Source: Gammaproteobacteria bacterium (GTDB taxonomy: Bacteria > Pseudomonadota > Gammaproteobacteria > Ga0077536). From it: a stretch of DNA of 64,000 bases. The position numbers and the translations under genes were made by a program. Below the pieces are notes generated by a model. The model had not been told where the DNA came from, ran no database searches, and was given only the letters and a program-made list of their open reading frames with translations. Shown here piece by piece: positions 1 through 64,000 of this stretch (position 1 is the first letter of the stretch; every line of letters begins with the position of its first letter). The stretch lies in the NCBI GenBank assembly GCA_020849475.1, contig JADLGE010000047.1:16102-80101 (forward strand), written 5' to 3'.

Positions 1-2
1 GG

Positions 3-479
3 CTTTTGAACGGCGATGGTGCATTCGCGGCCGACGAGGCGCCGCTGTCCGATCAACTGTTCTGCGCCGGCTTCGATGGCGAGGAGCTGGCCACGCTGCA
101 GGCCTTGCTGGAACGTCGCCACTACGCCGCCGCTGAGGTCTTGTGCCGTGAAGGCGAACCGGCCGACAGCCTGTTCTTCATTCTCGCCGGCGAAGTGAGC
201 GTCAACGTGCCGCTCGCCTATCAACGCCAAGGACGCATCTCGACGCTCGGCCCCGGCACCGCGGTCGGCGAGATGGCGATGCTCGACCGCGGCAAGCGCT
301 CCGCCGACATCGTCGCCGATACCGACGTCACCTGCCTGGTGCTGGACTATGCACGGCTCGCAGCGGCGCCCGGCGTAGTGGGTGAAAGAGTGCGCCTGAA
401 GCTCGTCACCAATATTGCGCGCGCGCTGACGCGCAAGCTGCGTCAGGCGACGCTGGAGATCAAATTACTGCGCAATTAG
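3..479 (+). CDS. cyclic nucleotide-binding domain protein, 5' partial
   Basis: The reading frame is open to the left edge, so the TTG at 6 is probably not the true start and this is the C-terminal part of a longer protein. The visible residues form one Crp-like cyclic nucleotide-binding domain: a beta-roll with EGEPADSLFFILAGEVSV, then a phosphate-binding cassette VGEMAMLDRGKRSADI that keeps the Glu and the Arg-Ser expected to hold the cyclic phosphate. No DNA-binding helix-turn-helix follows; the protein ends with a Lys/Arg-rich helix. Such C-terminal domains occur on SulP/STAS transporters and on glutaminase-STAS fusions; the missing N-terminus decides which. It converges on the class III cyclase gene next door, a suggestive but unproven partner. 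Confidence 0.8.
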   Translation, partial: LLNGDGAFAADEAPLSDQLFCAGFDGEELATLQALLERRHYAAAEVLCREGEPADSLFFILAGEVSVNVPLAYQRQGRISTLGPGTAVGEMAMLDRGKRSADIVADTDVTCLVLDYARLAAAPGVVGERVRLKLVTNIARALTRKLRQATLEIKLLRN

Positions 480-522
480 GCGTGATGCCGCGCCAACAAG
501 GCACTGCCGGTGTTCCCACTGC

Positions 523-544
523 AGGTGCGAATTCATTCGCACCT
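523..544. terminator. hairpin between convergent genes
   Basis: Inverted repeat AGGTGCGAAT-TC-ATTCGCACCT gives a 10-bp stem with a 2-nt loop. It sits between the end of the CNB gene and the end of the cyclase gene and overlaps the cyclase stop codon. No long T-run follows on either strand, so intrinsic termination is plausible but not certain. Confidence 0.45.
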
Positions 545-2786
545 ACTTCGATTCCATGTTCACCACCCACGGTGAGCCTGCCGGCGGCTTGTCAGAAAAC
601 TGTCGGCAGCGCTCGCGCTGAAAGCGCGACGGGCCGTCGTCGGGATGGTCGTCGAGAATGGCTGCGAACGCCTGTTCGGCGGCGGCGAAATGCCGCGCTT
701 CAAGCGCATGCATGGCTTGCTCAAAGCGCGACGCGAGCGCCACCTTGGCCGGCGGGCATTGCCCGGCGCGCCCCAGCACTTCGACTATCGGCACGGTCTC
801 GGCCTTGCCGACGAAACGGAACTCGCCGACGAAGCGCGTGACGAGACCCTCACTGCCTTCCAGCACCGCCGCGCTCGCCAGCAACTGCGTGCCGAGATGC
901 TTGTTCAGGCCTTCGATGCGCGCGGCGGTGTTGGCGCAGTCACCGACGATGCTGTACACGAAGTGGCCGCCGCCGCCGGCATGACCGACATACACCATGC
1001 CGCTTTCGAGACCGATACGCAGCGATTGCGCGAGCAGACCCTGGCGCGCCTTGAACGCGTCGATGGCGGCCAGCGCGTCGAGCGCCGCGGCCAGCGCCTG
1101 GCGGCGCACACCGGCTTCGGGTTCTTCGGCGGTCCACGCGCACATGATGCCGTCGGCGCGGAACTCGATGACATCCACGCCGTGGCGACGCAGCGGCTCC
1201 GACAGACTCTCGAAATAATCATTGAGAAACACCGCCAGCTCCTTGGGTTTGAGCTGCTCGGCGATGGTGGTGAAGCCTGCCATGTCGGACGCGAAGCACA
1301 CGCTGTAGGTCACGCGGTCGAGGGCGCTGGAGTCGAGATTCTTCTCGGTGAAGTCGTGGGCGAGATGGGCGGGCAGATACAGGCTGATGGCGCGCGTCGC
1401 GCGGTTCTTCTTGTTGCGCTCGGTGAGATATTGCCCGAGCAGACCGATGAACAGCGCCAGCGGCAGTTGCACCAGCAGCGGCGTCGCGAGCGGCAGCCAC
1501 AGGTCGTGATGTTTGAACACCTGCAGCGCGCCAAAGCCATAGGCCGCACTCAGGGCAAGCACCAAGGGCACGGCCACGATCGCCGGCAGCAGACACAGCA
1601 TGAGCGCTGCCGTCAGTCCGAACACGAAAGGCACGGCGAGACCCAGCGGATTGGGCGGACCATGTACGCTGCGCTCGCCGAGCAGGTTGGCAAAGGCGGT
1701 GGCGGCGATTTCGACACCACTCAAGTCCACGCCTTCGTCATTGGTGTACACGGTGTAAAAGCGGTCGGGTTGGCCGGGGTCGAACAGATCCGAGAAGCCG
1801 ACGAACACCGTTTTGTCCTTGAGGTCGACCGCCGCTGACGCGCCGGATTCGTTGACCTCGACCGCCGCCAGCGTGTGATAGGGCAGGGTGCGGATGGTGC
1901 CGGGCGGACCGTAGAAATTGAGGAAGCGATGATCGGGGCCGGCATACATGCCGAACAGGCCGCGCATCAAGCGTCGCTCGACCGCGCCCAGGGTGCTGTC
2001 GTCCTGTGCGGCGAGCCACGCGCGCAGGCGCGGCGCGAGCGTCTGGTCCTGCACAAAAATCTTGCGCAGCGTGAGCATGAATTCACGCAGGGTGTCGGCG
2101 CGCGCACTGTCCGCCGGCGCCGCCGGCAAGCCCTGCGCGAGGGAGCCGGCCGCCGTCAGGAATTGGCGATAGGCCGCCATCCCGTGCACCTGCAAGGCCA
2201 CCGCCGGCATGGTCGGCGCCGAGCCGACGCTGGGCTTGAACACCCAGAACTCATGCACCGCCACTTCGACCTTGGGCAGCGGAAAGGAGCCGAGTCCGCG
2301 CGCCGCCGCCGCCAGCGAAGGCATGGGCGGCACGAGCTTTTCGAGCCACACAGAGCCGGTGGTCTGGCCCTGCGCATTCAGCAAGGGCTGACGTTTGCCG
2401 AGCAGCTTTTCGGCCAACACCACGCGTCCGGAGGCGTCGACCGCGTGGGCGAAGGCCTGGTCGTCGGCATCTTTCTTGGGCAACTGGAAATCGAAGTCGA
2501 AAACAATTGCGGCCGCGCCGCGGCGCGTGGCTTCATCGACCAATTGGCCATGCACACTGCGCGGCCATTCACGCGGCAGGTTCGACACGCCGAGATGCGC
2601 GCCGGTCTGGTCGTCGATGGCCGCCACCGCCACTTCGTCCGGCGTCGGCAGCGGGCCACGCAGGCGGAACAGCATCTTGAGACCGAGGCCCTGTTCGAAC
2701 TCGGTGCCCCACGGGGTGGCCAGCAGCAGCGTGCCGACCAGCGCCGTGGCCACGCCCACCAGCACACCACGCGTGACTTTACGCAT
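543..2786 (-). CDS. CHASE2-domain class III nucleotide cyclase (possibly guanylate-type)
   Basis: 747 aa membrane cyclase. An N-terminal signal-anchor (about residues 7-25) leads into an extracytoplasmic CHASE2 sensor (about 30-375; FRLRGPLPTPDEVAVAAID is characteristic). Three hydrophobic segments follow (about 385-455) and then a catalytic domain (about 485-660). Metal-binding Asp residues are present in ASDMAGFTT and in FRADGIMCAW, and the nucleotide/transition-state region GDCANTAARIEGLNK is intact. The position usually occupied by the adenine-selecting Lys (DKYIGD in typical bacterial adenylate cyclases) is Glu here (IEFRADG), which in class III enzymes favours GTP; this specificity is inferred from a hand alignment. 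The C-terminal ~80 aa resembles a short helical repeat tail. The gene is convergent with the CNB gene and 17 nt downstream of the HD protein gene on the same strand. Confidence 0.88.
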   Translation of the reverse strand: MRKVTRGVLVGVATALVGTLLLATPWGTEFEQGLGLKMLFRLRGPLPTPDEVAVAAIDDQTGAHLGVSNLPREWPRSVHGQLVDEATRRGAAAIVFDFDFQLPKKDADDQAFAHAVDASGRVVLAEKLLGKRQPLLNAQGQTTGSVWLEKLVPPMPSLAAAARGLGSFPLPKVEVAVHEFWVFKPSVGSAPTMPAVALQVHGMAAYRQFLTAAGSLAQGLPAAPADSARADTLREFMLTLRKIFVQDQTLAPRLRAWLAAQDDSTLGAVERRLMRGLFGMYAGPDHRFLNFYGPPGTIRTLPYHTLAAVEVNESGASAAVDLKDKTVFVGFSDLFDPGQPDRFYTVYTNDEGVDLSGVEIAATAFANLLGERSVHGPPNPLGLAVPFVFGLTAALMLCLLPAIVAVPLVLALSAAYGFGALQVFKHHDLWLPLATPLLVQLPLALFIGLLGQYLTERNKKNRATRAISLYLPAHLAHDFTEKNLDSSALDRVTYSVCFASDMAGFTTIAEQLKPKELAVFLNDYFESLSEPLRRHGVDVIEFRADGIMCAWTAEEPEAGVRRQALAAALDALAAIDAFKARQGLLAQSLRIGLESGMVYVGHAGGGGHFVYSIVGDCANTAARIEGLNKHLGTQLLASAAVLEGSEGLVTRFVGEFRFVGKAETVPIVEVLGRAGQCPPAKVALASRFEQAMHALEARHFAAAEQAFAAILDDHPDDGPSRFQRERCRQFSDKPPAGSPWVVNMESK

Positions 2787-2803
2787 GGGCGACGCCGCCC
2801 GAC

Positions 2804-3469
2804 TCAGAGCGTGATGCCAGTGGCGTAGGCGTGCAGCAGGCGCGTGATGTTGTCGCGTGCCCGTTGCTCACAGCGGCCATGGAAATGCTCGCTGGTGTAA
2901 ATGCGTGGTCGCGCCACGAGGCCGCGCAGAAAGCTGCCATGGGACCTCTGGTAGTCATCATCGGCAAGGCCCTTCATCTCCGCGCGTACCGCGCGGGAAT
3001 CATGCAGGAATGCCGGCCATGGCAGACCAAAACTCGACAGGTCGATATCCACCACCCACGCCGCCTGGGCGTCCTGCGGCGCGTTCGCATGGGTGGTGGC
3101 GAGGATCAGGGCGCCGATGCGCGCTACCTGCGCGTCCGCCAGCTGGCCGGCGCTGTGCTCGGCAAGGAGCGCGGCGCTGCGGCCTTCGTTATCGCTGTCG
3201 CCCGGCTGGTATACCGCGTCGTGATACCACAGCGCCAGCTCGACGTCGTCGGCGGCAGCGATGGCGGCGCGCGCGCCATCGAATTCGCAGAGGCAATGTT
3301 CGATGTGCGGGAGCGCATGGTAGTAACGGCCGGCTTCGCCATAGGCGGCGCACAGCCGGCCGTGGATGGCGCGCGCCTGGGCGGCGCTGGCGTGCGGCGC
3401 GCAGCGCAGCCACAGCGCGATGAAGCGTTCCGCATGGGTGCGTGGCGAAGCTTGGTCAGCCATGTTCAT
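2804..3469 (-). CDS. predicted metal-dependent HD-type phosphohydrolase
   Basis: 221 aa from the ATG at 3469 (a second ATG lies two codons later at 3463); the longer ORF-track start adds an unlikely low-complexity leader. The sequence YYHALPHIEHCL, then LALWYHDAVYQPGDSDNEGRS, carries the His and His-Asp pairs of the HD-superfamily group described as predicted metal-dependent phosphohydrolases (COG4339). A later H (TTHANAP) and D (VVDIDLSSFG) complete the usual set. The substrate is unknown; family members are uncharacterised soluble proteins. It lies 17 nt upstream of the cyclase on the same strand and could be co-transcribed with it, so a role in nucleotide turnover is possible but unsupported beyond neighbourhood. 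Confidence 0.75.
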   Translation of the reverse strand: MNMADQASPRTHAERFIALWLRCAPHASAAQARAIHGRLCAAYGEAGRYYHALPHIEHCLCEFDGARAAIAAADDVELALWYHDAVYQPGDSDNEGRSAALLAEHSAGQLADAQVARIGALILATTHANAPQDAQAAWVVDIDLSSFGLPWPAFLHDSRAVRAEMKGLADDDYQRSHGSFLRGLVARPRIYTSEHFHGRCEQRARDNITRLLHAYATGITL

Positions 3470-3849
3470 CGTCTGCTGTCGATTTTGAAAACGCACCGCC
3501 GGGGTGCTTTTGTCTGTCTGTTGTTGCCACAGTGGTGCATGAATCTGGCCCGTGAGGGCAGCCGACATCATGCGACTGCCGCGCGATCCCGACCGCGTTG
3601 GATTGGGCTATGCTGCGCCTGCTGTTCGTTGCGCCATGTCTCAGCAAATTTCCAGCAGGAATGATGCCGAATCTAACCCATGATTCGGCGCGTGGCTTGA
3701 AGTCGGATCGACAATTGCAACGATCAAGCAGGCCCAGGGAGGGTACGGGCCCGTCATACGCGACGCCACGCCTCGCAGCGCGTACGACTGCCTGAATGAA
3801 CGCATCGCCCGCCATGCCATGCCGGGCCAACGATACCAAAGAGAGTTCC
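3470..3849. promoter_or_regulatory. divergent intergenic region
   Basis: About 380 nt separate the HD gene and the FecR-barrel gene, which are transcribed divergently. Besides the inverted repeat at 3666-3689 it contains a small GCACC/GGTGC hairpin followed by TTTT near 3490. No convincing ORF or sigma-70 promoter pair stands out, and I cannot assign a transcription start. Confidence 0.4.
3666..3689. repeat. inverted repeat, possible operator
   Basis: GCCGAATC-N8-GATTCGGC is a perfect 8-bp inverted repeat in the divergent intergenic region, about 160 nt before the FecR-barrel start. It could be a dimeric regulator site or an RNA hairpin in a long leader. No regulator gene is adjacent, so the binding partner is unknown. 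Confidence 0.4.
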
Positions 3850-6800
3850 ATGCACAACGCATCTCGAACACTGATGCTGCTCGCCGTCGTGGGCGGCGCG
3901 TGGATCTCGGGCAGCGCCGCGGCCGATGAGTGCACGACCGGCGCTGGCGGCTTCGCCGCGCTGGAAGGCTCGGTCGAAGTCGCGCACGCCGACGACAGCA
4001 ACTGGCGACAGGCCACGCTGGCCACCGTGCTGTGCGAGGGCGATTCGGTGCGCGTCGGCGCCAACAGTCGCGCCGCGCTGCATCTCGTCAACGATGCGGT
4101 GCTGCGTCTCGACCAAAACACCACCATGCGCCTGGTTGATATCGGCGCCGGCGCCGAGGAGCGCAGCCTGCTCGATCTGGTGGTGGGCGCCTTCAAGTCC
4201 TTCAGTCGCGCGCCACGCACCATGACCGTCAACACGCCTTACGTGAACGGCATGATCGAGGGCACCGAATTCGCGATGCGCGTGGCCGATGGCGGCGCGG
4301 CGGTGCAGGTTTTCGAAGGCAAGGTCCGCACTCACAACGACGCGGGTGAAATTGTCCTGGCCCACGGCCAGTCCGCCACCGCCGCCGCCGGTCAGGCGCC
4401 GCAACTCGATACCGTGATCAGGCAGAACGACGCGGTGCAGTGGACGCTCTACTACCCGCCGCTGCTCGCGAGTCTCGGCAGCGCAACGCTTGCGGCGGCC
4501 GGCGGCCAGGACGCACAGGCAGCGCTCGCCGCAGGCGATGTGCAGGGCGCGCTCGCGGCGCTCGCAAACATGCCGGCAGGCGCGCGTGCGCCCGAACTCG
4601 CGCTCCTGAACGCGAGCCTGTTGCTCGAGGTTGGTCAGGTCGAAGCCGCGCGCGGCCACATCGACGCCGCACTGGCCGCCGACCCCAAGGCGGGCCTCGC
4701 CCTCGCCTTGCGCGCCATCATCGAAGTGGTGCAGAACCAGCGCGACGCGGCGCTGGCCGATGCCGTGGCCTCCGTCGCCGCCAGCGACAACGCCGCCACC
4801 CGCATCGCGTTGTCCTATGCCCAGCAAAGCACGGGCGCGCTCGATGCCGCGCGCGAGACCTTGCTGGCAGCCGCCAGCGTCCATCCGGACGACGCGCTGG
4901 TAAAGGCGCGTCTCGCCGAGCTGTGGCTGATGCAGGGTGCGACAGACAAGGCGCTGGCCGCCGCCACCGAAGCGCAGGCACTGGCGCCCAAGCTCGCCAA
5001 GGCCGCGCAGGTGCTGGGCTTCGTCGAACTGGCGGCCAATCACAGCGCCGTGGCCGCCACCCATTTCCGCAATGCCATCGAATTGAATTCCGCCGACCCA
5101 CTTGCGCATTTCGGCCTCGGACTCACGCTCATTCGCCAGGGACAGCTCGCCAGCGGCCGCGGCGAAATGGAAGCAGCGGTTGCCCTCGATGGCAGCAATG
5201 CCTTGCTCAGGCCCTATCTCGGCAAGGCTTATTACGAGGAAAAGCGCAGCCCGCTGGATGCTCAGCAATACGGCATTGCCAGTGAACTCGATCCGTCCGA
5301 TCCGACCCCGCATTTCTACGAGGCCATCCGTGCGCAGACCGGCAACGAACCGGTCAAGGCCTTGCATGCCCTGCAGGATGCCATCGCCCTCAACGGCAAC
5401 CGCGCGGTCTATCGTTCGCGCCAGTTGCTGGACTCCGATCTCGCCTCGCGCGGCGCGAGCGTCGCGCGCATCTATTCCGATCTCGGCTTCGAGCGTCGCG
5501 CGCTGGTCGAAGGCTGGAATTCAGTCAACACCGACCCCGCCAATTTCTCCGCCCATCGATTCCTGGCCGATGCCTATGGCGGGCAGCCGCGCCATGAGAT
5601 CGCGCGCGTCAGCGAGTTGTTGCAATCACAGTTGCTGCAACCGCTGAACACCACGCCCATTCAGCCGCGCCTTGCCGAGAGCAACCTGTTCCTGGTCAGT
5701 GCCGGCGGCCCGGCCGCCATCGGCTTCAATGAATTCAACCCGGTGTTCACCCGCGATGGGCTGTCCTATCAGGGCAGTTCTTTGATGGGCGAACACGACA
5801 CCTATGCCGGCGAGGGCACGGTGTCGGGCGTGTTCGACAAGGCTTCTTTCAGTGTCGGCGCCATGCATTACACGACCGATGGCTATCGTGCGAACAACGA
5901 CCAGCGCGATTCGCTGGCCAATGTGTTCATGCAATACCAGTTGTCGAGCAGCACCAGCGTGCAGGCCGAATACCGCTATCGCCACAGCGAGCGCGGCGAT
6001 CTGGCACAGCGCTTTTTCGAAGACAACTTCTCGCCCGGCGAGCGCAATCACGACGAGAAGAACGTCTACCGCTTTGGCGTGCGCCACGATTTCGCACCCA
6101 ACTCGACCTTGCTCGGCTCGTTCACCTATCAGCAAGAGGATTTCAGCCTGCGCGACCCTGCGCCCAAGGAAGGCCCGCCCCTGTTCCTGATCGATCTCAA
6201 ACGTCCGGACCAGGCCTACGGCGGCGAATTGCAGCACCTGTACCGCAGCGGGCGCATCAATCTCACCAGCGGCTTTGGTTACTTCGACATCAACTCGCAC
6301 ATCGACTCGCGCATCGGGCTCGATTTTCCGCCGCCGACCATTCTGGCGCAGACGCTGGACACCGATGCGCGTCATATCAACACCTATCTCTACGCCAACA
6401 TCCGCGCGCTCGATCATCTGACCGTAACGGTCGGTGGCAGCGGTGATTTCCTCGACAGCGACAGTGAAGAACTGGGTGTGCGCAATCAGTTCAATCCCAA
6501 GGTCGGCGTGAGCTGGGAGCCGTGGTCGGGCACGGTGTTCCGCGCCGCCGGCTTCCGCACCTTGAAACGCACCCTGGTCACGGATCAGACCCTGGAGCCG
6601 ACCCAGGTGGCGGGCTTCAACCAGTTTTTCGATGACATCAACGGCACCACCGCGTGGCGCTATGGCGGCGCGGTCGATCAGCGCGTGACGCGAGATGTGC
6701 ACGTGGGGGTGGAAGTGACCAAGGGCGATCTCGAAGTGCCGTTCATCAATTTCGCGACCGGCAGCCCGGTGCCGGGCCGCGTGCCCTGGCAGGAAGCGCA

Positions 6801-7224
6801 GGGGCGCATCTATGGACTGTGGACGCCGCGCGAGTGGCTGGCGCTGCGCAGCGAGTATCAGTATGAACGCGCGCAACGCTCGGACCAGCTTGCCGACGGC
6901 GTGACCGCCATGGACACCCACCGTGTGCCCTTCGGCGTGAGCGTGTTCCTGCCGCACGGTTTCAGTGCGATGCTGCGCGCCACCTATGTGCACCAGCATG
7001 GTCGCTTCGAGGAGTTCTCGGGCGCACTGCGCAGTGGTTCCTCAGATTTTGCATTGCTTGACATGGGCGTGTCTTACCGACTGCCCCGGCGTTACGGTAT
7101 TGTCTCCCTCGGCGCCAGCAATCTTCTCGATCGGCACTTCGATTATTTTGACACCGATAGAAACAATCCCATGTTCCAACCGGCGCGCGCGGTGTTTGGC
7201 CGCGTCACCCTGGCATTCCCATAG
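3850..7224 (+). CDS. FecR-TPR-outer membrane beta-barrel fusion protein
   Basis: 1124 aa from the ATG at 3850, preceded by GAGAG at good spacing and followed by a signal peptide (to about residue 26, cleavage near AAA/DE). A FecR-type domain follows at about 40-180 (EGSVEVAH, DSVRVGANSRAALHL, YVNGMIEGTEFAM). The middle third (about 210-520) is a TPR array (repeated LALAPKLAKAAQVLGF-like units). The last ~530 residues have alternating polar/aromatic strands of an outer-membrane beta-barrel, ending in GRVTLAFP. No plug domain or TonB box is obvious, so this is not a normal TonB receptor. The periplasmic FecR and TPR parts joined to a barrel suggest an envelope assembly or export platform whose cargo is unknown. 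The secreted Cys-rich gene follows 94 nt downstream. Confidence 0.82.
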   Translation: MHNASRTLMLLAVVGGAWISGSAAADECTTGAGGFAALEGSVEVAHADDSNWRQATLATVLCEGDSVRVGANSRAALHLVNDAVLRLDQNTTMRLVDIGAGAEERSLLDLVVGAFKSFSRAPRTMTVNTPYVNGMIEGTEFAMRVADGGAAVQVFEGKVRTHNDAGEIVLAHGQSATAAAGQAPQLDTVIRQNDAVQWTLYYPPLLASLGSATLAAAGGQDAQAALAAGDVQGALAALANMPAGARAPELALLNASLLLEVGQVEAARGHIDAALAADPKAGLALALRAIIEVVQNQRDAALADAVASVAASDNAATRIALSYAQQSTGALDAARETLLAAASVHPDDALVKARLAELWLMQGATDKALAAATEAQALAPKLAKAAQVLGFVELAANHSAVAATHFRNAIELNSADPLAHFGLGLTLIRQGQLASGRGEMEAAVALDGSNALLRPYLGKAYYEEKRSPLDAQQYGIASELDPSDPTPHFYEAIRAQTGNEPVKALHALQDAIALNGNRAVYRSRQLLDSDLASRGASVARIYSDLGFERRALVEGWNSVNTDPANFSAHRFLADAYGGQPRHEIARVSELLQSQLLQPLNTTPIQPRLAESNLFLVSAGGPAAIGFNEFNPVFTRDGLSYQGSSLMGEHDTYAGEGTVSGVFDKASFSVGAMHYTTDGYRANNDQRDSLANVFMQYQLSSSTSVQAEYRYRHSERGDLAQRFFEDNFSPGERNHDEKNVYRFGVRHDFAPNSTLLGSFTYQQEDFSLRDPAPKEGPPLFLIDLKRPDQAYGGELQHLYRSGRINLTSGFGYFDINSHIDSRIGLDFPPPTILAQTLDTDARHINTYLYANIRALDHLTVTVGGSGDFLDSDSEELGVRNQFNPKVGVSWEPWSGTVFRAAGFRTLKRTLVTDQTLEPTQVAGFNQFFDDINGTTAWRYGGAVDQRVTRDVHVGVEVTKGDLEVPFINFATGSPVPGRVPWQEAQGRIYGLWTPREWLALRSEYQYERAQRSDQLADGVTAMDTHRVPFGVSVFLPHGFSAMLRATYVHQHGRFEEFSGALRSGSSDFALLDMGVSYRLPRRYGIVSLGASNLLDRHFDYFDTDRNNPMFQPARAVFGRVTLAFP

Positions 7225-7318
7225 TTCCTACAAGAAGTTCGCTCGAGTACTCACGGACGAGGAAGCGTGGCGGACGCATAAGCAACTCAACTCAATCGCT
7301 GCGCGCAGGAGAACATCA

Positions 7319-8224
7319 ATGACGAACAAGACCAGAAACGGCATAGCGCTGTGCTTAGCTCTCGCGACTTCGGGGGCTCTTGTGAAGGCCCATGCGGCCG
7401 CCAACGGTGACGGTCTGTGTTCAAGCGCCGAAGCCGGCAAGTACGAATGCGCGACTTTCGGTTCGAGCGTGATTGAATTCCTGGGCTCGTTCGCCTCCAA
7501 CCAGTGCCGCCTGAGCGCTGGTGGCACGGCGCAGTGCACGAGCTACTACTATCGCTATACCGGGGCCGCCAACAATCAGCTCAACATTGCGCTGCCGACC
7601 CGCGTCAACAAGACCTTCAAGACCGCCGCCGACATCAACTGCTCGCAGTATCTGACCGGCGGCGCGGGCGACCCGACCACCGGCTTCGGCAAGAATCAGC
7701 TCAGCCTCGGCGTCTGCCGTATCGCCCAGAACCTGGTCGGCGCGCCAAGCGACATCACCGCGCCGGCAGGCGCAAATTTCGTAATCGTCGCGGACCCGAG
7801 TGGTTACGACAAGGACAATCCTCTCGACTGGCAGCTCAAGCTCGCCAACAACTGCACCGAGGATGACCGTCGTCGCAGCAACAATGGCGTGTTCGCGGCG
7901 CGCCTGCTCGGCCCGTTTGGCCCGCAGCTCGACGTGCTCGAATCAGCGGTCACCTTGACCACACCCACCGGACAGTCGGTGTCGTATACCAATTCGGCGG
8001 GCAATATAAAGATTACCGGCGGCACCGCCCGTATCGTGCCGCAAGGGGGCACCAAGCTGTGCGTGGTCAATGAGGGCGGCAATCCGAACGTGCCGTACAC
8101 GGACCCGAGTTTCAGCGCCAACTGGACCTGCGAGACCATCACCTACGCGACCGATCAGTGCGACATCAAGACCGACGGCGGCGATCCGTGCCGCTACATT
8201 GGCGGGACTTGCATCAAGTATTGA
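7319..8224 (+). CDS. secreted cysteine-rich protein of unknown function
   Basis: 301 aa from the ATG at 7319, chosen because AGGAG lies about 8 nt upstream and a Sec signal peptide starts there (hydrophobic IALCLALATSGALVKAHAAA). The longer ORF-track start runs through the preceding barrel gene and is rejected. The mature chain holds 12 Cys residues spread evenly (for example YEC, NQC, AQC, TIC-type spacing near GGTCIKY), an even number that fits disulfide bonding in the periplasm or outside. I recognise no domain. It follows the FecR-TPR-barrel gene with a 94-nt gap and no visible terminator, so it may be a partner or cargo of that protein; this is inference. Confidence 0.7.
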   Translation: MTNKTRNGIALCLALATSGALVKAHAAANGDGLCSSAEAGKYECATFGSSVIEFLGSFASNQCRLSAGGTAQCTSYYYRYTGAANNQLNIALPTRVNKTFKTAADINCSQYLTGGAGDPTTGFGKNQLSLGVCRIAQNLVGAPSDITAPAGANFVIVADPSGYDKDNPLDWQLKLANNCTEDDRRRSNNGVFAARLLGPFGPQLDVLESAVTLTTPTGQSVSYTNSAGNIKITGGTARIVPQGGTKLCVVNEGGNPNVPYTDPSFSANWTCETITYATDQCDIKTDGGDPCRYIGGTCIKY

Positions 8225-8278
8225 GAGGCGGCGGCTGGCGAAGGCGCCGGTACGCGCGAATTTTTTCGCACATTGGAA

Positions 8279-8350
8279 TCTCAGACTGAAGTCTGCCCCA
8301 CAATAGGAGCTGTTTCTGTGTGTGGGTCAGACTTCAGTCTGACACTGAGA
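8279..8350. repeat. paired palindromic repeat, copy A
   Basis: A 72-nt element between two convergent genes. The left arm TCTCAGACTGAAGTCTG-CCCCACA and right arm TGTGGGTCAGACTTCAGTCTG-ACACTGAGA are inverted copies separated by about 18 nt. Each arm is itself palindromic around CAGACT-GA/TC-AGTCTG. Related copies occur at 32073, 32445 and 62838, so this is a dispersed REP/BIME-like family. Confidence 0.85.
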
Positions 8351-8426
8351 TACCCGGCGACAGAATCCCGCCTTGGCGCGCAGCCGTGAATGAATCCGCA
8401 CCTGCGCGGCGATGGTCGCCATCCTT

Positions 8427-10046
8427 TCAGTGCAGCTTGAACTGCCCAATCCCGCTCTGCAGCGCCATGCACAGCTCCGACAGCTCGCGCGTGGCGCGGC
8501 CGACTTCGTTGGTTTCGGTGGCAGTGCGATCGGCGCCCTGTTGAATGCGCAGGATGTTGCGTTCAACGTCGACGATGACTTGGCTTTGCTCACGCGCCGC
8601 CGATGCAATTTCAGAATTCATCTCGCGGGCGCGACTGACCGCACTATCGATGGCGGTGAGGGATTCACCCGCGACGCTGGCGGCGTGCACGGTGTGATCG
8701 GCGCGCGTACGGCCGGCATCCATGGCGTCGGCGACGCGGCGGATGGCGGCCTGCAGGCGGTCGATCATCATGTTGATCTCGGCGGTGGATTCGCCGGTGC
8801 GCTGCGCGAGGGTGCGCACTTCATCGGCCACCACTGCAAAGCCACGGCCTTGTTCGCCGGCGCGCGCCGCTTCGATGGCGGCGTTCAAGGCCAACAGGTT
8901 GGTCTGCTCGGAAATATCGCGAATGACCTGCAGCACCTGGCCAATCTCGCCGCTGGAACGCTGCAGTTCGCCGACCGCTTCCGAAGAATCGCGGATATCG
9001 TTCGACAAATCGGTGATGGTGGTGATGACCTGCGACAGCACGCCGCGGCCGTCACCGACCTTGCGCTGTGATTCATGGGTGGCATCGACCGCGGTGTCGG
9101 TGTTGTGCGCCATGCTCTGCGCGCTGCCAGCGAGTTCAGTCAGCGCCGCTGCGACCGCTTCAGTCTCGGCCAGCTGCGAGCGCATGTTCTGGTTCGAGCG
9201 TTCGGAAGTGAGCGCCACCTGCTGGGTGGCATTGGCGATGCGTGTGCTGGTTTCGGCGACCGCGCCCATGAGGCTGCGCAGCACGCCGATGAAGGCATTG
9301 AAGCCGCTGGCGATGTCGCCGATTTCGTCCTTGCGCGATTCATCCATGCGCACCGACAGGTCGCCGCGACCGCCGCTCAAGGCGCGGAAGTGGGTGGCGA
9401 ATTCGCGCAGCGGATTGACCACGGTCTGACGCGTCACCCACGCCGAGAAGAAGAACAGCAACAAACCCGCGACCGATGCCGCGCCCATCGCCATATGGGT
9501 ATGCGACAGCAGGTCGCCAATCGCGTTGGTGCGGCTTTCGACCTGGCTGTCGCCGAATTCCTCGACCGCCGAGAGCTGGTCCAGCAATTGTTGCGCGGCG
9601 TGTTGGTATTGCGCAGCCACGGTGTCGAGGCTCTGGGGCGCGAGCTCGGGCTCACGCAGCGTGGTCAATACGAGGTCACGACGGGTCGCGTAGTCGGAAA
9701 GTGACTGGCGGGTCTCATCGACAAGGCCGGCCGACAGCAAGGTGCCTGACGACAGCACGCGGGCGGTGGCTGCTTCCGCAAATTTGTGCGCCTGCGCGAA
9801 GTTGGCCAGCGATGCCGCCGAGCCCGACTCGCGTATCACGCGCTGCACAGCCAGCATTTCGCCCTGCACGCCGATCTCGGTTTCCATGGCGCTGTCGGCG
9901 GTCTGCCACGCAGGCCCCGTGACGAAGGCCAGCATCCGTTCCAGGCCCACGACACCATAGATGCCCGCGCCCGCCGTCGCACACAACGCCAGCAGCAGCA
10001 GCAGATTGAGCATGTTCAGGCGGGTGCCTATCGACGAACTGTTCAC
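8427..10046 (-). CDS. methyl-accepting chemotaxis protein
   Basis: 539 aa from a GTG at 10046, chosen over the TTG at 10070 because GAGGAGAG lies just upstream of the GTG. Layout: cytoplasmic tip, TM1 (about 12-35), a periplasmic helical ligand-binding region of about 150 aa resembling a four-helix bundle, TM2 (about 185-207), HAMP (about 208-262) and the signalling hairpin, with the highly conserved tip EQTNLLALNAAIEAARAGEQ and VVADEVRTLAQRT. No C-terminal CheR pentapeptide is present (ends IGQFKLH). The ligand is unknown. It stands alone, with no che genes in the window, and converges on the secreted protein gene across repeat copy A. Confidence 0.93.
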   Translation of the reverse strand: MNSSSIGTRLNMLNLLLLLALCATAGAGIYGVVGLERMLAFVTGPAWQTADSAMETEIGVQGEMLAVQRVIRESGSAASLANFAQAHKFAEAATARVLSSGTLLSAGLVDETRQSLSDYATRRDLVLTTLREPELAPQSLDTVAAQYQHAAQQLLDQLSAVEEFGDSQVESRTNAIGDLLSHTHMAMGAASVAGLLLFFFSAWVTRQTVVNPLREFATHFRALSGGRGDLSVRMDESRKDEIGDIASGFNAFIGVLRSLMGAVAETSTRIANATQQVALTSERSNQNMRSQLAETEAVAAALTELAGSAQSMAHNTDTAVDATHESQRKVGDGRGVLSQVITTITDLSNDIRDSSEAVGELQRSSGEIGQVLQVIRDISEQTNLLALNAAIEAARAGEQGRGFAVVADEVRTLAQRTGESTAEINMMIDRLQAAIRRVADAMDAGRTRADHTVHAASVAGESLTAIDSAVSRAREMNSEIASAAREQSQVIVDVERNILRIQQGADRTATETNEVGRATRELSELCMALQSGIGQFKLH

Positions 10047-10194
10047 GAGACTCTCCTCAATAAAAACCAAAGGCGGTGGCCGCGCGAGCTGCGGTTCACT
10101 CGAATTGACTAGCGGCCATGAGCGGCCGCAACTTGAGGGTAGGGGAGCAGGAGAGGGGCGGCTCGCGGTGGCGCCGTCGAGCCATTTTCCGCCA

Positions 10195-10221
10195 CCGACA
10201 CGCGGCCACCCGGCGTGTCGG
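10195..10221. terminator. hairpin downstream of the EthD-like gene
   Basis: CCGACACGC-N9-GCGTGTCGG forms a 9-bp stem just past the end of the minus-strand EthD-like gene. The sequence following it on the minus strand is not T-rich, so it may be a Rho-assisted end, an RNA-stabilising hairpin or simply part of the upstream region of the MCP gene. Confidence 0.3.
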
Positions 10222-10239
10222 CGGCGTTTGTCGGTGGGC

Positions 10240-10608
10240 TTAGCGCCGCTCGGGCGGCATCACGGTTTCGTGGTCTTCCATGATCATGAAACGAATCGAG
10301 GATTTGTCGAACAGCATCTCTTCGTCGGCGCCGATGATGGCGGCGGTTTCCGGCTCGGTCAGCATCGCCATGCCGCGCTGAAACTCTGCTTCGTCATCGA
10401 ACCAGATCTCGGTCAGCACATCGTAGGGTGGCTCGGCATCGGCGCCGTAGACGTCGTTGCCGTAGGGGCGGATGAAGTGCCTTACGTAGCGCTTCATGTT
10501 CGGTACTTTGCTGGCGCCGAGCGGTGCGTGGCGAGTTTCGTAGTAGTTGATGAAGTCCTCCATGCTCATGCCGCGTCTGCGCTTGATCATGACCATCGCC
10601 TTGAACAT
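10240..10608 (-). CDS. EthD-domain protein
   Basis: 122 aa from the ATG at 10608, which has GAGG about 8 nt upstream; the ORF-track start adds 23 unlikely residues. The sequence MFKAMVMIKRRRGMSMEDF, then YYETRHAPLG and the ferredoxin-like alpha/beta pattern, match the EthD family of the dimeric alpha-beta barrel fold. EthD-like proteins accompany various oxidative and degradative pathways and often lack a defined activity. It is 75 nt downstream of the phosphatidyltransferase gene on the same strand, so it may be the last gene of that operon, though no functional link is evident. Confidence 0.75.
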   Translation of the reverse strand: MFKAMVMIKRRRGMSMEDFINYYETRHAPLGASKVPNMKRYVRHFIRPYGNDVYGADAEPPYDVLTEIWFDDEAEFQRGMAMLTEPETAAIIGADEEMLFDKSSIRFMIMEDHETVMPPERR

Positions 10609-10683
10609 TGCCTCGCCCTCGCTGGTGGTGTCTGGCGCCGATGATAGCGAGCGTGGCGCTGCACCCCCACCTTCCAATGGGGG

Positions 10684-11283
10684 TTATGCCGCCGAGCGTC
10701 GCTGCTCGCGCCACACCTTGATGACGCTGCCGACATTCGATAGCGGCGCTTTCAGAAGCCAGGTGATGGCCAGCTCTTCGATGGCCGCGGCGACCGCCAG
10801 CAGCGCGGCGGCGCGCAACAGGTTGGCAGGACCGCCCCACAGCGCCCACATCAAGGCCAGCGCCGTGGCGCCGACGGCGGCCTTGACCAGCAGCGTGTGG
10901 TAGCTGGTGAAACGCCGGAACTTGGCGAAGCCGACCACGCCCGGCACCACGAAGCTCGCGATGATGGCGAGCATCGCCGGCCATTGTTCGGCCACCAGCC
11001 GCGGGAACAGCAGCGGCAGACTCACGGCGATGGCGCAATAGGCGGCGCCATCGGCCCACGAATCGAGACGCGCGCCGAAGCGCGTGGTGCCGCCGGTGAG
11101 GCGCGCGACCGTGCCATCGGCAAAATCGGTGAAGAACGACGCGGCCAGCATCCACAAAAATGCGTCACGCCAGCCGGCCAGCGCGAAGATCACCAGCGAC
11201 GGCGCGGCGACCAGCAGCCGAAATGCGGTCAGGCAGTTGGCCACGGTCCAGCGTCGATGGTGCAGGCGCGTGGCGCCGCTCAT
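10684..11283 (-). CDS. CDP-alcohol phosphatidyltransferase family membrane protein
   Basis: 199 aa. The start at 11283 is set by an ATGA overlap with the stop of the upstream endonuclease/phosphatase-like gene; the ORF-track start would lie deep inside that gene. The family active-site signature DG-x2-AR-x8-G-x3-D-x3-D is present as DGTVARLTGGTTRFGARLDSWAD. Several hydrophobic segments follow, giving a polytopic inner-membrane protein. Such enzymes move a CDP-activated lipid onto an alcohol (glycerol phosphate, inositol phosphate, serine and others); the acceptor cannot be told from sequence here. Coupling with a CarS-like cytidylyltransferase gene two positions upstream suggests a dedicated lipid route. 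Confidence 0.85.
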   Translation of the reverse strand: MSGATRLHHRRWTVANCLTAFRLLVAAPSLVIFALAGWRDAFLWMLAASFFTDFADGTVARLTGGTTRFGARLDSWADGAAYCAIAVSLPLLFPRLVAEQWPAMLAIIASFVVPGVVGFAKFRRFTSYHTLLVKAAVGATALALMWALWGGPANLLRAAALLAVAAAIEELAITWLLKAPLSNVGSVIKVWREQRRSAA

Positions 11284-12032
11284 AACGTGAACCACGCTTG
11301 CAAGGGCGCGTGATCCGACAGACTCGGCCACGGCGCGCCCGCCAGGCGTGTCGCGGCGCGTACTTCCAGGCCGCGACAGTAGATGCGGTCCATGGGAAAC
11401 AGCGGCGCCCACGACGGAAAGCTGCGCGCGTGGCGACCATGCAGTTCGCGAAACACCTCGCGCAGGCCGAGAGCCGCGTTGAATTCACGCTCGGCACGGC
11501 CCCACCAGTCGTTGAAGTCACCCGCTACGATCAAGGCTTCGTGGTGCGGAATGCACGCTTCGATATGCGTGCACAGGCGCTGGATCTGCGGCCGCCGCTC
11601 GACCGCGATGAAACCGAAATGGATGCACACCAGGTGTACGCAGCGCCCGGCCTCTGGAATCTCTATGCGCCCGTGCAACAGGCTGCGACTGGCGGCGAAG
11701 GGGTAGGGCGAAACGTCGACGTTCTCCCAATCGAGCAGCGGATAGCGGCTCAAAATCGCATTGCCGTGATGACCATGGTCGTACAAGGCATTCTTGCCGT
11801 AGGCGTGGTGCGACCACAGGCTGTCGGCAATGAATTCGAATTGCGACGCCTGCGGCCACTGCTCGACACTTGCGGCGTGGTGACGATGTTCGCCCTGGGC
11901 CTCCTGCAGGAACACCACATCGGCGGCACTGCCTGCCAAGGCCTCGCGCATGCGCGGCAGCACGAAGGTGCGCCGGCCATCGCCGGAGAATCCTTTGTGC
12001 ATGTTGTAAGTAAGAACGCTGAGTTCGCTCAT
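11280..12032 (-). CDS. endonuclease/exonuclease/phosphatase family protein
   Basis: 250 aa. Conserved EEP-fold motifs run in order: LSVLTYNMHKGF at the N-terminus, VVFLQEAQGEH with the metal-binding Glu, IVAGDFNDW with the Asp-x-Asn, and the C-terminal SDHAPL. This superfamily includes nucleases, sphingomyelinases and inositol phosphatases. No signal peptide is visible, so it is probably cytoplasmic. It sits between the CarS-like gene (22-nt gap upstream) and the phosphatidyltransferase (4-nt overlap downstream), so in this operon a phosphodiesterase or phosphatase acting on a lipid headgroup is as likely as a nuclease. That reading is inference from context. Confidence 0.85.
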   Translation of the reverse strand: MSELSVLTYNMHKGFSGDGRRTFVLPRMREALAGSAADVVFLQEAQGEHRHHAASVEQWPQASQFEFIADSLWSHHAYGKNALYDHGHHGNAILSRYPLLDWENVDVSPYPFAASRSLLHGRIEIPEAGRCVHLVCIHFGFIAVERRPQIQRLCTHIEACIPHHEALIVAGDFNDWWGRAEREFNAALGLREVFRELHGRHARSFPSWAPLFPMDRIYCRGLEVRAATRLAGAPWPSLSDHAPLQAWFTL

Positions 12033-12054
12033 GTTCGGATGGCCCGAGTGGTGT

Positions 12055-12534
12055 TCACCACGGCCGTGAGCGCATACGCAGGCGATAGAGCAGCGGCGAC
12101 GCGAGCCTGACGGTCAGCACGAAGGCAATCACCACCAGCGCCACCTGCAGCCACGACAGTGCCAGCGCATCGCGCAACGCGAGCGTTGGCAACAAGGCTT
12201 CGGGGATGCTGTCCAGGCGCGGTGCGCGTTGCCCGGCATCGAGCCCCAGGCGGCGCTTGATGAAACTCGCGAGCAGGTCGCCGACCATCGCGAGCGCGCC
12301 CACCTGCAAGCCTTGCATCCACGACAATCCGAGCAGTGGCGCGGTGAGCGCGCACAGCAGGCTGGCCGCCACCAGGCCGCGCCAAGTCTTCGAGCGGCCG
12401 AAAAGACGCCGCTCGTCGCGCAGAATGAGGCCGGCGTCGACGGGTTGCTGCCACAGGTCGCCCAGCACATGCCGCGCCAGCACCGGCGCGCTGTTGGCAA
12501 GCGTGATGAGAGCGACGAGTTGCAGTACCGGCAC
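12055..12534 (-). CDS. CDP-archaeol synthase-like (CarS/DUF46) membrane protein
   Basis: 159 aa from a GTG at 12534. The sequence runs ANSAPVLARHVLGD, then PVDAGLILRDERRLFGRSK and TWRGL, then GDLLASFIKRRLGL, which are the hallmarks of the CarS/DUF46 family related to CdsA phosphatidate cytidylyltransferases. Four or so hydrophobic segments indicate an inner-membrane enzyme that would activate a lipid phosphate with CTP. A same-strand frame at 12029-12559 overlaps it completely; this frame was preferred for its family motifs and membrane pattern. It heads an operon with an EEP protein and a CDP-alcohol phosphatidyltransferase. Confidence 0.8.
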   Translation of the reverse strand: MPVLQLVALITLANSAPVLARHVLGDLWQQPVDAGLILRDERRLFGRSKTWRGLVAASLLCALTAPLLGLSWMQGLQVGALAMVGDLLASFIKRRLGLDAGQRAPRLDSIPEALLPTLALRDALALSWLQVALVVIAFVLTVRLASPLLYRLRMRSRPW

Positions 12535-12633
12535 GCTGTTTGTTGCTCACGTTCTCCATGAGCCTAGTCTGAAAGCCGACGCGTCGCCCGGTGTTGACCC
12601 GCGTCAGGCGCGGATGGGCGACTCGCGAACCGT

Positions 12634-13101
12634 TTACATGAAGCGCAACAGTATGCGGCGACTATGGGCGTCGAGCCTGGCCTGGTCGACCACTTCCAAC
12701 TGCAGGCCGTGGCTGTCGGTGATCATGAGGCGGCCTTCGTCGAGACGGCGAATGTCTTCTTCGGCCTTCAGCACGAACTCGGTCTGGCCGCGGTCGGTGC
12801 GCACGGTCCAGGTGCTGGGCGTGGCAAAGGCGCTGCAGTCGATGATCGCCTCAATCTTCGGCACGAATTCACGCGCCGCAAGCGTCTCGGTAATGAGGCC
12901 GCGCGCGGGCTCCGCCAACTCCGACAGACGCGCAATGTTCACCACTTCATGGCCGCCGGCAGACACCAGGGCCACGCACTCGTCGGGTGCGGTGAGCGGG
13001 AAAGCGCGCACCGGCACCACGGCGTCGTAGTGCGTGCCGTCCGCCAGCCGCAATTGCAGACGGCCGCGCGTGTCCGGGCTCAAAGTGAATTCCTGCGTCA
13101 T
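12634..13101 (-). CDS. DUF1854 protein, cyanophycin-associated
   Basis: 155 aa (MTQEFTLSPDTRGRLQLRL at the N-terminus, DRGQTEFVLKAEEDIRRL near residue 105). This matches the small DUF1854 family that repeatedly accompanies cyanophycin synthetase genes in proteobacteria. No signal peptide, membrane segment or catalytic motif is visible; it reads as a compact beta-rich cytoplasmic protein. Its ATG overlaps the stop of the ABC transporter gene by 4 nt, so the two are translationally coupled and likely act together. The biochemical role is unknown. Confidence 0.82.
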   Translation of the reverse strand: MTQEFTLSPDTRGRLQLRLADGTHYDAVVPVRAFPLTAPDECVALVSAGGHEVVNIARLSELAEPARGLITETLAAREFVPKIEAIIDCSAFATPSTWTVRTDRGQTEFVLKAEEDIRRLDEGRLMITDSHGLQLEVVDQARLDAHSRRILLRFM

Positions 13102-15326
13102 TGTTCTGCCTCGATGCGCGCCTGCGCTTCGTAAAGCCGCGCATAGGCGCCATCCTGCGCAAGCAGCGTGTCATGGTCGCCAATCTCGACGATGCGCCCG
13201 CGCTCCAGCACCACCAGGCGATTGGCCTGGCGCAAGGTCGAAAGTCGATGGGCGATGGCGATGGTGGTGCGGCCGCGCACCAGGTTGTCGAGCGCCTTCT
13301 GGATTTCCTTCTCGGTCTCGGTATCGACCGAAGAAGTCGCCTCGTCGAGCAGCAGAATCTTCGGATCGATCAGCAGGGCCCGCGCGATCGACAGGCGCTG
13401 ACGTTCGCCGCCCGACAGTTGCTGGCCGCGCTCACCGACCAGCGAGTCATAGCCATGGGGCAGGCGCAGGATGAAGTCGTGCGCATGGGCGGCGCGTGCG
13501 GCGGCGACGATTTCTTCGCGCGTGGCATCGGGTTTGCCATAGGCGATGTTGTCCGCCACCGTGCCGAAAAACATGAAGGGTTCCTGCAAAACCAGGCCGA
13601 TGTTCTTGCGGAAGTCCGGAATCGAAAGCTGCCGGATGTCGATACCGTCGAGCAGAATCGCGCCCTCGGCGACGTCGTAGAAGCGGCACATGAGATTGAC
13701 CAGCGTGCTCTTGCCCGAGCCGCTTTGGCCGACCAGGCCGATCATCTCGCCGGGCTGGATGTCGAGCGAGACATCGCGCACCACTGCGCGGCTGCCATAG
13801 CGGAAGCCGACGTTACGCAACTCGATATGGCCGCGCACGGCGGCCAGTTTCTGCGGCGTCTGCGGCTCCGGCACGCTCGAGACGTGATCGAGAATGTCGA
13901 AGATGCGCTTGGCCGCGGCCGCGGCCTTCTGGGTCACCGACACGATGCGACTCATGGAATCGAGGCGCGTATAGAAACGCCCGATGTAGGCCAGAAAGGC
14001 GGTCAGCACACCGACCGTGATCTCGTGCTTGGATACCTGGTAGATGCCGAAACCCCACACCACCAACAGGCCGAGTTCGGTCAGCAGTGTGACGGTCGGC
14101 GTAAACAGTGCCCAAATCTTGTTGAGCCTGTCGTTCTGCGCGAGGTTGTACTTGTTGGCCTTCAGGAAGCGCTGACCTTCACGCTCTTCCTGCGCGAAGG
14201 CTTTGACCACGCGGATGCCGGGGATGGTGTCTGACAAAACGTTGGTGACTTCCGACCAGATGCGCGTCAGCCGCTCGAAACCGGTGCGCAGCTTTTCGCG
14301 CACGATGTGAATCAGCCACACGATGAACGGCAGCGGCAGCAAGGTGGTGAGTGCCAGCCACGGATTGATCGAAAACAGGATGGCGGCGGTCATCAGCATC
14401 ACCAGCACGTCGGTGATGAAGTCGAGTGCGTGCAAGGACAGAAACACGCAAATGCGATCGGATTCCGAGCCGAGGCGCGAAATCAGATCGCCCGTGCGTT
14501 TGCCGCCGAAATACTCCAGCGACAGCTTAAGCAGGTGATCGAACGTGGTGGTGCGCAGATCCGCGCCAATGCGTTCCGACACCAGCGCCAGGATGTAACT
14601 GCGCGCCCAGCCCAACAGCCATGCGACCAGCGACGCGCCGACCAGTCCGCTCAAATACATCGTCACCAGCGCCTGATCGATGGGCGTGCCGTTCTGAAAC
14701 GGAATCAGCACCTTGTCCATGAGCGGCATGGTCAGGTAGGGCGGTATCAAGGTGGCGAAGGTCGAGGCCAGCGTGAACAGGAAGCCAAAGAACAATTGCA
14801 CGCGATAAGGCCGCGCAAAGCGCCACAGGCGGAACAGGGTCCAGGTTGATGGCGGTGTGTGCAGTTGTTGCGCACACACCGGGCATTCGTCGTGGCTGGC
14901 ATCGAGCACGCTATTGCATATCGGGCAGTGCTCGACTGCTTCGTGCACGGCGGCGTCGCCGGCCAGTACGCGCTCGGTTTCGGCCACGAAGCGTTTGGCG
15001 CCGAGGTCCTGGGCCAGCGTGAATCGCAGGCGCCCGAGGCGTTCTTCACCGCGCAGGATCTCAAGCGTGCCGACCCCGGCATGCTCGATGTGATTCAGCA
15101 AAAGTTCATTGCCTAACGGCCAGTCTTGCCCCCCAGCGTGCTCATCCAGATACACGATGCGGGTATCGGTCAGGAGCGCCAGGCCTCGCGCGTAACGCAG
15201 TTCCGCGGTGAGGTCGGTCTCGAACCAGGCGCGCACGGTTTCCGTGCTGGCGATGTGGTTGGTGGCCAGGGCCTGCCAGTGTTGAGGCAGGGCGGGTACA
15301 AGCGAAAATTGGGAACGAGCAGTCAT
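13098..15326 (-). CDS. ABC exporter, cyanophycin-associated, with N-terminal zinc ribbon
   Basis: 742 aa half-transporter. Residues 1-145 form an unusual cytoplasmic domain ending in a zinc ribbon, CPIC-x10-CPVC (about 144-160). Six transmembrane helices follow (about 185-460, type I exporter fold), then an ATPase with Walker A GLVGQSGSGKST, signature LSGGERQRLSIAR, Walker B ILLLDEATSSVD and switch His in AIAHRLST. All catalytic residues are present, so a homodimer should be active. The gene diverges from cphA' and overlaps the DUF1854 gene. Related transporters are found next to cyanophycin genes, but the cargo is not known; a dipeptide, a polymer precursor or a lipid are all possible. Confidence 0.88.
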   Translation of the reverse strand: MTARSQFSLVPALPQHWQALATNHIASTETVRAWFETDLTAELRYARGLALLTDTRIVYLDEHAGGQDWPLGNELLLNHIEHAGVGTLEILRGEERLGRLRFTLAQDLGAKRFVAETERVLAGDAAVHEAVEHCPICNSVLDASHDECPVCAQQLHTPPSTWTLFRLWRFARPYRVQLFFGFLFTLASTFATLIPPYLTMPLMDKVLIPFQNGTPIDQALVTMYLSGLVGASLVAWLLGWARSYILALVSERIGADLRTTTFDHLLKLSLEYFGGKRTGDLISRLGSESDRICVFLSLHALDFITDVLVMLMTAAILFSINPWLALTTLLPLPFIVWLIHIVREKLRTGFERLTRIWSEVTNVLSDTIPGIRVVKAFAQEEREGQRFLKANKYNLAQNDRLNKIWALFTPTVTLLTELGLLVVWGFGIYQVSKHEITVGVLTAFLAYIGRFYTRLDSMSRIVSVTQKAAAAAKRIFDILDHVSSVPEPQTPQKLAAVRGHIELRNVGFRYGSRAVVRDVSLDIQPGEMIGLVGQSGSGKSTLVNLMCRFYDVAEGAILLDGIDIRQLSIPDFRKNIGLVLQEPFMFFGTVADNIAYGKPDATREEIVAAARAAHAHDFILRLPHGYDSLVGERGQQLSGGERQRLSIARALLIDPKILLLDEATSSVDTETEKEIQKALDNLVRGRTTIAIAHRLSTLRQANRLVVLERGRIVEIGDHDTLLAQDGAYARLYEAQARIEAEQ

Positions 15327-15338
15327 TACTTATATTAT
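15309..15338 (+). promoter_or_regulatory. possible sigma-70 promoter for the cyanophycin synthetase operon
   Basis: TTGGGA at 15309-15314 is followed after 16-18 nt by TATATTAT at 15331-15338, one of few AT-rich spots in the region and about 105 nt before the cphA' start. It overlaps the start of the divergent ABC exporter gene. No operator or riboswitch was recognised in the leader. Confidence 0.35.
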
Positions 15339-15444
15339 CGCCGGATTGAGTACAGGATGGTGCCGTTGCCGCCTGGGGCCGCTTCCCGCGGTGAGCGTGG
15401 CGCCTAAACGGGTACGCCCGTATCGCCACCAACAGCCATCGCTG

Positions 15445-17613
15445 ATGAATCAACACGACATTCGAATTCTCGATCAAATCTTCCTGCGCGGCCCCAACCG
15501 CTGGTCCTATCGTCCCGCCCTGGAGGCGCTGGTCGATATCGGGACCTTGGAGGAATTCCCTTCCAATACCCTGCCCGGCTTCGTGCCGCGCCTGGTCGAA
15601 TGGCTGCCGGGCTTGCGCAAGCACGAATGCAGCTATGAAGAGCCGGGCGGCTTTGTACGCCGCCTGGAGGAGGGTACCTGGGTCGGCCATATTCTGGAGC
15701 ACGTGACGCTCGAATTGCAGACCCAGGCCGGCAGGCCCGCCGGTTTCGGCCGCGCACGCAGCACCGCGACCACCGGCATCTACCACGTAGTGGTGCGCAC
15801 CACCCAGGAAGACCTGACCCGCACCTGCCTGCTGCGCGCGCGCGATCTGATCCTCGCCGCCATCCACGGCAAAGCGTTCGATGTCAGCCAGACTCTGCGT
15901 GAACTGCGGGTGCTGGCCGACCGCAAGGGTTTCGGGCCGAGCACTGCCTGCATTGTCGATGCGGCCGTCAACGCCAAGATTCCGGTGGTGCCGCTGTCGC
16001 AAGGCAATCTCGTCATTCTTGGCCACGGCACCCGCCAGCGCCGTATCTGGACCGCCGAGACTGATAGAACCTCGGCCATCGCCGAATCCATCGCCAGCGA
16101 CAAGGATCTCGCCAAACAACTGATCGCACCCTGTGGCATTCCGGTGCCGGAAGGGCAGCTCGTGCGTAACGCTGACGCCGCCGTCGAAGCGGCCGAGGAC
16201 ATCGGCTACCCAGTCGCGGTCAAGCCGGGTGAGGCCAGCCGTGGCGAGGCGGTGTTCCTCGATTTGAATGACGAAAGCGCGGTGCGCGCCGCTTTTGCCG
16301 CTGCCAATGAAGTCGACTCGACCGTAATCGTCGAGAAATACATCGAAGGCGAAGAACACCGTCTGCTGGTGGTCGGTGACAAGGTCGTAGCCGCCACCCG
16401 CGCCGAGATGTTCCGCATCACCGGCAATGGTCGCGATACCCTGCAGCATTTGCTCATCCTGGCCTTGAACCAGCTCGCCGAGGCGTCCGCGCCGACCGCC
16501 GTGCCGCTCACCATTGAAGACTTCGAAGATTTTCCGACCGTGCGTCTGGCCTTGAACCGCCAGGGGCTGTCGTTCGACGCCGTGCCGGCCGCAGGCCAGA
16601 CGGTCGAACTGCCGCGTCACGCCAAGATTGGCGTCGATGTGCTGGCCGAGGTGCATCCCAGCATCGCCGCCCTGGCGGCCCTCGCCGCACGGGTGGTGGG
16701 TCTTGATATCGCCGGTGTGGATATCGTCGCCAAGGACATTTCCCGACCGCTCGCCGCCCAGGGTGGCGCGCTGATTGAAATCAATGCCGGGCCGGCACTG
16801 CCGACCCACCTGCCGCGCGGGCCTAACGGCTCGCATCATGCCGGCGAGGCCATCGTCCGCCACCTGTTTCCGGGCGACGATCACGGCCGCATCCCGCTGA
16901 TCGGCGTCGGCGGCAGCAATGACACCACGGCCGTTGCACGCCTGGTCGGCTTTCTGTTGCATCTGCATGGCGTGGCGGTGGGCGTTGCCTGCGGCAATGG
17001 TCTGTACCTGGGCGAGCGCCGCGTCGACCATAACGATGCCGCCAACTGGGCTGCTGGTCAGCGCCTGCTGGTCAATCGCACGCTGAATGCCGCGGTCATC
17101 GAGACCACCGCCGAAAGCTTGCTGCGTGAAGGCTTGCCCTATGACCGCTGCCAGGTGGCGCTGGTGACGTCTCTCCAGGGCGACGATCGCCTCGCGCGCT
17201 TTGGCGTCGAAGACAGTGAACAGCTCACCAAATTGCTGCGCACCCATGTCGATGTGGTGCTCGCGCAGGGTGTCGCCGTGTTGAATGCCGACGACGCCGG
17301 GGTGCTGGCACTCGCCGAATTCTGCGAAGGCGAAATACTGATCTACAGCCGCGACGCGCAGTCGCCGGCGGTGCGCGAGGCGCTGGCCGCCGGCCGTCGC
17401 GCGGTCTATCGCGACGAGGACGAACTGGTGTTCGCCCAGGGCGCCAACGCCGAGCGTCTGCCCATCCCGCCCACCTTCGACGCCCCCGAGTGTTTGCCGG
17501 CCGCCGCCTGTGCGTGGGCCGCGAACGTGCCGGTGGACCTCATCGTGAGCGGCATCGTCGGTTTCCCGTCGGCCACCACGGCCGCCGATGAAGCCCAACG
17601 TACCAACAACTGA
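15445..17613 (+). CDS. cyanophycin synthetase-like protein CphA' with degenerate Mur-ligase P-loop
   Basis: 722 aa from the ATG at 15445, aligned with the homologous N-terminus of the next gene. It has the CphA N-terminal domain (LRGPNRWSYRPALEALVDI) and an ATP-grasp domain (about 215-480; VIVEKYIEGEEHRLLVVGDK and the metal-ligand region EINAGPALPTHL). The Mur-ligase-like domain that follows should carry GTNGKTT but reads GVGGSNDTTAVARL, losing the P-loop Lys, and ARGGI has become TAESL. It also stops about 140 residues short of full CphA, lacking the C-terminal Mur domain. In active CphA the ATP-grasp domain adds Asp and the Mur domain adds Arg, so this copy could at most do the first reaction or serve as a partner subunit. 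It sits 25 nt before cphA. Confidence 0.88.
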   Translation: MNQHDIRILDQIFLRGPNRWSYRPALEALVDIGTLEEFPSNTLPGFVPRLVEWLPGLRKHECSYEEPGGFVRRLEEGTWVGHILEHVTLELQTQAGRPAGFGRARSTATTGIYHVVVRTTQEDLTRTCLLRARDLILAAIHGKAFDVSQTLRELRVLADRKGFGPSTACIVDAAVNAKIPVVPLSQGNLVILGHGTRQRRIWTAETDRTSAIAESIASDKDLAKQLIAPCGIPVPEGQLVRNADAAVEAAEDIGYPVAVKPGEASRGEAVFLDLNDESAVRAAFAAANEVDSTVIVEKYIEGEEHRLLVVGDKVVAATRAEMFRITGNGRDTLQHLLILALNQLAEASAPTAVPLTIEDFEDFPTVRLALNRQGLSFDAVPAAGQTVELPRHAKIGVDVLAEVHPSIAALAALAARVVGLDIAGVDIVAKDISRPLAAQGGALIEINAGPALPTHLPRGPNGSHHAGEAIVRHLFPGDDHGRIPLIGVGGSNDTTAVARLVGFLLHLHGVAVGVACGNGLYLGERRVDHNDAANWAAGQRLLVNRTLNAAVIETTAESLLREGLPYDRCQVALVTSLQGDDRLARFGVEDSEQLTKLLRTHVDVVLAQGVAVLNADDAGVLALAEFCEGEILIYSRDAQSPAVREALAAGRRAVYRDEDELVFAQGANAERLPIPPTFDAPECLPAAACAWAANVPVDLIVSGIVGFPSATTAADEAQRTNN

Positions 17614-17638
17614 AGCACTTTCGAGGCAATCACCGCCG

Positions 17639-20227
17639 ATGGAAATCGAACGCGTCCGCGCCCTGCGTGGCCCCAATTTGTGGAGCCGCCGTACGGCTAT
17701 CGAAGCGATCGTTCACTGCAATGAAGACGAGCGGGACCTGTCCCGTCTGCCGGGCTTCATCAAGCACCTGCGCGCCATCTACCCGCAGCTGCAGGTCTTG
17801 CCGGTGCCGGACGGTGGCGTGCCGCGCTCCGCGGCCCACGTCATCGAAATCGCAACCTTGAGCCTGCAGGCGCAGGCCGGCTGCCCGGTGAGCTTCAGCC
17901 GCTGTGGGCTCACGCCCGATGCCGGTGTGTTCCAGGTGGTGGTGGAATACAGCGAAGAATGCGTCGGCCGGGCGGCCCTCGACATCGCTCAGCGCCTGGT
18001 GCAGGCCACTCTCGACGACGCGCCCTTCGATGTCGAATCGGAAGTCGCGCGGCTGCAGGAGATGGACGAGGACGAGCGCCTCGGCCCGTCGACCGGCTCG
18101 ATTGTGACCGCAGCCGTGGAGCGCGGTATTCCCTATCGTCGTCTGACCAGCGGTTCGCTGGTGCAGTTCGGATGGGGCAGCCGTCAACGCCGCATCCAGG
18201 CGGCGGAAATTGATCGCACCAGCGCCATTGCGCAATCGATTGCGCAGGACAAACAGCTCACCAAGCAATTGTTGAAGGCCGCCGGCGTGCCGGTGCCCGA
18301 CGGTCGCGAAGTTTCGAGCGCCGAAGATGCCTGGGTGGCGGCCTGCGCCATGGGCTTGCCGGTGGTGGTGAAGCCGAAAGACGGTCACCAGGGCCGCGGC
18401 GTGACGGTCAATATCGAGACCAAGCCGCACCTCGAAGCCGCTTACCGCGCGGCCATGGAAGCCGGCACCAAGGTGCTGGTCGAGCGCTACATTCCCGGCC
18501 ACGATTACCGTTTCCTGGTGGTGGGCGACAAGCTCATCGCCGCCGCCCGCCGCGATCCACCGTTCGTGATCGGCGACGGCGTGCACACCGTCAAGGAACT
18601 GGTCGAGGAAGTGAACCGCGATCCGCGTCGCGGCTCAGGTCACGCCACCTCGCTGACCAAGATTCGTTTCGACGAAATCGCCTTCACCTGTCTCGAGCTG
18701 CAGGACCTGACGCCGACCTCGATCCCGGGCAAGGGCTTGCGCGTGGTGTTGCGCAACAATGCCAACCTGTCGACCGGCGGCACCGCCACCGACGTCACCG
18801 ACGAAGTGCATCCGGATTTGGCCGCGCGCGCGGTGGCGGCAGCGCAGATGGTCGGTCTCGATATCTGTGGCGTCGACGTGGTGTGCCAGAACGTCTTGAA
18901 GTCGCTGGAAGAGCAGAACGGCGGCATTGTCGAAGTGAATGCCGCGCCCGGTCTGCGCATGCATTTGTCGCCGTCTTACGGCACTGGCCGCAAGGTCGGT
19001 GAGGCCATCATCGCCGAGATGTTCGGCAACGGTGACGATGCACGCATTCCGGTCATCGCCGTCACCGGCACCAATGGCAAGACCACCACCGTGCGTCTGA
19101 CCGCGCATATTCTCGAGCAGGCGAGCTTACGCGTCGGCATGACCTTGACCGATGGCGTGTACGTGCAGGGCACCCAGATCGACAGCGGTGATTGCAGCGG
19201 CCCGCGCAGCGCGCGCAGCGTGTTGATGCATCCCGATGTCGACGCCGCGGTGCTGGAAACCGCACGCGGTGGCATTCTGCGCGAAGGACTCGCGTTCGAT
19301 CGCTGCCAGGTGGCGGTGGTGACCAATATCGGCACCGGCGATCATCTTGGTTTGAACTACATCACCACCGTTGAGGATCTGGCGGTGCTGAAGCGCGTCA
19401 TCGTGCAGAACGTCTCCGCCACCGGCTACGCGGTCTTGAATGCCGACGATCCAATCGCCGCGCGCTGCAATGTCGCCTGCCCCGGCGGCGTGATTTATTT
19501 CTCACGCAACCCGGCCAATCCGATCAGTGTTACTCACCGCGCCCAGGGCCGGCGCGTGGTGGTGGTGGACGGCGACGCCATCAGCTGCGTGGAAGGGGCG
19601 GAGTTATGCCGCTTGCCACTCGCCGACATTCCCCTGACCTTCGGCGGGCGCATCGGCTTTCAAGTTGAGAATGTGCTGGCGGCGGTCGCCGCCGCGTGGG
19701 GCGCGGGAGTCGACTGGCCGCACATTCGCGCCGGGCTCGCGACTTTCGTGCCGAGCGTCGCTGCCACACCGGGCCGCTTCAATCTCATGGACTACCGCGG
19801 CGCAACGGTGATTGCTGACTACGGCCACAATCCCGACGCCATGGTCGCCCTGGTGCAGGCCGTGACCGCCATCCCGGCCAAACGCCGCCTGGTCGTGATC
19901 AGTGGCGCCGGCGATCGGCGCGACGAAGACATTCGCGATCAGACCCGCATCCTCGGCAATGCGTTCGACGCCGCCATCCTCTACCAGGACGCTTGTCAGC
20001 GTGGCCGCGCCGATGGCGAAGTGCTGGCTTTGCTGCGCGAGGGCTTGGGCAACGCGAGCCGCACGCGCGAAGTCAGCGAGATCAATGGTGAGTTCGTCGC
20101 CATCGACGCTGCGCTGGCGCAGTTGGAAGCGGGCGACCTGTGCCTGATTCTGATCGACCAGGTCGAAGAAGCGCTGGCTTATCTCACCGAACGCTGCAAG
20201 GAAGCGCAGGCCGCGGCCGTCGCCTGA
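17639..20227 (+). CDS. cphA: cyanophycin synthetase
   Basis: 862 aa from the ATG at 17639 (MEIERVRALRGPNLWS is the family N-terminus; the upstream ATG at 17588 would overlap cphA'). It makes multi-L-arginyl-poly-L-aspartate by ATP-dependent addition of Asp and Arg. The N-terminal domain is followed by ATP-grasp (about 215-480; KPKDGHQGRGV loop, VERYIPGHDYRFLVVGDK, EVNAAPGLRMHL) and a Mur-ligase-like domain with intact P-loop AVTGTNGKTTTVR, ETARGGILREGL and C-terminal DYGHNPDAM. All domains are full length, so it should be active. It is the second gene of a cphA'-cphA pair. No cyanophycinase or isoaspartyl dipeptidase gene is in the window. Confidence 0.95.
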   Translation: MEIERVRALRGPNLWSRRTAIEAIVHCNEDERDLSRLPGFIKHLRAIYPQLQVLPVPDGGVPRSAAHVIEIATLSLQAQAGCPVSFSRCGLTPDAGVFQVVVEYSEECVGRAALDIAQRLVQATLDDAPFDVESEVARLQEMDEDERLGPSTGSIVTAAVERGIPYRRLTSGSLVQFGWGSRQRRIQAAEIDRTSAIAQSIAQDKQLTKQLLKAAGVPVPDGREVSSAEDAWVAACAMGLPVVVKPKDGHQGRGVTVNIETKPHLEAAYRAAMEAGTKVLVERYIPGHDYRFLVVGDKLIAAARRDPPFVIGDGVHTVKELVEEVNRDPRRGSGHATSLTKIRFDEIAFTCLELQDLTPTSIPGKGLRVVLRNNANLSTGGTATDVTDEVHPDLAARAVAAAQMVGLDICGVDVVCQNVLKSLEEQNGGIVEVNAAPGLRMHLSPSYGTGRKVGEAIIAEMFGNGDDARIPVIAVTGTNGKTTTVRLTAHILEQASLRVGMTLTDGVYVQGTQIDSGDCSGPRSARSVLMHPDVDAAVLETARGGILREGLAFDRCQVAVVTNIGTGDHLGLNYITTVEDLAVLKRVIVQNVSATGYAVLNADDPIAARCNVACPGGVIYFSRNPANPISVTHRAQGRRVVVVDGDAISCVEGAELCRLPLADIPLTFGGRIGFQVENVLAAVAAAWGAGVDWPHIRAGLATFVPSVAATPGRFNLMDYRGATVIADYGHNPDAMVALVQAVTAIPAKRRLVVISGAGDRRDEDIRDQTRILGNAFDAAILYQDACQRGRADGEVLALLREGLGNASRTREVSEINGEFVAIDAALAQLEAGDLCLILIDQVEEALAYLTERCKEAQAAAVA

Positions 20228-20242
20228 GCCCCACGGTAACCG

Positions 20243-20265
20243 GCGCGGCGCGTCAGGCGCCGCGC
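20243..20265. terminator. bidirectional hairpin between cphA and the GGDEF-EAL gene
   Basis: GCGCGGCGC-GTCAG-GCGCCGCGC forms a perfect 9-bp GC stem with a 5-nt loop exactly between two convergent genes, overlapping the stop codon of the minus-strand one. It lacks a strong T-tail, so it may act with Rho. Confidence 0.5.
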
Positions 20266-22412
20266 GCTGAACGCTGCGCGAGGCGCGCCAGTTCCACGGC
20301 GCGCCGTTCGTTTAACCATTGCATCAGGTCGTCGAACGACATTGGCGGGCCGATGTAATAACCCTGCATCGCGTCGCAGCCGAGCTCTTTCAGGCATAGC
20401 GCCTGCTCTTCCCGTTCGACCGATTCGGCAATCACCAGCGCATGCAGATTGTGCGCGAGCGCTATCGCGCTCTTGACCACCGCTAAATCGACCTTGGAGT
20501 CGGGCAGGTTGCGTATGAACACCGGGTCGATCTTGAAACTCGACAAGGGCAGGCCCTTGAGCTGCGACAAGGCCAGTTGTCCGGTGCCGAAATCGTCGAG
20601 CGCGAAGCGCACGCCGAGTGCGTTCAAATCGCGCAGCAAAGCCGCCGTCTGTTCATGATCGCCTGCCAGCATGTTCTCGGTGACTTCGAGCTCCAGCGCC
20701 GCCGGTTCCACCTCATGGCGTTTCAACAGCGCGGCGACGTCAGCGACCAGCTTGTCGTTGCGCAGCTGCGAAGCGGCGACGTTGACCGTCACCCGCAGCG
20801 GTTGACCAAACTCATGGCGCCAGCGCCGCGCATCACTCAATGCCTGGTTCAACACCCACGCCGACAACGGCACGATGAGTCCGTTTTCTTCGGCGACCGG
20901 AATGAAATCTCCGGCCCGCACCAGCCCGGCATCGGGGTTACGCCAGCGCACCAGCGTTTCGGCGCCCAGCACGATGCCCTTGCTGCAATCCACCTGGGGC
21001 TGGTAATGGAGTTCAAACTCGCCGCGCTCGAGGGCGCGCCGCAGACTGCCCTCCAAGGTCAACCGTTCCACCACGCGGGTGTTCAAGGCCGGCGTGTAGA
21101 AACGATAGCCGTTGCGTCCATCGGTCTTGACCCGGTACATGGCCAGGTCGGCGCATTTGAGCAAGCTTGATTCGTCGCTGCCGTCATTGGGAAAGCTGGC
21201 GATGCCGATGCTGCTTGAAATACGCATTTCAGTACCGCCAAGCTTAAACGGCGGTTCGAGTTCAGCGAGGATGCGGCGTGCCACCAAGGCCGCGTCTTCA
21301 GGGCGACGGATGTCGGCCAGCAGCACCACGAACTCGTCGCCGCCCAGGCGTGCAACCGTTTCATTGCTTTCTTCCGCGGCGCGCGTGACGGTGTCGCTGC
21401 GGCGCAGGCTATGGGTGATGCGGTCGGCGACCTGGCGCAGCAAGTCATCGCCGGCATCGTGGCCCAGCGTGTCATTGATGCGTTTGAATTGATCGAGGTC
21501 GATGAACATCACCGCAAACTGGCGCGTGTAGCGCTTGGCGCTCGCCAGTGTCTCGGCCAGACGCTCCATGAAGTAGGCGCGATTGGGCAGGCCGGTGACG
21601 GCATCGAAGAATGCCAGCTCGCGGATGCGCTGCTCGGACGCGCGCTGCTCACTCAAGTCCTGCAAGGTGCCCATGGCCTGCGGATGGCCACGCCGGTCTG
21701 CGGCGAACATCTCGAGCTCGAGGTGCAAGGACAGTCGCGCGCCATCGGCGGCGATGAGATCGAAATCGAGCCCCAGTGAGCGCCGCTCGGCGAGCGCCGC
21801 ACGCAAGGTCGTGGCAACGCGCTCGCGGTCGCCGGCGACCACCCGGCTGAGCAGCGATTCGAGATTCAGTGGCGTGCCGCGCGCGCACGCGAACAGCATT
21901 TGCCGCGCCTGGTTGGACGGCACCAAATGCTCGGACTCCACATCGAGTTCAAAGCTGCCGACCCGCGCCATGGCCTGCGCGCGCGTCAGGCTCGCTTCGC
22001 TGTAACGCAGTTGGTCGGCGGTATGCTTGGCGCGCAATACGTAGCGCAGGCGATGGCGCAGCAAGGGCACGTTGCAAGGTTTGGTGGCGAAATCCGTGGC
22101 GCCCGCGGCAAAGGCCTCTTCCACCGATTGCTCGTCATCGAGACCGGTCAGCATCAAGATGGGCAAGTGCTCGCCGCCGGGCTCGGCGCGCATGCGGCGA
22201 CACACGGCAAAGCCGTCCATGCCGGGCATGGCGACATCGAGCAGCACGAGATCCGGCAATTCGGCGTGAAACAAGCGCAGACCCTCGGCGCCGTCGCCGG
22301 CCTCGCGCACGTCCATGCCGAGTTCCTCGAGTGCGTCGGCAAGGATGGCGCGGGTCACGATTTCATCATCGATGACGAGCGCCGACAGGCGCGTGCGTGG
22401 CGTCTCGCTCAT
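20253..22412 (-). CDS. response regulator with PAS-like, GGDEF and EAL domains
   Basis: 719 aa. The start at 22412 is set by an ATGA overlap with the upstream kinase gene. Domains: receiver (about 8-125; phosphoacceptor in LVLLDVAMPGMDG), a PAS-like segment (about 140-260), GGDEF (about 270-440; intact RLGGDEFVVLL but no RxxD inhibitory site before it) and EAL (about 450-705). In the EAL domain the motif reads ETL, but the other expected catalytic residues appear: ELEVTEN, DDFGTG, FKIDPVF and QGYYIGPP. Both c-di-GMP synthesis and hydrolysis are possible; which dominates cannot be read off. Coupling to the hybrid kinase implies phosphorelay control of its output. Confidence 0.92.
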   Translation of the reverse strand: MSETPRTRLSALVIDDEIVTRAILADALEELGMDVREAGDGAEGLRLFHAELPDLVLLDVAMPGMDGFAVCRRMRAEPGGEHLPILMLTGLDDEQSVEEAFAAGATDFATKPCNVPLLRHRLRYVLRAKHTADQLRYSEASLTRAQAMARVGSFELDVESEHLVPSNQARQMLFACARGTPLNLESLLSRVVAGDRERVATTLRAALAERRSLGLDFDLIAADGARLSLHLELEMFAADRRGHPQAMGTLQDLSEQRASEQRIRELAFFDAVTGLPNRAYFMERLAETLASAKRYTRQFAVMFIDLDQFKRINDTLGHDAGDDLLRQVADRITHSLRRSDTVTRAAEESNETVARLGGDEFVVLLADIRRPEDAALVARRILAELEPPFKLGGTEMRISSSIGIASFPNDGSDESSLLKCADLAMYRVKTDGRNGYRFYTPALNTRVVERLTLEGSLRRALERGEFELHYQPQVDCSKGIVLGAETLVRWRNPDAGLVRAGDFIPVAEENGLIVPLSAWVLNQALSDARRWRHEFGQPLRVTVNVAASQLRNDKLVADVAALLKRHEVEPAALELEVTENMLAGDHEQTAALLRDLNALGVRFALDDFGTGQLALSQLKGLPLSSFKIDPVFIRNLPDSKVDLAVVKSAIALAHNLHALVIAESVEREEQALCLKELGCDAMQGYYIGPPMSFDDLMQWLNERRAVELARLAQRSARGA

Positions 22413-25400
22413 GCGGCATCTGCCCGATAGTGAGTGTTGAGCAGCGCGCACACTTCGCCGTGCAGCGTCGTTACCTGCGGCAATTCGCGACAGGCCTGGT
22501 CGAGGTCGCCGCCGCGCGCTTCGACTTCAATGCCGCGACACAGGGCGGCGAGCTGTTCGGCGCCGATGGCGGCGCTGCTCGACTTCAAAGCATGCACGGC
22601 GAACACCACGGCTTCGCCATCGCGGCTCACGCAGCCCTTGGCCAGCATCGCCAGGTGTTCGACCGATTGCTGCAGGTAACCATCGACCACGCGTCGCAGC
22701 AGGCCACCGCGGCCGCTGCGTTCACGCGCGCGCATAGCGTCGAGGGCCGTGGGGTTAAGCAGCGCCAGTGGCGCTTCGTCGCGCGCCGCTTCCTCGCGGC
22801 CGGCCGCCGACGCAGCGACGTGGGCCGTGACTGCCGGTGCCGTGACTTCCTGCGTCGCGACTGCCGGCGTGTCGCCCAGCCATTTCTTCAGCATGCCGCG
22901 CAGTTGTTCGTCGGTGAAGGGTTTGGCGAGATAGTCGTCCATGCCGGCATCGAGGCAACGTTCGCGATCGCCATGCATGGAATTGGCAGTCAAGGCGACT
23001 ATCGGTGTGGCCGCGCGCTTGCCGAGGCGTTCGCGTTCACGAATCGCCGCCGTGGCGTCGTAGCCGCTCATGCCAGGCATCTGGCAATCCATGAAAATAA
23101 GGTCGTAGGCGCCGCCGGCCCAGGCATCGACCGCTGCCTGACCATCGGGCACGGTGTCGACGCGCAGCCCTGCCATTTCCAGCAGCGCGCGCGCCACTTC
23201 CTGGTTGACGAGGTTGTCCTCGGCAAGCAGCACATGGCCGTCGAAGTTGAGCGCGGCCAGGCTGCCCTCGACGCGTGTCGCCGGCCGTTCGGCGTTGCCG
23301 AGCACATTGCGCACATCGCGCAGGCGCAAGGGCTTGACCAGCAGTCCGTCGATGCCGGCTTCGCGCGTTTGTGCATGGCTGGGTCGATTGCGCAGTGGCG
23401 CCGACAGCAGTTTCCTCGGCGGCGTCGCCGACGCCTTGTCCTGTAGCTGCGCGAGCGCGCTGAGGGCCACTTCGGCGTTGCCGTAATGGCCGAAGATCAC
23501 CGCATCGAAACGAGCGGCCTTGAGGCGGGCCACGCCGGCGTCGACATTGACCACGCTTTCGACCTCGCAGCCCGCGCTGGCCAGATAGCCGCGGCAGATC
23601 TCGCTGTCGAGCGCATGGTCGTCGACCAGCAGCACGCGCAGCGTCAGTGGCTCGGCGCTTGCCGGCTGCGGCGCCGCGAGCGGCAGACGCGCGGTGAACC
23701 AGAACGTCGACCCGGCGCCCGGTGTGCTGTCGACGCCGATCTCGCCGTCCATGAGGCGCACCAGTCTGGCTGAAATACTCAAGCCCAGACCCGTGCCGCC
23801 GTAACGGCGCGCGGTGCCGCCGTCGGCCTGGGCAAAGGCTTCAAAAATTCTTTCGCGGTCTTCTGGCGCGATACCGATACCGCTGTCGGTGACCGTCACG
23901 CGTAGCAGGTCGTCGCTCGCGCCGTTGTCCACGCGCAGGACCACGCTGCCTTGACTGGTGAACTTGATGGCGTTGCCGATCAGGTTGGTCAGCACCTGGC
24001 GAACGCGCGCCGGGTCGCCGCTGCGCCACAGGTTGAGATGCACGGGCGTCACCACGTGCAAGGTCACACCCTTGGCCAGTGCGCTGTCGGCGAGCAGGCT
24101 GGCGACGTCCTCGCCAAGCTCGCGCATATCGAAGCTCTGTTGCTCCAGCGTCAACATGCCGGCTTCAATCTTGGAGAAGTCGAGCACGTCATTGACCACG
24201 CCCAGCAGCGCGGTGCCGGAATCACGGATGGTCTGTGCGCAATGCTTCTGATGTTCATCGAGCGCGGTGCGCAGCAAAATCTCGTTCATGCCCAGCACGC
24301 CATTGATGGGCGTACGGATCTCATGGCTCATGTTGGCCAGGAACTGCGACTTGGCGCGCGCCGCGTCCTCGGCCGCGACCAAGGCCACGCGCAATTCGCT
24401 GGTGCGGTCATCGACGGTGCGTTCGAGATTCTGGTTGATGCGCTCGATGTGCAGCCGATGGGCCTGCTGCGATCGCCACCACAGCAGCAGCAACAGCGTC
24501 ACCAGCAGGGCCACCAGGTAACCGGTGCGCGCCACGGTGTGCGCGGCGCGAACGTCGCTGCGCGACCAGAACAGGCTGTCGGGCTGACCGGCCCACAGCG
24601 TCCAATGCCCAGAGCCGTCGGCAATCTTGAGCTTGATCACGTCGGAGTAGATGAGGTCGGAGGCCGGTCTGTCGGCCGCGATGCTGGCAGCGGCCTCGCG
24701 CCATGGTCCGGGCTGACTGGCGGGTGCGACGTATTGGTTGGCGCTGTTGTGCAGGGCATAGAAGCCGTCCGGCAGCAGTTCGCGCAAGGCCGCGGTCAGC
24801 ATCACACCCGATACCAGTCCCGCGAACGCGCCCTCGCCGTCGTAAAACGGCACCGAGTACACCAGCCCCGAGCGGTCCTTGTCATCGGGGTGCGCGGGAT
24901 CGAAACGGGTGTTGTCGCAGGTCACGACTTCCGGGCCGGTCAGGGCCGGATAGGCCAGGCCGTCGACCCGCGATTCGTTGTTGAAAGAGCTGCTCAGGCG
25001 CTGCGCCTGCTGGCGCATGAGTCGGTATTCGAAGATTTCAATTTCCGGCAGCTCGTCGTCCTCATGGCTGCGGTGGCCGCCGCTGCGGCCGACAATCAGC
25101 TCGTCGAAGGTGACGATGGGCGCTTCGAGGCTGCCGGTGGCGGGGTCGACGCGGTCCGGGTTGAGGTCGCGCGGCACGATGTAGACCTCGGACATCGACA
25201 CCTGGGAGGCGAGGTTGTTGTAGATCTCCTGCACGGTGGTGTGGGCGTCGGCGGAGAAATTGCGGCCGTAGCGATCGATGGTGCGCACGCTGGGCAGCCG
25301 CGCCATGGTGCGCAGACCGGAGTAGATGGTGTTGAAATTGGTTTCGACGGTGGTCGCGATATCCAGCGCCCGCTCGCGCGATTCGTTGCGATAGCTGGCG

Positions 25401-25507
25401 CGCGCGGCATCGAGCGCACTCTGCTCCTGCCAACGCACGACCGCCATCATCGCCAGGCCAAAAGCGAGGATGGTGAGGGTGGCCTTGGAATTGGACAGGG
25501 ACTTCAT
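22409..25507 (-). CDS. hybrid sensor histidine kinase with two receivers and HPt
   Basis: 1032 aa from the ATG at 25507 (a GTG one codon earlier is possible). A TM helix (about 10-27) and a large periplasmic sensor (about 40-330, cache-like, with SEVYIVPRDLNPDR) are followed by TM2 (about 335-355), a coiled linker and HisKA (FLANMSHEIRTPINGVLGM, His intact). HATPase motifs are GNAIKFT, DSGIGIAPED and GGTGLGLSI. The first receiver is degenerate: where the phospho-Asp should be it reads DAVIFGHYG. The second is intact (LIFMDCQMPGMSG). A C-terminal HPt carries HALKSSSAAIG. Phosphate therefore most likely flows His-Asp(REC2)-His(HPt) and on to the GGDEF-EAL regulator encoded in the overlapping gene. 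Confidence 0.92.
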   Translation of the reverse strand: MKSLSNSKATLTILAFGLAMMAVVRWQEQSALDAARASYRNESRERALDIATTVETNFNTIYSGLRTMARLPSVRTIDRYGRNFSADAHTTVQEIYNNLASQVSMSEVYIVPRDLNPDRVDPATGSLEAPIVTFDELIVGRSGGHRSHEDDELPEIEIFEYRLMRQQAQRLSSSFNNESRVDGLAYPALTGPEVVTCDNTRFDPAHPDDKDRSGLVYSVPFYDGEGAFAGLVSGVMLTAALRELLPDGFYALHNSANQYVAPASQPGPWREAAASIAADRPASDLIYSDVIKLKIADGSGHWTLWAGQPDSLFWSRSDVRAAHTVARTGYLVALLVTLLLLLWWRSQQAHRLHIERINQNLERTVDDRTSELRVALVAAEDAARAKSQFLANMSHEIRTPINGVLGMNEILLRTALDEHQKHCAQTIRDSGTALLGVVNDVLDFSKIEAGMLTLEQQSFDMRELGEDVASLLADSALAKGVTLHVVTPVHLNLWRSGDPARVRQVLTNLIGNAIKFTSQGSVVLRVDNGASDDLLRVTVTDSGIGIAPEDRERIFEAFAQADGGTARRYGGTGLGLSISARLVRLMDGEIGVDSTPGAGSTFWFTARLPLAAPQPASAEPLTLRVLLVDDHALDSEICRGYLASAGCEVESVVNVDAGVARLKAARFDAVIFGHYGNAEVALSALAQLQDKASATPPRKLLSAPLRNRPSHAQTREAGIDGLLVKPLRLRDVRNVLGNAERPATRVEGSLAALNFDGHVLLAEDNLVNQEVARALLEMAGLRVDTVPDGQAAVDAWAGGAYDLIFMDCQMPGMSGYDATAAIRERERLGKRAATPIVALTANSMHGDRERCLDAGMDDYLAKPFTDEQLRGMLKKWLGDTPAVATQEVTAPAVTAHVAASAAGREEAARDEAPLALLNPTALDAMRARERSGRGGLLRRVVDGYLQQSVEHLAMLAKGCVSRDGEAVVFAVHALKSSSAAIGAEQLAALCRGIEVEARGGDLDQACRELPQVTTLHGEVCALLNTHYRADAA

Positions 25508-25652
25508 CACCGTGCGTAGCGGCCACCGGCAGTGAAAATTGAGCTTTGTAGGTTCCCGCGCCGCGTTAGTGTGATGGCGGATCCGCCGGATTCAGCGCCA
25601 GGCCGTGGGCGCCACGGGGCGCCAGGGTGAACAGAGAAGAGGGGAATTAAAA
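25508..25652. other. intergenic stretch before 6S RNA
   Basis: About 145 nt between the start of the hybrid kinase and the 3' end of 6S RNA. It must hold the kinase promoter on the minus strand. I see no ORF, repeat or clear -35/-10 pair. Confidence 0.4.
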
Positions 25653-25837
25653 GGTGTTCTCCACCGTGCCGTCTCGACCGTAATCTTGAACCAAGGGTCC
25701 AAGACGGGACTTCTCATGGCGAATCAGGCTTTCCGCTGAGATGCGGACATGCACAACATCGCTGATTGATCGGTCCCTGAGGTAAGAAAAATAGGCTCAA
25801 AGATCTCAGGTCTTTGACGCACACAGCAGAGAACACC
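25653..25837 (-). ncRNA. ssrS: 6S RNA
   Basis: The ORF track shows nothing here. Read on the minus strand, the 5' end GGTGTTCTC pairs perfectly with the 3' end GAGAACACC, giving the closing stem of a ~185-nt rod. Near the 3' side the segment CCCTTGGTTCAAG followed by TTACGGTC and CGGCACGGTGGAG resembles the conserved 3' part of E. coli 6S RNA (GGGTTCAAGGGTTACAG...CGGC). The 5' half has CTCAGGGACCG-type sequence expected around the central bubble. Position is also diagnostic: it lies just downstream of zapA on the same strand, as in many gammaproteobacteria. 6S RNA binds the housekeeping RNA polymerase holoenzyme in stationary phase. The exact ends are approximate. Confidence 0.85.
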
Positions 25838-25872
25838 AAGCTCTAAATCGACATCTTCGCGCGGACCTTTAA

Positions 25873-25892
25873 CCCTGGCCGGTCCGCCAGGG
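25873..25892 (-). terminator. hairpin after zapA
   Basis: On the minus strand CCCTGGC-GGACCG-GCCAGGG forms a 7-bp stem right after the zapA stop, followed by TTAAAGG. It separates zapA from 6S RNA and may be a partial terminator or a processing hairpin; the T-tract is weak. Confidence 0.4.
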
Positions 25893-25896
25893 GCGA

Positions 25897-26232
25897 TCAG
25901 TGGCCGGAGGCCTTGAATGACATGCCGAGGCCGCGCGACAGCACCTGCGAAATCTTGCCCTGCATGCGCGTCACGCTGGCGCCCACGTCGGACACGATGG
26001 ATTCGTTGTTGCGACGGTACTCCAGGTACTCGTGGGCAATATTGAGCGCCGACATCACCGCGATGCGTTCCGCACCGATGACCTTGCCGTTGTCGCGCTG
26101 CTCGACCATCTTCTTGTTCAGAAACTGCACCGAGGCGAACAGCGCCTCACGCTCGTTTTCCTTGCAGCCGACCACGTAATCCTTGTCGAAAATCGTCACC
26201 GTGATCGGCTTGACTTCGCTGTCGCTGCTCAT
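25897..26232 (-). CDS. zapA: cell division protein ZapA
   Basis: 111 aa. The sequence VTIFDKDYVVGCKENEREAL, then VQFLNKKMVEQRD, GKVIGAERIAVMSALNIAHE and a C-terminal helix match ZapA, which crosslinks FtsZ protofilaments at the division ring. The N-terminal globular domain (about 1-60) and the coiled-coil dimerisation helix are both complete. The ATG overlaps the stop of the preceding coiled-coil gene by 4 nt. Placement directly before 6S RNA is the classical gammaproteobacterial order, which supports both calls. Confidence 0.95.
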   Translation of the reverse strand: MSSDSEVKPITVTIFDKDYVVGCKENEREALFASVQFLNKKMVEQRDNGKVIGAERIAVMSALNIAHEYLEYRRNNESIVSDVGASVTRMQGKISQVLSRGLGMSFKASGH

Positions 26233-26453
26233 GAACGGGTCTCCATCGCCTTCAAGCGGGCAATCATGGCTTCAACGCGTGACCGCGCCTGTTCCGTTTT
26301 CTCGATCAGGGCCGCGCGCTCGGTGGTCAGCGAGGCCTGTTGCGAGCGCAGGGCTTCATTCTCGGTGGCAAGGCTTTCGACCGCCTTGATCAGCTCATCA
26401 ACCCGCGATTCGAGCGCAGCGAGTTCCAAGCGGTCTTTACTGCCTGCTGTCAT
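26229..26453 (-). CDS. TIGR02449-family small coiled-coil protein (ZapB-like)
   Basis: 74 aa, almost entirely one coiled coil (LESRVDELIKAVESLATENE, then EKTEQARSRVEAMIARLKAM). Proteins of this kind are commonly encoded immediately upstream of zapA in gammaproteobacteria and resemble ZapB, the division-ring coiled-coil partner of ZapA. No other domain is present. Translational coupling to zapA (ATGA overlap) supports a joint role at the septum, but function is inferred from context. Confidence 0.82.
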   Translation of the reverse strand: MTAGSKDRLELAALESRVDELIKAVESLATENEALRSQQASLTTERAALIEKTEQARSRVEAMIARLKAMETRS

Positions 26454-26687
26454 GACGTCAACGCGTGCTCACCGGGGGCGGATGGAATGCGAGGCCAATA
26501 TAGAGCGGTGGGCAGCGGACGGTCAACAGCGCACAGCGCAAGCTGCGCCGAGTTTGGCCTCGCGCGCCTTCTGCACGGCGGGTCGCCGTGGGATAATCCC
26601 GGTCTCACCGCGCAGCGTGTCCGACACATATATGTATATTCACCCCCGCTTCGCCGCGCACGCAGCTTCGTGTCGGCCATCACTATC
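26454..26687. promoter_or_regulatory. divergent promoter region between zapA operon and ygfB-type gene
   Basis: This ~234-nt gap must hold promoters for both directions. The most promoter-like spot is the AT-rich patch ACACATATATGTATATTC near 26623-26641, about 50 nt before the ygfB-type start, which offers TATATT-like -10 sequences. No clear -35 was found. Confidence 0.35.
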
Positions 26688-27257
26688 ATGAATGGCGAAC
26701 TGTTCACGCGCGTCGGCCGCGCCTTGAGGTCGGTGCACTGTGACATCGGCGCCGCCGAATGCCACGGCATGCTGTGCGGCATGTTGAGCGGCCCGAACAA
26801 TTTCGATCCTGGCCTGTGGCTCGATCATGTCGGCGGCGGCGAGCGCAACCTGTTCGCGAGCGGCGAACCGCGCGCCGCGCTCGAAGAGCTGATGCGCGAG
26901 ACCTTGAGCGCCATGGGCGCCGAGGACTATCAACTCGAATTGCTGTTGCCCGACGATGACGCCGCGCTCAGCGCGCGCGCCGCCGGTTTCGCCGATTGGT
27001 GCCGCGGTTTCCTGTCGGGCCTCGGCCTGTCGGGGATTGCCTCACTAGAGGCGCTGGGCGAAGATGCGCGGGAGTTTCTCGCCGACCTGTCGCGCTTCAC
27101 CTCGCTGGCGATGGACGCCGACGGCGACGAGGAAGACGAGCGCGCCCTGGTCGAGCTCACCGAGTTCACGCGCATGGGTGTGATGCTGGTGCGCGCCGAG
27201 CTTGGCGAAGGCCCGAGTGAACAGGACGACGACCTGCCTGACGTCACCCTGCACTGA
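26688..27257 (+). CDS. UPF0149 (YgfB/YecA-type) family protein
   Basis: 189 aa from the ATG at 26688 (MNGELFTRVGRALRSVHCDI); the longer ORF-track frame runs into the divergent promoter. It has the family's all-helical fold with LHGMLCGML-like (AAECHGMLCGMLSG), LLPDDDAALSARAAGFADW and CRGFLSGLGLSG segments and a C-terminal acidic tail EQDDDLPD. It lacks the C-terminal SEC-C zinc motif seen in YecA-type members, so it is the YgfB-like subgroup. The molecular function is poorly defined. It sits at the head of a pepP-ubiH-ubiI block as in many gammaproteobacteria. Confidence 0.9.
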   Translation: MNGELFTRVGRALRSVHCDIGAAECHGMLCGMLSGPNNFDPGLWLDHVGGGERNLFASGEPRAALEELMRETLSAMGAEDYQLELLLPDDDAALSARAAGFADWCRGFLSGLGLSGIASLEALGEDAREFLADLSRFTSLAMDADGDEEDERALVELTEFTRMGVMLVRAELGEGPSEQDDDLPDVTLH

Positions 27258-27308
27258 AGCGCGGCCGCGCGCGTCTCGTCATCCCCCTTTCGAACTGGTC
27301 GAGGTCGC

Positions 27309-28628
27309 ATGGAGAAGAGAGAATTCGCACGCCGTCGCAAGCGATTGATGGACATCGCGGGCCATGGCGGCATCGTCATTCAGCCGACCGCGCCTGAGCG
27401 CATTCGCAATCGCGACGTCTACTACCCATTCCGCCCCGATAGCGATTTCTATTACCTGACCGGCTTTCCCGAGCCCGAGGCGGTGCTGGTGCTGGTGCCG
27501 GACCGGCCGCAGGGTGAATGCATTCTGTTCTGTCGTGAACGCGACGACGAAGCCGAATCCTGGCATGGCCGGCGCGCAGGCCTGGAAGGCGCCTGTGAAC
27601 TGTATGGCGCCGACGATGCGTTTCCGATCACCGACCTCGACGACATCCTGCCGGGCCTCATCGAGAACAAGGAACGCATCTACTTCACCATGGGTCGCTA
27701 TGCGGATTTCGATCAGCGCCTGGTGAGCTGGTTGAACCGCGTCACGAGCAAGGGCCGCGCCGGCATCCACGCGCCGGATCAATTCGTGTCTCTCGGCCAC
27801 GTGGTGCACGAGATGCGGCTGTTCAAGAGCAGTCAGGAATTGAAGGCCATGCGCCGCGCGGCCAGCATCGCCGCCGCCGCCCACCGCCGCGCCATGGCGG
27901 CGTGCAAGTCCGGCATGCGTGAATATCAAATCGAAGCCGAACTTCTGCACAGCTTCATGCAGCAGGGCGCGCGCTCGCCGGCGTATCCATCCATTGTCGG
28001 CGGCGGCGCCAATTCCTGCATCCTGCATTACACCGAGAACAGCGACGTCCTGAAGGACGGCGACCTGTTGCTCATCGATGCCGGCGCCGAATACGACAGC
28101 TACGCCAGCGATATCACGCGCACCTTTCCGGTGAGCGGCGAATACACCACTGAACAGCGCCAGATCTACGAAATAGTGCTGGAAGCGCAGCTCGCCGCGA
28201 TTGCCGAAGTGCGGCCGGGCAATACCTGGAACGAGCCCCACGAAGCGGCGATTGAAGTCATCACGCGCGGCCTCATCGACATCGGCATTCTCAAAGGCCG
28301 CCTGCGCAAGCTCATCGACGAAGAAGCCTACAAACCCTATTACCCGCACAAGACCGGCCATTGGCTGGGCATGGACGTGCATGACGTCGGTGATTACAAA
28401 CTGCACGACGAATGGCGGGTGTTCGAGCCCGGCATGGTCACCACTGTCGAGCCGGGCCTGTATCTCGCCGCGACCTTGAAAGATCTCGGCAAGCAGTGGT
28501 GGAACATCGGCGTGCGCATCGAAGACGATGTGCTGGTGACCGAGACCGGCCACGAGATCCTGACCATCGAAGCGCCCAAGTCCGTCGAAGCGGTGGAAGC
28601 GGCGATGCGCGAGCGCAGTGCCGCCTGA
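27309..28628 (+). CDS. pepP: Xaa-Pro aminopeptidase (aminopeptidase P)
   Basis: 439 aa. A creatinase-like N-terminal domain (about 1-170) precedes the pita-bread metallopeptidase domain. The dinuclear metal ligands are visible as the Asp pair in [20 protein letters not shown], the His in [13 protein letters not shown], the Glu in TVEPGLYL and the final Glu in [10 protein letters not shown]. It removes an N-terminal residue preceding proline from cytoplasmic peptides. A GAGG motif lies upstream of the ATG at 27309. Its end overlaps the ubiH start, consistent with a pepP-ubiH-ubiI operon. Confidence 0.95.
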
Positions 28629-29817
28629 CTACGACGCCATCGTGGTCGGCGCCGGCCTGGTCGGCAGCTGCGCCGCATTGGCGCTGCACCGCGAGGGGCG
28701 TCGCGTGCTGTTGCTCGATCAAGGCCCGGCGCCGCGCGCGCCTGACGGTGATGCGCGCGCGCTGGTATTGTCGGCGGCGTCCATCGAGATTCTGCGCGGG
28801 CTTGGCCTGTGGTCACGCCTCGAAGCCCATGCCACCGCCATCCGCCATATTCGCGTCAGCGATCGCGGCGGCCCGGGCGCGCTGGCCCTCGATGCCCGGG
28901 ACAGCGGCCTCGACGCCATGGGCTGGGCCTGTCCGGCCGACATCCTGCTCTATGAATTACGCGTGGCGATGGCAGACGCGCTCGGCGAGCACGTGTGCTG
29001 GGACAGCCGTTACCTCGGCCACCGCGCAGGCGATGACGCCATCGAGATTGAAGTGGCGCAGGGCGACACCGTGCGCATGCTGCATGCCGCGCTCCTGATC
29101 GGCGCCGACGGCAATGCCTCGCCGGTGCGCGTCGCGGCGGGCATCGCCACCGACGGCTACGACTACGGTCAGCACGCACTCATCGCGCGCGTCGAAGTGA
29201 CGCGTCCGCAGCCCCACACCGCGTTTGAACATTTTACCCGTGAAGGGCCGCTCGCCATGATCCCGTGTGGGGGCGCGCGCTATGTGAGCGTGCAGTGTCT
29301 GCACGAAGGCCGCGCGTTGGCCGCGCTGCGACTCGACGACGATGCCTATGGCGCTGAACTCGCGCGCCGCTTCGGCACGCGGCTCGGGCATATCACCGTG
29401 GCCGGCCCGCGCCGCGCCCATGCCCTCGCGCGACAGCGTGCGCGGCGCCTGACCGATACCCGCCTGGTGCTGATAGGCAATGCCGCCAACACCATGCACC
29501 CCAACGCCGCACAGGGACTGAATCTCGGCCTGCGCGACGTGGCGACGCTCGCGGCCTGCATCGGCGCCGAAGACGACGCCGGCCTCGCCGCCACGCTGTC
29601 CCGCTATGCCGCCGCGCGCGCGCCGGACCAGCGCAACACCGTCGGCTTCAGCGATCTGTTGGCGCAGGGTTTTCGCTCACGCCTGTGCGCGGTCAGCGCG
29701 ACGCGGCGTCTGGCCCTGACCTTGGCCGATCTGTGCCCCGGCGCCAAACAGCGTTTCGTGCAGGAAGCGAGCGGTCTCGCCGCCCTGGCGCGCAGCACGG
29801 CGGCGGTGCGGCCATGA
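28618..29817 (+). CDS. ubiH: 2-octaprenyl-6-methoxyphenol hydroxylase
   Basis: 399 aa from a GTG at 28618 inside the end of pepP. It is an FAD monooxygenase of the UbiH/Coq6 family: N-terminal dinucleotide fold [17 protein letters not shown], the [13 protein letters not shown] segment and the second FAD-binding motif [20 protein letters not shown]. The latter, with GNAA in place of the usual GDAA, is typical of UbiH. It hydroxylates the ring during aerobic ubiquinone synthesis at the membrane surface. It is followed with ATGA overlap by a paralogous hydroxylase. Confidence 0.9.
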
Positions 29818-31034
29818 TTTTCGACATCGTCATCGCCGGCGGCGGCGTGGTCGGTCTGACCGCGGCCGCGCTGTTGAACGATGCCGGCTACAGCGTGTGC
29901 CTGCTCGAACCGCGCCTGGACCGGTCGCGCCCGCAAGGCGAGATCGGCCTTAGAACCTATGCCCTGACGCCCGCCGTGCGCCGCATCCTCGAAGCAGCGC
30001 GGGCGTGGGCGCCGCTCGACCATTCACGCGTCGGGCGTTTCGACGCGATGCAAGTGTGGGACGCCGGCTCCAGTGGACATCTCGATTTCATGCCGCCGCC
30101 CGGCCATCACGGCGCCATGGGCTACATCCTGGAACAACAGAACCTGGTCGCGGCCTTGGCGGAGAGCCTCGCCACGCGCCCCGGTGTCAGCCTCCAGGCG
30201 CACGCGCTGACCGGCTTCGAAGCGGGCGTGCCGGTGGTGCTCGCGCTCGACGACGGCAGTCGCCTGCGCACGCGACTCCTGATCGGCGCCGACGGCGCCA
30301 ATTCGGCGGTGCGCAAGGCGGCCGGCATCGAACAGACCAAGGTGCCGTACCGCCAGAGCGCGATCCTGGCCAACGTCGCCTTTGCGCGCGGCCACGGCAA
30401 CATCGCCCGTCAACGTTTTCTCGATACCGGCCCCATCGCCGCCTTGCCGCTCGCCGCGCAGCGCGAATGCTCGATCGTGTGGTCGTGCAACGACGAGCGC
30501 GCGGCCGAACTCATGGCCTGCGAGGACGCTTATTTCATCGGCGCCTTGCGTGAGGCGTTCGAGGATTGCCTGGGTGGCGTCACGCATTTGAGCGCGCGCG
30601 CGGCCTTTCCGCTGGCGCGCGCGCAGGCCGCGCAGATGGTCGACGGTCGCTGTGTGCTGCTCGGCGATGCGGCGCACCTCATGCATCCGCTGGCCGGCCA
30701 GGGTTTGAACATGGGGCTCATGGATGTCGCCGCGCTGGTCGAATGCCTGGGCCCGGCCACCGCCGGTGTCGGTTCATCGACCAGTGCCCTGCGCCGCTTC
30801 GAGCGCTGGCGCAAGAGTGAAACCCTGGCCATGACCGCCGTGACCGACGGCCTGCATCGGCTGTTTCAGCGCAACGAGAATGTGGTCCGCCAGGCGCGCG
30901 GCGCCGGCATGAACGCCACGCAGCGCCTCGCGCCGCTCAAGCATTGGCTGATCGCGCGCGCCATGGGCACCGCCGGTGATGTGCCGCGCATGGTGATGAG
31001 CGGCGCGTCCGGTATATCCCCTCCACGCTCCTGA
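29814..31034 (+). CDS. FAD-dependent ubiquinone-biosynthesis hydroxylase (UbiI/VisC type)
   Basis: 406 aa from the ATG at 29814, which overlaps the ubiH stop (ATGA). Motifs: [36 protein letters not shown] and LLGDAAHLMHPLAGQGLNMG, the last being the canonical UbiI/UbiF/VisC version. It belongs to the UbiH/UbiF/VisC/Coq6 family and would add a ring hydroxyl in ubiquinone synthesis, probably at C5. Its place directly after ubiH matches the usual ubiH-ubiI pair. UbiF or a broad-specificity UbiL/UbiM role cannot be excluded from sequence alone. Confidence 0.88.
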   Translation: MIFDIVIAGGGVVGLTAAALLNDAGYSVCLLEPRLDRSRPQGEIGLRTYALTPAVRRILEAARAWAPLDHSRVGRFDAMQVWDAGSSGHLDFMPPPGHHGAMGYILEQQNLVAALAESLATRPGVSLQAHALTGFEAGVPVVLALDDGSRLRTRLLIGADGANSAVRKAAGIEQTKVPYRQSAILANVAFARGHGNIARQRFLDTGPIAALPLAAQRECSIVWSCNDERAAELMACEDAYFIGALREAFEDCLGGVTHLSARAAFPLARAQAAQMVDGRCVLLGDAAHLMHPLAGQGLNMGLMDVAALVECLGPATAGVGSSTSALRRFERWRKSETLAMTAVTDGLHRLFQRNENVVRQARGAGMNATQRLAPLKHWLIARAMGTAGDVPRMVMSGASGISPPRS

Positions 31035-31133
31035 CGCAGGCCTCGCCACGGTAATGGCCGCACCGCCCGCGCGGTGGTCTTTCCGCCGGCCATTGGGCAG
31101 AATACGCGCCCCTTTCCTTCACGGCAGGCAGGC

Positions 31134-32021
31134 ATGACGAGCGCAGCCCTTTACGAATCCCATCTCACCAGCCTGCCGCTCATCCAGCGCGGCAAAGTGC
31201 GCGACATCTACGCAGTGGACGATGCGCATCTGTTGATTGTCACCACCGATCGCATCTCGGCCTTCGACGTCATTCTGTCCGACCCGATACCCGGCAAGGG
31301 CGCGGTGCTGACCGCCTTGTCGAATTTCTGGTTTGCACGCGTCGAGAGTGTGATTCGCAATCATCTGTCCAAGCTGACGCTCGCCGAAGTGCTGCCCGAC
31401 GCCGCCGAGCGCGCCACCGTCGAGGGCCGCGCGATCGTGGTCGACAAACTGCGCCCCCTGCCGGTGGAAGCGATCGTGCGTGGTTACATCATCGGCTCGG
31501 GCTGGAAGGATTATCAGAAGAGCGGCCGTGTGTGCGGCATCGAACTGCCGGCGGGTCTGCAACAGGCGCAGCAATTGCCGCAGGCCCTCTTCACGCCGTC
31601 GACCAAGGCCGAGATTGGCGAGCACGACGAGAACATCGACTTCGAGCGCACCTGCGAACTGCTGGGCCGTGCGCGCGCCGAGCAGGTGCGCGACGTGAGT
31701 TTGAAGATCTACCAGACCGCCGCCGATTTCGCCCGCACCAAGGGCATCATCATCGCCGACACCAAGTTCGAATTCGGCCTCGATGCCAACGACGAACTGG
31801 TGCTGATAGACGAAGTGCTGACGCCTGATTCCTCGCGCTTCTGGCCGGCCGATGAATACCAGGTCGGTGTCAGCCCGCCGAGCTTCGACAAACAGTTCGT
31901 GCGCGATTACCTGGAGACGCTCGACTGGAACAAGCAGGCGCCCGCGCCCAAGCTGCCCGACGAAATCGCTGAGAAGACCGCCGCCAAGTATCGCGAGGCG
32001 CTGACGCGGCTGACAGCGTAG
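31134..32021 (+). CDS. purC: phosphoribosylaminoimidazole-succinocarboxamide synthase
   Basis: 295 aa from the ATG at 31134 (GGCAGG upstream). It joins CAIR and aspartate with ATP in purine synthesis. Signature stretches are [30 protein letters not shown], the active-site region [16 protein letters not shown] and the metal-binding [11 protein letters not shown]-type segment ([13 protein letters not shown]), followed by [13 protein letters not shown]. The length matches the longer PurC form of about 295 aa rather than the ~240-aa E. coli form. It stands apart from other pur genes and is followed by a palindromic repeat and a cupin gene. Confidence 0.95.
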
Positions 32022-32072
32022 ACGCGATTTCTTGCATACTGGAAATCGAAGCGCAGGGTGTTGCGCTTACAT

Positions 32073-32098
32073 GAATGTCAGACTTCAGTCTGACATTC
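32073..32098. repeat. palindromic repeat, copy B1
   Basis: GAATGTCAGACT-TC-AGTCTGACATTC is a perfect 12-bp inverted repeat with a 2-nt loop between purC and the cupin gene. Its core equals the right arm of copies A and C, and similarity to copy C continues about 20 nt downstream (TTCGAATGCGCCCATGA against CTCGAACGTGCCGATGA). Confidence 0.85.
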
Positions 32099-32108
32099 GA
32101 ATGCGCCC

Positions 32109-32429
32109 ATGAATCCGCCACTGCCGACCATCCTCCGCCTCGTTGATTTGCCGGCCAAGTTGCCCGCCGAACAAATCAATGTGCTCGTCAGCGGCACGCA
32201 TTTCCGTCTCGAACACATTCTCTCCGCATCCCACGCCAGCCCGCCACAGTTCTGGTACGACCAGGCCGAGAACGAGTGGGCGATATTGTTGGCAGGTAGC
32301 GCGGTGCTGGAGTTCGAGCAAGGGGAAGTGGAGATGGCAGCGGGGGATGCGTTGTTGATCCACGCCCATCGCAAACATCGCGTAGCGCGATCAGCGCAAG
32401 CCGTATGGCTCGCGCTGCACTTTGGATGA
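32109..32429 (+). CDS. small cupin-domain protein
   Basis: 106 aa forming a single beta-barrel cupin: EHILSASHASPPQFWYDQAE, then EWAILLAGSAVLEFEQGEVE and the second motif GDALLIHAHRKHRV. Metal ligands are partly conserved (the Glu of NEWAILL and the terminal His residues). Many such proteins are uncharacterised; some bind sugars or metals. Its ATG is 10 nt after repeat B1, and repeat B2 follows 15 nt after its stop, so the gene is bracketed by inverted copies of the palindromic family. Confidence 0.8.
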   Translation: MNPPLPTILRLVDLPAKLPAEQINVLVSGTHFRLEHILSASHASPPQFWYDQAENEWAILLAGSAVLEFEQGEVEMAAGDALLIHAHRKHRVARSAQAVWLALHFG

Positions 32430-32444
32430 CTGGACGACCATCCT

Positions 32445-32473
32445 TTGTGGGCAGACTGAAGTCTGACCCACAA
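32445..32473. repeat. palindromic repeat, copy B2
   Basis: TTGTGGGCAGACT-GA-AGTCTGACCCACAA is a near-perfect palindrome in the opposite orientation to B1. Together B1 and B2 flank the cupin gene. It lies between the cupin stop and the convergent aldolase stop and could also serve as a transcript-ending hairpin. Confidence 0.85.
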
Positions 32474-32490
32474 CAGGGGCTCAACGCACT

Positions 32491-33384
32491 CTAGGTCTTC
32501 GACGCCAGATAGATGCTCTGAATCGCGGCGTCCATCGCGGCGTCGAACTGCTCATCGCTTTGCTGCGCGGTGAGACCCTCGGTCAGGGCGCGTGAGAAGC
32601 TTGCGACCATGCCGTGCTGGCGCGCGAGTTTCTTGTTGGCGTCTTCGCGTGAGTAGCCGCCCGACAGCGCCACCACTTTCAAGACGTTCTTGTGCGCGAC
32701 GAAATCGGCGTAGAGGTCGTCCACCTCCGGCAGGGTCAGCTTGAGCATCACGAGCTGGCCGGCGGGAAAAGCATCCAGGCCTTTCTTGAGTGCATCCTTC
32801 AGCAGTGCTTCGGCCTGGGCCTTGTCGGGGCAATGGATGTCGACTTCCGGTTCGACTATCGGCACGAGGCCGGCGGCGATGACCTGCCTGGCAACCGCGA
32901 GCTGCTGGTCGACCACCGCCTGGATGCCGGCGGCATTGGCGTGTTTGATGACCGAACGTTCCTTGGTGCCGAAGATGCCCTTGGACTTGGCCTTGGCCAG
33001 CAGCGCGTCCAGGGTCGGCATGGGCTTCATGAGCTGCACGCCGTTGGCTTCGTCTTCCAGGCCCTTGTCGATTTTCAGAATCGGCACTACGCGCTTCATG
33101 TTCCACAGGAAGTCGGCGGTCGGCAGACCTTTGACTTCACGATCCATGGTCGCTTCGAACAGGATCGCGGCGAGGATGCGATCGCCATTGAACGACGGGC
33201 TGGTGATGATGCGGGTGCGCATGGCGTGGATGAGATCCATCATCTGCGCGTCGCCCGAGTATTCGTTCTCGCCGATGCCATAGAGCTTGAGCGCCTTGGG
33301 CGTGCTGCCGCCGCTCTGATCGAGCGCGGCGATGAAGCCGGCCTGGGTCTGGAACTTGGTCTTCTGCTGTTCGTAATTGCTCAT
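32491..33384 (-). CDS. fructose-bisphosphate aldolase, class I
   Basis: 297 aa. The start at 33384 was chosen over the ATG at 33390 because GAGG lies 6 nt before it. Class I features are visible: AALDQSGGSTPKALK, the region LKIDKGLEDE, and VPIVEPEVDIHCPDKA before VMLKLTLPE with the Schiff-base lysine in the LKLTLP strand. It cleaves or condenses fructose 1,6-bisphosphate and works with the adjacent pyk, pgk, gap and tkt genes. Length and motifs match the bacterial class I type (about 296 aa), not the zinc-dependent class II enzyme that often closes this cluster in gammaproteobacteria. Confidence 0.93.
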   Translation of the reverse strand: MSNYEQQKTKFQTQAGFIAALDQSGGSTPKALKLYGIGENEYSGDAQMMDLIHAMRTRIITSPSFNGDRILAAILFEATMDREVKGLPTADFLWNMKRVVPILKIDKGLEDEANGVQLMKPMPTLDALLAKAKSKGIFGTKERSVIKHANAAGIQAVVDQQLAVARQVIAAGLVPIVEPEVDIHCPDKAQAEALLKDALKKGLDAFPAGQLVMLKLTLPEVDDLYADFVAHKNVLKVVALSGGYSREDANKKLARQHGMVASFSRALTEGLTAQQSDEQFDAAMDAAIQSIYLASKT

Positions 33385-33505
33385 GGTCATCCTCGCCAAA
33401 AGGTCTATGTCGCCGGGCGTCGCGTACTTACGCCGCCCCTGTGTCGTCAATCAGAGTTCGTCCGGATTATAGGAAGCCGGTATTGGCCGCACCAGCGCGC
33501 GGCCG

Positions 33506-34948
33506 TCAGCCGGCCGCCGCCACCGCTTCGCCGACCGTCACGATCTTGAGGCCATTGGTGCTGCCGGAATAGCCATGCAGATCACCTTTGGTGATGATCA
33601 CCCGATCACCATCGCTCACCGCGCCGCGCGCCTTCAAGACCCGCAGCACTTCCTGCGTCACGCCGTCGTAAGGCACCGAGTTGAAGTCGAACTCGACCGG
33701 CACCACGTCGCGGTACAAGGTCACGCGCCGCAGGGTAGCGGCCTCGCGTGCCAAGGCAAAAATCGGAATGGCGGTGTTGACGCGCGACATCCATAACGGC
33801 GTTGCGCCCGATTCGGTCAGTGCGGCGATGGCTTTGACGCCCATGCGGTTGCCGCAATAGATGGCCGACATCGCGATCGCCTGATCGACCCGCTCAAACG
33901 CGACGTCCGGCAAGGTCGAGGATTGCGGGTTGCTCCATTCGCGCTCGGCGCCGAGGCAGATGCGCGACATGGCGGCGACGGCCTTGTCGGGATAGGCGCC
34001 GACGCTGGTCTCGCCCGACAGCATCACGGCGTCGGTGCCGTCCAGCACCGCGTTGGCGACGTCGAACACCTCGGCGCGGGTCGGCAGCGGATGCTCGATC
34101 ATCGATTCCATCATCTGTGTGGCGGTGATGACGGTGCGGAACTGGCGGCGCGCCATGGCGACCAGCATCTTCTGCGCGGGCGGCAGGCGTGCGTCGCCGA
34201 TTTCTACGCCCAAGTCACCGCGCGCGATCATGATGCAGTCACTGGCGGCGATGATTTCGGCGGCGTGGTCGAGCGCTTCGGCGCGTTCCATCTTGGCGAT
34301 GATGCCGGCCCGTCCGCCGGCGGCCTTGATGAGCTGCCGCGCGCTTTCGATGTCTTCGGCGGTGCGCGGAAACGACACCGCGATGTAGTCGGCGCCATGG
34401 GCCAGGGCATGCACGAGATCTTCCCGATCTTTGTGCGTCAGCGCCGGCGCCGACAGACCGCCGCCCTGGCGGTTGATGCCCTTGTGATTGCTGAGCGGAC
34501 CGCCTATCTGCACCGTGGTCTCGATGCGCGCGCCCTGCACACGTTCGACTTGCAGCACGATGCGGCCGTCGTCGACCAAGAGCGTGTCACCGGCATGCAC
34601 ATCGCCGGGCAGGGCTTTGTAAGTGACGCCGACTTCGGCTTGCGTGCCGTGGTGGTCGCCGAGCTCGGCGTCGATGACGAAGCGCGCGCCCTCGACCAGC
34701 GTTACGGGGCCATCACGAAAGCATTCGAGACGAATCTTGGGGCCTTGCAGGTCGGCGATGAGGCCGATTTCGCGGCCGGCGGCGGCCGCGGCTGCGCGCA
34801 CCGCTCGCGCGCGGCGCGCGTGATCGGCGACATCGCCGTGGGAGTAATTGAGTCGTGCGGCATCCAGGCCCGCCTCGATGAGGCGCGCCAGCATGCCGTC
34901 CTGGTCGGTGGCCGGCCCCAGGGTCGCGACGATTTTCGTGCGTCTCAT
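33506..34948 (-). CDS. pyk: pyruvate kinase
   Basis: 480 aa from the ATG at 34948 (MRRTKIVATLGPA is the family N-terminus; the ORF-track start is 108 codons too far upstream). Motifs: DAARLNYSHGDVADH, LIADLQGPKIRLE, the catalytic and metal-binding IIAKMERAEALD and IMIARGDLGVEIGDARLPPAQK, and MMESMIEHPLPTRAE. It makes pyruvate and ATP from phosphoenolpyruvate and ADP. It lies between pgk and fba in the same-strand carbon-metabolism cluster. No RBS is obvious upstream of the start. Confidence 0.95.
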   Translation of the reverse strand: MRRTKIVATLGPATDQDGMLARLIEAGLDAARLNYSHGDVADHARRARAVRAAAAAAGREIGLIADLQGPKIRLECFRDGPVTLVEGARFVIDAELGDHHGTQAEVGVTYKALPGDVHAGDTLLVDDGRIVLQVERVQGARIETTVQIGGPLSNHKGINRQGGGLSAPALTHKDREDLVHALAHGADYIAVSFPRTAEDIESARQLIKAAGGRAGIIAKMERAEALDHAAEIIAASDCIMIARGDLGVEIGDARLPPAQKMLVAMARRQFRTVITATQMMESMIEHPLPTRAEVFDVANAVLDGTDAVMLSGETSVGAYPDKAVAAMSRICLGAEREWSNPQSSTLPDVAFERVDQAIAMSAIYCGNRMGVKAIAALTESGATPLWMSRVNTAIPIFALAREAATLRRVTLYRDVVPVEFDFNSVPYDGVTQEVLRVLKARGAVSDGDRVIITKGDLHGYSGSTNGLKIVTVGEAVAAAG

Positions 34949-34997
34949 GCGGGCCGCCGGCCCGCGCCGGAATGGGAAGTGCGATAGCGGGTGAGGG

Positions 34998-36161
34998 TCA
35001 TCCCTGCGCCGCGCGCTGTTCCAGGATCTCGATGGCGGGCAAGGTTTTGCCCTCGAGGAATTCCAGGAACGCGCCGCCAGCGGTCGAGATGTAGGAGACG
35101 TCCTTGGCGATGCCGAACTTGGCAATGGCCGCGAGGGTGTCGCCGCCACCGGCGATGGAGAATGCCTTGGACGCAGCGATGGCCTTGGCGAGCCTCTCGG
35201 TGCCGGCCGCGAAACTGTCGAATTCAAATACGCCCAAGGGGCCGTTCCAGACGATGGTGCCGGCCTTTTCAATCTCGGCGCACAGGGCGTCGAGGCTCCT
35301 GGGGCCGAGATCCATGATCATGTCGTCGGCCGCGACCGCATCGACGCTCTTGATGGTGGCCGGCGTCGTTTCCGAAAACTCCGTGCCGCACACCACGTCC
35401 ACCGGCACCGGAATGTGCGCGTCGCTCGCCAACAGGCGCTTGGCGATGTCGAGCATGTCGCGTTCGCACAGCGACTTGCCGACTTCCTTGCCGGCCGCGG
35501 CCAGGAAGGTGTTGGCGATGCCGCCGCCGACCACCAGCTGATCGACCTTGCTGACCAGCGATTCGAGCAGGTCGAGCTTGGTCGAGACTTTCGAGCCGCC
35601 GACGATGGCGACCAAGGGTCGCGCCGGCGCCTTCAGCGCCTGGTGCAGCGCTTCGACTTCCGCCATCAGCAGCGGACCGCCGCAGGCGACGGGTGCGAAC
35701 TTGGCGACCGCGTGGGTCGACGCCTGGGCGCGGTGCGCGGTGGCGAAGGCGTCGTTGACGAACACATCGCACAGCGCCGCCATGCGTTTGGCGAGTGCAT
35801 CGTCGTTGGCGTTCTCGCCGACCAGGAAGCGGGTGTTTTCACCGAGCGTGAGGGTGCCGGGTTTCAACTCGACACCGTCTATCCAGTTCGACGCGAACGC
35901 CACCGGTACACCGAGCAAGGCCGAGAGCGCACCAACCACCGGTTCAAGCGATGCCTTGGCCTCGAACTTGCCCTCTTCCGGGCGTCCGAGGTGCGACATC
36001 ACCAGCACCGCCGCGCCGGCATCGAGGGCCAGCTTCAAGGTCGGCAGGGCTGCACGCAGACGCGTGTCGTCGGTAATCTTGCCGTTCTTCAAAGGCACGT
36101 TGAAATCCTCGCGGATCAACACGCGCTTGCCCTTGAGATCGAGTGCGCTCATCTTCAGCAT
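34998..36161 (-). CDS. pgk: phosphoglycerate kinase
   Basis: 387 aa from the ATG at 36161 ([20 protein letters not shown]), which is 4 nt after the gap stop and gives the usual family length. Motifs include [42 protein letters not shown] and the C-terminal nucleotide loop [13 protein letters not shown] (normally GGGA-SLE). It interconverts 1,3-bisphosphoglycerate and 3-phosphoglycerate. Translation is probably coupled to gap because of the tight spacing. Confidence 0.95.
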
Positions 36162-36165
36162 GGTC

Positions 36166-37185
36166 TTAGCCCCGTGCCTTGACCATTGCAATGGTGGTGT
36201 CGAGCATGCGGTTGGAGAAACCCCACTCGTTGTCGTACCACGACAGCACTTTCACCATGTTGCCGTTCACGACCTTGGTGTTCGACGACTCGAAAATCGA
36301 CGAGGCCGGGTTGTGGTTGAAGTCGATGGACACCAAGGGCTCATCGTTCACACACAGAATGCCCTTCAGGGGGCCGCTTTCCGACGCGGCTCGCACCACT
36401 TCGATGACTTCCTTGACGCTCGTTTCACGCGCGGCCTGGAAGGTCAGATCGACCAGCGAGACGTTGATGGTCGGCACGCGCACCGCGTAGCCGTCGAGCT
36501 TGCCATTCAGTTCCGGCAGCACCAGGCCGACCGCCGCGGCGGCGCCGGTCTTGGTCGGGATCATGGACTGCGTGGCCGAACGCGCGCGGCGCAGATCGCT
36601 GTGGTAGACGTCGGTCAGCACTTGATCGTTGGTGTAGGCGTGGATGGTGGTCATGATGCCGGCCACCAGACCAATCTTCTCGTGCAATGGCTTGACCAGC
36701 GGCGCCAGGCAGTTGGTGGTGCAGGAGGCATTGGAAACCACGGTGTCGGTCGCTTTCAGCACGCCGTGGTTGACGCCGTAGACGATGGTTGCGTCGACGT
36801 CGTTGCCACCCGGCGCCGAGATCAGCACCTGCTTGGCGCCGCCCTTCAGATGTTGGCCGGCCTTGTCCTTGCTGGTGAAAAGACCGGTGCACTCGTGCAC
36901 CACGTCGACACCCAGATCGCCCCACGGCAGCTTGGACGGGTCGCGTTCGGAGAAGACCTTGATGGTCCGGCCGTTGACAATCATGTTGCCGTCTTTGACT
37001 TCGACCTTGCCCGGGAACTTGCCATGGGCGGAGTCGTAACGGGTCAGGTGGGCGTTGGTTTCCGCGTCACCGAGATCGTTCACCGCGACGATTTCGATTT
37101 CGCCGGTGCGCTCGGCCTCGAACAAGGCACGCAGCACGTTGCGGCCGATGCGGCCATAGCCATTGATACCGACACGTATGGTCAT
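36166..37185 (-). CDS. gap: glyceraldehyde-3-phosphate dehydrogenase, type I
   Basis: 339 aa. The NAD-binding N-terminus [19 protein letters not shown] and the catalytic Cys in [13 protein letters not shown] are intact, followed by the active-site His in [11 protein letters not shown]. The nucleotide-specificity region [13 protein letters not shown] carries Asp after the second strand, favouring NAD. GGAG lies 8 nt before the ATG. The 75-nt gap to tkt is AT-rich (ATGCTAATTATCTATTC), so an internal promoter here is likely. Confidence 0.96.
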
Positions 37186-37260
37186 GATGGAAACTCCGTC
37201 AATTGGGCAATGAATAGATAATTAGCATGTGTGTCACGAAGTCGACTTGCGCGCGATCAT

Positions 37261-39300
37261 TCACGCGCCCAGCAATGCGCGCACGCGCGTCGTCGCTTTA
37301 GCGGCGGTCAGACCGAAATGCTCGAACAGCGCACCGGCAGGCGCCGAGGCGCCGAAGTGATCGAGACCGATGACCGCGCCGTCGAGGCCGACATAGCGAT
37401 ACCAGAAATCGGTGCTGCCGGCTTCAATGGCGACGCGTTTGCGCAGCGCTGGCGGCAACACGCTGTCGCGATAGGCGACATCCTGGCGCGCGAAGGCGTC
37501 GGCGCAGGGCATCGACACCAGGCGCACGGCGTGGCCCTCGGCATTGAGCGTGCTGACCACTTCGCGGGCGAGACCGATTTCAGAGCCGGTGGCGATGACC
37601 AGCGCGGTGGCGGGCTTGTCGCTGTCCATGAGCACATAACCGCCCCGTGCGACATCCGCCAACTGCTGCGCACTGCGCGGCTGCTGCGGCAGGTTCTGGC
37701 GGCTCAAGAGCAGCGCGCTCGGGCCGTTCTGCCGTTCCAGGGATACGCGCCAGGCGATGGCGGTCTCGGCCGCGTCACACGGGCGCCACACGTCGAGGTT
37801 CGGGATCAGGCGCAGGCTGTTGGCGTGTTCGATGGGCTGATGGGTGGGGCCGTCTTCGCCGAGACCGATGGAGTCGTGGGTGAAGACATAGACGGTGCGC
37901 AGTTTCATGAGCGCCGCCATGCGCACCGCGTTGCGCGCGTAGTCGGAAAACACCAGGAAGGTGCCGCCGTAGGGAATCGCGCCGCCGTGCAGGGCGAGGC
38001 CGTTCATCATCGCGCCCATGGCGAATTCACGGACGCCGTAATAGACGTAGTTGCCGTCGAGGCTGGTGGGCGTCAAGCCACGGCTGGCCTTGTGGAAAGT
38101 CAGGTTGGAACCGGTCAGATCGGCCGAGCCGCCGACCAGTTCCGGCACCAGTGCGCCGAAATGATCGAGCGCGCGCTCGGACGATTTGCGCGAGGCTTCG
38201 GCCTTGTCGGTGGCGGCCATGGCGGCCACGGCCGCATCGGCGCCGCTGGTCCAGTTGTCCGGCAGGCGGCCGGCCATGATGCGTTCGAAGTCGGCGGCCA
38301 GCGCCGGGTGGGCGGCGGCGTAGGCCTTGAACTGCGCGTTCCAGGCCTGCTCGCGGGCGGCGCCGCTCTCTTTGGCGCTCCACGCTGCGTAGACGTCCGC
38401 GGGGATCTCGAAAGCCGCGTGCGGCCAGTTGAGCGCGGCGCGGGTGGCCGCCACTTCCTCGACGCCGAGCGCGGCGCCGTGGCAGCTTTCCTTGCCGGCC
38501 TTGTTGGGCGAGCCGAAACCGATGACGGTCTTGCAGATGATGAGCGTCGGGCGCTGGGTATCGGCGCGGCCAGTCTCGATGGCGGCCTTGACGGCCGCGG
38601 CATCGTGGCCGTCGACCGCGCGGATCACCTGCCAGCCATAGGCCTCGAAGCGGCCGGCGGTGTCGTCGGTGAACCAGCCATGCACTTCGCCATCGATGGA
38701 AATGCCGTTGTCGTCGTAGCACACGATGAGCTTGCCGAGGCCCAAGGTGCCGGCCAGCGAACAGGCTTCATGGGAAATGCCTTCCATGAGACAGCCGTCG
38801 CCCAGGAACACATAGGTGTAGTGGTCGACGATGTCGTGCCCCGGGCGGTTGAAGCGCGCCGCGAGGTGGCGTTCAGCGAGCGCCATGCCGACCGCGTTGG
38901 CGATGCCCTGGCCGAGCGGACCGGTGGTGGTCTCCACACCCGGCGCTTCGCCGCGTTCCGGATGGCCGGCGGTCTTGGAGTGCATCTGGCGGAAGGCTTT
39001 GAGATCTTCGATGCCGAGGGCATAGCCCGTCAGGTGCAGCAGCGAATAGAGCAGCATCGAGCCATGGCCGTTGGACAGCACGAAGCGGTCGCGATTGCTC
39101 CACGCCGGGTTGGCTGGGTTGTGCACCAGGAAGTCGCGCCACAGCACCTCGGCGATGTCGGCCATGCCCATCGGTGCGCCCGGATGACCGGAGTTGGCGG
39201 CCTGTACCGCGTCCATGCTCAAGGCGCGGATGGCGTTGGCCAGATGACGCCGCGCTGAAATGGCGGATGTCTCGCTCCGCGGTGGGCGCGCTTCGCTCAT
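37261..39300 (-). CDS. tkt: transketolase
   Basis: 679 aa from the ATG at 39300, preceded by GAGGG at 8-nt spacing; the ORF-track start adds 40 residues with no support. Thiamine-diphosphate motifs are visible: [18 protein letters not shown], the [13 protein letters not shown] metal site and [10 protein letters not shown]. The pyrimidine-domain catalytic region is [14 protein letters not shown]. It transfers two-carbon units in the pentose phosphate pathway (or Calvin cycle). The order tkt-gap-pgk-pyk-fba is a widespread proteobacterial cluster. It is divergent from metF. Confidence 0.96.
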
Positions 39301-39624
39301 GCTGATTCCCTCAAGACTCATGGCCGGTGCGCGGCGGCGCGCCGGTGATTTGGATGGGCCGGCAGCGCGCGTTCTTTTGAACACAGAAGCCCCGCGACGC
39401 CTTGCGCGGCAGACCAGCAAGCGCGTCGCGCTCGCCCGTCAGACCCGAAAAAATGAAGGCCGCATTTTAAAGAGACCGACCGCAATGCGCTACCTCGGTG
39501 GCTGTGACGGAGGTCGGCTTGTTATGAGATTGGGGACGCCTCGGGGATAATCGCCGACACTGTCGAAAACCCTGAGGCCGGGTGCCATGGGCGCACCGTC
39601 CCCGCCGTGTGAAACGTGAATACC

Positions 39625-40491
39625 ATGCAAAGTTCGAGTGCGCGTTCCGTAGGTCTGTCCTTTGAATTCTTTCCGCCGCGCACGCCGGAGGGCGTGGCGC
39701 GCCTCGCCATCACGCGGCGCAAACTGGCCGAGCTCGCCCCGGAATTTTTTTCCGTGACCTTCGGCGCGGGCGGCACGACGCGCGATCTGACCCTGGAGAC
39801 GGTGCTGGAGCTGCGCGCCGACACCGGCATCGATACCGCGCCGCACCTGTCCTGCATCGGCTTCGGTTTGAGCGATATCCGCGCGGTCCTGCAGCGCTAT
39901 CGCGAGGCCGGCATCAGCCGCCTGGTGGCGCTGCGCGGCGACATGCCGTCCGGCACCAGCGGCTTTGGCGAGCTGCGCCATGCCAATGAGCTGGTCGAAT
40001 TCATCCGCCAGGAAAGCGGCCAGCATTTCCGCATTGAAGTGGCGGCCTATCCCGAGATTCACCCGCAGGCGGCCAGCGCCAGCGCCGACATCGACAATTT
40101 CCAGCGCAAGGTCGCGGCCGGCGCCAACGGCGCCATCACCCAGTATTTCTACAATTCCGACGCCTATTTCCGCTTCATGGACGAAGTGCACAAGCGCGGT
40201 GTCGACATCCCCGTGGTGCCGGGCATCATGCCGATCACGAATTTCTCCAACTTGAGGCGTTTTTCCGAGATGTGCGGCGCGGAACTGCCGCGCTGGATGG
40301 TCAAGCACCTGCAGGAATTCGGTGACGATCACGGCGCCATCGCCGCTTTCGGCATCGAAGTGGTGACGCGCCTGTGCGAACGCCTGCTGGCGGGCGGCGC
40401 GCCGGGCCTGCACTTCTACACCATGAACCAGCACGAGGCCGCCACCGCCATCTGCAACCATCTCGCCGTCCGCGGTCGCGGTCGCGCCTGA
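39625..40491 (+). CDS. metF: 5,10-methylenetetrahydrofolate reductase
   Basis: 288 aa from the ATG at 39625 (a GTG at 39616 is an alternative). It reduces methylenetetrahydrofolate to methyltetrahydrofolate for methionine synthesis, using FAD. The family landmarks LSFEFFPPRTPEGVARL with the catalytic Glu, SVTFGAGGTTRDLTLE, LVALRGDMPSG, QYFYNSDAYF and GIMPITNFSNLRRF are all present. The 200-nt leader between tkt and metF contains several GC hairpins. I compared it with the SAH riboswitch consensus and could not support a match. Confidence 0.95.
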   Translation: MQSSSARSVGLSFEFFPPRTPEGVARLAITRRKLAELAPEFFSVTFGAGGTTRDLTLETVLELRADTGIDTAPHLSCIGFGLSDIRAVLQRYREAGISRLVALRGDMPSGTSGFGELRHANELVEFIRQESGQHFRIEVAAYPEIHPQAASASADIDNFQRKVAAGANGAITQYFYNSDAYFRFMDEVHKRGVDIPVVPGIMPITNFSNLRRFSEMCGAELPRWMVKHLQEFGDDHGAIAAFGIEVVTRLCERLLAGGAPGLHFYTMNQHEAATAICNHLAVRGRGRA

Positions 40492-40515
40492 GCCTTTGAA
40501 CGTGAGCGTGTGACC

Positions 40516-41940
40516 ATGACTGGGCCAGCATCCGAGCGCGCCGTGCTGCTGCTGGTCGACGACGACGAACTGATCGTCGATGCCCTTGGCCTGGTGCTGA
40601 GCGACGACTTCGACATCGTCAGCGCCGGCAGTCGTAGCGAAGCGCGCGCCCTGCTGCGCAAGCTCGATGCCCCGCCGCCATTGGCGCTGGTCGACCTGGG
40701 GCTGCCGCCCGAACCCCACGGTCCAGGCGAGGGCTTCGCGCTGCTGGGTGAGCTGTTCGCCTTCAACCCCGCCATGAAAGTGCTGGTGCTGTCCGGTCAG
40801 GACGAGCGGCGCAACATCCAGCACGCCCTGACCCTCGGCGCGGTGGATTTCGTGCCCAAGCCCTGTGAACCGGCGCTGCTGCGCGCGCGCCTGAAGCACC
40901 AGCTGCTGCTGCTCGACGCCGAGCGTCGCCCCCATGCGCCCGCGGCGGGCGCCGGTGAGCTCTTGCTGGGCGCGAGCGCCGGCATGGCGACCCTGCGCGC
41001 GCTCATCGAGCAATTCGCCGACACGCCGTTTCCGGTGTTGGTCGAAGGCGAGTCGGGCAGCGGCAAGGAACTGGTGGCGCAGGCGTTGCACGCCGCCAGC
41101 GCGCGCAAGCACGGTCCGATGCTGACCATGAACTGTGCGGCCTTCAGTCCGGATCTGCTCGAAGCGCAGCTGTTCGGCCATGCGCGCGGCGCCTATACCG
41201 GCGCCGACAAGGCCCGCGCCGGCTTTTTCGAAGAGGCCAGCGACGGCACCCTGTTCCTCGACGAAGTGGGCGAGATGCCCCTCGATCTGCAGGCCAAATT
41301 CCTGCGCGTGCTGGAGAACGGCGAGTACTACCGACTGGGTGAAACCGAGGCGCGGCGCTCGAATGCGCGCATCGTCGCCGCCACCAACCGTGAACTGCGC
41401 GAACTGGCCCGTGCCGGGCGCTTTCGCCAGGATCTTTTCCATCGCCTGAGCGTGCTGACGGTCAGCGTGCCGCCGCTGCGCAGCCGTGGCGACGACTGGC
41501 GGCTGCTGCTCGACGCCTTCCAGCGTCAATACGCGGCCAGCATCAAACCCTTCACCCTGGCGCCGGCCGCTGCCGAACTGCTGGCCGGCTACGCTTTTCC
41601 CGGCAACGTGCGCGAACTGCGCAATATCGTCATCCGCCTCGGCGCACGCTATCCCGGGCAGTGCGTGAGCGCCGCGCAACTGCGCCCTGAACTCGAGCTC
41701 GACGTCGACGCCGCGCAGCTGTCGCCGGCAGTCGACAGCGCCACGCCGGAACAACGGCTGCGCCAGCCCGGCTTTCGCCTCGACGACGAACTGGCGGCGC
41801 TGGAACGGCAGTACATCGAAGCGGCGCTGCGCTTGGGCGAGGGCAACCTCAGCAAGGCGGCGCGCCTGCTGGGCGTCAATCGCACCACGCTCCACAGCCG
41901 CCTCGCGCGTCTGACGCCGCCAGCGGCGACGGACGACTAG
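40516..41940 (+). CDS. sigma-54-dependent response regulator (PrsR-like)
   Basis: 474 aa; ATG at 40516 preferred, with GTG at 40510 possible. Receiver (about 8-125) with phospho-Asp in ALVDLGLPPEPHG, a pattern typical of PrsR-type regulators. AAA+ domain (about 145-380): Walker A VEGESGSGKELVAQAL, sigma-54 contact loop GAYTGA (usual form GAFTGA) and Walker B GTLFLDEVGEMP. A Fis-type helix-turn-helix closes the protein (NLSKAARLLGVNRTTLHSRL). It activates sigma-54 RNA polymerase when phosphorylated. It heads the MSHA-like block and is probably driven by the PrsK-like kinase at 54819-56615. A strong -24/-12 promoter at 58354 is a likely target. Confidence 0.92.
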   Translation: MTGPASERAVLLLVDDDELIVDALGLVLSDDFDIVSAGSRSEARALLRKLDAPPPLALVDLGLPPEPHGPGEGFALLGELFAFNPAMKVLVLSGQDERRNIQHALTLGAVDFVPKPCEPALLRARLKHQLLLLDAERRPHAPAAGAGELLLGASAGMATLRALIEQFADTPFPVLVEGESGSGKELVAQALHAASARKHGPMLTMNCAAFSPDLLEAQLFGHARGAYTGADKARAGFFEEASDGTLFLDEVGEMPLDLQAKFLRVLENGEYYRLGETEARRSNARIVAATNRELRELARAGRFRQDLFHRLSVLTVSVPPLRSRGDDWRLLLDAFQRQYAASIKPFTLAPAAAELLAGYAFPGNVRELRNIVIRLGARYPGQCVSAAQLRPELELDVDAAQLSPAVDSATPEQRLRQPGFRLDDELAALERQYIEAALRLGEGNLSKAARLLGVNRTTLHSRLARLTPPAATDD

Positions 41941-41942
41941 CC

Positions 41943-43112
41943 GTGTACGAGCGCCATTTCGGCCTCGCCAAAGCGCCGTTCCGCATCACGCCCGACCCGG
42001 AGTTCTTTTTTTCGGGCGGCAACCGCGGCGCGGTGCTGGAAGCCTTGATCTACGCCACCGCGCGCGGCGAGGGCATCGTCAAAGTGGTGGGCGAAGTCGG
42101 CAGCGGCAAGACCATGCTGTGTCGCATGCTCGAGCGTGAGCTGCCGGCCGACTGCGAAATCGTCTACGTCGCCAATCCGCGGCTCTATCCCGACGCCGTG
42201 CTGCACGCCATCGCCAGCGAGCTCGGCCTCGTCGCCGCGCCCGAGGACTCCAAGCTCAAGGTGCTGCACGCCGTGCAGGACTATCTGCTGGCGCGCCACG
42301 CGGCCGGCAAGCGGGTGGTGATGTTCATCGAGGAGGCGCAGGCCATGCCCGTCGAGACGCTGGAGGAGATTCGCCTGCTCAGCAACCTCGAAACGACCCA
42401 GGCCAAGCTCCTGCAGATAGTGCTTTTCGGCCAGCCTGAACTCGACGACAAACTGGCCCTGCACGAGATTCGCCAGCTGCGCGAGCGCATTACCCACGGT
42501 TTTCACCTCACCCCGCTCAATCGCGAACAGATACGCGACTACCTCCTGGCGCGCCTCAGGGCCAGCGGCTATCGCGGCGAAGGCTTGTTCGCGCCGGCCG
42601 CGATTCGCGCCATCGAGCGCGCCTCGCGGGGGCTGTTGCGACGGATCAATGTGCTGGCCGATAAAGCCTTGCTGGCGGCCTACGCCGACCAGGCCGCCGG
42701 GGTCGATGCCAGCCATGTGCGGCGCGCGGTGGCGGACAGCGAGTTTGGCGCCGAGATGCGCGGGGTGCCGCGCTGGTGGCCGGCGCTGTTGCTGCTGCCG
42801 GTCCTGGGTGGGCTGCTCTGGTTGCTCAGCAATGAGTGGGAATTTCTCCCGCGCGGCGCCGCCAGCGCGCCGACCGAGGTCGCGGCCGCCGCCAGCGCGC
42901 CTAAGGTGGCAGTGTCGCCGGCCGCGCCCCCGTCGGCGACCGCCGCGTCGGCGCCGGCCAGCCCCGCGCAAGCCGCCGCCGACGCAGCGCCTTACCCGCG
43001 CGTGTCGGCTGACACCGGGCTGGTCGGACTGGAGCATCTGATGCCGGCCGAGCTGCCTGCTCCGGACACCCGCGCCCTCTTGGAAAAATGGGGTGGTCGG
43101 CCCCAACGCTGA
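41943..43112 (+). CDS. mshM: MSHA biogenesis AAA ATPase MshM (ExeA-like)
   Basis: 389 aa from a GTG 2 nt after the regulator stop. The N-terminus YERHFGLAKAPFRITPDPEF is typical of the ExeA/GspA/MshM group. Walker A is GEVGSGKTMLC and Walker B VVMFIEEAQAMP, followed by sensor region LLQIVLFGQPELDDKL. One TM helix (about 280-300, RWWPALLLLPVLGGLLWLL) puts a Pro/Ala-rich C-terminal tail in the periplasm. In the MSHA system MshM is thought to help assemble the secretin or pilus base. In Vibrio the gene follows mshL; here it precedes it. Confidence 0.88.
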   Translation: MYERHFGLAKAPFRITPDPEFFFSGGNRGAVLEALIYATARGEGIVKVVGEVGSGKTMLCRMLERELPADCEIVYVANPRLYPDAVLHAIASELGLVAAPEDSKLKVLHAVQDYLLARHAAGKRVVMFIEEAQAMPVETLEEIRLLSNLETTQAKLLQIVLFGQPELDDKLALHEIRQLRERITHGFHLTPLNREQIRDYLLARLRASGYRGEGLFAPAAIRAIERASRGLLRRINVLADKALLAAYADQAAGVDASHVRRAVADSEFGAEMRGVPRWWPALLLLPVLGGLLWLLSNEWEFLPRGAASAPTEVAAAASAPKVAVSPAAPPSATAASAPASPAQAAADAAPYPRVSADTGLVGLEHLMPAELPAPDTRALLEKWGGRPQR

Positions 43113-43129
43113 GCCGCAGCGCGCCGAGG

Positions 43130-43200
43130 TGGATTTGATATATCGGGAGAGTTCTTTATTTATTAGATATTTATAGTAGATTTATAATGTGTTATGTTCG
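43130..43200 (+). promoter_or_regulatory. AT-rich promoter-like patch before mshL
   Basis: A roughly 70-nt island of AT-rich sequence in otherwise very GC-rich DNA. It includes a perfect TATAAT at 43183-43188, with TTATTA as a weak -35 17 nt upstream, about 50 nt before the mshL start. It probably drives mshL and the following genes separately from the regulator-mshM pair. Confidence 0.5.
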
Positions 43201-43239
43201 AAATGGGGGATCCCGAGACGCGAGCCGAGGCCCGAGCAC

Positions 43240-44934
43240 ATGAAATTCAAAGCGATAGTCGTGACGCTGCTGGCCCTGTGGCTGGCCGCTTGCGCCGAGA
43301 TCCGACCGCATCCTCCGGCCGCGCCGCCATCCGGCCATCTCAACAATCCGCCCGTGGCGCCGGCCAGCAATATTCCCGAAGTCGTCGGCCAGGTGCCGTT
43401 CGTGCCGGCGCCCGCCGTCACCCCTGCGCCGGAGCGTTACACGGTGGTGGTCAACGACGTGCCGGTCCGCGAACTGCTGTTCGCGCTGGCCCGCGATGCC
43501 AAGCTCAATATCGATATCGGTGGCGCGATCAGCGGCAATGTCACGCTCAACGCCATCGATCAGACCTTGCCGCAGATCCTCGAGCGCGTCGCGCGCCAGG
43601 TGTCGCTGCGCTACGAAGTCACGCAGGACACCATCGTCATCTCGCCCGACGAGGCCTATCTGCGCACCTACGAAGTTGGTTACGTCAATCTCTCGCGCGA
43701 CGTCGACACCACGGTCAATGTCGCGACGCGCGTCGCCACCACCGGTGACAGCGCGGTCGAAGGCGGCAGCGGTGGCAGCGGCCGCAGCAGCGGTGGTGGC
43801 AGTGGCGAGAACAATTCCTCATCCACGCGTCTCGAGACCCGTTCCTACAATCGCTTCTGGGACACCCTGCGCTCCAACATCCTGTCGATACTCGGCGAAG
43901 CCAATGTCACCACCGGCGACACCAATGCCTCGGACAAAGTGATCGTCAACGCCGAGAGCGGCCTCATCAGCGTGCGTGCCACCAGTCGTCAGCACAAGAT
44001 CATCGAAGAATTCGTGCAGCGTGTGCTGGTCAACGCGCGTCGCCAGGTGATGATTGAAGCGACCATCGTCGAAGTGTCCTTGAGCGATCAGTATCAAGCC
44101 GGCGTCGACTGGAATCTGCTGCTGAACCAGTCGAATGCCGCGGGCTTCACGGTCGATCAGTCGGTGCTCGGCAAGATTGCCGACGGCGCCATCGACAACG
44201 CCATTTCTTCTTTTACGCTCGGCTACAAAAATCCCTTGCTCGGCGACAACTCGGTGACCGCGACCGTGCGCCTGCTGCATGAATTCGGCGATACGCGCGT
44301 GCTGTCGAGCCCGCGGCTCATGGTTCTGAACAATCAGACCGCGGTGCTGAAAGTAGTGGAGGAGCTGGTCTACTTCACCTTGAACGTGACCGACAAGGAT
44401 TCCACCACCACCTCGCAGGGCCGCACCCTGGTTGAAACCGATGTGCATTCGGTGCCGGTGGGGCTGGTGATGGCGGTCACGCCGCAGGTCTCGGCCAACA
44501 GCGAAGTGACCTTGACCGTGCGTCCGACCATTTCGCAGAAGATAGGTGACGCGGTCGATCCGGGCCCGGTCTTGATCACCGAACTGCGCGGCTCTTCGAG
44601 TGACGTCACCAATCTCGTGCCCGTCATTCGTGTGCGCGAAATGGAATCGGTGTTGAAACTCGTCGATGGCCAGATAGGCGTGCTCGGCGGTCTCATGCAG
44701 GACGACATGCGCGGTGGCAACCGTGACGTGCCGGGGCTGTCACGCATTCCGGTGTTGGGGCATATGTTCTTCCGCACCGAGGAAACCAATAAGCGCAAGA
44801 CCGAACTGGTGGTGTTCCTGCGGCCGGTGGTGGTGCGCGACCCAAGCATCAACACCGACCTCAAGGATTACGCCGGCCTGTTGGGCAGCAGCGCGGCGCC
44901 CGCTGCCGCCGTGCCCGCCAACCCGGCGCCGTGA
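43240..44934 (+). CDS. mshL: MSHA-type pilus secretin MshL
   Basis: 564 aa from the ATG at 43240 (GAGG upstream). A lipoprotein signal peptide ends at the lipobox LAAC. A Pro-rich linker, an STN-like/secretin N-terminal region (about 65-160) and a Gly/Ser-rich loop (GGSGGSGRSSGGGSG) precede the secretin core. The core shows RRQVMIEATIVEVSL, RVLSSPRLMVLNNQTA and the C-terminal signature VPVGLVMAVTPQVS. It forms the outer-membrane ring through which the pilus passes. It follows an AT-rich promoter-like patch and starts the assembly operon. Confidence 0.92.
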   Translation: MKFKAIVVTLLALWLAACAEIRPHPPAAPPSGHLNNPPVAPASNIPEVVGQVPFVPAPAVTPAPERYTVVVNDVPVRELLFALARDAKLNIDIGGAISGNVTLNAIDQTLPQILERVARQVSLRYEVTQDTIVISPDEAYLRTYEVGYVNLSRDVDTTVNVATRVATTGDSAVEGGSGGSGRSSGGGSGENNSSSTRLETRSYNRFWDTLRSNILSILGEANVTTGDTNASDKVIVNAESGLISVRATSRQHKIIEEFVQRVLVNARRQVMIEATIVEVSLSDQYQAGVDWNLLLNQSNAAGFTVDQSVLGKIADGAIDNAISSFTLGYKNPLLGDNSVTATVRLLHEFGDTRVLSSPRLMVLNNQTAVLKVVEELVYFTLNVTDKDSTTTSQGRTLVETDVHSVPVGLVMAVTPQVSANSEVTLTVRPTISQKIGDAVDPGPVLITELRGSSSDVTNLVPVIRVREMESVLKLVDGQIGVLGGLMQDDMRGGNRDVPGLSRIPVLGHMFFRTEETNKRKTELVVFLRPVVVRDPSINTDLKDYAGLLGSSAAPAAAVPANPAP

Positions 44935-45018
44935 GGCGATGGCGATGTCGCGCACCGCGCCCAAGGCGTTGCCGTCATTGACTGACGGTCGCCGCTTGAA
45001 CGTGCGCGAGGCCTTGCC

Positions 45019-46662
45019 ATGAGCCTGTTGATGGACGCCTTGCGGCGTGCCGAGGCCGATAAGAAGGCGCAGGAAGAACGCGCCGCGCGCGCCGCCGGCG
45101 AGGATGTGCCGGGCGACGCCGGCATCGTCACGCGCATATCGCCCTACAGCAAATCCCAGGACGACACCGTGCAGATTGACGGTCGCGCCCTGCAGGCGGC
45201 GGCCGCCACCATGGCCGACTTCGATCTGCGCATCGACGACAACCTCGACCGCAGTCTGTCCATGACGGCGCCCGAGAGTCTGAGTCTGGAGCCGCTGGCC
45301 GACGCGGCCGGCAACGACACCGATTTCCTGCCCATGGACAGCGCCCCGGATGAAGACTTCGATGCGGCGGAATTCGGCGGCAATCTGACCTTCAAAGGGC
45401 GCACCGAGCGCCGCGAGCAGACCGGCACCCTGCCCAATGCGCGCGGCATGTCCAGCGACCTCGATGATTATTTCGATCGCTCCCAGACCCTGGCCGCGCC
45501 GAAAGCCGCCGCGCGCGGTGAAGACGGCACACTCGAAGATGTCTCCGCGCACACCGTGGCCGGCGCGCAAACGGTTTTCCGCGCCGCCGAACGCACGCCG
45601 CGCGGGCGGCTGCTGACCTGGGTGGCGGCGCTGGCGGTGTGCGTCGTGCTGGGCATCGCCGGTCTCGGCGTCTACTACGCCGGCCTGAGTCCCGCGCCGC
45701 ATGTGGTGCCATCGCCGGAAGTGGCGCGCGATGTCGAGCGGCCGCGTGATGAAGTGCGCACGCTCGCGCCGCTGCCAACGTCTGCGCCCGCCGCCGATGT
45801 CGCGCTGGCGCGCATCGATACCCAGCCGCCGCCGCAAGAGACCCGCGCTACACCGGCGTCGGCGGATGCAGTGCCGGTCGCGCTCGAAACGTCTCCTGCC
45901 GCGCCCGCCGCGGCGACAAGCGCAGCGGCGCCGAACGTCGCCGTGAAGGCCGCGCGACCGCGCCAACCCGTGCGGCCGAGGCCTGCAGCAAGGGCTAAAG
46001 CGGCGCCGGATGCACACGCCAACAGTGAAGAAATCGCCAGCGGCGAAGTGCAGATCTCGCGCAGCCGGCGGCCCCATCCCATCGATGCCACCTTGAGTGA
46101 GGCCTATGCCGCGTTCCAGGCCGGCAATCTTGAGCTAGCGGCCAAGCTCTATAACAGCGCGCGTGTCATCGATCCCGCCCGCCGCGATACCTTGCTCGGC
46201 CTCGGCGCGGTGGCCTTGAAGCGTGGCGACCTGCCGCGCGCCTACGAATTTTACGCCGAGGTGCTGAAGCGCAACCCGGATGACCCGGTCGCGAGCGCCG
46301 CCATCTTCAACATGACCGAAGCCGAAGGCGAAGGCGGCGCCGCGCGTCTGCGTCTGCTGCTCGACGGCCACGCCGACGCCGCCTATCTGCATGCGGCGCT
46401 CGGCAACTGGTATGCGCGACGCCAACGCTGGCCGGATGCGCAGCAGGCCTATTTCGACGCCGCAAGGCTCGATGGCGCCAACCCCGATTACGTCTTCAAC
46501 CTCGCCGTGAGTCTCGACCACATGGGCCAGGGCAGTGCGGCGGCCACTTACTATGAAAAGAGTCTGGCCTTGCGCGCCCAGCGCAGCGCGGGCTTCAACG
46601 CACAAGCCGCACAGGCGCGCCTCAGCGCGCTGTCCGCGTCGGGCGCCGGCCACACGCCATGA
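45019..46662 (+). CDS. mshN: TPR protein of the MSHA locus (MshN-like)
   Basis: 547 aa. The N-terminus MSLLMDALRRAEADKKAQEE is the short helical motif found on MshN/GspB-type proteins. About 170 polar residues follow, one TM helix (about 197-217, WVAALAVCVVLGIAGLGVYY), a long Ala/Pro-rich periplasmic linker and a C-terminal TPR array (about 355-530, FQAGNLELAAKLYNSAR onward). Such proteins connect the inner-membrane assembly platform with the secretin. The position between mshL and mshE supports the name, though sequence conservation in the family is low. Confidence 0.82.
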   Translation: MSLLMDALRRAEADKKAQEERAARAAGEDVPGDAGIVTRISPYSKSQDDTVQIDGRALQAAAATMADFDLRIDDNLDRSLSMTAPESLSLEPLADAAGNDTDFLPMDSAPDEDFDAAEFGGNLTFKGRTERREQTGTLPNARGMSSDLDDYFDRSQTLAAPKAAARGEDGTLEDVSAHTVAGAQTVFRAAERTPRGRLLTWVAALAVCVVLGIAGLGVYYAGLSPAPHVVPSPEVARDVERPRDEVRTLAPLPTSAPAADVALARIDTQPPPQETRATPASADAVPVALETSPAAPAAATSAAAPNVAVKAARPRQPVRPRPAARAKAAPDAHANSEEIASGEVQISRSRRPHPIDATLSEAYAAFQAGNLELAAKLYNSARVIDPARRDTLLGLGAVALKRGDLPRAYEFYAEVLKRNPDDPVASAAIFNMTEAEGEGGAARLRLLLDGHADAAYLHAALGNWYARRQRWPDAQQAYFDAARLDGANPDYVFNLAVSLDHMGQGSAAATYYEKSLALRAQRSAGFNAQAAQARLSALSASGAGHTP

Positions 46663-48368
46663 ATTCGCCGAAACGGTCGCTGCGCATCGGCGAACTGCTG
46701 GTTCAGAAGGGCGTCGTCAGCTCCGATCAGATTCGCATCGCGCTCACCGAACAGCGCAAGAACCGTGATCACCTCGGGCGCATTCTGGTGCGCCTGGGCT
46801 TTGCCACCGAGGCCATCATCCTCGACGTGCTGGGCGGCGCCTTAGGCCAACAGAAAGCGCAGCTCTCGCAGGTGGTGGTCGATTCGGAAGCCATCCGCCT
46901 CATTCCCAAGGACATGGCGCGGCGCTTTCATATCCTGCCGCTGACCTTCGACGCCAACAGCAATCGCCTGACCGTGGCGATGGCCGACACCTTCAACGTG
47001 GTGGCGCTCGACCAGCTTGCCGCCCATCTCGGTGGCGCGGTCGAGATCGTGCCCTTGATGGCGGGCGAGGCGGAAATCGAAAAAGCCATCGACCAGTTCT
47101 ACGGTTTCGAACTGTCGGTCGACGGCATCCTGCGCGAAATAGAAACCGGTGAAATCGACTACGAGAGTCTCGATGCCGACAGCGCCGAGTACAGCCAACC
47201 GGTGGTGCGGCTGGTCAACGCCCTGCTGTCCGATGCGGTCAAGCGCGGCGCCTCGGACATCCACTTCGAACCGGAAGAGGGCTTCCTGCGTTTTCGCTAT
47301 CGCATCGATGGCGTGCTGCGCCAGATAAGGTCCTTGCACAAGAACTACTGGTCGGCGCTGGCGGTGCGTCTGAAAGTGATGTCCGGCATGGACATCGCCG
47401 AGACCCGCGCGCCCCAGGACGGTCGCATCACCTTGAGTCTGTCGGGGCGGCAGATTGATTTTCGTGTCTCGACTTTCCCGACCGTGCACGGCGAGAACAT
47501 CGTGCTGCGCGTGCTGGACCGCCAGAAAGGCATCGTGCCCATCGACGAGCTCGGTCTCGACGACGATGTGCTCATGACCTTGAAGCTCATGGTGGCGCGC
47601 CCCGAAGGCCTGTTGCTGGTGACCGGGCCTACTGGCAGCGGCAAGACCACCACGCTCTACAGTCTCCTGAACCACCTCAACACCGAGTCGGTCAACATCA
47701 TGACCTTGGAAGACCCGGTGGAATATCCGATGGGCATGATTCGACAGACGTCCATCAACGAAGTCGCGCGCCTCGACTTCGCGAGCGGCGTGCGCTCGAT
47801 CCTGCGTCAGGATCCGGACATCATTCTGGTCGGCGAAATTCGCGACGAAGACACCGCCTCGATGGCGTTTCGCGCCGCCATGACCGGCCACCAGGTGTTC
47901 TCGACCCTGCACACCAATTCATCGCTCGGTACCTTGCCACGCCTGCTCGACATGGGCATACGGCCCGAGATCCTGGCCGGCAACATCATCGGCATCATTG
48001 CTCAGCGTCTGATCCGCAAGCTGCGTCTCGATTGTCGTGAAGCCTATGAGCCGAGCGAACTCGAGCGGCGCATTCTCGGCCTCGATGCCGCGGCGCGCGG
48101 ACACACCATCTTCCGCGTCGCCGAGGAATTCGGTCATGCGCCGCATCAAGGCTACGAGGGACGCACCGCGCTGATTGAAGTGCTGCGCTTCGATCGCGAA
48201 ATCGACGAGCTCATCGCGCAGAACGCCAAGCTCAAGGAACTGACGGTGGCGGCGCGTCGGCGCGGTTTCCAGACCCTGGCGGACGTGGCCATCAAGCGCG
48301 TGCTGGAAGGCCTCACCTCGCTCGATGAAGTGTCGCGGGTGGTCGACCTGACCGAGAGACTCGGCTGA
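46659..48368 (+). CDS. mshE: MSHA pilus assembly ATPase MshE with c-di-GMP-binding domain
   Basis: 569 aa, ATGA overlap with mshN. The N-terminus reads RIGELLVQKGVVSSDQI through LTEQ, a 5-residue spacer, then a second related LGRILVRLGF motif; this is the tandem 24-residue MshEN pattern that binds cyclic-di-GMP in Vibrio MshE. The GspE-type core has Walker A GPTGSGKTTTLYSL, an Asp box with EDPVEYPM and Walker B ILVGEIRDEDTAS plus the His box TGHQVFSTLHTNS. The tetracysteine zinc motif of many GspE proteins is absent. It powers pilus extension from the cytoplasm and is probably responsive to c-di-GMP. Confidence 0.94.
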   Translation: MNSPKRSLRIGELLVQKGVVSSDQIRIALTEQRKNRDHLGRILVRLGFATEAIILDVLGGALGQQKAQLSQVVVDSEAIRLIPKDMARRFHILPLTFDANSNRLTVAMADTFNVVALDQLAAHLGGAVEIVPLMAGEAEIEKAIDQFYGFELSVDGILREIETGEIDYESLDADSAEYSQPVVRLVNALLSDAVKRGASDIHFEPEEGFLRFRYRIDGVLRQIRSLHKNYWSALAVRLKVMSGMDIAETRAPQDGRITLSLSGRQIDFRVSTFPTVHGENIVLRVLDRQKGIVPIDELGLDDDVLMTLKLMVARPEGLLLVTGPTGSGKTTTLYSLLNHLNTESVNIMTLEDPVEYPMGMIRQTSINEVARLDFASGVRSILRQDPDIILVGEIRDEDTASMAFRAAMTGHQVFSTLHTNSSLGTLPRLLDMGIRPEILAGNIIGIIAQRLIRKLRLDCREAYEPSELERRILGLDAAARGHTIFRVAEEFGHAPHQGYEGRTALIEVLRFDREIDELIAQNAKLKELTVAARRRGFQTLADVAIKRVLEGLTSLDEVSRVVDLTERLG

Positions 48369-49573
48369 TGGAAGCCTACCGCTACAAGGCCATCAACGCC
48401 CAGGGGCGGGTCTCACAAGGACGGGTCGATGCCGTCAACCCGGCCGATCTCGAAACGCGCCTCGCGCGCATGGGGCTCGATCTCGTCAACTACCGCGAAC
48501 TGCCATCGCGCAACCGCAATGTCACCGGGCGCGGCATCGAGCGTATCGATCTCATCACGTTCTGCTTTCATCTCGAGCAATTGGTGCGCGCCGGCGTGCC
48601 GATACTCGAGGGCCTGTCGGATCTGCGCGACACGGTCGACAACCGGCGTCTGCGAGAAGTCACGGCGGCGATGATCGAAGGTATTGAAGGCGGCAAGAAC
48701 CTGTCGCAGGCGATGGCGGATTTTCCGTTCGTGTTCTCGCCGGTGTTCGTCAGTCTCATCCGCGCTGGCGAGGAGAGCGGCCAGCTGACGCGGGTGCTGG
48801 CCAAGGTCATCGAGAATCTCAAATGGCAGGACGAGCAGGCCGCCTACACCAAGCAATTGCTGACTTATCCCGTCATCGTCACGGTGTTCATTTTCCTCGC
48901 GCTGTTCTTTCTCATGATGTTCGTGGTGCCGAAGCTGGTCAGCTTTCTCGCGACCATGGGTCAGACGCTGCCGCTGCAGACCCGCGCCCTCATCGCCACC
49001 TCGAAGTTCTTCACCCAGTACTGGTACCTGGTGCTGTTCCTGCCGCTGGCGACCACCGTGGGTGGCGTGCTTGCGTTCAAGACTCATCCGCGCTTTGCCG
49101 ACTGGTTCGACGAGCTGTGCTTGAATCTGCCGCTGGTCGGGCCGGTGTTGAAGAAGCTCATCGTCACGCGCGTGTGCAATGTCTTTTCGATCATGTATTC
49201 GTCGGGCATCACGGTGCTCGAATGTGTGCGCACCACCGAGAACGTGGCGGGCAATCGCGCGGTGGCGAATGCCATGCGCGAGGCCGGCCGCATGATCGCC
49301 GACGGTGGCGGCATCAGTCGCAGCTTCGCCGCCACCGGCCTGTTCCCGCCGTTGGTGATACGCATGTTGAGGGTCGGCGAAAACACCGGCGCGCTCGAGA
49401 ATGCGCTCGACAACGTCAGCTATTTCTACACGCGCGACGTTGCCGAATCGGTGCAACGCCTGCAGGCGATGATCATGCCGATAATCACCATCCTGCTCGG
49501 CGCGGTGCTGTTCTGGATAATCGCGGCGATCCTTGGGCCTCTCTATGATTCGTTCACTAAGATCAATTTTTAG
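48368..49573 (+). CDS. mshG: MSHA inner-membrane platform protein MshG (GspF/PilC family)
   Basis: 401 aa, start overlapping the mshE stop. Two GspF-type repeats (about 65-190 and 270-395; HLEQLVRAGVPILEGL, then NVFSIMYSSGITVLECV) and three TM helices (about 165-190, 215-235, 370-392) are visible. It anchors the ATPase at the inner membrane and turns with it during pilus assembly. The arrangement mshE-mshG is as in Vibrio and Shewanella MSHA operons. Confidence 0.94.
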   Translation: MEAYRYKAINAQGRVSQGRVDAVNPADLETRLARMGLDLVNYRELPSRNRNVTGRGIERIDLITFCFHLEQLVRAGVPILEGLSDLRDTVDNRRLREVTAAMIEGIEGGKNLSQAMADFPFVFSPVFVSLIRAGEESGQLTRVLAKVIENLKWQDEQAAYTKQLLTYPVIVTVFIFLALFFLMMFVVPKLVSFLATMGQTLPLQTRALIATSKFFTQYWYLVLFLPLATTVGGVLAFKTHPRFADWFDELCLNLPLVGPVLKKLIVTRVCNVFSIMYSSGITVLECVRTTENVAGNRAVANAMREAGRMIADGGGISRSFAATGLFPPLVIRMLRVGENTGALENALDNVSYFYTRDVAESVQRLQAMIMPIITILLGAVLFWIIAAILGPLYDSFTKINF

Positions 49574-51146
49574 CAGCCCGCCGCCGCGGGTGCTCCTGGT
49601 CAGTGGCGACAGGGCGATTCTTTACCTGTTCGATGGCCCACGCCTCGCGCAGGCCTATATCTTCAGCGCCGACGACACCGGCTACGCCCTGTTCGATCGC
49701 TGTCTCAAAGAATTGAACCACGCGCCGCTGTGCGTGCTGGTGGACGTGGTCGAAGAGGAATATCGGCAGGACACCATTCCCCATGTCGGCATCGCCGACC
49801 GGCGCGCGGTGCTGGCACGCAAATACGCGCGCCTGTTTCGTGGCACGCCCTACCATCACGCGCTCGCACAAGGGCGCGAAGGCGAAGGGCGCAAGGATGA
49901 CCGCGTGCTGCTGACGGCCATTACCCGTCCGGAAGTGGTGAGTGCCTGGTTGACGCCGCTCATCGCGCACAAGGTGCCGGTGGCCGGCATCTATTCCCTG
50001 CCGGTATTGAGTGAGCGGCTCTTGAAGCGCATCGGCGCTACCGGCCCCAACGTGTTGCTGATCAGTCTGCAAAAAGCCAGCGGTCTGCGTCAGACCTTCT
50101 TTCGCGATGGTCAGCTGAAGATCAGCCGCCTCGCGCACATGCCGCGCTTAGGCTCGGTGCCGTTCGCCGATCATCTGTTCGGTGAAGTGGAAAAGCTGCG
50201 GCGCTACCTGAATTCCCTCGCGCTGATCTCGCGCGACAGTCCGCTCAGTATCTACATTCTGAGTCACGGTCAGCTGCTGACCGAGCTCGAGCAGCATTGT
50301 CATGACAGCGACAACGAGAAATTCGTGCTGTTGGACGTCGATCAGGTGGCGACCCGTGTCGGTCTCGACGAAGGAAGCGGCACGCACTACAGCGACGTCA
50401 TGTTCGCCCATTTGCTGGCCAGCGAAGTGCCGCTCAACCACTACGCACGACCGGAAGAAACCCAGTACTACACACTGCACCGTCTGCGCCTCGCGCTCGC
50501 CACCGCCAGTCTGCTGATGGTGCTGGGCAGCGGCGGCTGGAGCGGCATCAATTTCATCGAGGGCGTCAATTTCAAGCAGCAGGCGCTCGACGCCACGCAG
50601 AAATCGCGTTTCTACGGGCAGCGCTACGAACTCGCACGCGCCAAGCTGCCACCGACCCCGGTCGAGCCCGAGCAGATCAAGACCGCGGTGGACGCGGTGG
50701 CAAGCTTGCGTCAATACAAACCCGACCCGGCAATATTGCTCGGACTCCTGGGTGGCGTGCTCGAGCGCACGCCGGTGGTGACACTCGACGAGCTGGCCTG
50801 GGCGGCGGCGGCCGACCCCGATGCCGAGGTGGTGGCCAGCGATCAGCGTCGCGCTGAACAGGAGCGGGTGCTGGCGAGCGATGGTCAGTATTACCAGATA
50901 GCCGAACTCAGCGCCCATCTCGAACCCTTCGATGGCGATTTTCGTAAAGCCATTGAAGTGGTCGACAGCCTCGCCGATGAGCTCAAGGCGCAGGCGCGGG
51001 TCAAGAGCGTGAAGGTGCTGCAATACCCGCTGGACGTGCGGCCGGAAGCCAGTGTCAGCGGCAGCGCAACGAGCGCCGGCGTGCGCGTGGCGCCGGCCTT
51101 CAAAATCAAACTGGTGCTGGGGGCGCATGATGGCCAGCCGGGCTGA
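49545..51146 (+). CDS. pilus biogenesis protein, PilM-like plus PilN-like (MshI-type)
   Basis: 533 aa from the ATG at 49545, overlapping the end of mshG by 29 nt (a TTG at 49533 is possible). Residues about 10-300 look like a cytoplasmic actin-like PilM/MshI domain (RVLLVSGDRAILYLFDGPRL, GPNVLLISLQKASG). A TM helix (about 323-340) then leads to a periplasmic PilN-like part with coiled coil (FKQQALDATQKSRFYGQRYE). It therefore combines two subunits that are separate in type IV pilus systems. The role is assembly-platform scaffolding beside MshG and the ATPase. No MshI-specific signature was confirmed. Confidence 0.72.
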   Translation: MIRSLRSIFSSPPPRVLLVSGDRAILYLFDGPRLAQAYIFSADDTGYALFDRCLKELNHAPLCVLVDVVEEEYRQDTIPHVGIADRRAVLARKYARLFRGTPYHHALAQGREGEGRKDDRVLLTAITRPEVVSAWLTPLIAHKVPVAGIYSLPVLSERLLKRIGATGPNVLLISLQKASGLRQTFFRDGQLKISRLAHMPRLGSVPFADHLFGEVEKLRRYLNSLALISRDSPLSIYILSHGQLLTELEQHCHDSDNEKFVLLDVDQVATRVGLDEGSGTHYSDVMFAHLLASEVPLNHYARPEETQYYTLHRLRLALATASLLMVLGSGGWSGINFIEGVNFKQQALDATQKSRFYGQRYELARAKLPPTPVEPEQIKTAVDAVASLRQYKPDPAILLGLLGGVLERTPVVTLDELAWAAAADPDAEVVASDQRRAEQERVLASDGQYYQIAELSAHLEPFDGDFRKAIEVVDSLADELKAQARVKSVKVLQYPLDVRPEASVSGSATSAGVRVAPAFKIKLVLGAHDGQPG

Positions 51147-51747
51147 CTGGAGCATATTGCGCGGCACCCTGGTGGTGTTCGTGCTGGCCTTGGCCGTATC
51201 GGCGGCGATGGTCACGGCGAGCTATTACTTCCGCCAGAACATGGAGCGTGAATACCAGGCGCATCACGCCGAATTTCGCGAAGCGAGCCGTAAATATCTG
51301 GCGGTCGACGATGAGGAACGCATCATCGCCGAATATTTTCCCGAATTCCGCCGCCTCTACGAGCATGGCTTGCTGGGCCGTGAGCGACGCCTGTCATGGC
51401 TGGAGACGCTGCGCCGCGCGAGCGATGACATCGGCCTCAAGCAGGTCGCCTACAAGCTCGACGCGCAGCGCGAGGCAAAAGCGGATTTCGCCCTCAAGCT
51501 CGGCAACTATCACCTGTATGCCAGCACCATGAGTTTGAACCTCGCGTTGTTGCACGAGGGCGATCTGCTGCGCCTGCTGCATGCCCTCGATGGCCATGCG
51601 CTCGGCCAATACACGCTGCGCCGCTGCAGTTTGAAGCGCAGCGGCGCGACGCTGGATTTGAGCGCCGCCGCCGCCAATCTCAATGCTGATTGCGTACTCG
51701 ACTGGTGGACCATCAACCTCAGCGGCGAACGGGGCTTGAAGCTGTGA
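51130..51747 (+). CDS. PilO-like pilus assembly protein (MshJ-type)
   Basis: 205 aa from the second of two adjacent ATGs (51127 and 51130). A short cytoplasmic tip, one TM helix (about 10-30, LRGTLVVFVLALAVSAAMV), a coiled coil (about 35-95) and a periplasmic ferredoxin-like domain match the PilO/GspM/MshJ plan. It overlaps the previous gene and is itself overlapped (GTGA) by the next. The name rests on topology and gene order. Confidence 0.68.
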   Translation: MASRADWSILRGTLVVFVLALAVSAAMVTASYYFRQNMEREYQAHHAEFREASRKYLAVDDEERIIAEYFPEFRRLYEHGLLGRERRLSWLETLRRASDDIGLKQVAYKLDAQREAKADFALKLGNYHLYASTMSLNLALLHEGDLLRLLHALDGHALGQYTLRRCSLKRSGATLDLSAAAANLNADCVLDWWTINLSGERGLKL

Positions 51748-52190
51748 AGCGCGCAGTCGCCGGCGTGATGGTGCTGCTGGCGGCGCAAGGCGCCGCCCAT
51801 GGCGCCGAACTTGGCCGCCTGTTTCTGAGCGCGGACGAGCGCAATGCCATCGACACCGCCCGCCAGGGCAGCGCCGATGTGCGGCAGGCGCGGGCGCGGG
51901 CCAGCGCGGAGCCCGTTGCCGAACAGCACGCCGCGGTGCTCGAAGCGCCGGCCGAAACGGTTACCCTCAATGGCTACATCGCACGCTCGGCGGGCGCCGC
52001 GACGGTGTGGGTCAATGGCCGCGACATGCTGTCCGGCAAGCTTGCACCGCCGGCGCGCGATGGCCAAAGAGTGAAGGTGCCGCTAGGACACAGCGGCGCC
52101 GAGGTCGCGCTCAAACCCGGCGAGTCTTTTGATCCCGGCTCGCGCCAGGTGTCCGATGCCTATCAGCAACGTCCCGCCGCGGAGCGCTGA
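51744..52190 (+). CDS. periplasmic PilP/MshK-like protein
   Basis: 148 aa from a GTG overlapping the previous stop (GTGA). A signal peptide (to about residue 20, QGAAHGAE) is followed by GRLFLSADERNAIDTARQG, a motif common to small pilus-locus proteins of the MshK/PilP type, and by a beta-rich end (VTLNGYIARSAGAATVWVNG). It probably links inner-membrane subunits to the secretin in the periplasm. Position and size support this; the sequence is poorly conserved. Confidence 0.65.
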   Translation: MKRAVAGVMVLLAAQGAAHGAELGRLFLSADERNAIDTARQGSADVRQARARASAEPVAEQHAAVLEAPAETVTLNGYIARSAGAATVWVNGRDMLSGKLAPPARDGQRVKVPLGHSGAEVALKPGESFDPGSRQVSDAYQQRPAAER

Positions 52191-54048
52191 GGCGCGCCGT
52201 GGGCAGGCGTTGAGCCGCGCGCCACGTCGTCAGCGGGGCGTGGCCTTGATTCTGGTGTTGATGGTGGTGGTCACGGCCGCGGCGTTCGTGATGCTGTCGG
52301 CCCTGAACAATCGTGCTTCGCGCGAAACGGCGCAGCGTCTCGTCACCGCCGAGGCGCTGGGGCAGGCGCGTCGCGCACTGCTCGGCTACGCGGTCGGCTA
52401 TGCCGATGGCGTGCACACCAGCGACAAGGGGCCGGGGCGTTTGCCGTGTCCCGATCTGGCCGGCGGCAGCGACCAGGGCGTGGCGGAAAGCGTCGGCGAT
52501 TGCCGCGCCGCCGCCTCGCGCGAAACCGGCCTCTTGCCATTTCGCACGCTGGGTCTGACGGCGCTGGTCGATGGCAGTGGCGCGCCGCTGTGGTACGCGG
52601 TGGCCGAGAATTTTCGCAGCATGACCACCGCCGCCGTCAACGACAACACGCCCGGCAACCTGCGCGTCGACGACCGCCGCGACATTGCCGCCGTGATCAT
52701 CGCGCCCGGTGCGCCGCTGGCGGGACAAGGCCGCGGCAGCGCCAGCACCTACACCCCCGCCGCGTGGCTGGAAGGCGAGAACGCCAGCGCCGGTGACAAT
52801 CGCTTCACACACCTGATGGATGCCGCCAACAACGACACGGTGATGGTCATCACGCGCGGAGAATTGATGGCGGAGGTGGCGAAGGTCGTCAATCGCGAAG
52901 TGCAGCTGGCACTCACCAATTACTACAACGACCCGGACGGCGACGACGACGCGAGCGGCGCCGATCCGCAATGCGCGAGTGCCGACCCCGAATGCGACGA
53001 CGCCCTGCCGTGGCTGGCGCCGCGCACTTCCGGCCTCAACACCGGCGTGGTCGGTGAAGGCCGCACCTCCCTCGCGCGTTTGCCGATAGCGCTATTGAAC
53101 AAGGACTTCGATGCCTCGTTCACCGCCTTGTGGTCACTCGACGGCACCGGCACCGTGCAGTTCACTGGCGCCGAGCCACCGGCAGAAAACTGCGTGCGTC
53201 ACAATTTTTGTACGCAGATGATCAATGACAAACCGGTCAGCGGCGCACCGACACCGACGCCGGTGTTTTTCCCCGCGCCCTTGCTCGGCACCGCGGCGGC
53301 ACCGTGGGGGCAGGGCAGTTGCGTGCTGTCGCGGCCCAAGAGTCTCGCTTACGCCCTGGTCATGAAGTGCAACACGCAATACAGCTACAGCGTGCCGGGG
53401 CGCGCGCTGCGCCGCGAATGGCAACTGGAGTTGCGCGGTAATACACGCCTGGTGGCGCCGACAGCCGGCGCGCGCCGCAGTATCGAAGTGCGTGCGCTCG
53501 GCAACTGGCCGGCGGGCACCGTGGGCCGCATCACGGTGTCGGATTTCGAAGGCAGCACGCTCCTGGGTCAGACGCTGCTCGAGTTCAGCGGTTTCGTCGG
53601 CGGCAATACCTTCGTGCTGGTGAACGTGCCCTTCGATCTCGAGCTGTGGACCTCGACCTCCATCATCGATCGCCATCTTTCGCCCGGCGCGCTGCCGCAA
53701 TGGCTGCAGACCGACGAATGGCTGGACAGCGTGCTGCTGCGCTATGCGCCCAGCGAGGCGCCAGGCTACAGCGGCGCGAGTTGCGCGGCCGCCGGCACCT
53801 GCCTGCGCCTGCAGTTGACTCACGCTGGCGAGACGGCATCGAGCACCGTCAACACCCTGCGCGGCGTAGTGATTACCGCCGGCCCGTCGCTGCCGGCAGT
53901 GGCGTCGCCGGCCTCGCCGGCCCAGGTCCGTCCTTCCATCGACCTCAAGGATTTCCTTGAAGGCCTGAATAGAATCGATGGCAACACCTACGAGCGTCGC
54001 GACGCATCGAGCACTTTCAATGATGAAATCCTGCCCCTCTTGCCCTGA
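52156..54048 (+). CDS. large prepilin-like/PilX-type protein of the pilus locus
   Basis: 630 aa from the ATG at 52156, overlapping the previous gene by 35 nt. A Pro/Arg-rich leader ends in RRQRGVALILVLMVVVTAA, which resembles the PilX/GspK N-terminus (cleavage after Gly, then a hydrophobic helix) but lacks the +5 Glu. The remaining ~580 residues are polar, Cys-containing and beta-rich, with GRLPCPDLAGGSD near the front; the next gene has the analogous RRLPCPDTNGDG. It is much larger than normal minor pilins and may be a tip adhesin-like subunit. Function is inferred. Confidence 0.7.
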   Translation: MPISNVPPRSAEARRGQALSRAPRRQRGVALILVLMVVVTAAAFVMLSALNNRASRETAQRLVTAEALGQARRALLGYAVGYADGVHTSDKGPGRLPCPDLAGGSDQGVAESVGDCRAAASRETGLLPFRTLGLTALVDGSGAPLWYAVAENFRSMTTAAVNDNTPGNLRVDDRRDIAAVIIAPGAPLAGQGRGSASTYTPAAWLEGENASAGDNRFTHLMDAANNDTVMVITRGELMAEVAKVVNREVQLALTNYYNDPDGDDDASGADPQCASADPECDDALPWLAPRTSGLNTGVVGEGRTSLARLPIALLNKDFDASFTALWSLDGTGTVQFTGAEPPAENCVRHNFCTQMINDKPVSGAPTPTPVFFPAPLLGTAAAPWGQGSCVLSRPKSLAYALVMKCNTQYSYSVPGRALRREWQLELRGNTRLVAPTAGARRSIEVRALGNWPAGTVGRITVSDFEGSTLLGQTLLEFSGFVGGNTFVLVNVPFDLELWTSTSIIDRHLSPGALPQWLQTDEWLDSVLLRYAPSEAPGYSGASCAAAGTCLRLQLTHAGETASSTVNTLRGVVITAGPSLPAVASPASPAQVRPSIDLKDFLEGLNRIDGNTYERRDASSTFNDEILPLLP

Positions 54049-54853
54049 ACCCAGTGCGCCCGCACGTCGCCAGCATGGCTTCACGCTGCTGGAAATGGCG
54101 ATAGTCGTGTTCATCGTCGGCATGCTGACGGCCGGGCTCATTGGACCAGTACAGGTGCAGCTCGAAGCGCGTGACCGGCGCAAGACGCTCGACGTCATGG
54201 CCCAGGCCAGCGAAGCCTTGTATGGCTACGCCTTGACGCATCGCCGCCTGCCGTGTCCCGACACCAACGGTGACGGCATGGCCGACCCGCAGTTCACGAT
54301 TGCCAGCGGCGGCGATTGCGACAACGAGAGCGGTTTCCTGCCGTGGGCCGAACTGGGTGTCGACGGTGGCGATGCGTGGGGCAATCACTTGACTTACCGC
54401 GTGCGTGAAAGGCAGTTCACGTTTCCGGCGCAGAACAGCACCTGCGACGGCAATAGCACGGATGAATTCGATCTCTGCTCGCAGGGCAATATCGACATCG
54501 AAACCCGCGGCGACGATGCCGGCACGGCCGGCGTCACCGAAGGCAAATTCAAGTTTCCGGCCGCCACCCCCGACAACGTCGCGGCGGTGCTGGTCTCCCA
54601 CGGCCGCAATGGCTACGGCGCGACAGGGCTCGACAACGTGCCGCGCGGCGCGGTGCCGACCGAGAATGGCGATGAAGAGGAAAACGCCGACGGCGATGCC
54701 GAGTTCGTGTCGCGTGCCTATTCCCAGGCCCAGGACGGTTGCGCCGATGACAGCAGCGAGGGCTCGCCGCTGTGCGAGTTCGACGACCTGGTGCTGCCGA
54801 TCTCGCGCTCGCTGCTGGTCAGCCGGATGGTGTCGGCGGGGCAGTTGCCTTGA
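54023..54853 (+). CDS. type IV prepilin-like protein
   Basis: 276 aa from the ATG at 54023 (54020 also possible), overlapping the previous stop. The leader QHG is followed by FTLLEMAIVVFIVGMLTAG, a textbook prepilin cleavage site with Glu at +5. The body shares RRLPCPDTNGDGMADPQF and a Cys-rich acidic C-terminus with the previous protein, pointing to a minor-pilin pair that works together. Its last 35 nt overlap the convergent kinase gene at 54819. Confidence 0.82.
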   Translation: MKSCPSCPEPSAPARRQHGFTLLEMAIVVFIVGMLTAGLIGPVQVQLEARDRRKTLDVMAQASEALYGYALTHRRLPCPDTNGDGMADPQFTIASGGDCDNESGFLPWAELGVDGGDAWGNHLTYRVRERQFTFPAQNSTCDGNSTDEFDLCSQGNIDIETRGDDAGTAGVTEGKFKFPAATPDNVAAVLVSHGRNGYGATGLDNVPRGAVPTENGDEEENADGDAEFVSRAYSQAQDGCADDSSEGSPLCEFDDLVLPISRSLLVSRMVSAGQLP

Positions 54854-56615
54854 GGAAGGTTGCGCTGGCGCAGCTCAATTCGAAACTCACACGCCCGTCG
54901 ACATTCTCGGCCAGACGCAACTGACAGCCATGGCGACGCGCCAGCTCGGCGGCTTGATAGAGGCCGATGCCGAGCCCGGTGCGCGACGCCACCGGGTGCT
55001 GGAATAACTGGCGCGCGGTGTGCTCCGCAATCGCCCGACCATCATCGCGCACGGTGAGCCGCAGCGCGCCGCCCAGCACCGCGAGGTCGAGCGCGATGTG
55101 TCGCGCTTCGCCGGCCGCAACCTTGTGCCGCGCGTTGTCGATGAGATTGTCGACAATGCTGTCCAGGCATTCGCCCGGCAGCGGCTGTTGGTCGTCGGCG
55201 ATGTTCGCAATCAATTCGATGTCGTCATCGGCCAGACGCTCACAGAGCTCGCGCCACCAGCGCGCGGCCGGCACCAGGACGATGGCGCCGAGCGCGGGAC
55301 GTTGCAGTTTTTCCAGCGCCACTTTCAAACGCTGGGCGATGTCCGGCAGACGCCGCTTCAAAAGTTCGAAGCCGCGCTGCTCCTGGTGGGTGTCGCTGGC
55401 GCTTTCCAGCGCCGCCGTCAGCGCGTTCAGGGATTGCAGCAAATTCTTGATGTCATGGGTGACGCGCGCGCCGGTCTCGTGCACTGCGCGCAGATGCGCG
55501 GCGCCGGCCTGCTCGCGTTCACGCCGCTTGGCGACATAGAAATGCCCCAGCACCTGCACCAGCAGGCGGCAATGAATGAGCAGCGCCGAACTCACGCTGC
55601 GTTCGGTATAGAGCGTGACCGACAGCGCGTCGGTGTCAAGCGCGAGTGCATGGGGTGAGGTGTGGCCATGCATGCCACGGCTGCCGCTGCTGACCCAGGC
55701 CGCGCCCGCCACCCACGGGATGTCGACCAGCGCCGCCACTGCGTCATCGAGAAAATCATCGGCCTCGGCCTGCTGGCTGGCGAGATTGGAGACATTCGCC
55801 AGCCACGACTCGAAACGGGTGCCGATGTTGAGCACCGATTTTTCCCACACCGCCAACAGCCCGATGCTGCCAGCGCCGGGCGTGGTGATCCACGACAGGA
55901 AGAACAGGAACACGCCGAGCGCCATCAGGGTCGCTATCAGCGCGAGTGGATATTCGATGTCGAGGCGCAGCGTCATGGCGACACTGAACACCGCCAGCAA
56001 GGCGGTCAACAGCGCGAAGGTGATGCCGCGAAAGAAGTCGACCGGAAACGGATCGCGCGGTGGCGCGATGATCGGCGGCATGGCATAGAGCACGGCTGGC
56101 GCGAGATAGAGCCCTATGCGAAAGCTCTGCGCGATGCCGCCCGGCAGCGGCTTGCCGAGAAACAACTGCGCCGTGCAGTTGATCAGCAGCTCGCTGACCA
56201 GCATCGCCAGCGACAGCATGTAGACATAGCGCTCGCGACGGGTCGAAAACGAGCGCCCGGCGACGATGCCGATCAACAGCACCAGCCATGCGAACACCGT
56301 CCACCAGTTGAGCCACAGCATGGCGGTGACCAGCACCAGGGTCACGGCCAGCGCCGGCAGGTCGACCCGCTGTTCGCGTTGCCATATCGGTTGCCACAGG
56401 AAGAACAGGCCGAGATGGGTGACCATGAGGGCGCTGGCGAGCTGGGTGTCGATGCCGCTGTCGAGCGCGGTATGCAACACCAGCAGCATGGAGGCCAGCA
56501 GCCAGTGTTCGTGACGTCGGTCGAGAAAGGCGTGACGACGCACGTCGCCAGCAGATTCAGCGTGGGCGTGTGGACTTTCCGACGTGACGGCGGCTTGCCG
56601 AGGCGGCTGGCTCAA
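54819..56615 (-). CDS. membrane sensor histidine kinase (PrsK-like)
   Basis: 598 aa from a TTG at 56615 preceded by GAGGGAGAG. The N-terminal 250 residues carry about seven TM helices (WLLASMLLVLHTAL onward). A GAF-like region follows (about 270-380) and then a NtrB/PrsK-style H-box, THDIKNLLQSLNAL, with DHp helices and a HATPase (VDNLIDNARHKV, GLGIGLYQAAEL). The H-box HDxKN is typical of kinases that drive sigma-54 activators, so the regulator at 40516 is the probable partner, although the two genes bracket the pilus block rather than lying together. The gene is convergent with the minor pilin. Confidence 0.87.
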   Translation of the reverse strand: MSQPPRQAAVTSESPHAHAESAGDVRRHAFLDRRHEHWLLASMLLVLHTALDSGIDTQLASALMVTHLGLFFLWQPIWQREQRVDLPALAVTLVLVTAMLWLNWWTVFAWLVLLIGIVAGRSFSTRRERYVYMLSLAMLVSELLINCTAQLFLGKPLPGGIAQSFRIGLYLAPAVLYAMPPIIAPPRDPFPVDFFRGITFALLTALLAVFSVAMTLRLDIEYPLALIATLMALGVFLFFLSWITTPGAGSIGLLAVWEKSVLNIGTRFESWLANVSNLASQQAEADDFLDDAVAALVDIPWVAGAAWVSSGSRGMHGHTSPHALALDTDALSVTLYTERSVSSALLIHCRLLVQVLGHFYVAKRREREQAGAAHLRAVHETGARVTHDIKNLLQSLNALTAALESASDTHQEQRGFELLKRRLPDIAQRLKVALEKLQRPALGAIVLVPAARWWRELCERLADDDIELIANIADDQQPLPGECLDSIVDNLIDNARHKVAAGEARHIALDLAVLGGALRLTVRDDGRAIAEHTARQLFQHPVASRTGLGIGLYQAAELARRHGCQLRLAENVDGRVSFELSCASATFLKATAPPTPSG

Positions 56616-56732
56616 ATACGCTCTCCCTCGACGCGTCGTCGGTCTCGTGTCGCCCTGGGCCCGTGGCGGGCCGGCTCGGTGGCATGCTAGCGGTATAGTA
56701 AAGGTCGGTAAATCGCAGTCGCACGCCCATCG

Positions 56733-57506
56733 ATGAGTTTCAAAGCGTCAGCCGTGGTGGCTCGTCAAACGCTGCTGGAAGCGGCGCGCACACGCCTGCC
56801 GTGGACCGCGCTGACGGTGATGGTGGGCGCCCTGCTGCTGGCCGAATGCGCGGCGGCTCTGGCGCTGACCGACAGCCAGTCCTATCGCATCGAGATCTAT
56901 GCCGCCTTCACGCGCCTCGCGCTGGTGGCGCTGACTACCTTGTTCGTCGCCCACAGCGTGATGCGTGAACTTGCCGACCGTGTCATCGACCTTAGCTTGT
57001 CGCGGCCGGTGTCGCGCAGTGCGTGGTTCATTGGTCGCCTGCTGGGCTTCAGCGTCGCGGTGGCGCTGCTGGGAATCGTGGCGGCGCTGCCGCTGGCGTT
57101 CACCAGCACGCCCTTGGCAGCGTTGGCGTGGGGAGTGTCACTGGCGGCGGAGCTCTGCATCGTCGCCGCCGCCAGTCTCAGCGCGGCGGTGGCCCTTACC
57201 CAGCTTAATGCGACGGTGCTCGCGGTCGGCGCGTTCTATGTCCTGGCGCGCATGATGGGCGCCATCGTCCTCATGAGCCATGGGCCGGCGGTCGATGCCG
57301 GGGCGACGTCCAGCATCGTCATCGCGCAGCTGGTCAACGCCCTCGCGCTGTTGTTGCCCGCCCTCGACGACTACACGCGCAGCGCGTGGCTGACCGCAGG
57401 CGGTGCCGGCTTCGCGGCGCTGCCCGCCATCGCCGTGCAGACCGTCATCTATGTGGCGCTGCTGGCGGCGGTCGGCCTGTTCGATTTCACGCGTCGCGAG
57501 ATCTGA
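56733..57506 (+). CDS. ABC-2 type transporter permease
   Basis: 257 aa with about six TM helices (TALTVMVGALLLAE, YAAFTRLALVALTTLFVAHS and four more) and the family's ELADRVIDLSLSRPVSRSAWF loop, as in ABC-2/YjhP-type permeases. The substrate is unknown. Its likely ATPase is not adjacent but 1.6 kb downstream at 59129, beyond a TPR-like gene and a pilin gene. A TATAGT -10-like sequence lies about 40 nt before the start. Confidence 0.82.
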   Translation: MSFKASAVVARQTLLEAARTRLPWTALTVMVGALLLAECAAALALTDSQSYRIEIYAAFTRLALVALTTLFVAHSVMRELADRVIDLSLSRPVSRSAWFIGRLLGFSVAVALLGIVAALPLAFTSTPLAALAWGVSLAAELCIVAAASLSAAVALTQLNATVLAVGAFYVLARMMGAIVLMSHGPAVDAGATSSIVIAQLVNALALLLPALDDYTRSAWLTAGGAGFAALPAIAVQTVIYVALLAAVGLFDFTRREI

Positions 57507-57509
57507 GTG

Positions 57510-58235
57510 ATGGCGACCAAGCGTGCAGCAAATCTGCCGTGGCGCGTGGTCGCGGTGCTCGTCATCGCGCTGGCCGCGCAGCTCATGTGGGCGCAGCAGC
57601 GTCGCGCCCCGCAGGTGACGATAGCGGCGCTGGCGCCGCCGCCGTCGGCCGCCGTGCTGCGCGTTGCGTCATTCAATGAGCCGGCGCTGGCCGCGCGTCT
57701 CATGATGCTGTGGCTGCAGGCCTATGACTACCAGCCGGGCGTGAGCCTGCCGTTCCGCAGCCTCGATTACGCCGTCATCGAGGCCTGGCTCGCGCGCATG
57801 CTGGAGCTCGACCCCGGCTTTCAATATCCGCTGCTGGCCGCCGCACGCCTCTATGGCGATGTCGACGATGCACCGCGCCAGCGCCGCATGCTGGCCTTTA
57901 TCGCCCAGAGTTTCAGCGCCGACCCGGCGCGGCGCTGGCCGTGGCTCGCCCATGGCGTGTATCTCGCCAAGCATCGCCTGCATGACCTGCCGCTGGCGCT
58001 GCGACTGGCCGAGACCCTGGCCACCGCCGACCCGGCCGCCGCCATCCCCGACTGGGCGCGCCAGATGCGCATCTTCGTGTTGGAAGACATGGGCGACATC
58101 GAAAGCGCCAAGGTCTTGCTCGGCGGCCTGCTCGCCAGCGGCAAGATAGCCGACAGTCACGAGCGCTATTTTTTGAGCGAGCGCCTGGCCGAACTCGAGC
58201 ATCGCGGCGCGCGCCAGGCGCCGCCAGCGAAGTGA
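57510..58235 (+). CDS. membrane-anchored helical-repeat protein of unknown function
   Basis: 241 aa; ATG at 57510 (GTG at 57507 is an alternative), 3 nt after the permease stop. One N-terminal TM helix (WRVVAVLVIALAAQLMWAQQ) leaves about 210 residues in the periplasm made of TPR-like helices (AWLARMLELDPGFQYPLLAA, LPLALRLAETLATADPAAA). No family was recognised. Tight spacing links it to the ABC permease; an accessory subunit for the transporter is the simplest guess. Confidence 0.65.
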   Translation: MATKRAANLPWRVVAVLVIALAAQLMWAQQRRAPQVTIAALAPPPSAAVLRVASFNEPALAARLMMLWLQAYDYQPGVSLPFRSLDYAVIEAWLARMLELDPGFQYPLLAAARLYGDVDDAPRQRRMLAFIAQSFSADPARRWPWLAHGVYLAKHRLHDLPLALRLAETLATADPAAAIPDWARQMRIFVLEDMGDIESAKVLLGGLLASGKIADSHERYFLSERLAELEHRGARQAPPAK

Positions 58236-58261
58236 CGCAATTGCCGCAGGCGGACGAGATT

Positions 58262-58279
58262 TCGACAGTGGGGTGTCGA
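58262..58279. promoter_or_regulatory. inverted repeat, putative activator (UAS) site
   Basis: TCGACA-N6-TGTCGA is a perfect 6-bp inverted repeat whose symmetry continues imperfectly outward. It lies about 75 nt upstream of the -24/-12 promoter before the pilin gene, the usual distance for a sigma-54 activator binding site. The PrsR-like regulator encoded at 40516 is the natural candidate. Confidence 0.55.
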
Positions 58280-58353
58280 GATATCGTCACATGTGGTCCA
58301 AGTGCGGCCTGCTGATCGACCGCTTTCACCTGTTATCAGTGTGTTAGCCGGGC

Positions 58354-58369
58354 TGGCACGGCCCGTGCT
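58354..58369 (+). promoter_or_regulatory. sigma-54 (-24/-12) promoter of the pilin gene
   Basis: TGGCACG-GCCC-GTGCT matches the consensus TGGCACG-N4-TTGCW at all but one base. The invariant GG (58355-58356) and GC (58367-58368) are exactly 10 nt apart. The start of transcription would fall near 58380, giving a ~27-nt leader that includes the AGGAG ribosome site of the pilin gene. Confidence 0.8.
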
Positions 58370-58406
58370 TGGATTCGGGCACGAGAATTCGCCCAGGAGC
58401 GAAGAC

Positions 58407-59117
58407 ATGCCCAATATCCGCCGCCAGCAGGGTTTCACCTTGGTCGAAATGGCCATCGTGCTGGTCATCATCGGTCTCTTGCTCGGGGGCATCCTCAAGG
58501 GCCAGGAACTCATCACCAGCGCCCGCGTGCGCAACATCGCCGACCAGAACAGCGGCGTGCAGGCGGCCTACTACGGCTTCATCGATCGCTACCGCCAGGT
58601 GCCGGGCGACTGGTCCAAAGACAGCGCGGTCAAATCGATTCCCGGCGTGACCCATGGCGGCGATTCGAGTGGCCGCCTGGACGGCGACCCGGCCTGGAAG
58701 GAAGGCCTCGCGCTGTGGGAGCAACTCTCCAAGTCGGGCTTCATCCAGGGCAATTACATCGGCGGCGATTCCGAGCCCAACCAGGACGACGTCAACCTCG
58801 CGCCGCGCAACGCCTTCAATGGCTTCCTCATGCTGTTCAGTTCCAGCGACTACTACGACCCGGCGAGTTCGCCGAGCGAGAAGCTCAACCTGGTACTGGG
58901 CGCCGGCATCCCGGTCAACGTGGTGGCCGAACTTGACCGCAAGATTGACGATGGCCTGCCGCAGAGCGGCGTGGTGCGTCAGTCGGTGACCACCGCATCC
59001 GGCAAGTTCGGGAAAGTTTCCAAATCGACCACCGACTGCGTCGATACCGGCAGCACGCCCCCGATCTGGGACATCGCCAAGAACGAACAGAACTGCAACG
59101 CCGTCTATCTCTACTAA
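58407..59117 (+). CDS. type IV prepilin, sigma-54-controlled
   Basis: 236 aa from the ATG at 58407, which has a strong AGGAG site. The leader MPNIRRQQG is cut before FTLVEMAIVLVIIGLLLGGI (Glu at +5). The body has AAYYGFIDRYRQVPGDW, common in MSHA-type and related pilins, and two C-terminal Cys (TTDCVD and EQNCNAVYLY) that can form the D-loop disulfide. This is the best candidate for the major structural pilin. A -24/-12 promoter and an upstream inverted repeat precede it. It sits between ABC-2 permease and ATPase genes rather than beside the msh assembly genes. Confidence 0.85.
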   Translation: MPNIRRQQGFTLVEMAIVLVIIGLLLGGILKGQELITSARVRNIADQNSGVQAAYYGFIDRYRQVPGDWSKDSAVKSIPGVTHGGDSSGRLDGDPAWKEGLALWEQLSKSGFIQGNYIGGDSEPNQDDVNLAPRNAFNGFLMLFSSSDYYDPASSPSEKLNLVLGAGIPVNVVAELDRKIDDGLPQSGVVRQSVTTASGKFGKVSKSTTDCVDTGSTPPIWDIAKNEQNCNAVYLY

Positions 59118-59128
59118 GCCTGCCTGAC

Positions 59129-59863
59129 ATGGCCGACACCGCCGCGCCGGCGCTGGCCTTTCGCGGCGTCGGCAAATCTTTCGGCACGCGTGTGGTGCTG
59201 GCCGACGTCGACCTTGAAGTAATGCCCGGTGAGGCCGTCGGTCTGGTCGGTGTGAACGGTGCCGGCAAGACCACTTTGCTGCGCGCCTTGCTCGACCTCT
59301 CACGCCCCGATACGGGCAGCATCGAAGTGTTCGGCACACCGTCAGGTGCCGCCGCTGCGCGCGCGCAGCTTGCCTACCTCGCCGAACGCTTCACGCCGCC
59401 GGGCTTTGCCACCGGGCTTGAATTGCTGCGCTATCTGCTGGCGCTGCACGAAGTGAAGTTGGACGTCGCTGCCGCCGAGGCGCAGGCGCGCGCACTCGAT
59501 CTCGATCCCGCCGCGCTCCTGCGCCCGGCGCGTCACTATTCCAAGGGCATGGCGCAGAAGCTCGGGCTCCTGGCCTGCGTGCTCGCACGCCGTCCGCTGC
59601 TGGTGCTGGATGAACCGATGAGCGGTCTCGACCCGCGCGCCCGCGCCCATTTCAAACGTTGCCTGGCTGATCAGAAAGCCGCCGGCGTGACCTTATTCTT
59701 CAGCACCCACCTTCTGGCCGACGTCGAGGCGCTGTGTGACCGCATCGCGGTGCTGGAAGGCGGGCGCCTGGTTTACGTCGGCACGCCGGCCGCGCTGCTC
59801 ATGGCCCGTGGCGCGTCTACACTGGAAGAAGCTTTCCTGTCCTTGGTCGACGCGGCCGCGTAA
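59129..59863 (+). CDS. ABC transporter ATP-binding protein
   Basis: 244 aa. Walker A is GLVGVNGAGKTTLLRAL, the signature HYSKGMAQKLGLL (variant of LSGGQ, common in ABC-2 systems), Walker B PLLVLDEPMSGLDP and the switch His in FFSTHLLADVEAL. It should energise the permease encoded at 56733. It starts 11 nt after the pilin stop, so it is likely transcribed at least partly from the sigma-54 promoter. Confidence 0.88.
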   Translation: MADTAAPALAFRGVGKSFGTRVVLADVDLEVMPGEAVGLVGVNGAGKTTLLRALLDLSRPDTGSIEVFGTPSGAAAARAQLAYLAERFTPPGFATGLELLRYLLALHEVKLDVAAAEAQARALDLDPAALLRPARHYSKGMAQKLGLLACVLARRPLLVLDEPMSGLDPRARAHFKRCLADQKAAGVTLFFSTHLLADVEALCDRIAVLEGGRLVYVGTPAALLMARGASTLEEAFLSLVDAAA

Positions 59864-59935
59864 AGCCGGCCGCCGCGCCGGCCGCTAAGAAAGCTACGGT
59901 GCGCTGCGCCGCGACCCACGCTTACAGGACGCTCC

Positions 59936-60730
59936 ATGGTAGACATCCACCCCGAACACGCCCGCTCGGTCCTCGAATCCCTCGCTATCGGCGTGGTGCT
60001 GATCGACAAGAACCAGCATGTTAACTGGGTGAATGAATACACCTCGACGCTCTTGAAACGCCCGGCCGAGGACCTCCTGGGCCGCGCCATCGCCGATCTC
60101 GACCTGCCCTACGCGCCGCCCGAGGCCAGCGGCGAGCCGATGGAAGTGCGCATCGACGGCGCCATGCTCGGCATCACGCAACGCTATGAACATGCCGGCG
60201 GTGCTGGCGCGGTGCTGCTGTTGCTCGACCGCGGCCATGCCTTGGTGTGGTTCCTGAGCACGCTGGCCGGCGGTGTACCGGGCGCGGTGGCGTCCAGCGG
60301 TGTACTGGCGCGTGCCGCCATCCAGCATCGACTCGACAGCGAGATCTCGCGCAGCCGCCGTTACCAGAATGAACTGACCTGCATTTCCGTGCGCTGCCCG
60401 GGGGCGGAGGGGGCCACCGGCGTGGCGCGTCTTTTGAAAGAACAGCTGCGCTGGGTCGACCTGCTCGGCCAGTGGAGCGACGACACCTTGCTGGTGGTGC
60501 TGCCCGAGACCGCGCTCGACGCCGCGGAGGGTCTGCGCGACAAACTCGCCGCGCTGCTGGCGGCGCCCGGTCTCGGCGCCATTGACTGCGGCGTCACCGC
60601 CTGGCTCAAGGGCGACAACGCCGAACGCATGGTGGCACGTGCGATGGCCTCGGCGCCCGAGGGCTCAACCCGCCGGGAGGCTCAAGTCCACTATCTCGAA
60701 GTCGTGGGTGATGGCGACCGTCTGCCTTAG
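59936..60730 (+). CDS. PAS and degenerate GGDEF-like protein
   Basis: 264 aa. Residues about 8-110 read as a PAS fold (LESLAIGVVLIDKNQHVNWVNE). The C-terminal half (about 125-250) follows the GGDEF fold (RAAIQHRLDSEISRSRRYQN, LPETALDAAEGLRDKLAALL), but the catalytic loop is GQWSDDTLLV instead of GGDEF, so diguanylate cyclase activity is unlikely. It may bind GTP or c-di-GMP or act as a protein-interaction module. It lies just after the ABC ATPase and could regulate the pilus region. The 3' end overlaps the OsmC gene on the other strand. Confidence 0.78.
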   Translation: MVDIHPEHARSVLESLAIGVVLIDKNQHVNWVNEYTSTLLKRPAEDLLGRAIADLDLPYAPPEASGEPMEVRIDGAMLGITQRYEHAGGAGAVLLLLDRGHALVWFLSTLAGGVPGAVASSGVLARAAIQHRLDSEISRSRRYQNELTCISVRCPGAEGATGVARLLKEQLRWVDLLGQWSDDTLLVVLPETALDAAEGLRDKLAALLAAPGLGAIDCGVTAWLKGDNAERMVARAMASAPEGSTRREAQVHYLEVVGDGDRLP

Positions 60731-61096
60731 CATGATGGTGGCCGAGCAGTATTTCTCAGCCGACAGATTGACCGCCCGTTCGACCGCCGCCGCCTTGAGG
60801 CCGGCGCCGCTCACCTTGAAATGAATGTGGATGCGGGTGAAGACCTTCGGCACTTCGTCGGCGCGCTCGGCCTGTAACTCGACTTCGCAGCCGGCGATGG
60901 GCTGACGCCCTTTCTTCAGGATGTCGACCACATCGAAGGCTGTGCAGGAACCGAGTCCGGTCAGCAGCAACTCCATCGGTCGCGGCCCGAGATTGCGACC
61001 GCCCGCTTCCGGCGGTCCATCGACCACCACCGCATGACCACTGCCGGTGACGCCGACGAACATCGCACCGTCGACCCATTTGATTGTCGAATTCAT
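60665..61096 (-). CDS. OsmC/YhfA-family protein
   Basis: 143 aa from the ATG at 61096 (MNSTIKWVDGAMFVGVT, aligned with E. coli YhfA; the ORF-track start adds 11 residues). OsmC fold with the conserved Cys in LTGLGSCTAFDVVDILKKGR and the second in LSAEKYCSATIML. Family members reduce organic hydroperoxides, but YhfA itself is uncharacterised. In E. coli yhfA is next to and divergent from crp, the same arrangement as here. The ends of this gene and the PAS/GGDEF gene overlap by about 66 nt on opposite strands. Confidence 0.9.
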   Translation of the reverse strand: MNSTIKWVDGAMFVGVTGSGHAVVVDGPPEAGGRNLGPRPMELLLTGLGSCTAFDVVDILKKGRQPIAGCEVELQAERADEVPKVFTRIHIHFKVSGAGLKAAAVERAVNLSAEKYCSATIMLRQTVAITHDFEIVDLSLPAG

Positions 61097-61299
61097 GATT
61101 TGGAAAACCTCGGCGTTGGCCGTGCCCATGGCACACTTTAAATGTGATAAATGCCCGGTATGGCAACGGCGGGATGGCTTTTAAACCCAATAAATGAGTA
61201 TCTTGAGTCCATAACATTCAGAATCGCACACTATGGACGATACTTGTTCACAAGTCGTGCGGACCATTGTCTGCGGACCTTAAGTCAGCGGGGTATTTC

Positions 61300-61941
61300 A
61301 TGAGCGTCGTGCAACCTATCAAGGGCAAGGCCGACGAATTGATTCTGCGCTTCCTCGAGCATTGCCACAGACGGCAGTTCCCGGCGAAGAGCACCATCAT
61401 TCGCCAAGGCGATCCGTCCCACGATTTGTTCTACATCGTGCGCGGCTCGGTGACCGTCATGCTTGAGGACGAGGAAGGTCGCGAGCTGGTGCTGGCTTAT
61501 CTCAACGCCGGCGATTTCTTCGGCGAAATCGGTCTGTTCAACGAGCACGTCAACCGCAGCGCGCTGGTGCGCGCCAAGAATGCCTGTGAGATTGCCCAGA
61601 TCAGCTATGAGCGGCTGAAGAGCATGTCGACGCTGTTCCCCGATCTGCTGTTCGCGATCTCCTCCCAGCTCGCCACGCGGCTGCGCAAGATGAACCGCAA
61701 GATAGGCGATCTGGCATTCATGGATGTGTCCGGTCGCGTGGCGCGCTCGCTGCTCGATCTCTGCAAAGAACCCGATGCCATGACCCATCCCGACGGCATG
61801 CAGATCCGCGTGACCCGTCAGGAGCTCGGCCGCATCGTCGGCTGCTCGCGTGAGATGGTCGGCCGCGTGCTGAAAAATCTCGAAGAGCAGCACCTCATCA
61901 GCGTCAGCGGCAAGACCATCGTGGTATTCGGCGTACGCTGA
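61300..61941 (+). CDS. crp: CRP/Vfr-type cyclic-nucleotide-responsive transcription factor
   Basis: 213 aa from the ATG at 61300 (GGGG upstream); the ORF-track start adds 11 residues. The cyclic nucleotide domain keeps the phosphate cassette GDFFGEIGLFNEHVNRSAL (Glu and Arg-Ser). The HTH is nearly identical to E. coli CRP (VTRQELGRIVGCSREMVGRV, with recognition-helix Arg, Glu and Arg). An ungapped hand alignment puts Met and Asn (RLRKMNRKIGDLAF) where CRP has the adenine-contacting Thr127 and Ser128. Ligand affinity or specificity may therefore differ. Divergent from the OsmC gene across a 200-nt region that should hold both promoters; no clear CRP site was found. Confidence 0.92.
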   Translation: MSVVQPIKGKADELILRFLEHCHRRQFPAKSTIIRQGDPSHDLFYIVRGSVTVMLEDEEGRELVLAYLNAGDFFGEIGLFNEHVNRSALVRAKNACEIAQISYERLKSMSTLFPDLLFAISSQLATRLRKMNRKIGDLAFMDVSGRVARSLLDLCKEPDAMTHPDGMQIRVTRQELGRIVGCSREMVGRVLKNLEEQHLISVSGKTIVVFGVR

Positions 61942-61969
61942 ACGCGCGCCTCATCCGTAAGCAGTAAAC

Positions 61970-61990
61970 GCGCCGGCTTTTCGCCGGCGC
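61970..61990 (+). terminator. hairpin after crp
   Basis: GCGCCGGC-TTTTC-GCCGGCGC is an 8-bp GC-rich stem with a T-rich loop, 29 nt past the crp stop, followed by AGCTTTA. It is a reasonable intrinsic terminator though the T-tract is short. Confidence 0.55.
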
Positions 61991-62031
61991 AGCTTTATGC
62001 GGGCGCCGCGCGCCGCCTATGATGGCGCTTT

Positions 62032-62826
62032 ATGCCGTTGGGAGATGTGCGGGTGCCGGAGTTTTCAAGCGTCGATGTCACCGATGGCATCTGGCTCGTC
62101 ACCATGCGCCGCCCCGAGCGCATGAATGCCCTGCATCCGCCCGCCAATTTCGAACTGGCCGAGATCTTCGCCGAATTCGCCGCTGACCCCGCCGCGCGGG
62201 TTGCAATCCTGACCGGCGAAGGCGAGCGCGCATTCTGCGCCGGCAACGATCTGCGCTATCTCGCCGAAGGCGGCGCGCGCCGCGTGCCGGAACTCGGCTT
62301 CGCCGGCCTCACCGCCAATTACCAGCGCAGCAAACCCGTGATCGCCGCCGTCAACGGTCTCGCCATGGGCGGCGGCTTCGAGATTGCGCTGGCCTGCGAC
62401 CTCATCATCGCCGCCGAGCACGCCTATTTTGGCCTGCCCGAAGCGCGCGTCGGTCTCGCCGCCACCGCTGGCGGCCTGCATCGCCTGCCAAGGCAAATCG
62501 GTTTGAAGCCCGCGCTCGGCATGATCCTGACCGGCAGGCGTGTGATGGCCGACGAAGGCCTGCGCTTCGGCTTCGTCAACGAAGTGGTGCCGGGGCCCGA
62601 ACTCATCGATTGTGCACGCCGCTGGGCGCAGCAAATTCTGGAATGCGCGCCGCTTTCAATCCGCGCCAGCCTCGACGTGGTGAGCCGCGGCTTGGCCGAA
62701 GCCAGCCTCGAACTCGCCGCCAGCGCCGACTACGCCAGCATCAAGAGCCTGTATGCCAGTGACGATGCCCGGGAAGGCCCGCGCGCGTTTGCCGAGAAGC
62801 GCAAGCCGGAGTGGCGGGGAAGGTAG
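62032..62826 (+). CDS. enoyl-CoA hydratase/isomerase family protein
   Basis: 264 aa crotonase-fold protein. The oxyanion-hole segments ERAFCAGNDLRYL and AVNGLAMGGGFEIALACD are present, and the two catalytic acids of hydratases appear as the Glu in GGGFE and in LPEARVGLA. It could hydrate 2-enoyl-CoA or act on another acyl-CoA. No other beta-oxidation gene is adjacent, so the substrate is unknown. The gene lies between crp and repeat copy C. Confidence 0.88.
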   Translation: MPLGDVRVPEFSSVDVTDGIWLVTMRRPERMNALHPPANFELAEIFAEFAADPAARVAILTGEGERAFCAGNDLRYLAEGGARRVPELGFAGLTANYQRSKPVIAAVNGLAMGGGFEIALACDLIIAAEHAYFGLPEARVGLAATAGGLHRLPRQIGLKPALGMILTGRRVMADEGLRFGFVNEVVPGPELIDCARRWAQQILECAPLSIRASLDVVSRGLAEASLELAASADYASIKSLYASDDAREGPRAFAEKRKPEWRGR

Positions 62827-62837
62827 CGCTGTGAGCG

Positions 62838-62912
62838 CCAGACTGAAGTCTGGCCCACAAAGGAGGACGGCACTGCTTTATTCTGTGGGTCAGATTTCAG
62901 TCTGACACTCGA
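62838..62912. repeat. paired palindromic repeat, copy C
   Basis: Left arm CCAGACTGAAGTCTGGCCCACA and right arm TGTGGGTCAGATTTCAGTCTGACACTCGA are inverted around a 24-nt spacer, the same design as copy A. It lies between the convergent enoyl-CoA hydratase and thioesterase genes. The right arm differs from copies A and B by one core base (GATTTC for GACTTC). Confidence 0.85.
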
Positions 62913-62967
62913 ACGTGCCGATGATGCAGCTCCAGGCTCGGGCAAAGCTCTACCCGAACCAAGTCCC

Positions 62968-63468
62968 TCACCGCTGCGGCTTGCGCGCCGTGATCGATAT
63001 TGCCCGCCCCACCCACGGCGGCCGCGACAAACCTGCCGCCGCTTCCACCAGCCGCTGATAATTGGCGGCGATGGCCGGCTCGAAAGGACTGGTGCGCCGC
63101 GCGTTGGTGTCGAAACTTATGGCCAAAGTCTCCTGCGTCGCCAGCAAGGTCGCATCGCGGTAGATCTCTTGGTAGACGTGGGCGCGCTTGCCGTCACAGG
63201 CAAGAATGCGCGTCTCGATACGCAACGCCTCACCAAGATGCGCTTCCTGCTGGTAGGTCACATGGGACTCCAGCGCCACCGTCGAACGCCCGGCCGACTC
63301 GATGTAGTCCAAGGTCATGCCGACCAGCGCCTTGTAGGCGTCGATGCCGATCTCGAAGGCCTTGATGTAGTAAGCCACGTTCATGTGGCCGTTGTAGTCA
63401 ATCCACTCGGGGATGACGGTGGCGTGATCGATCACAAGGCCATTGGCCGGAAAGGAAGCAGCGTGCAT
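62968..63468 (-). CDS. hotdog-fold acyl-CoA thioesterase
   Basis: 166 aa from the ATG at 63468 (MHAASFPANGLVIDHATVIP); the ORF-track start adds 58 residues of low support. The 4-hydroxybenzoyl-CoA thioesterase-like motif IPEWIDYNGHMNVAYYIKAF carries the Asp-x-Asn-x-His-Met signature. This closely resembles thioesterases of carnitine/betaine metabolism, but that specificity is not proven. The convergent neighbour is an enoyl-CoA hydratase, so acyl-CoA metabolism is the shared theme. Confidence 0.85.
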   Translation of the reverse strand: MHAASFPANGLVIDHATVIPEWIDYNGHMNVAYYIKAFEIGIDAYKALVGMTLDYIESAGRSTVALESHVTYQQEAHLGEALRIETRILACDGKRAHVYQEIYRDATLLATQETLAISFDTNARRTSPFEPAIAANYQRLVEAAAGLSRPPWVGRAISITARKPQR

Positions 63469-63609
63469 GACGAACCCGGATTTTTGCTGGGCCCGCATTG
63501 TAGAAGATGAGGAAGAACTGCCCCTAACCTTGACAGGCTTCCGGCCAGCCACGATCATTCCCGCCCCCGAGCCCGGCAGCGCTTCCCGCCACGCCTCTCG
63601 CGGTCTCCC

Positions 63610-63686
63610 GGCTATGTAGCTCAGTTGGTTAGAGCGCGGCACTCATAATGCTGAGGTCGGTGGTTCAAATCCACCCATAGCCACCA
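63610..63686 (+). tRNA. tRNA-Met (CAT), elongator type
   Basis: 77-nt cloverleaf GGCTATGTAGCTCAGTTGG to GTTCAAATCC and CATAGCCACCA. The acceptor arms GGCTATG and CATAGCC pair, the anticodon loop is CTCATAA and the CCA is encoded. The sequence is close to the E. coli elongator tRNA-Met and lacks the mismatched first base pair of initiator tRNA. The 3' end borders an integrase gene, so it probably serves as the attachment site of an island. Confidence 0.95.
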
Positions 63687-63696
63687 ATGTTTTCAT

Positions 63697-64000
63697 CTAC
63701 TTGCGCTCCCCTTCCAGCACGAGCACAGGCCGTTGGTGGGAGATTTGTGGGGATTTCGGTGAAAAACCTCCACGAATCAACACCAAACCATGGCCGTTGA
63801 CCGTCCTCAAGCACACTCTTTCAGCGGCTTCGAGCAACTCCGTGATCTCGACCGCCGAGTAGTGCGTGGTGATATCACCGTTCTTATGGCCAAGTAGCGC
63901 CTTGCGCGTTTCGAGCGACACACCTGCTGCGCGAAGGCGACGCCCGAAGGTGTGTTTGAGATCGTGCACCCGGATATTGGCAAAGCCATACGGGCACTCG
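63697..64000 (-). CDS. tyrosine recombinase (phage-type integrase), partial
   Basis: Only the C-terminal ~100 residues lie in the window; the frame is still open at the right edge. The catalytic motif HDLKHTFGRRL (His-x-x-His-x-x-x-x-Arg region), the second His in ALLGHKNGDITTHY and the nucleophilic Tyr in THYS are present, so this is a functional catalytic core. The stop is 11 nt beyond the tRNA-Met 3' end, the typical layout of an element integrated into a tRNA gene with its integrase at the boundary. The mobile element would extend to the right of the window. Confidence 0.88.
   Translation of the reverse strand, partial: ECPYGFANIRVHDLKHTFGRRLRAAGVSLETRKALLGHKNGDITTHYSAVEITELLEAAERVCLRTVNGHGLVLIRGGFSPKSPQISHQRPVLVLEGERK

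Follow-up and report, generated by a model that had tools for sequence, protein, structure and literature searches.

The pilus locus described here raises the question of how its pilin gene is switched on. The locus occupies positions 40510–60730 of a stretch of 64,000 nucleotides (the window), itself a segment of contig C47 in a draft genome of 5.4 Mb. The genome collection's nearest relatives of this genome are metagenome assemblies from Gammaproteobacteria, some under misleading record names; three records (L077, L087 and L117) are titled Klebsiella pneumoniae or Bordetella parapertussis, yet they are metagenome assemblies that, by their content here, belong with uncultured Gammaproteobacteria, and the names look wrong. 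We consider it probable (roughly 0.83) that the pilin is controlled by a dedicated, apparently single-target two-component sigma-54 circuit within the MSHA-like locus. What was read from the sequence comprises the promoter and its dyads, the extent to which these are conserved and unique, and the way the parts co-occur and are lost jointly.

The first part of the locus encodes a regulator, an ExeA-type ATPase, an MshL-like secretin, a TPR protein, an MshE-like ATPase, an MshG/GspF-like protein and assembly proteins, and in the rest, one or more additional prepilin-type genes and a divergently transcribed histidine kinase gene are followed by those for an ABC-2 permease, the pilin, an ABC ATPase and a PAS/GGDEF-like protein. 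The pilus machine itself (43237–49573, + strand), with the secretin, the TPR protein, the MshE-like ATPase and the MshG/GspF-like protein, was assigned by family profile matches. It shares with the Vibrio MSHA locus (MshL, MshE, MshG and MshA) an MshL-like secretin, an MshE-type ATPase with a c-di-GMP motif and a GspF/MshG-like platform protein. The N-terminal c-di-GMP-binding motif of the MshE-like ATPase (46659–48368; NF053729, 57.6 bits, cut-off 38) implies that the pilus motor may be c-di-GMP controlled. Unlike the Vibrio locus, the present one has a built-in kinase, a sigma-54 regulator and a split ABC transporter; its secretin scores just under the MshL cut-off (248.2 against 250.2), and its pilin resembles MshA at the N-terminus only.

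The pilin gene (58407–59117, + strand) encodes a type IV prepilin of 236 residues with a GFTLVE processing motif of the GF-xxxE type, matches to the N_methyl family PF07963 and to TIGR02532 (27.1 bits, cut-off 16.3), and a long helix at residues 12–62 of the AlphaFold model. The nearest solved folds to this model (mean pLDDT 88) are TcpA and CofA (probability 0.99 and 0.82), with TM-scores of only 0.34–0.49. TcpA and CofA are type IVb pilins and are major pilins. From its own strong promoter and ribosome-binding site, we infer that the product of 58407–59117 is plausibly the major pilin.

An ABC transporter ATPase gene (59129–59863, + strand) begins 11 nt behind the pilin gene, stays with it in most of the loci that offer enough sequence, and is probably part of the same transcript. 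The possible end of this transcript is a gene for a PAS and degenerate GGDEF-like protein (59936–60730, + strand; GGDEF below the Pfam cut-off), which is conserved in several relatives. Together with the ATPase, an ABC-2 type permease (56733–57506, + strand; PF12679 26.6, cut-off 27.2) and a conserved companion protein (57507–58235) surround the pilin, and permease, companion and ATPase stay linked to it in most relatives, even those without the operator and kinase described below. This pilin-linked split ABC transporter recalls PilGHI of Myxococcus, a set of proteins with a debated role (PMC6060248).

Upstream of the pilin gene, the -24/-12 element TGGCACGGCCCGTGCT (58354–58369, + strand) has the form TGGCACG-N4-GTGCT, with GG at 58355–58356, ten intervening bases and GC at 58367–58368. 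It lies 38–53 nt upstream of the ATG (58407), and the start of transcription is predicted at approximately 58380. Compared with the consensus TGGCAC-N5-TTGCW, the GG-N10-GC spacing is exact, and the only mismatch at a scored position is a G in place of the first T of TTGC. The pattern TGGCACGNNNNKTGCW has its sole zero-mismatch match in the window at this promoter. With two mismatches allowed, the window contains 27 matches against 35.6 in shuffled sequences, which makes such loose matches no commoner than chance and the -24/-12 motif alone weak evidence. An equally good -24/-12 score occurs in Markov sequence of the size of the intergenic region at P of approximately 0.002.

The genome as a whole contains five exact matches to the element, including the pilin promoter. 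The other four precede fleS/flrB-like, fliK-like and cheW-like genes, all three flagellar, and one polysaccharide gene, indicating that in this genome the sequence acts as a sigma-54 promoter. The sigma factor gene rpoN is present as a single intact copy (237.7 bits, open frame of 515 residues). A true PrsR gene (684 bits) on another contig (L267, C25:95000-110000) has an exact sigma-54 consensus approximately 4 kb upstream, before a polysaccharide-type gene. The sequence-only reading had proposed a near-consensus sigma-54 promoter with exact spacing, followed by a ribosome-binding site; the promoter is borne out by the sequence, by its conservation in orthologues and by the flagellar matches, and the ribosome-binding site AGGAG was found at 58395–58399 (+ strand), 7 nt before the ATG.

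The recurrent unit upstream of the orthologous promoters is a 16-bp dyad, TGTYGA-N4-TCRACA, which occurs twice in tandem. In the window, this conserved tandem consists of dyad 1, GGACGA-GATT-TCGACA (58252–58267, + strand), centred at about -120, and dyad 2, TGTCGA-GATA-TCGTCA (58274–58289, + strand), centred at about -98 and ending 64 nt before the -24 element; these distances are ordinary for sigma-54 enhancers. When the inner gap was left free, 4 nt was chosen in 38 of 40 orthologues, whereas the gap between dyads is variable (mostly 3–15, commonest 4). An activator site had previously been placed about 75 nt upstream of the promoter as one palindrome, TCGACA-N6-TGTCGA. Site and position hold, with TCGACA-GTGGGG-TGTCGA at 58262–58279 and 74 nt separating it from the -24 element. 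The parse was wrong: because the inner gap is nearly always 4 nt and the gap between dyads varies, the palindrome was rejected as the operator unit and represents the two inner half-sites of neighbouring dyads. It is unique in the window at zero mismatches, and with three exact and approximately 60 one-mismatch places in the genome it is not specific on its own. A tandem dyad as good as that of the window was found in none of 6000 Markov sequences of 171 bp. Dyads in orthologues usually start at about -100 and -80 relative to the -24 element, and their distances to the promoter cluster near 67, 80 and 91, which may hint at steps of about 11–12 bp (helical phasing) in what is a small sample of related genomes.

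Conservation was assessed in a pilin gene set from 40 of 96 related genomes, plus 80 loci of the genome collection. Nearly all close orthologues in the correct orientation keep the -24/-12 element 52–74 nt before the start codon. A -24/-12 score of at least 9 of 12 was reached by 40 of 66 orthologue upstream regions and by 7.6% of 19,469 random control windows from the same loci. A tandem-dyad score of at least 19 was reached by 37 of those 40 promoters and by 11 of 6,501 control windows (0.17%); since these very orthologues served to derive the dyad scoring, the comparison with the controls counts and not the raw score. One alternative is that G+C-rich DNA produced both the -24/-12 match and the palindrome by chance, the pilin being read from an ordinary sigma-70 promoter. 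It could draw on the chance-level frequency of loose -24/-12 matches in the window and on the element core, GCACGG-C-CCGTGC, which is itself a short palindrome. However, position and sequence of the promoter are conserved across many orthologues and genera, AT-rich loci included, and this explanation is very improbable. A simple scan of 57900–60900 found no sigma-70-type site. On the strength of these comparisons, the -24/-12 element and the upstream sites are confirmed as real and widely conserved, and their reading as a sigma-54 on-switch of the pilin gene is supported, as far as sequence can tell.

In a scan of the genome-collection loci and the window, the full signature was confined to the pilin promoter, the exceptions being a few antisense pairings of those dyads. 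A profile of the entire element, based on sequence alone and built from 24 orthologues, was searched over the 96 whole genomes, many of which are fragmentary assemblies. It gave 11 matches below 1e-5, each in a different genome and every one at a pilin promoter, seven of them in genomes outside the training set (G007, G008, G011, G017, G026, G043 and G046). The genome studied here has one good match (7.8e-10), the next being partial and at 0.017. Within the sensitivity of this profile search, the circuit looks single-target in each genome. In G046, two pilin copies (L261:2266-2967 and L261:4006-4716) flank the ABC ATPase, and the profile found an operator at only one of them.

The proposed activator of the pilin promoter is the response regulator encoded at 40510–41940 (+ strand), a candidate on the basis of Pfam and NCBIfam matches, co-occurrence, synteny and a conserved recognition helix. 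Its receiver domain (PF00072), Sigma54_activat AAA+ domain (PF00158) and Fis-type helix–turn–helix (PF02954, HTH_8) all score over cut-off, and with a GAYTGA loop they place it in the NtrC family. Of the 29 genomes that carry the pilin and have a readable upstream region, 16 had both operator and regulator and nine had neither, with three having the operator only and one the regulator only (P = 2e-4, an optimistic value, since kinship among the genomes means that they do not count as independent). No regulator was found in the operator-bearing G026, G029 and G063, whose contigs end nearby or whose assemblies are incomplete; G003 has regulator and kinase, but its -12 element has decayed and it retains a single dyad. 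Regulator, kinase and operator are all absent from G005, G024, G031 and G035, and G005 and G031 additionally lack the ATPase and ABC genes, with the pilin gene directly behind the preceding prepilin gene. Loci L250 and L251 have no regulator, ATPase, kinase or ABC genes and no sigma-54 promoter, and the pilin gene lies directly behind the preceding prepilin gene.

Orthologues of the regulator adjoin the pilus ATPase gene and, where it is on the stretch, follow metF (G007, G009, G017, G028, G033 and G046). In a gene tree built with the paralogues of this genome, they cluster apart from these (100/99 support). Nearly all of them, including those without a receiver domain, retain the recognition helix LGV/INRTTLY, which is unlike that of PrsR (LGVSRPTVYHLV). 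The proposal that the promoter is linked to a sigma-54 regulator 18 kb away, measured here at approximately 17 kb, is thus supported by the co-occurrence of regulator, kinase and operator.

Alternatively, the promoter could be sigma-54 dependent and its activator another NtrC-family protein, such as the PrsR encoded on C25, a PilR-like or an NtrC-like protein, in which case the linkage to 40510 would be incidental. The genome encodes approximately 14 proteins of the sigma-54 activator type, one of them a PrsR that clears its cut-off by a wide margin (684 bits), and only some of the 13 or so NtrC-family proteins other than the regulator were excluded individually as activator. The PrsR box, a 17-nt motif, sometimes repeated, followed by a spacer of 62.8 nt on average and a sigma-54 element before PEP-CTERM genes (PMC1569441), has the same layout of repeated dyad, spacer of approximately 63 nt and sigma-54 element as the pilin promoter, in which the spacer is 64 nt. 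The best NCBIfam matches of the regulator and the kinase are TIGR02915 (PrsR) and TIGR02916 (PrsK). Both proteins fall short of these families: the regulator scores 336 bits against a cut-off of 502.6, and the kinase scores 38.3 bits against 300, over residues 368–569 only (the kinase core). The PrsR motif ends in TTTACA and stands before PEP-CTERM genes, whereas the dyads described here end in TCRACA and stand before a pilin gene; the recognition helices also differ, and the true PrsR is encoded elsewhere in the genome. Moreover, the operator is present or absent in step with the regulator and kinase, and the presence of PrsR does not track the operator. The true PrsR was rejected as the pilin activator, being absent from the operator-bearing G007, G008, G011 and G046 and present in the operator-less G024, G031 and G035. 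Control by another NtrC-family protein is, on balance, unlikely.

NifA was also considered and rejected. The NifA upstream activator sequence has the consensus TGT-N10-ACA, to which a dyad TGTCGA-N4-TCGACA formally conforms. However, the additional CGA/TCG bases are conserved here, and the regulator has a receiver domain; NifA carries a GAF domain. No protein of the genome scores over the NifA cut-off, the regulator reaching 258.7 of 528.85 bits.

The proposed sensor of the regulator is the membrane histidine kinase encoded at 54819–56615 (- strand), which the sequence-only reading had not named as the likely sensor. It has about five hydrophobic segments, H387 in an HDIKN motif and a HATPase_c domain. 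Among 53 loci, operator and kinase were both present in 33 and both absent in 14, with two having the operator only and four the kinase only (Fisher P = 1.2e-7, again optimistic owing to kinship). The four kinase-bearing loci with no recognisable operator (L088, L109, L131 and L141) are only partly explained; in L088, the -12 element has decayed and a single dyad remains. The two operator-only loci, L085 and L087, correspond to G034 and G013, whose regulators lack the receiver domain and align only from residue 143 or 150, as does that of G019. In G021, which belongs to another genus, the kinase is absent and the regulator begins at the AAA+ domain, the copy being broken further on. Thus, where the kinase is gone and the promoter is kept, the regulator has no receiver domain. 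The gene tree places G021 apart from G013, G034 and G019, making two joint losses of kinase and receiver likely, although this position of G021 rests on a short fragment. Regulator orthologues in L252, L254, L255 and L219 lack the receiver, in genomes that lack the kinase as well, and are possibly signal-independent activators.

This joint loss is the strongest pointer to the kinase and the regulator as partners. The regulator could instead activate the promoter with a different partner, the kinase controlling something else in the locus; the two genes lie approximately 13 kb apart on opposite strands and cognate pairs are usually adjacent, as are the PrsK and PrsR genes in 12 of 13 pairs (PMC1569441). 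Nevertheless, G013, G034, G019 and G021 lack both the kinase and the receiver domain, and the kinase co-occurs with the operator across the 53 loci, so that a different partner seems rather unlikely.

Under the preferred two-component circuit, binding, phosphotransfer, transcription and the signal are what we infer. The kinase at 54819–56615 would phosphorylate the receiver domain of the regulator at 40510–41940, and the active regulator would bind the tandem dyads TGTYGA-N4-TCRACA as two dimers, at about -120 and -98 from the start of transcription. By analogy with established sigma-54 activation, the bound regulator would oligomerise and loop over approximately 64 bp to the RpoN polymerase, and ATP hydrolysis, involving the GAYTGA loop, would open the polymerase complex at the -24/-12 promoter. 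Transcription would then cover the pilin gene and, probably, the two genes downstream of it, for the ABC ATPase and the GGDEF-like protein.

In function, the proposed circuit resembles PilS-PilR, in which the -24/-12 promoter of a type IV pilin gene is activated from sites upstream by an NtrC-family regulator working with a membrane kinase, and in which PilS senses pilin in the membrane (PMC6058289). The kinase described here might, as a guess from this analogy, monitor the pilin pool. The two systems differ in arrangement and in DNA recognition: the kinase and regulator genes are not adjacent here and lie within an MSHA-like locus, and the operator is the tandem TGTYGA-N4-TCRACA, whereas the PilR elements are TGT-N11-AGA and GTCT (PMC6058289). 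The PilR regulon of P. aeruginosa also comprises many genes, in contrast to the one visible target here. Another NtrC-family regulator of the genome, on C75 and preceded by a kinase, may be its own PilS-PilR system. By sequence criteria, the circuit is like PilS-PilR in function and like the PrsR box in promoter layout, and it is neither PrsR nor PrsK by curated cut-offs, nor NifA. In open-access papers, we found no MSHA-type pilin with a sigma-54 kinase–regulator pair and no description of a TGTCGA operator.

These comparisons lead us to favour, with some reserve, the broader view that uncultured Gammaproteobacteria contain an undescribed family of pilin-specific two-component sigma-54 circuits, which has the tandem TGTYGA-N4-TCRACA as an operator of its own and one target in each genome. 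Kinase and receiver would have been lost together at least once, in the lineage of the three g4 genomes, and likely a second time in G021, leaving an activator no longer dependent on phosphorylation at a promoter that was kept. Such receiver-less regulators would represent a natural experiment in which signal control is lost while the promoter remains. The analysis gives a hitherto uncharacterised family of regulators a putative DNA motif and, despite the distance between the genes, a predicted kinase partner, and it offers a complete, testable chain from sensor through regulator, operator and promoter to pilin for an MSHA-like pilus in uncultured bacteria.
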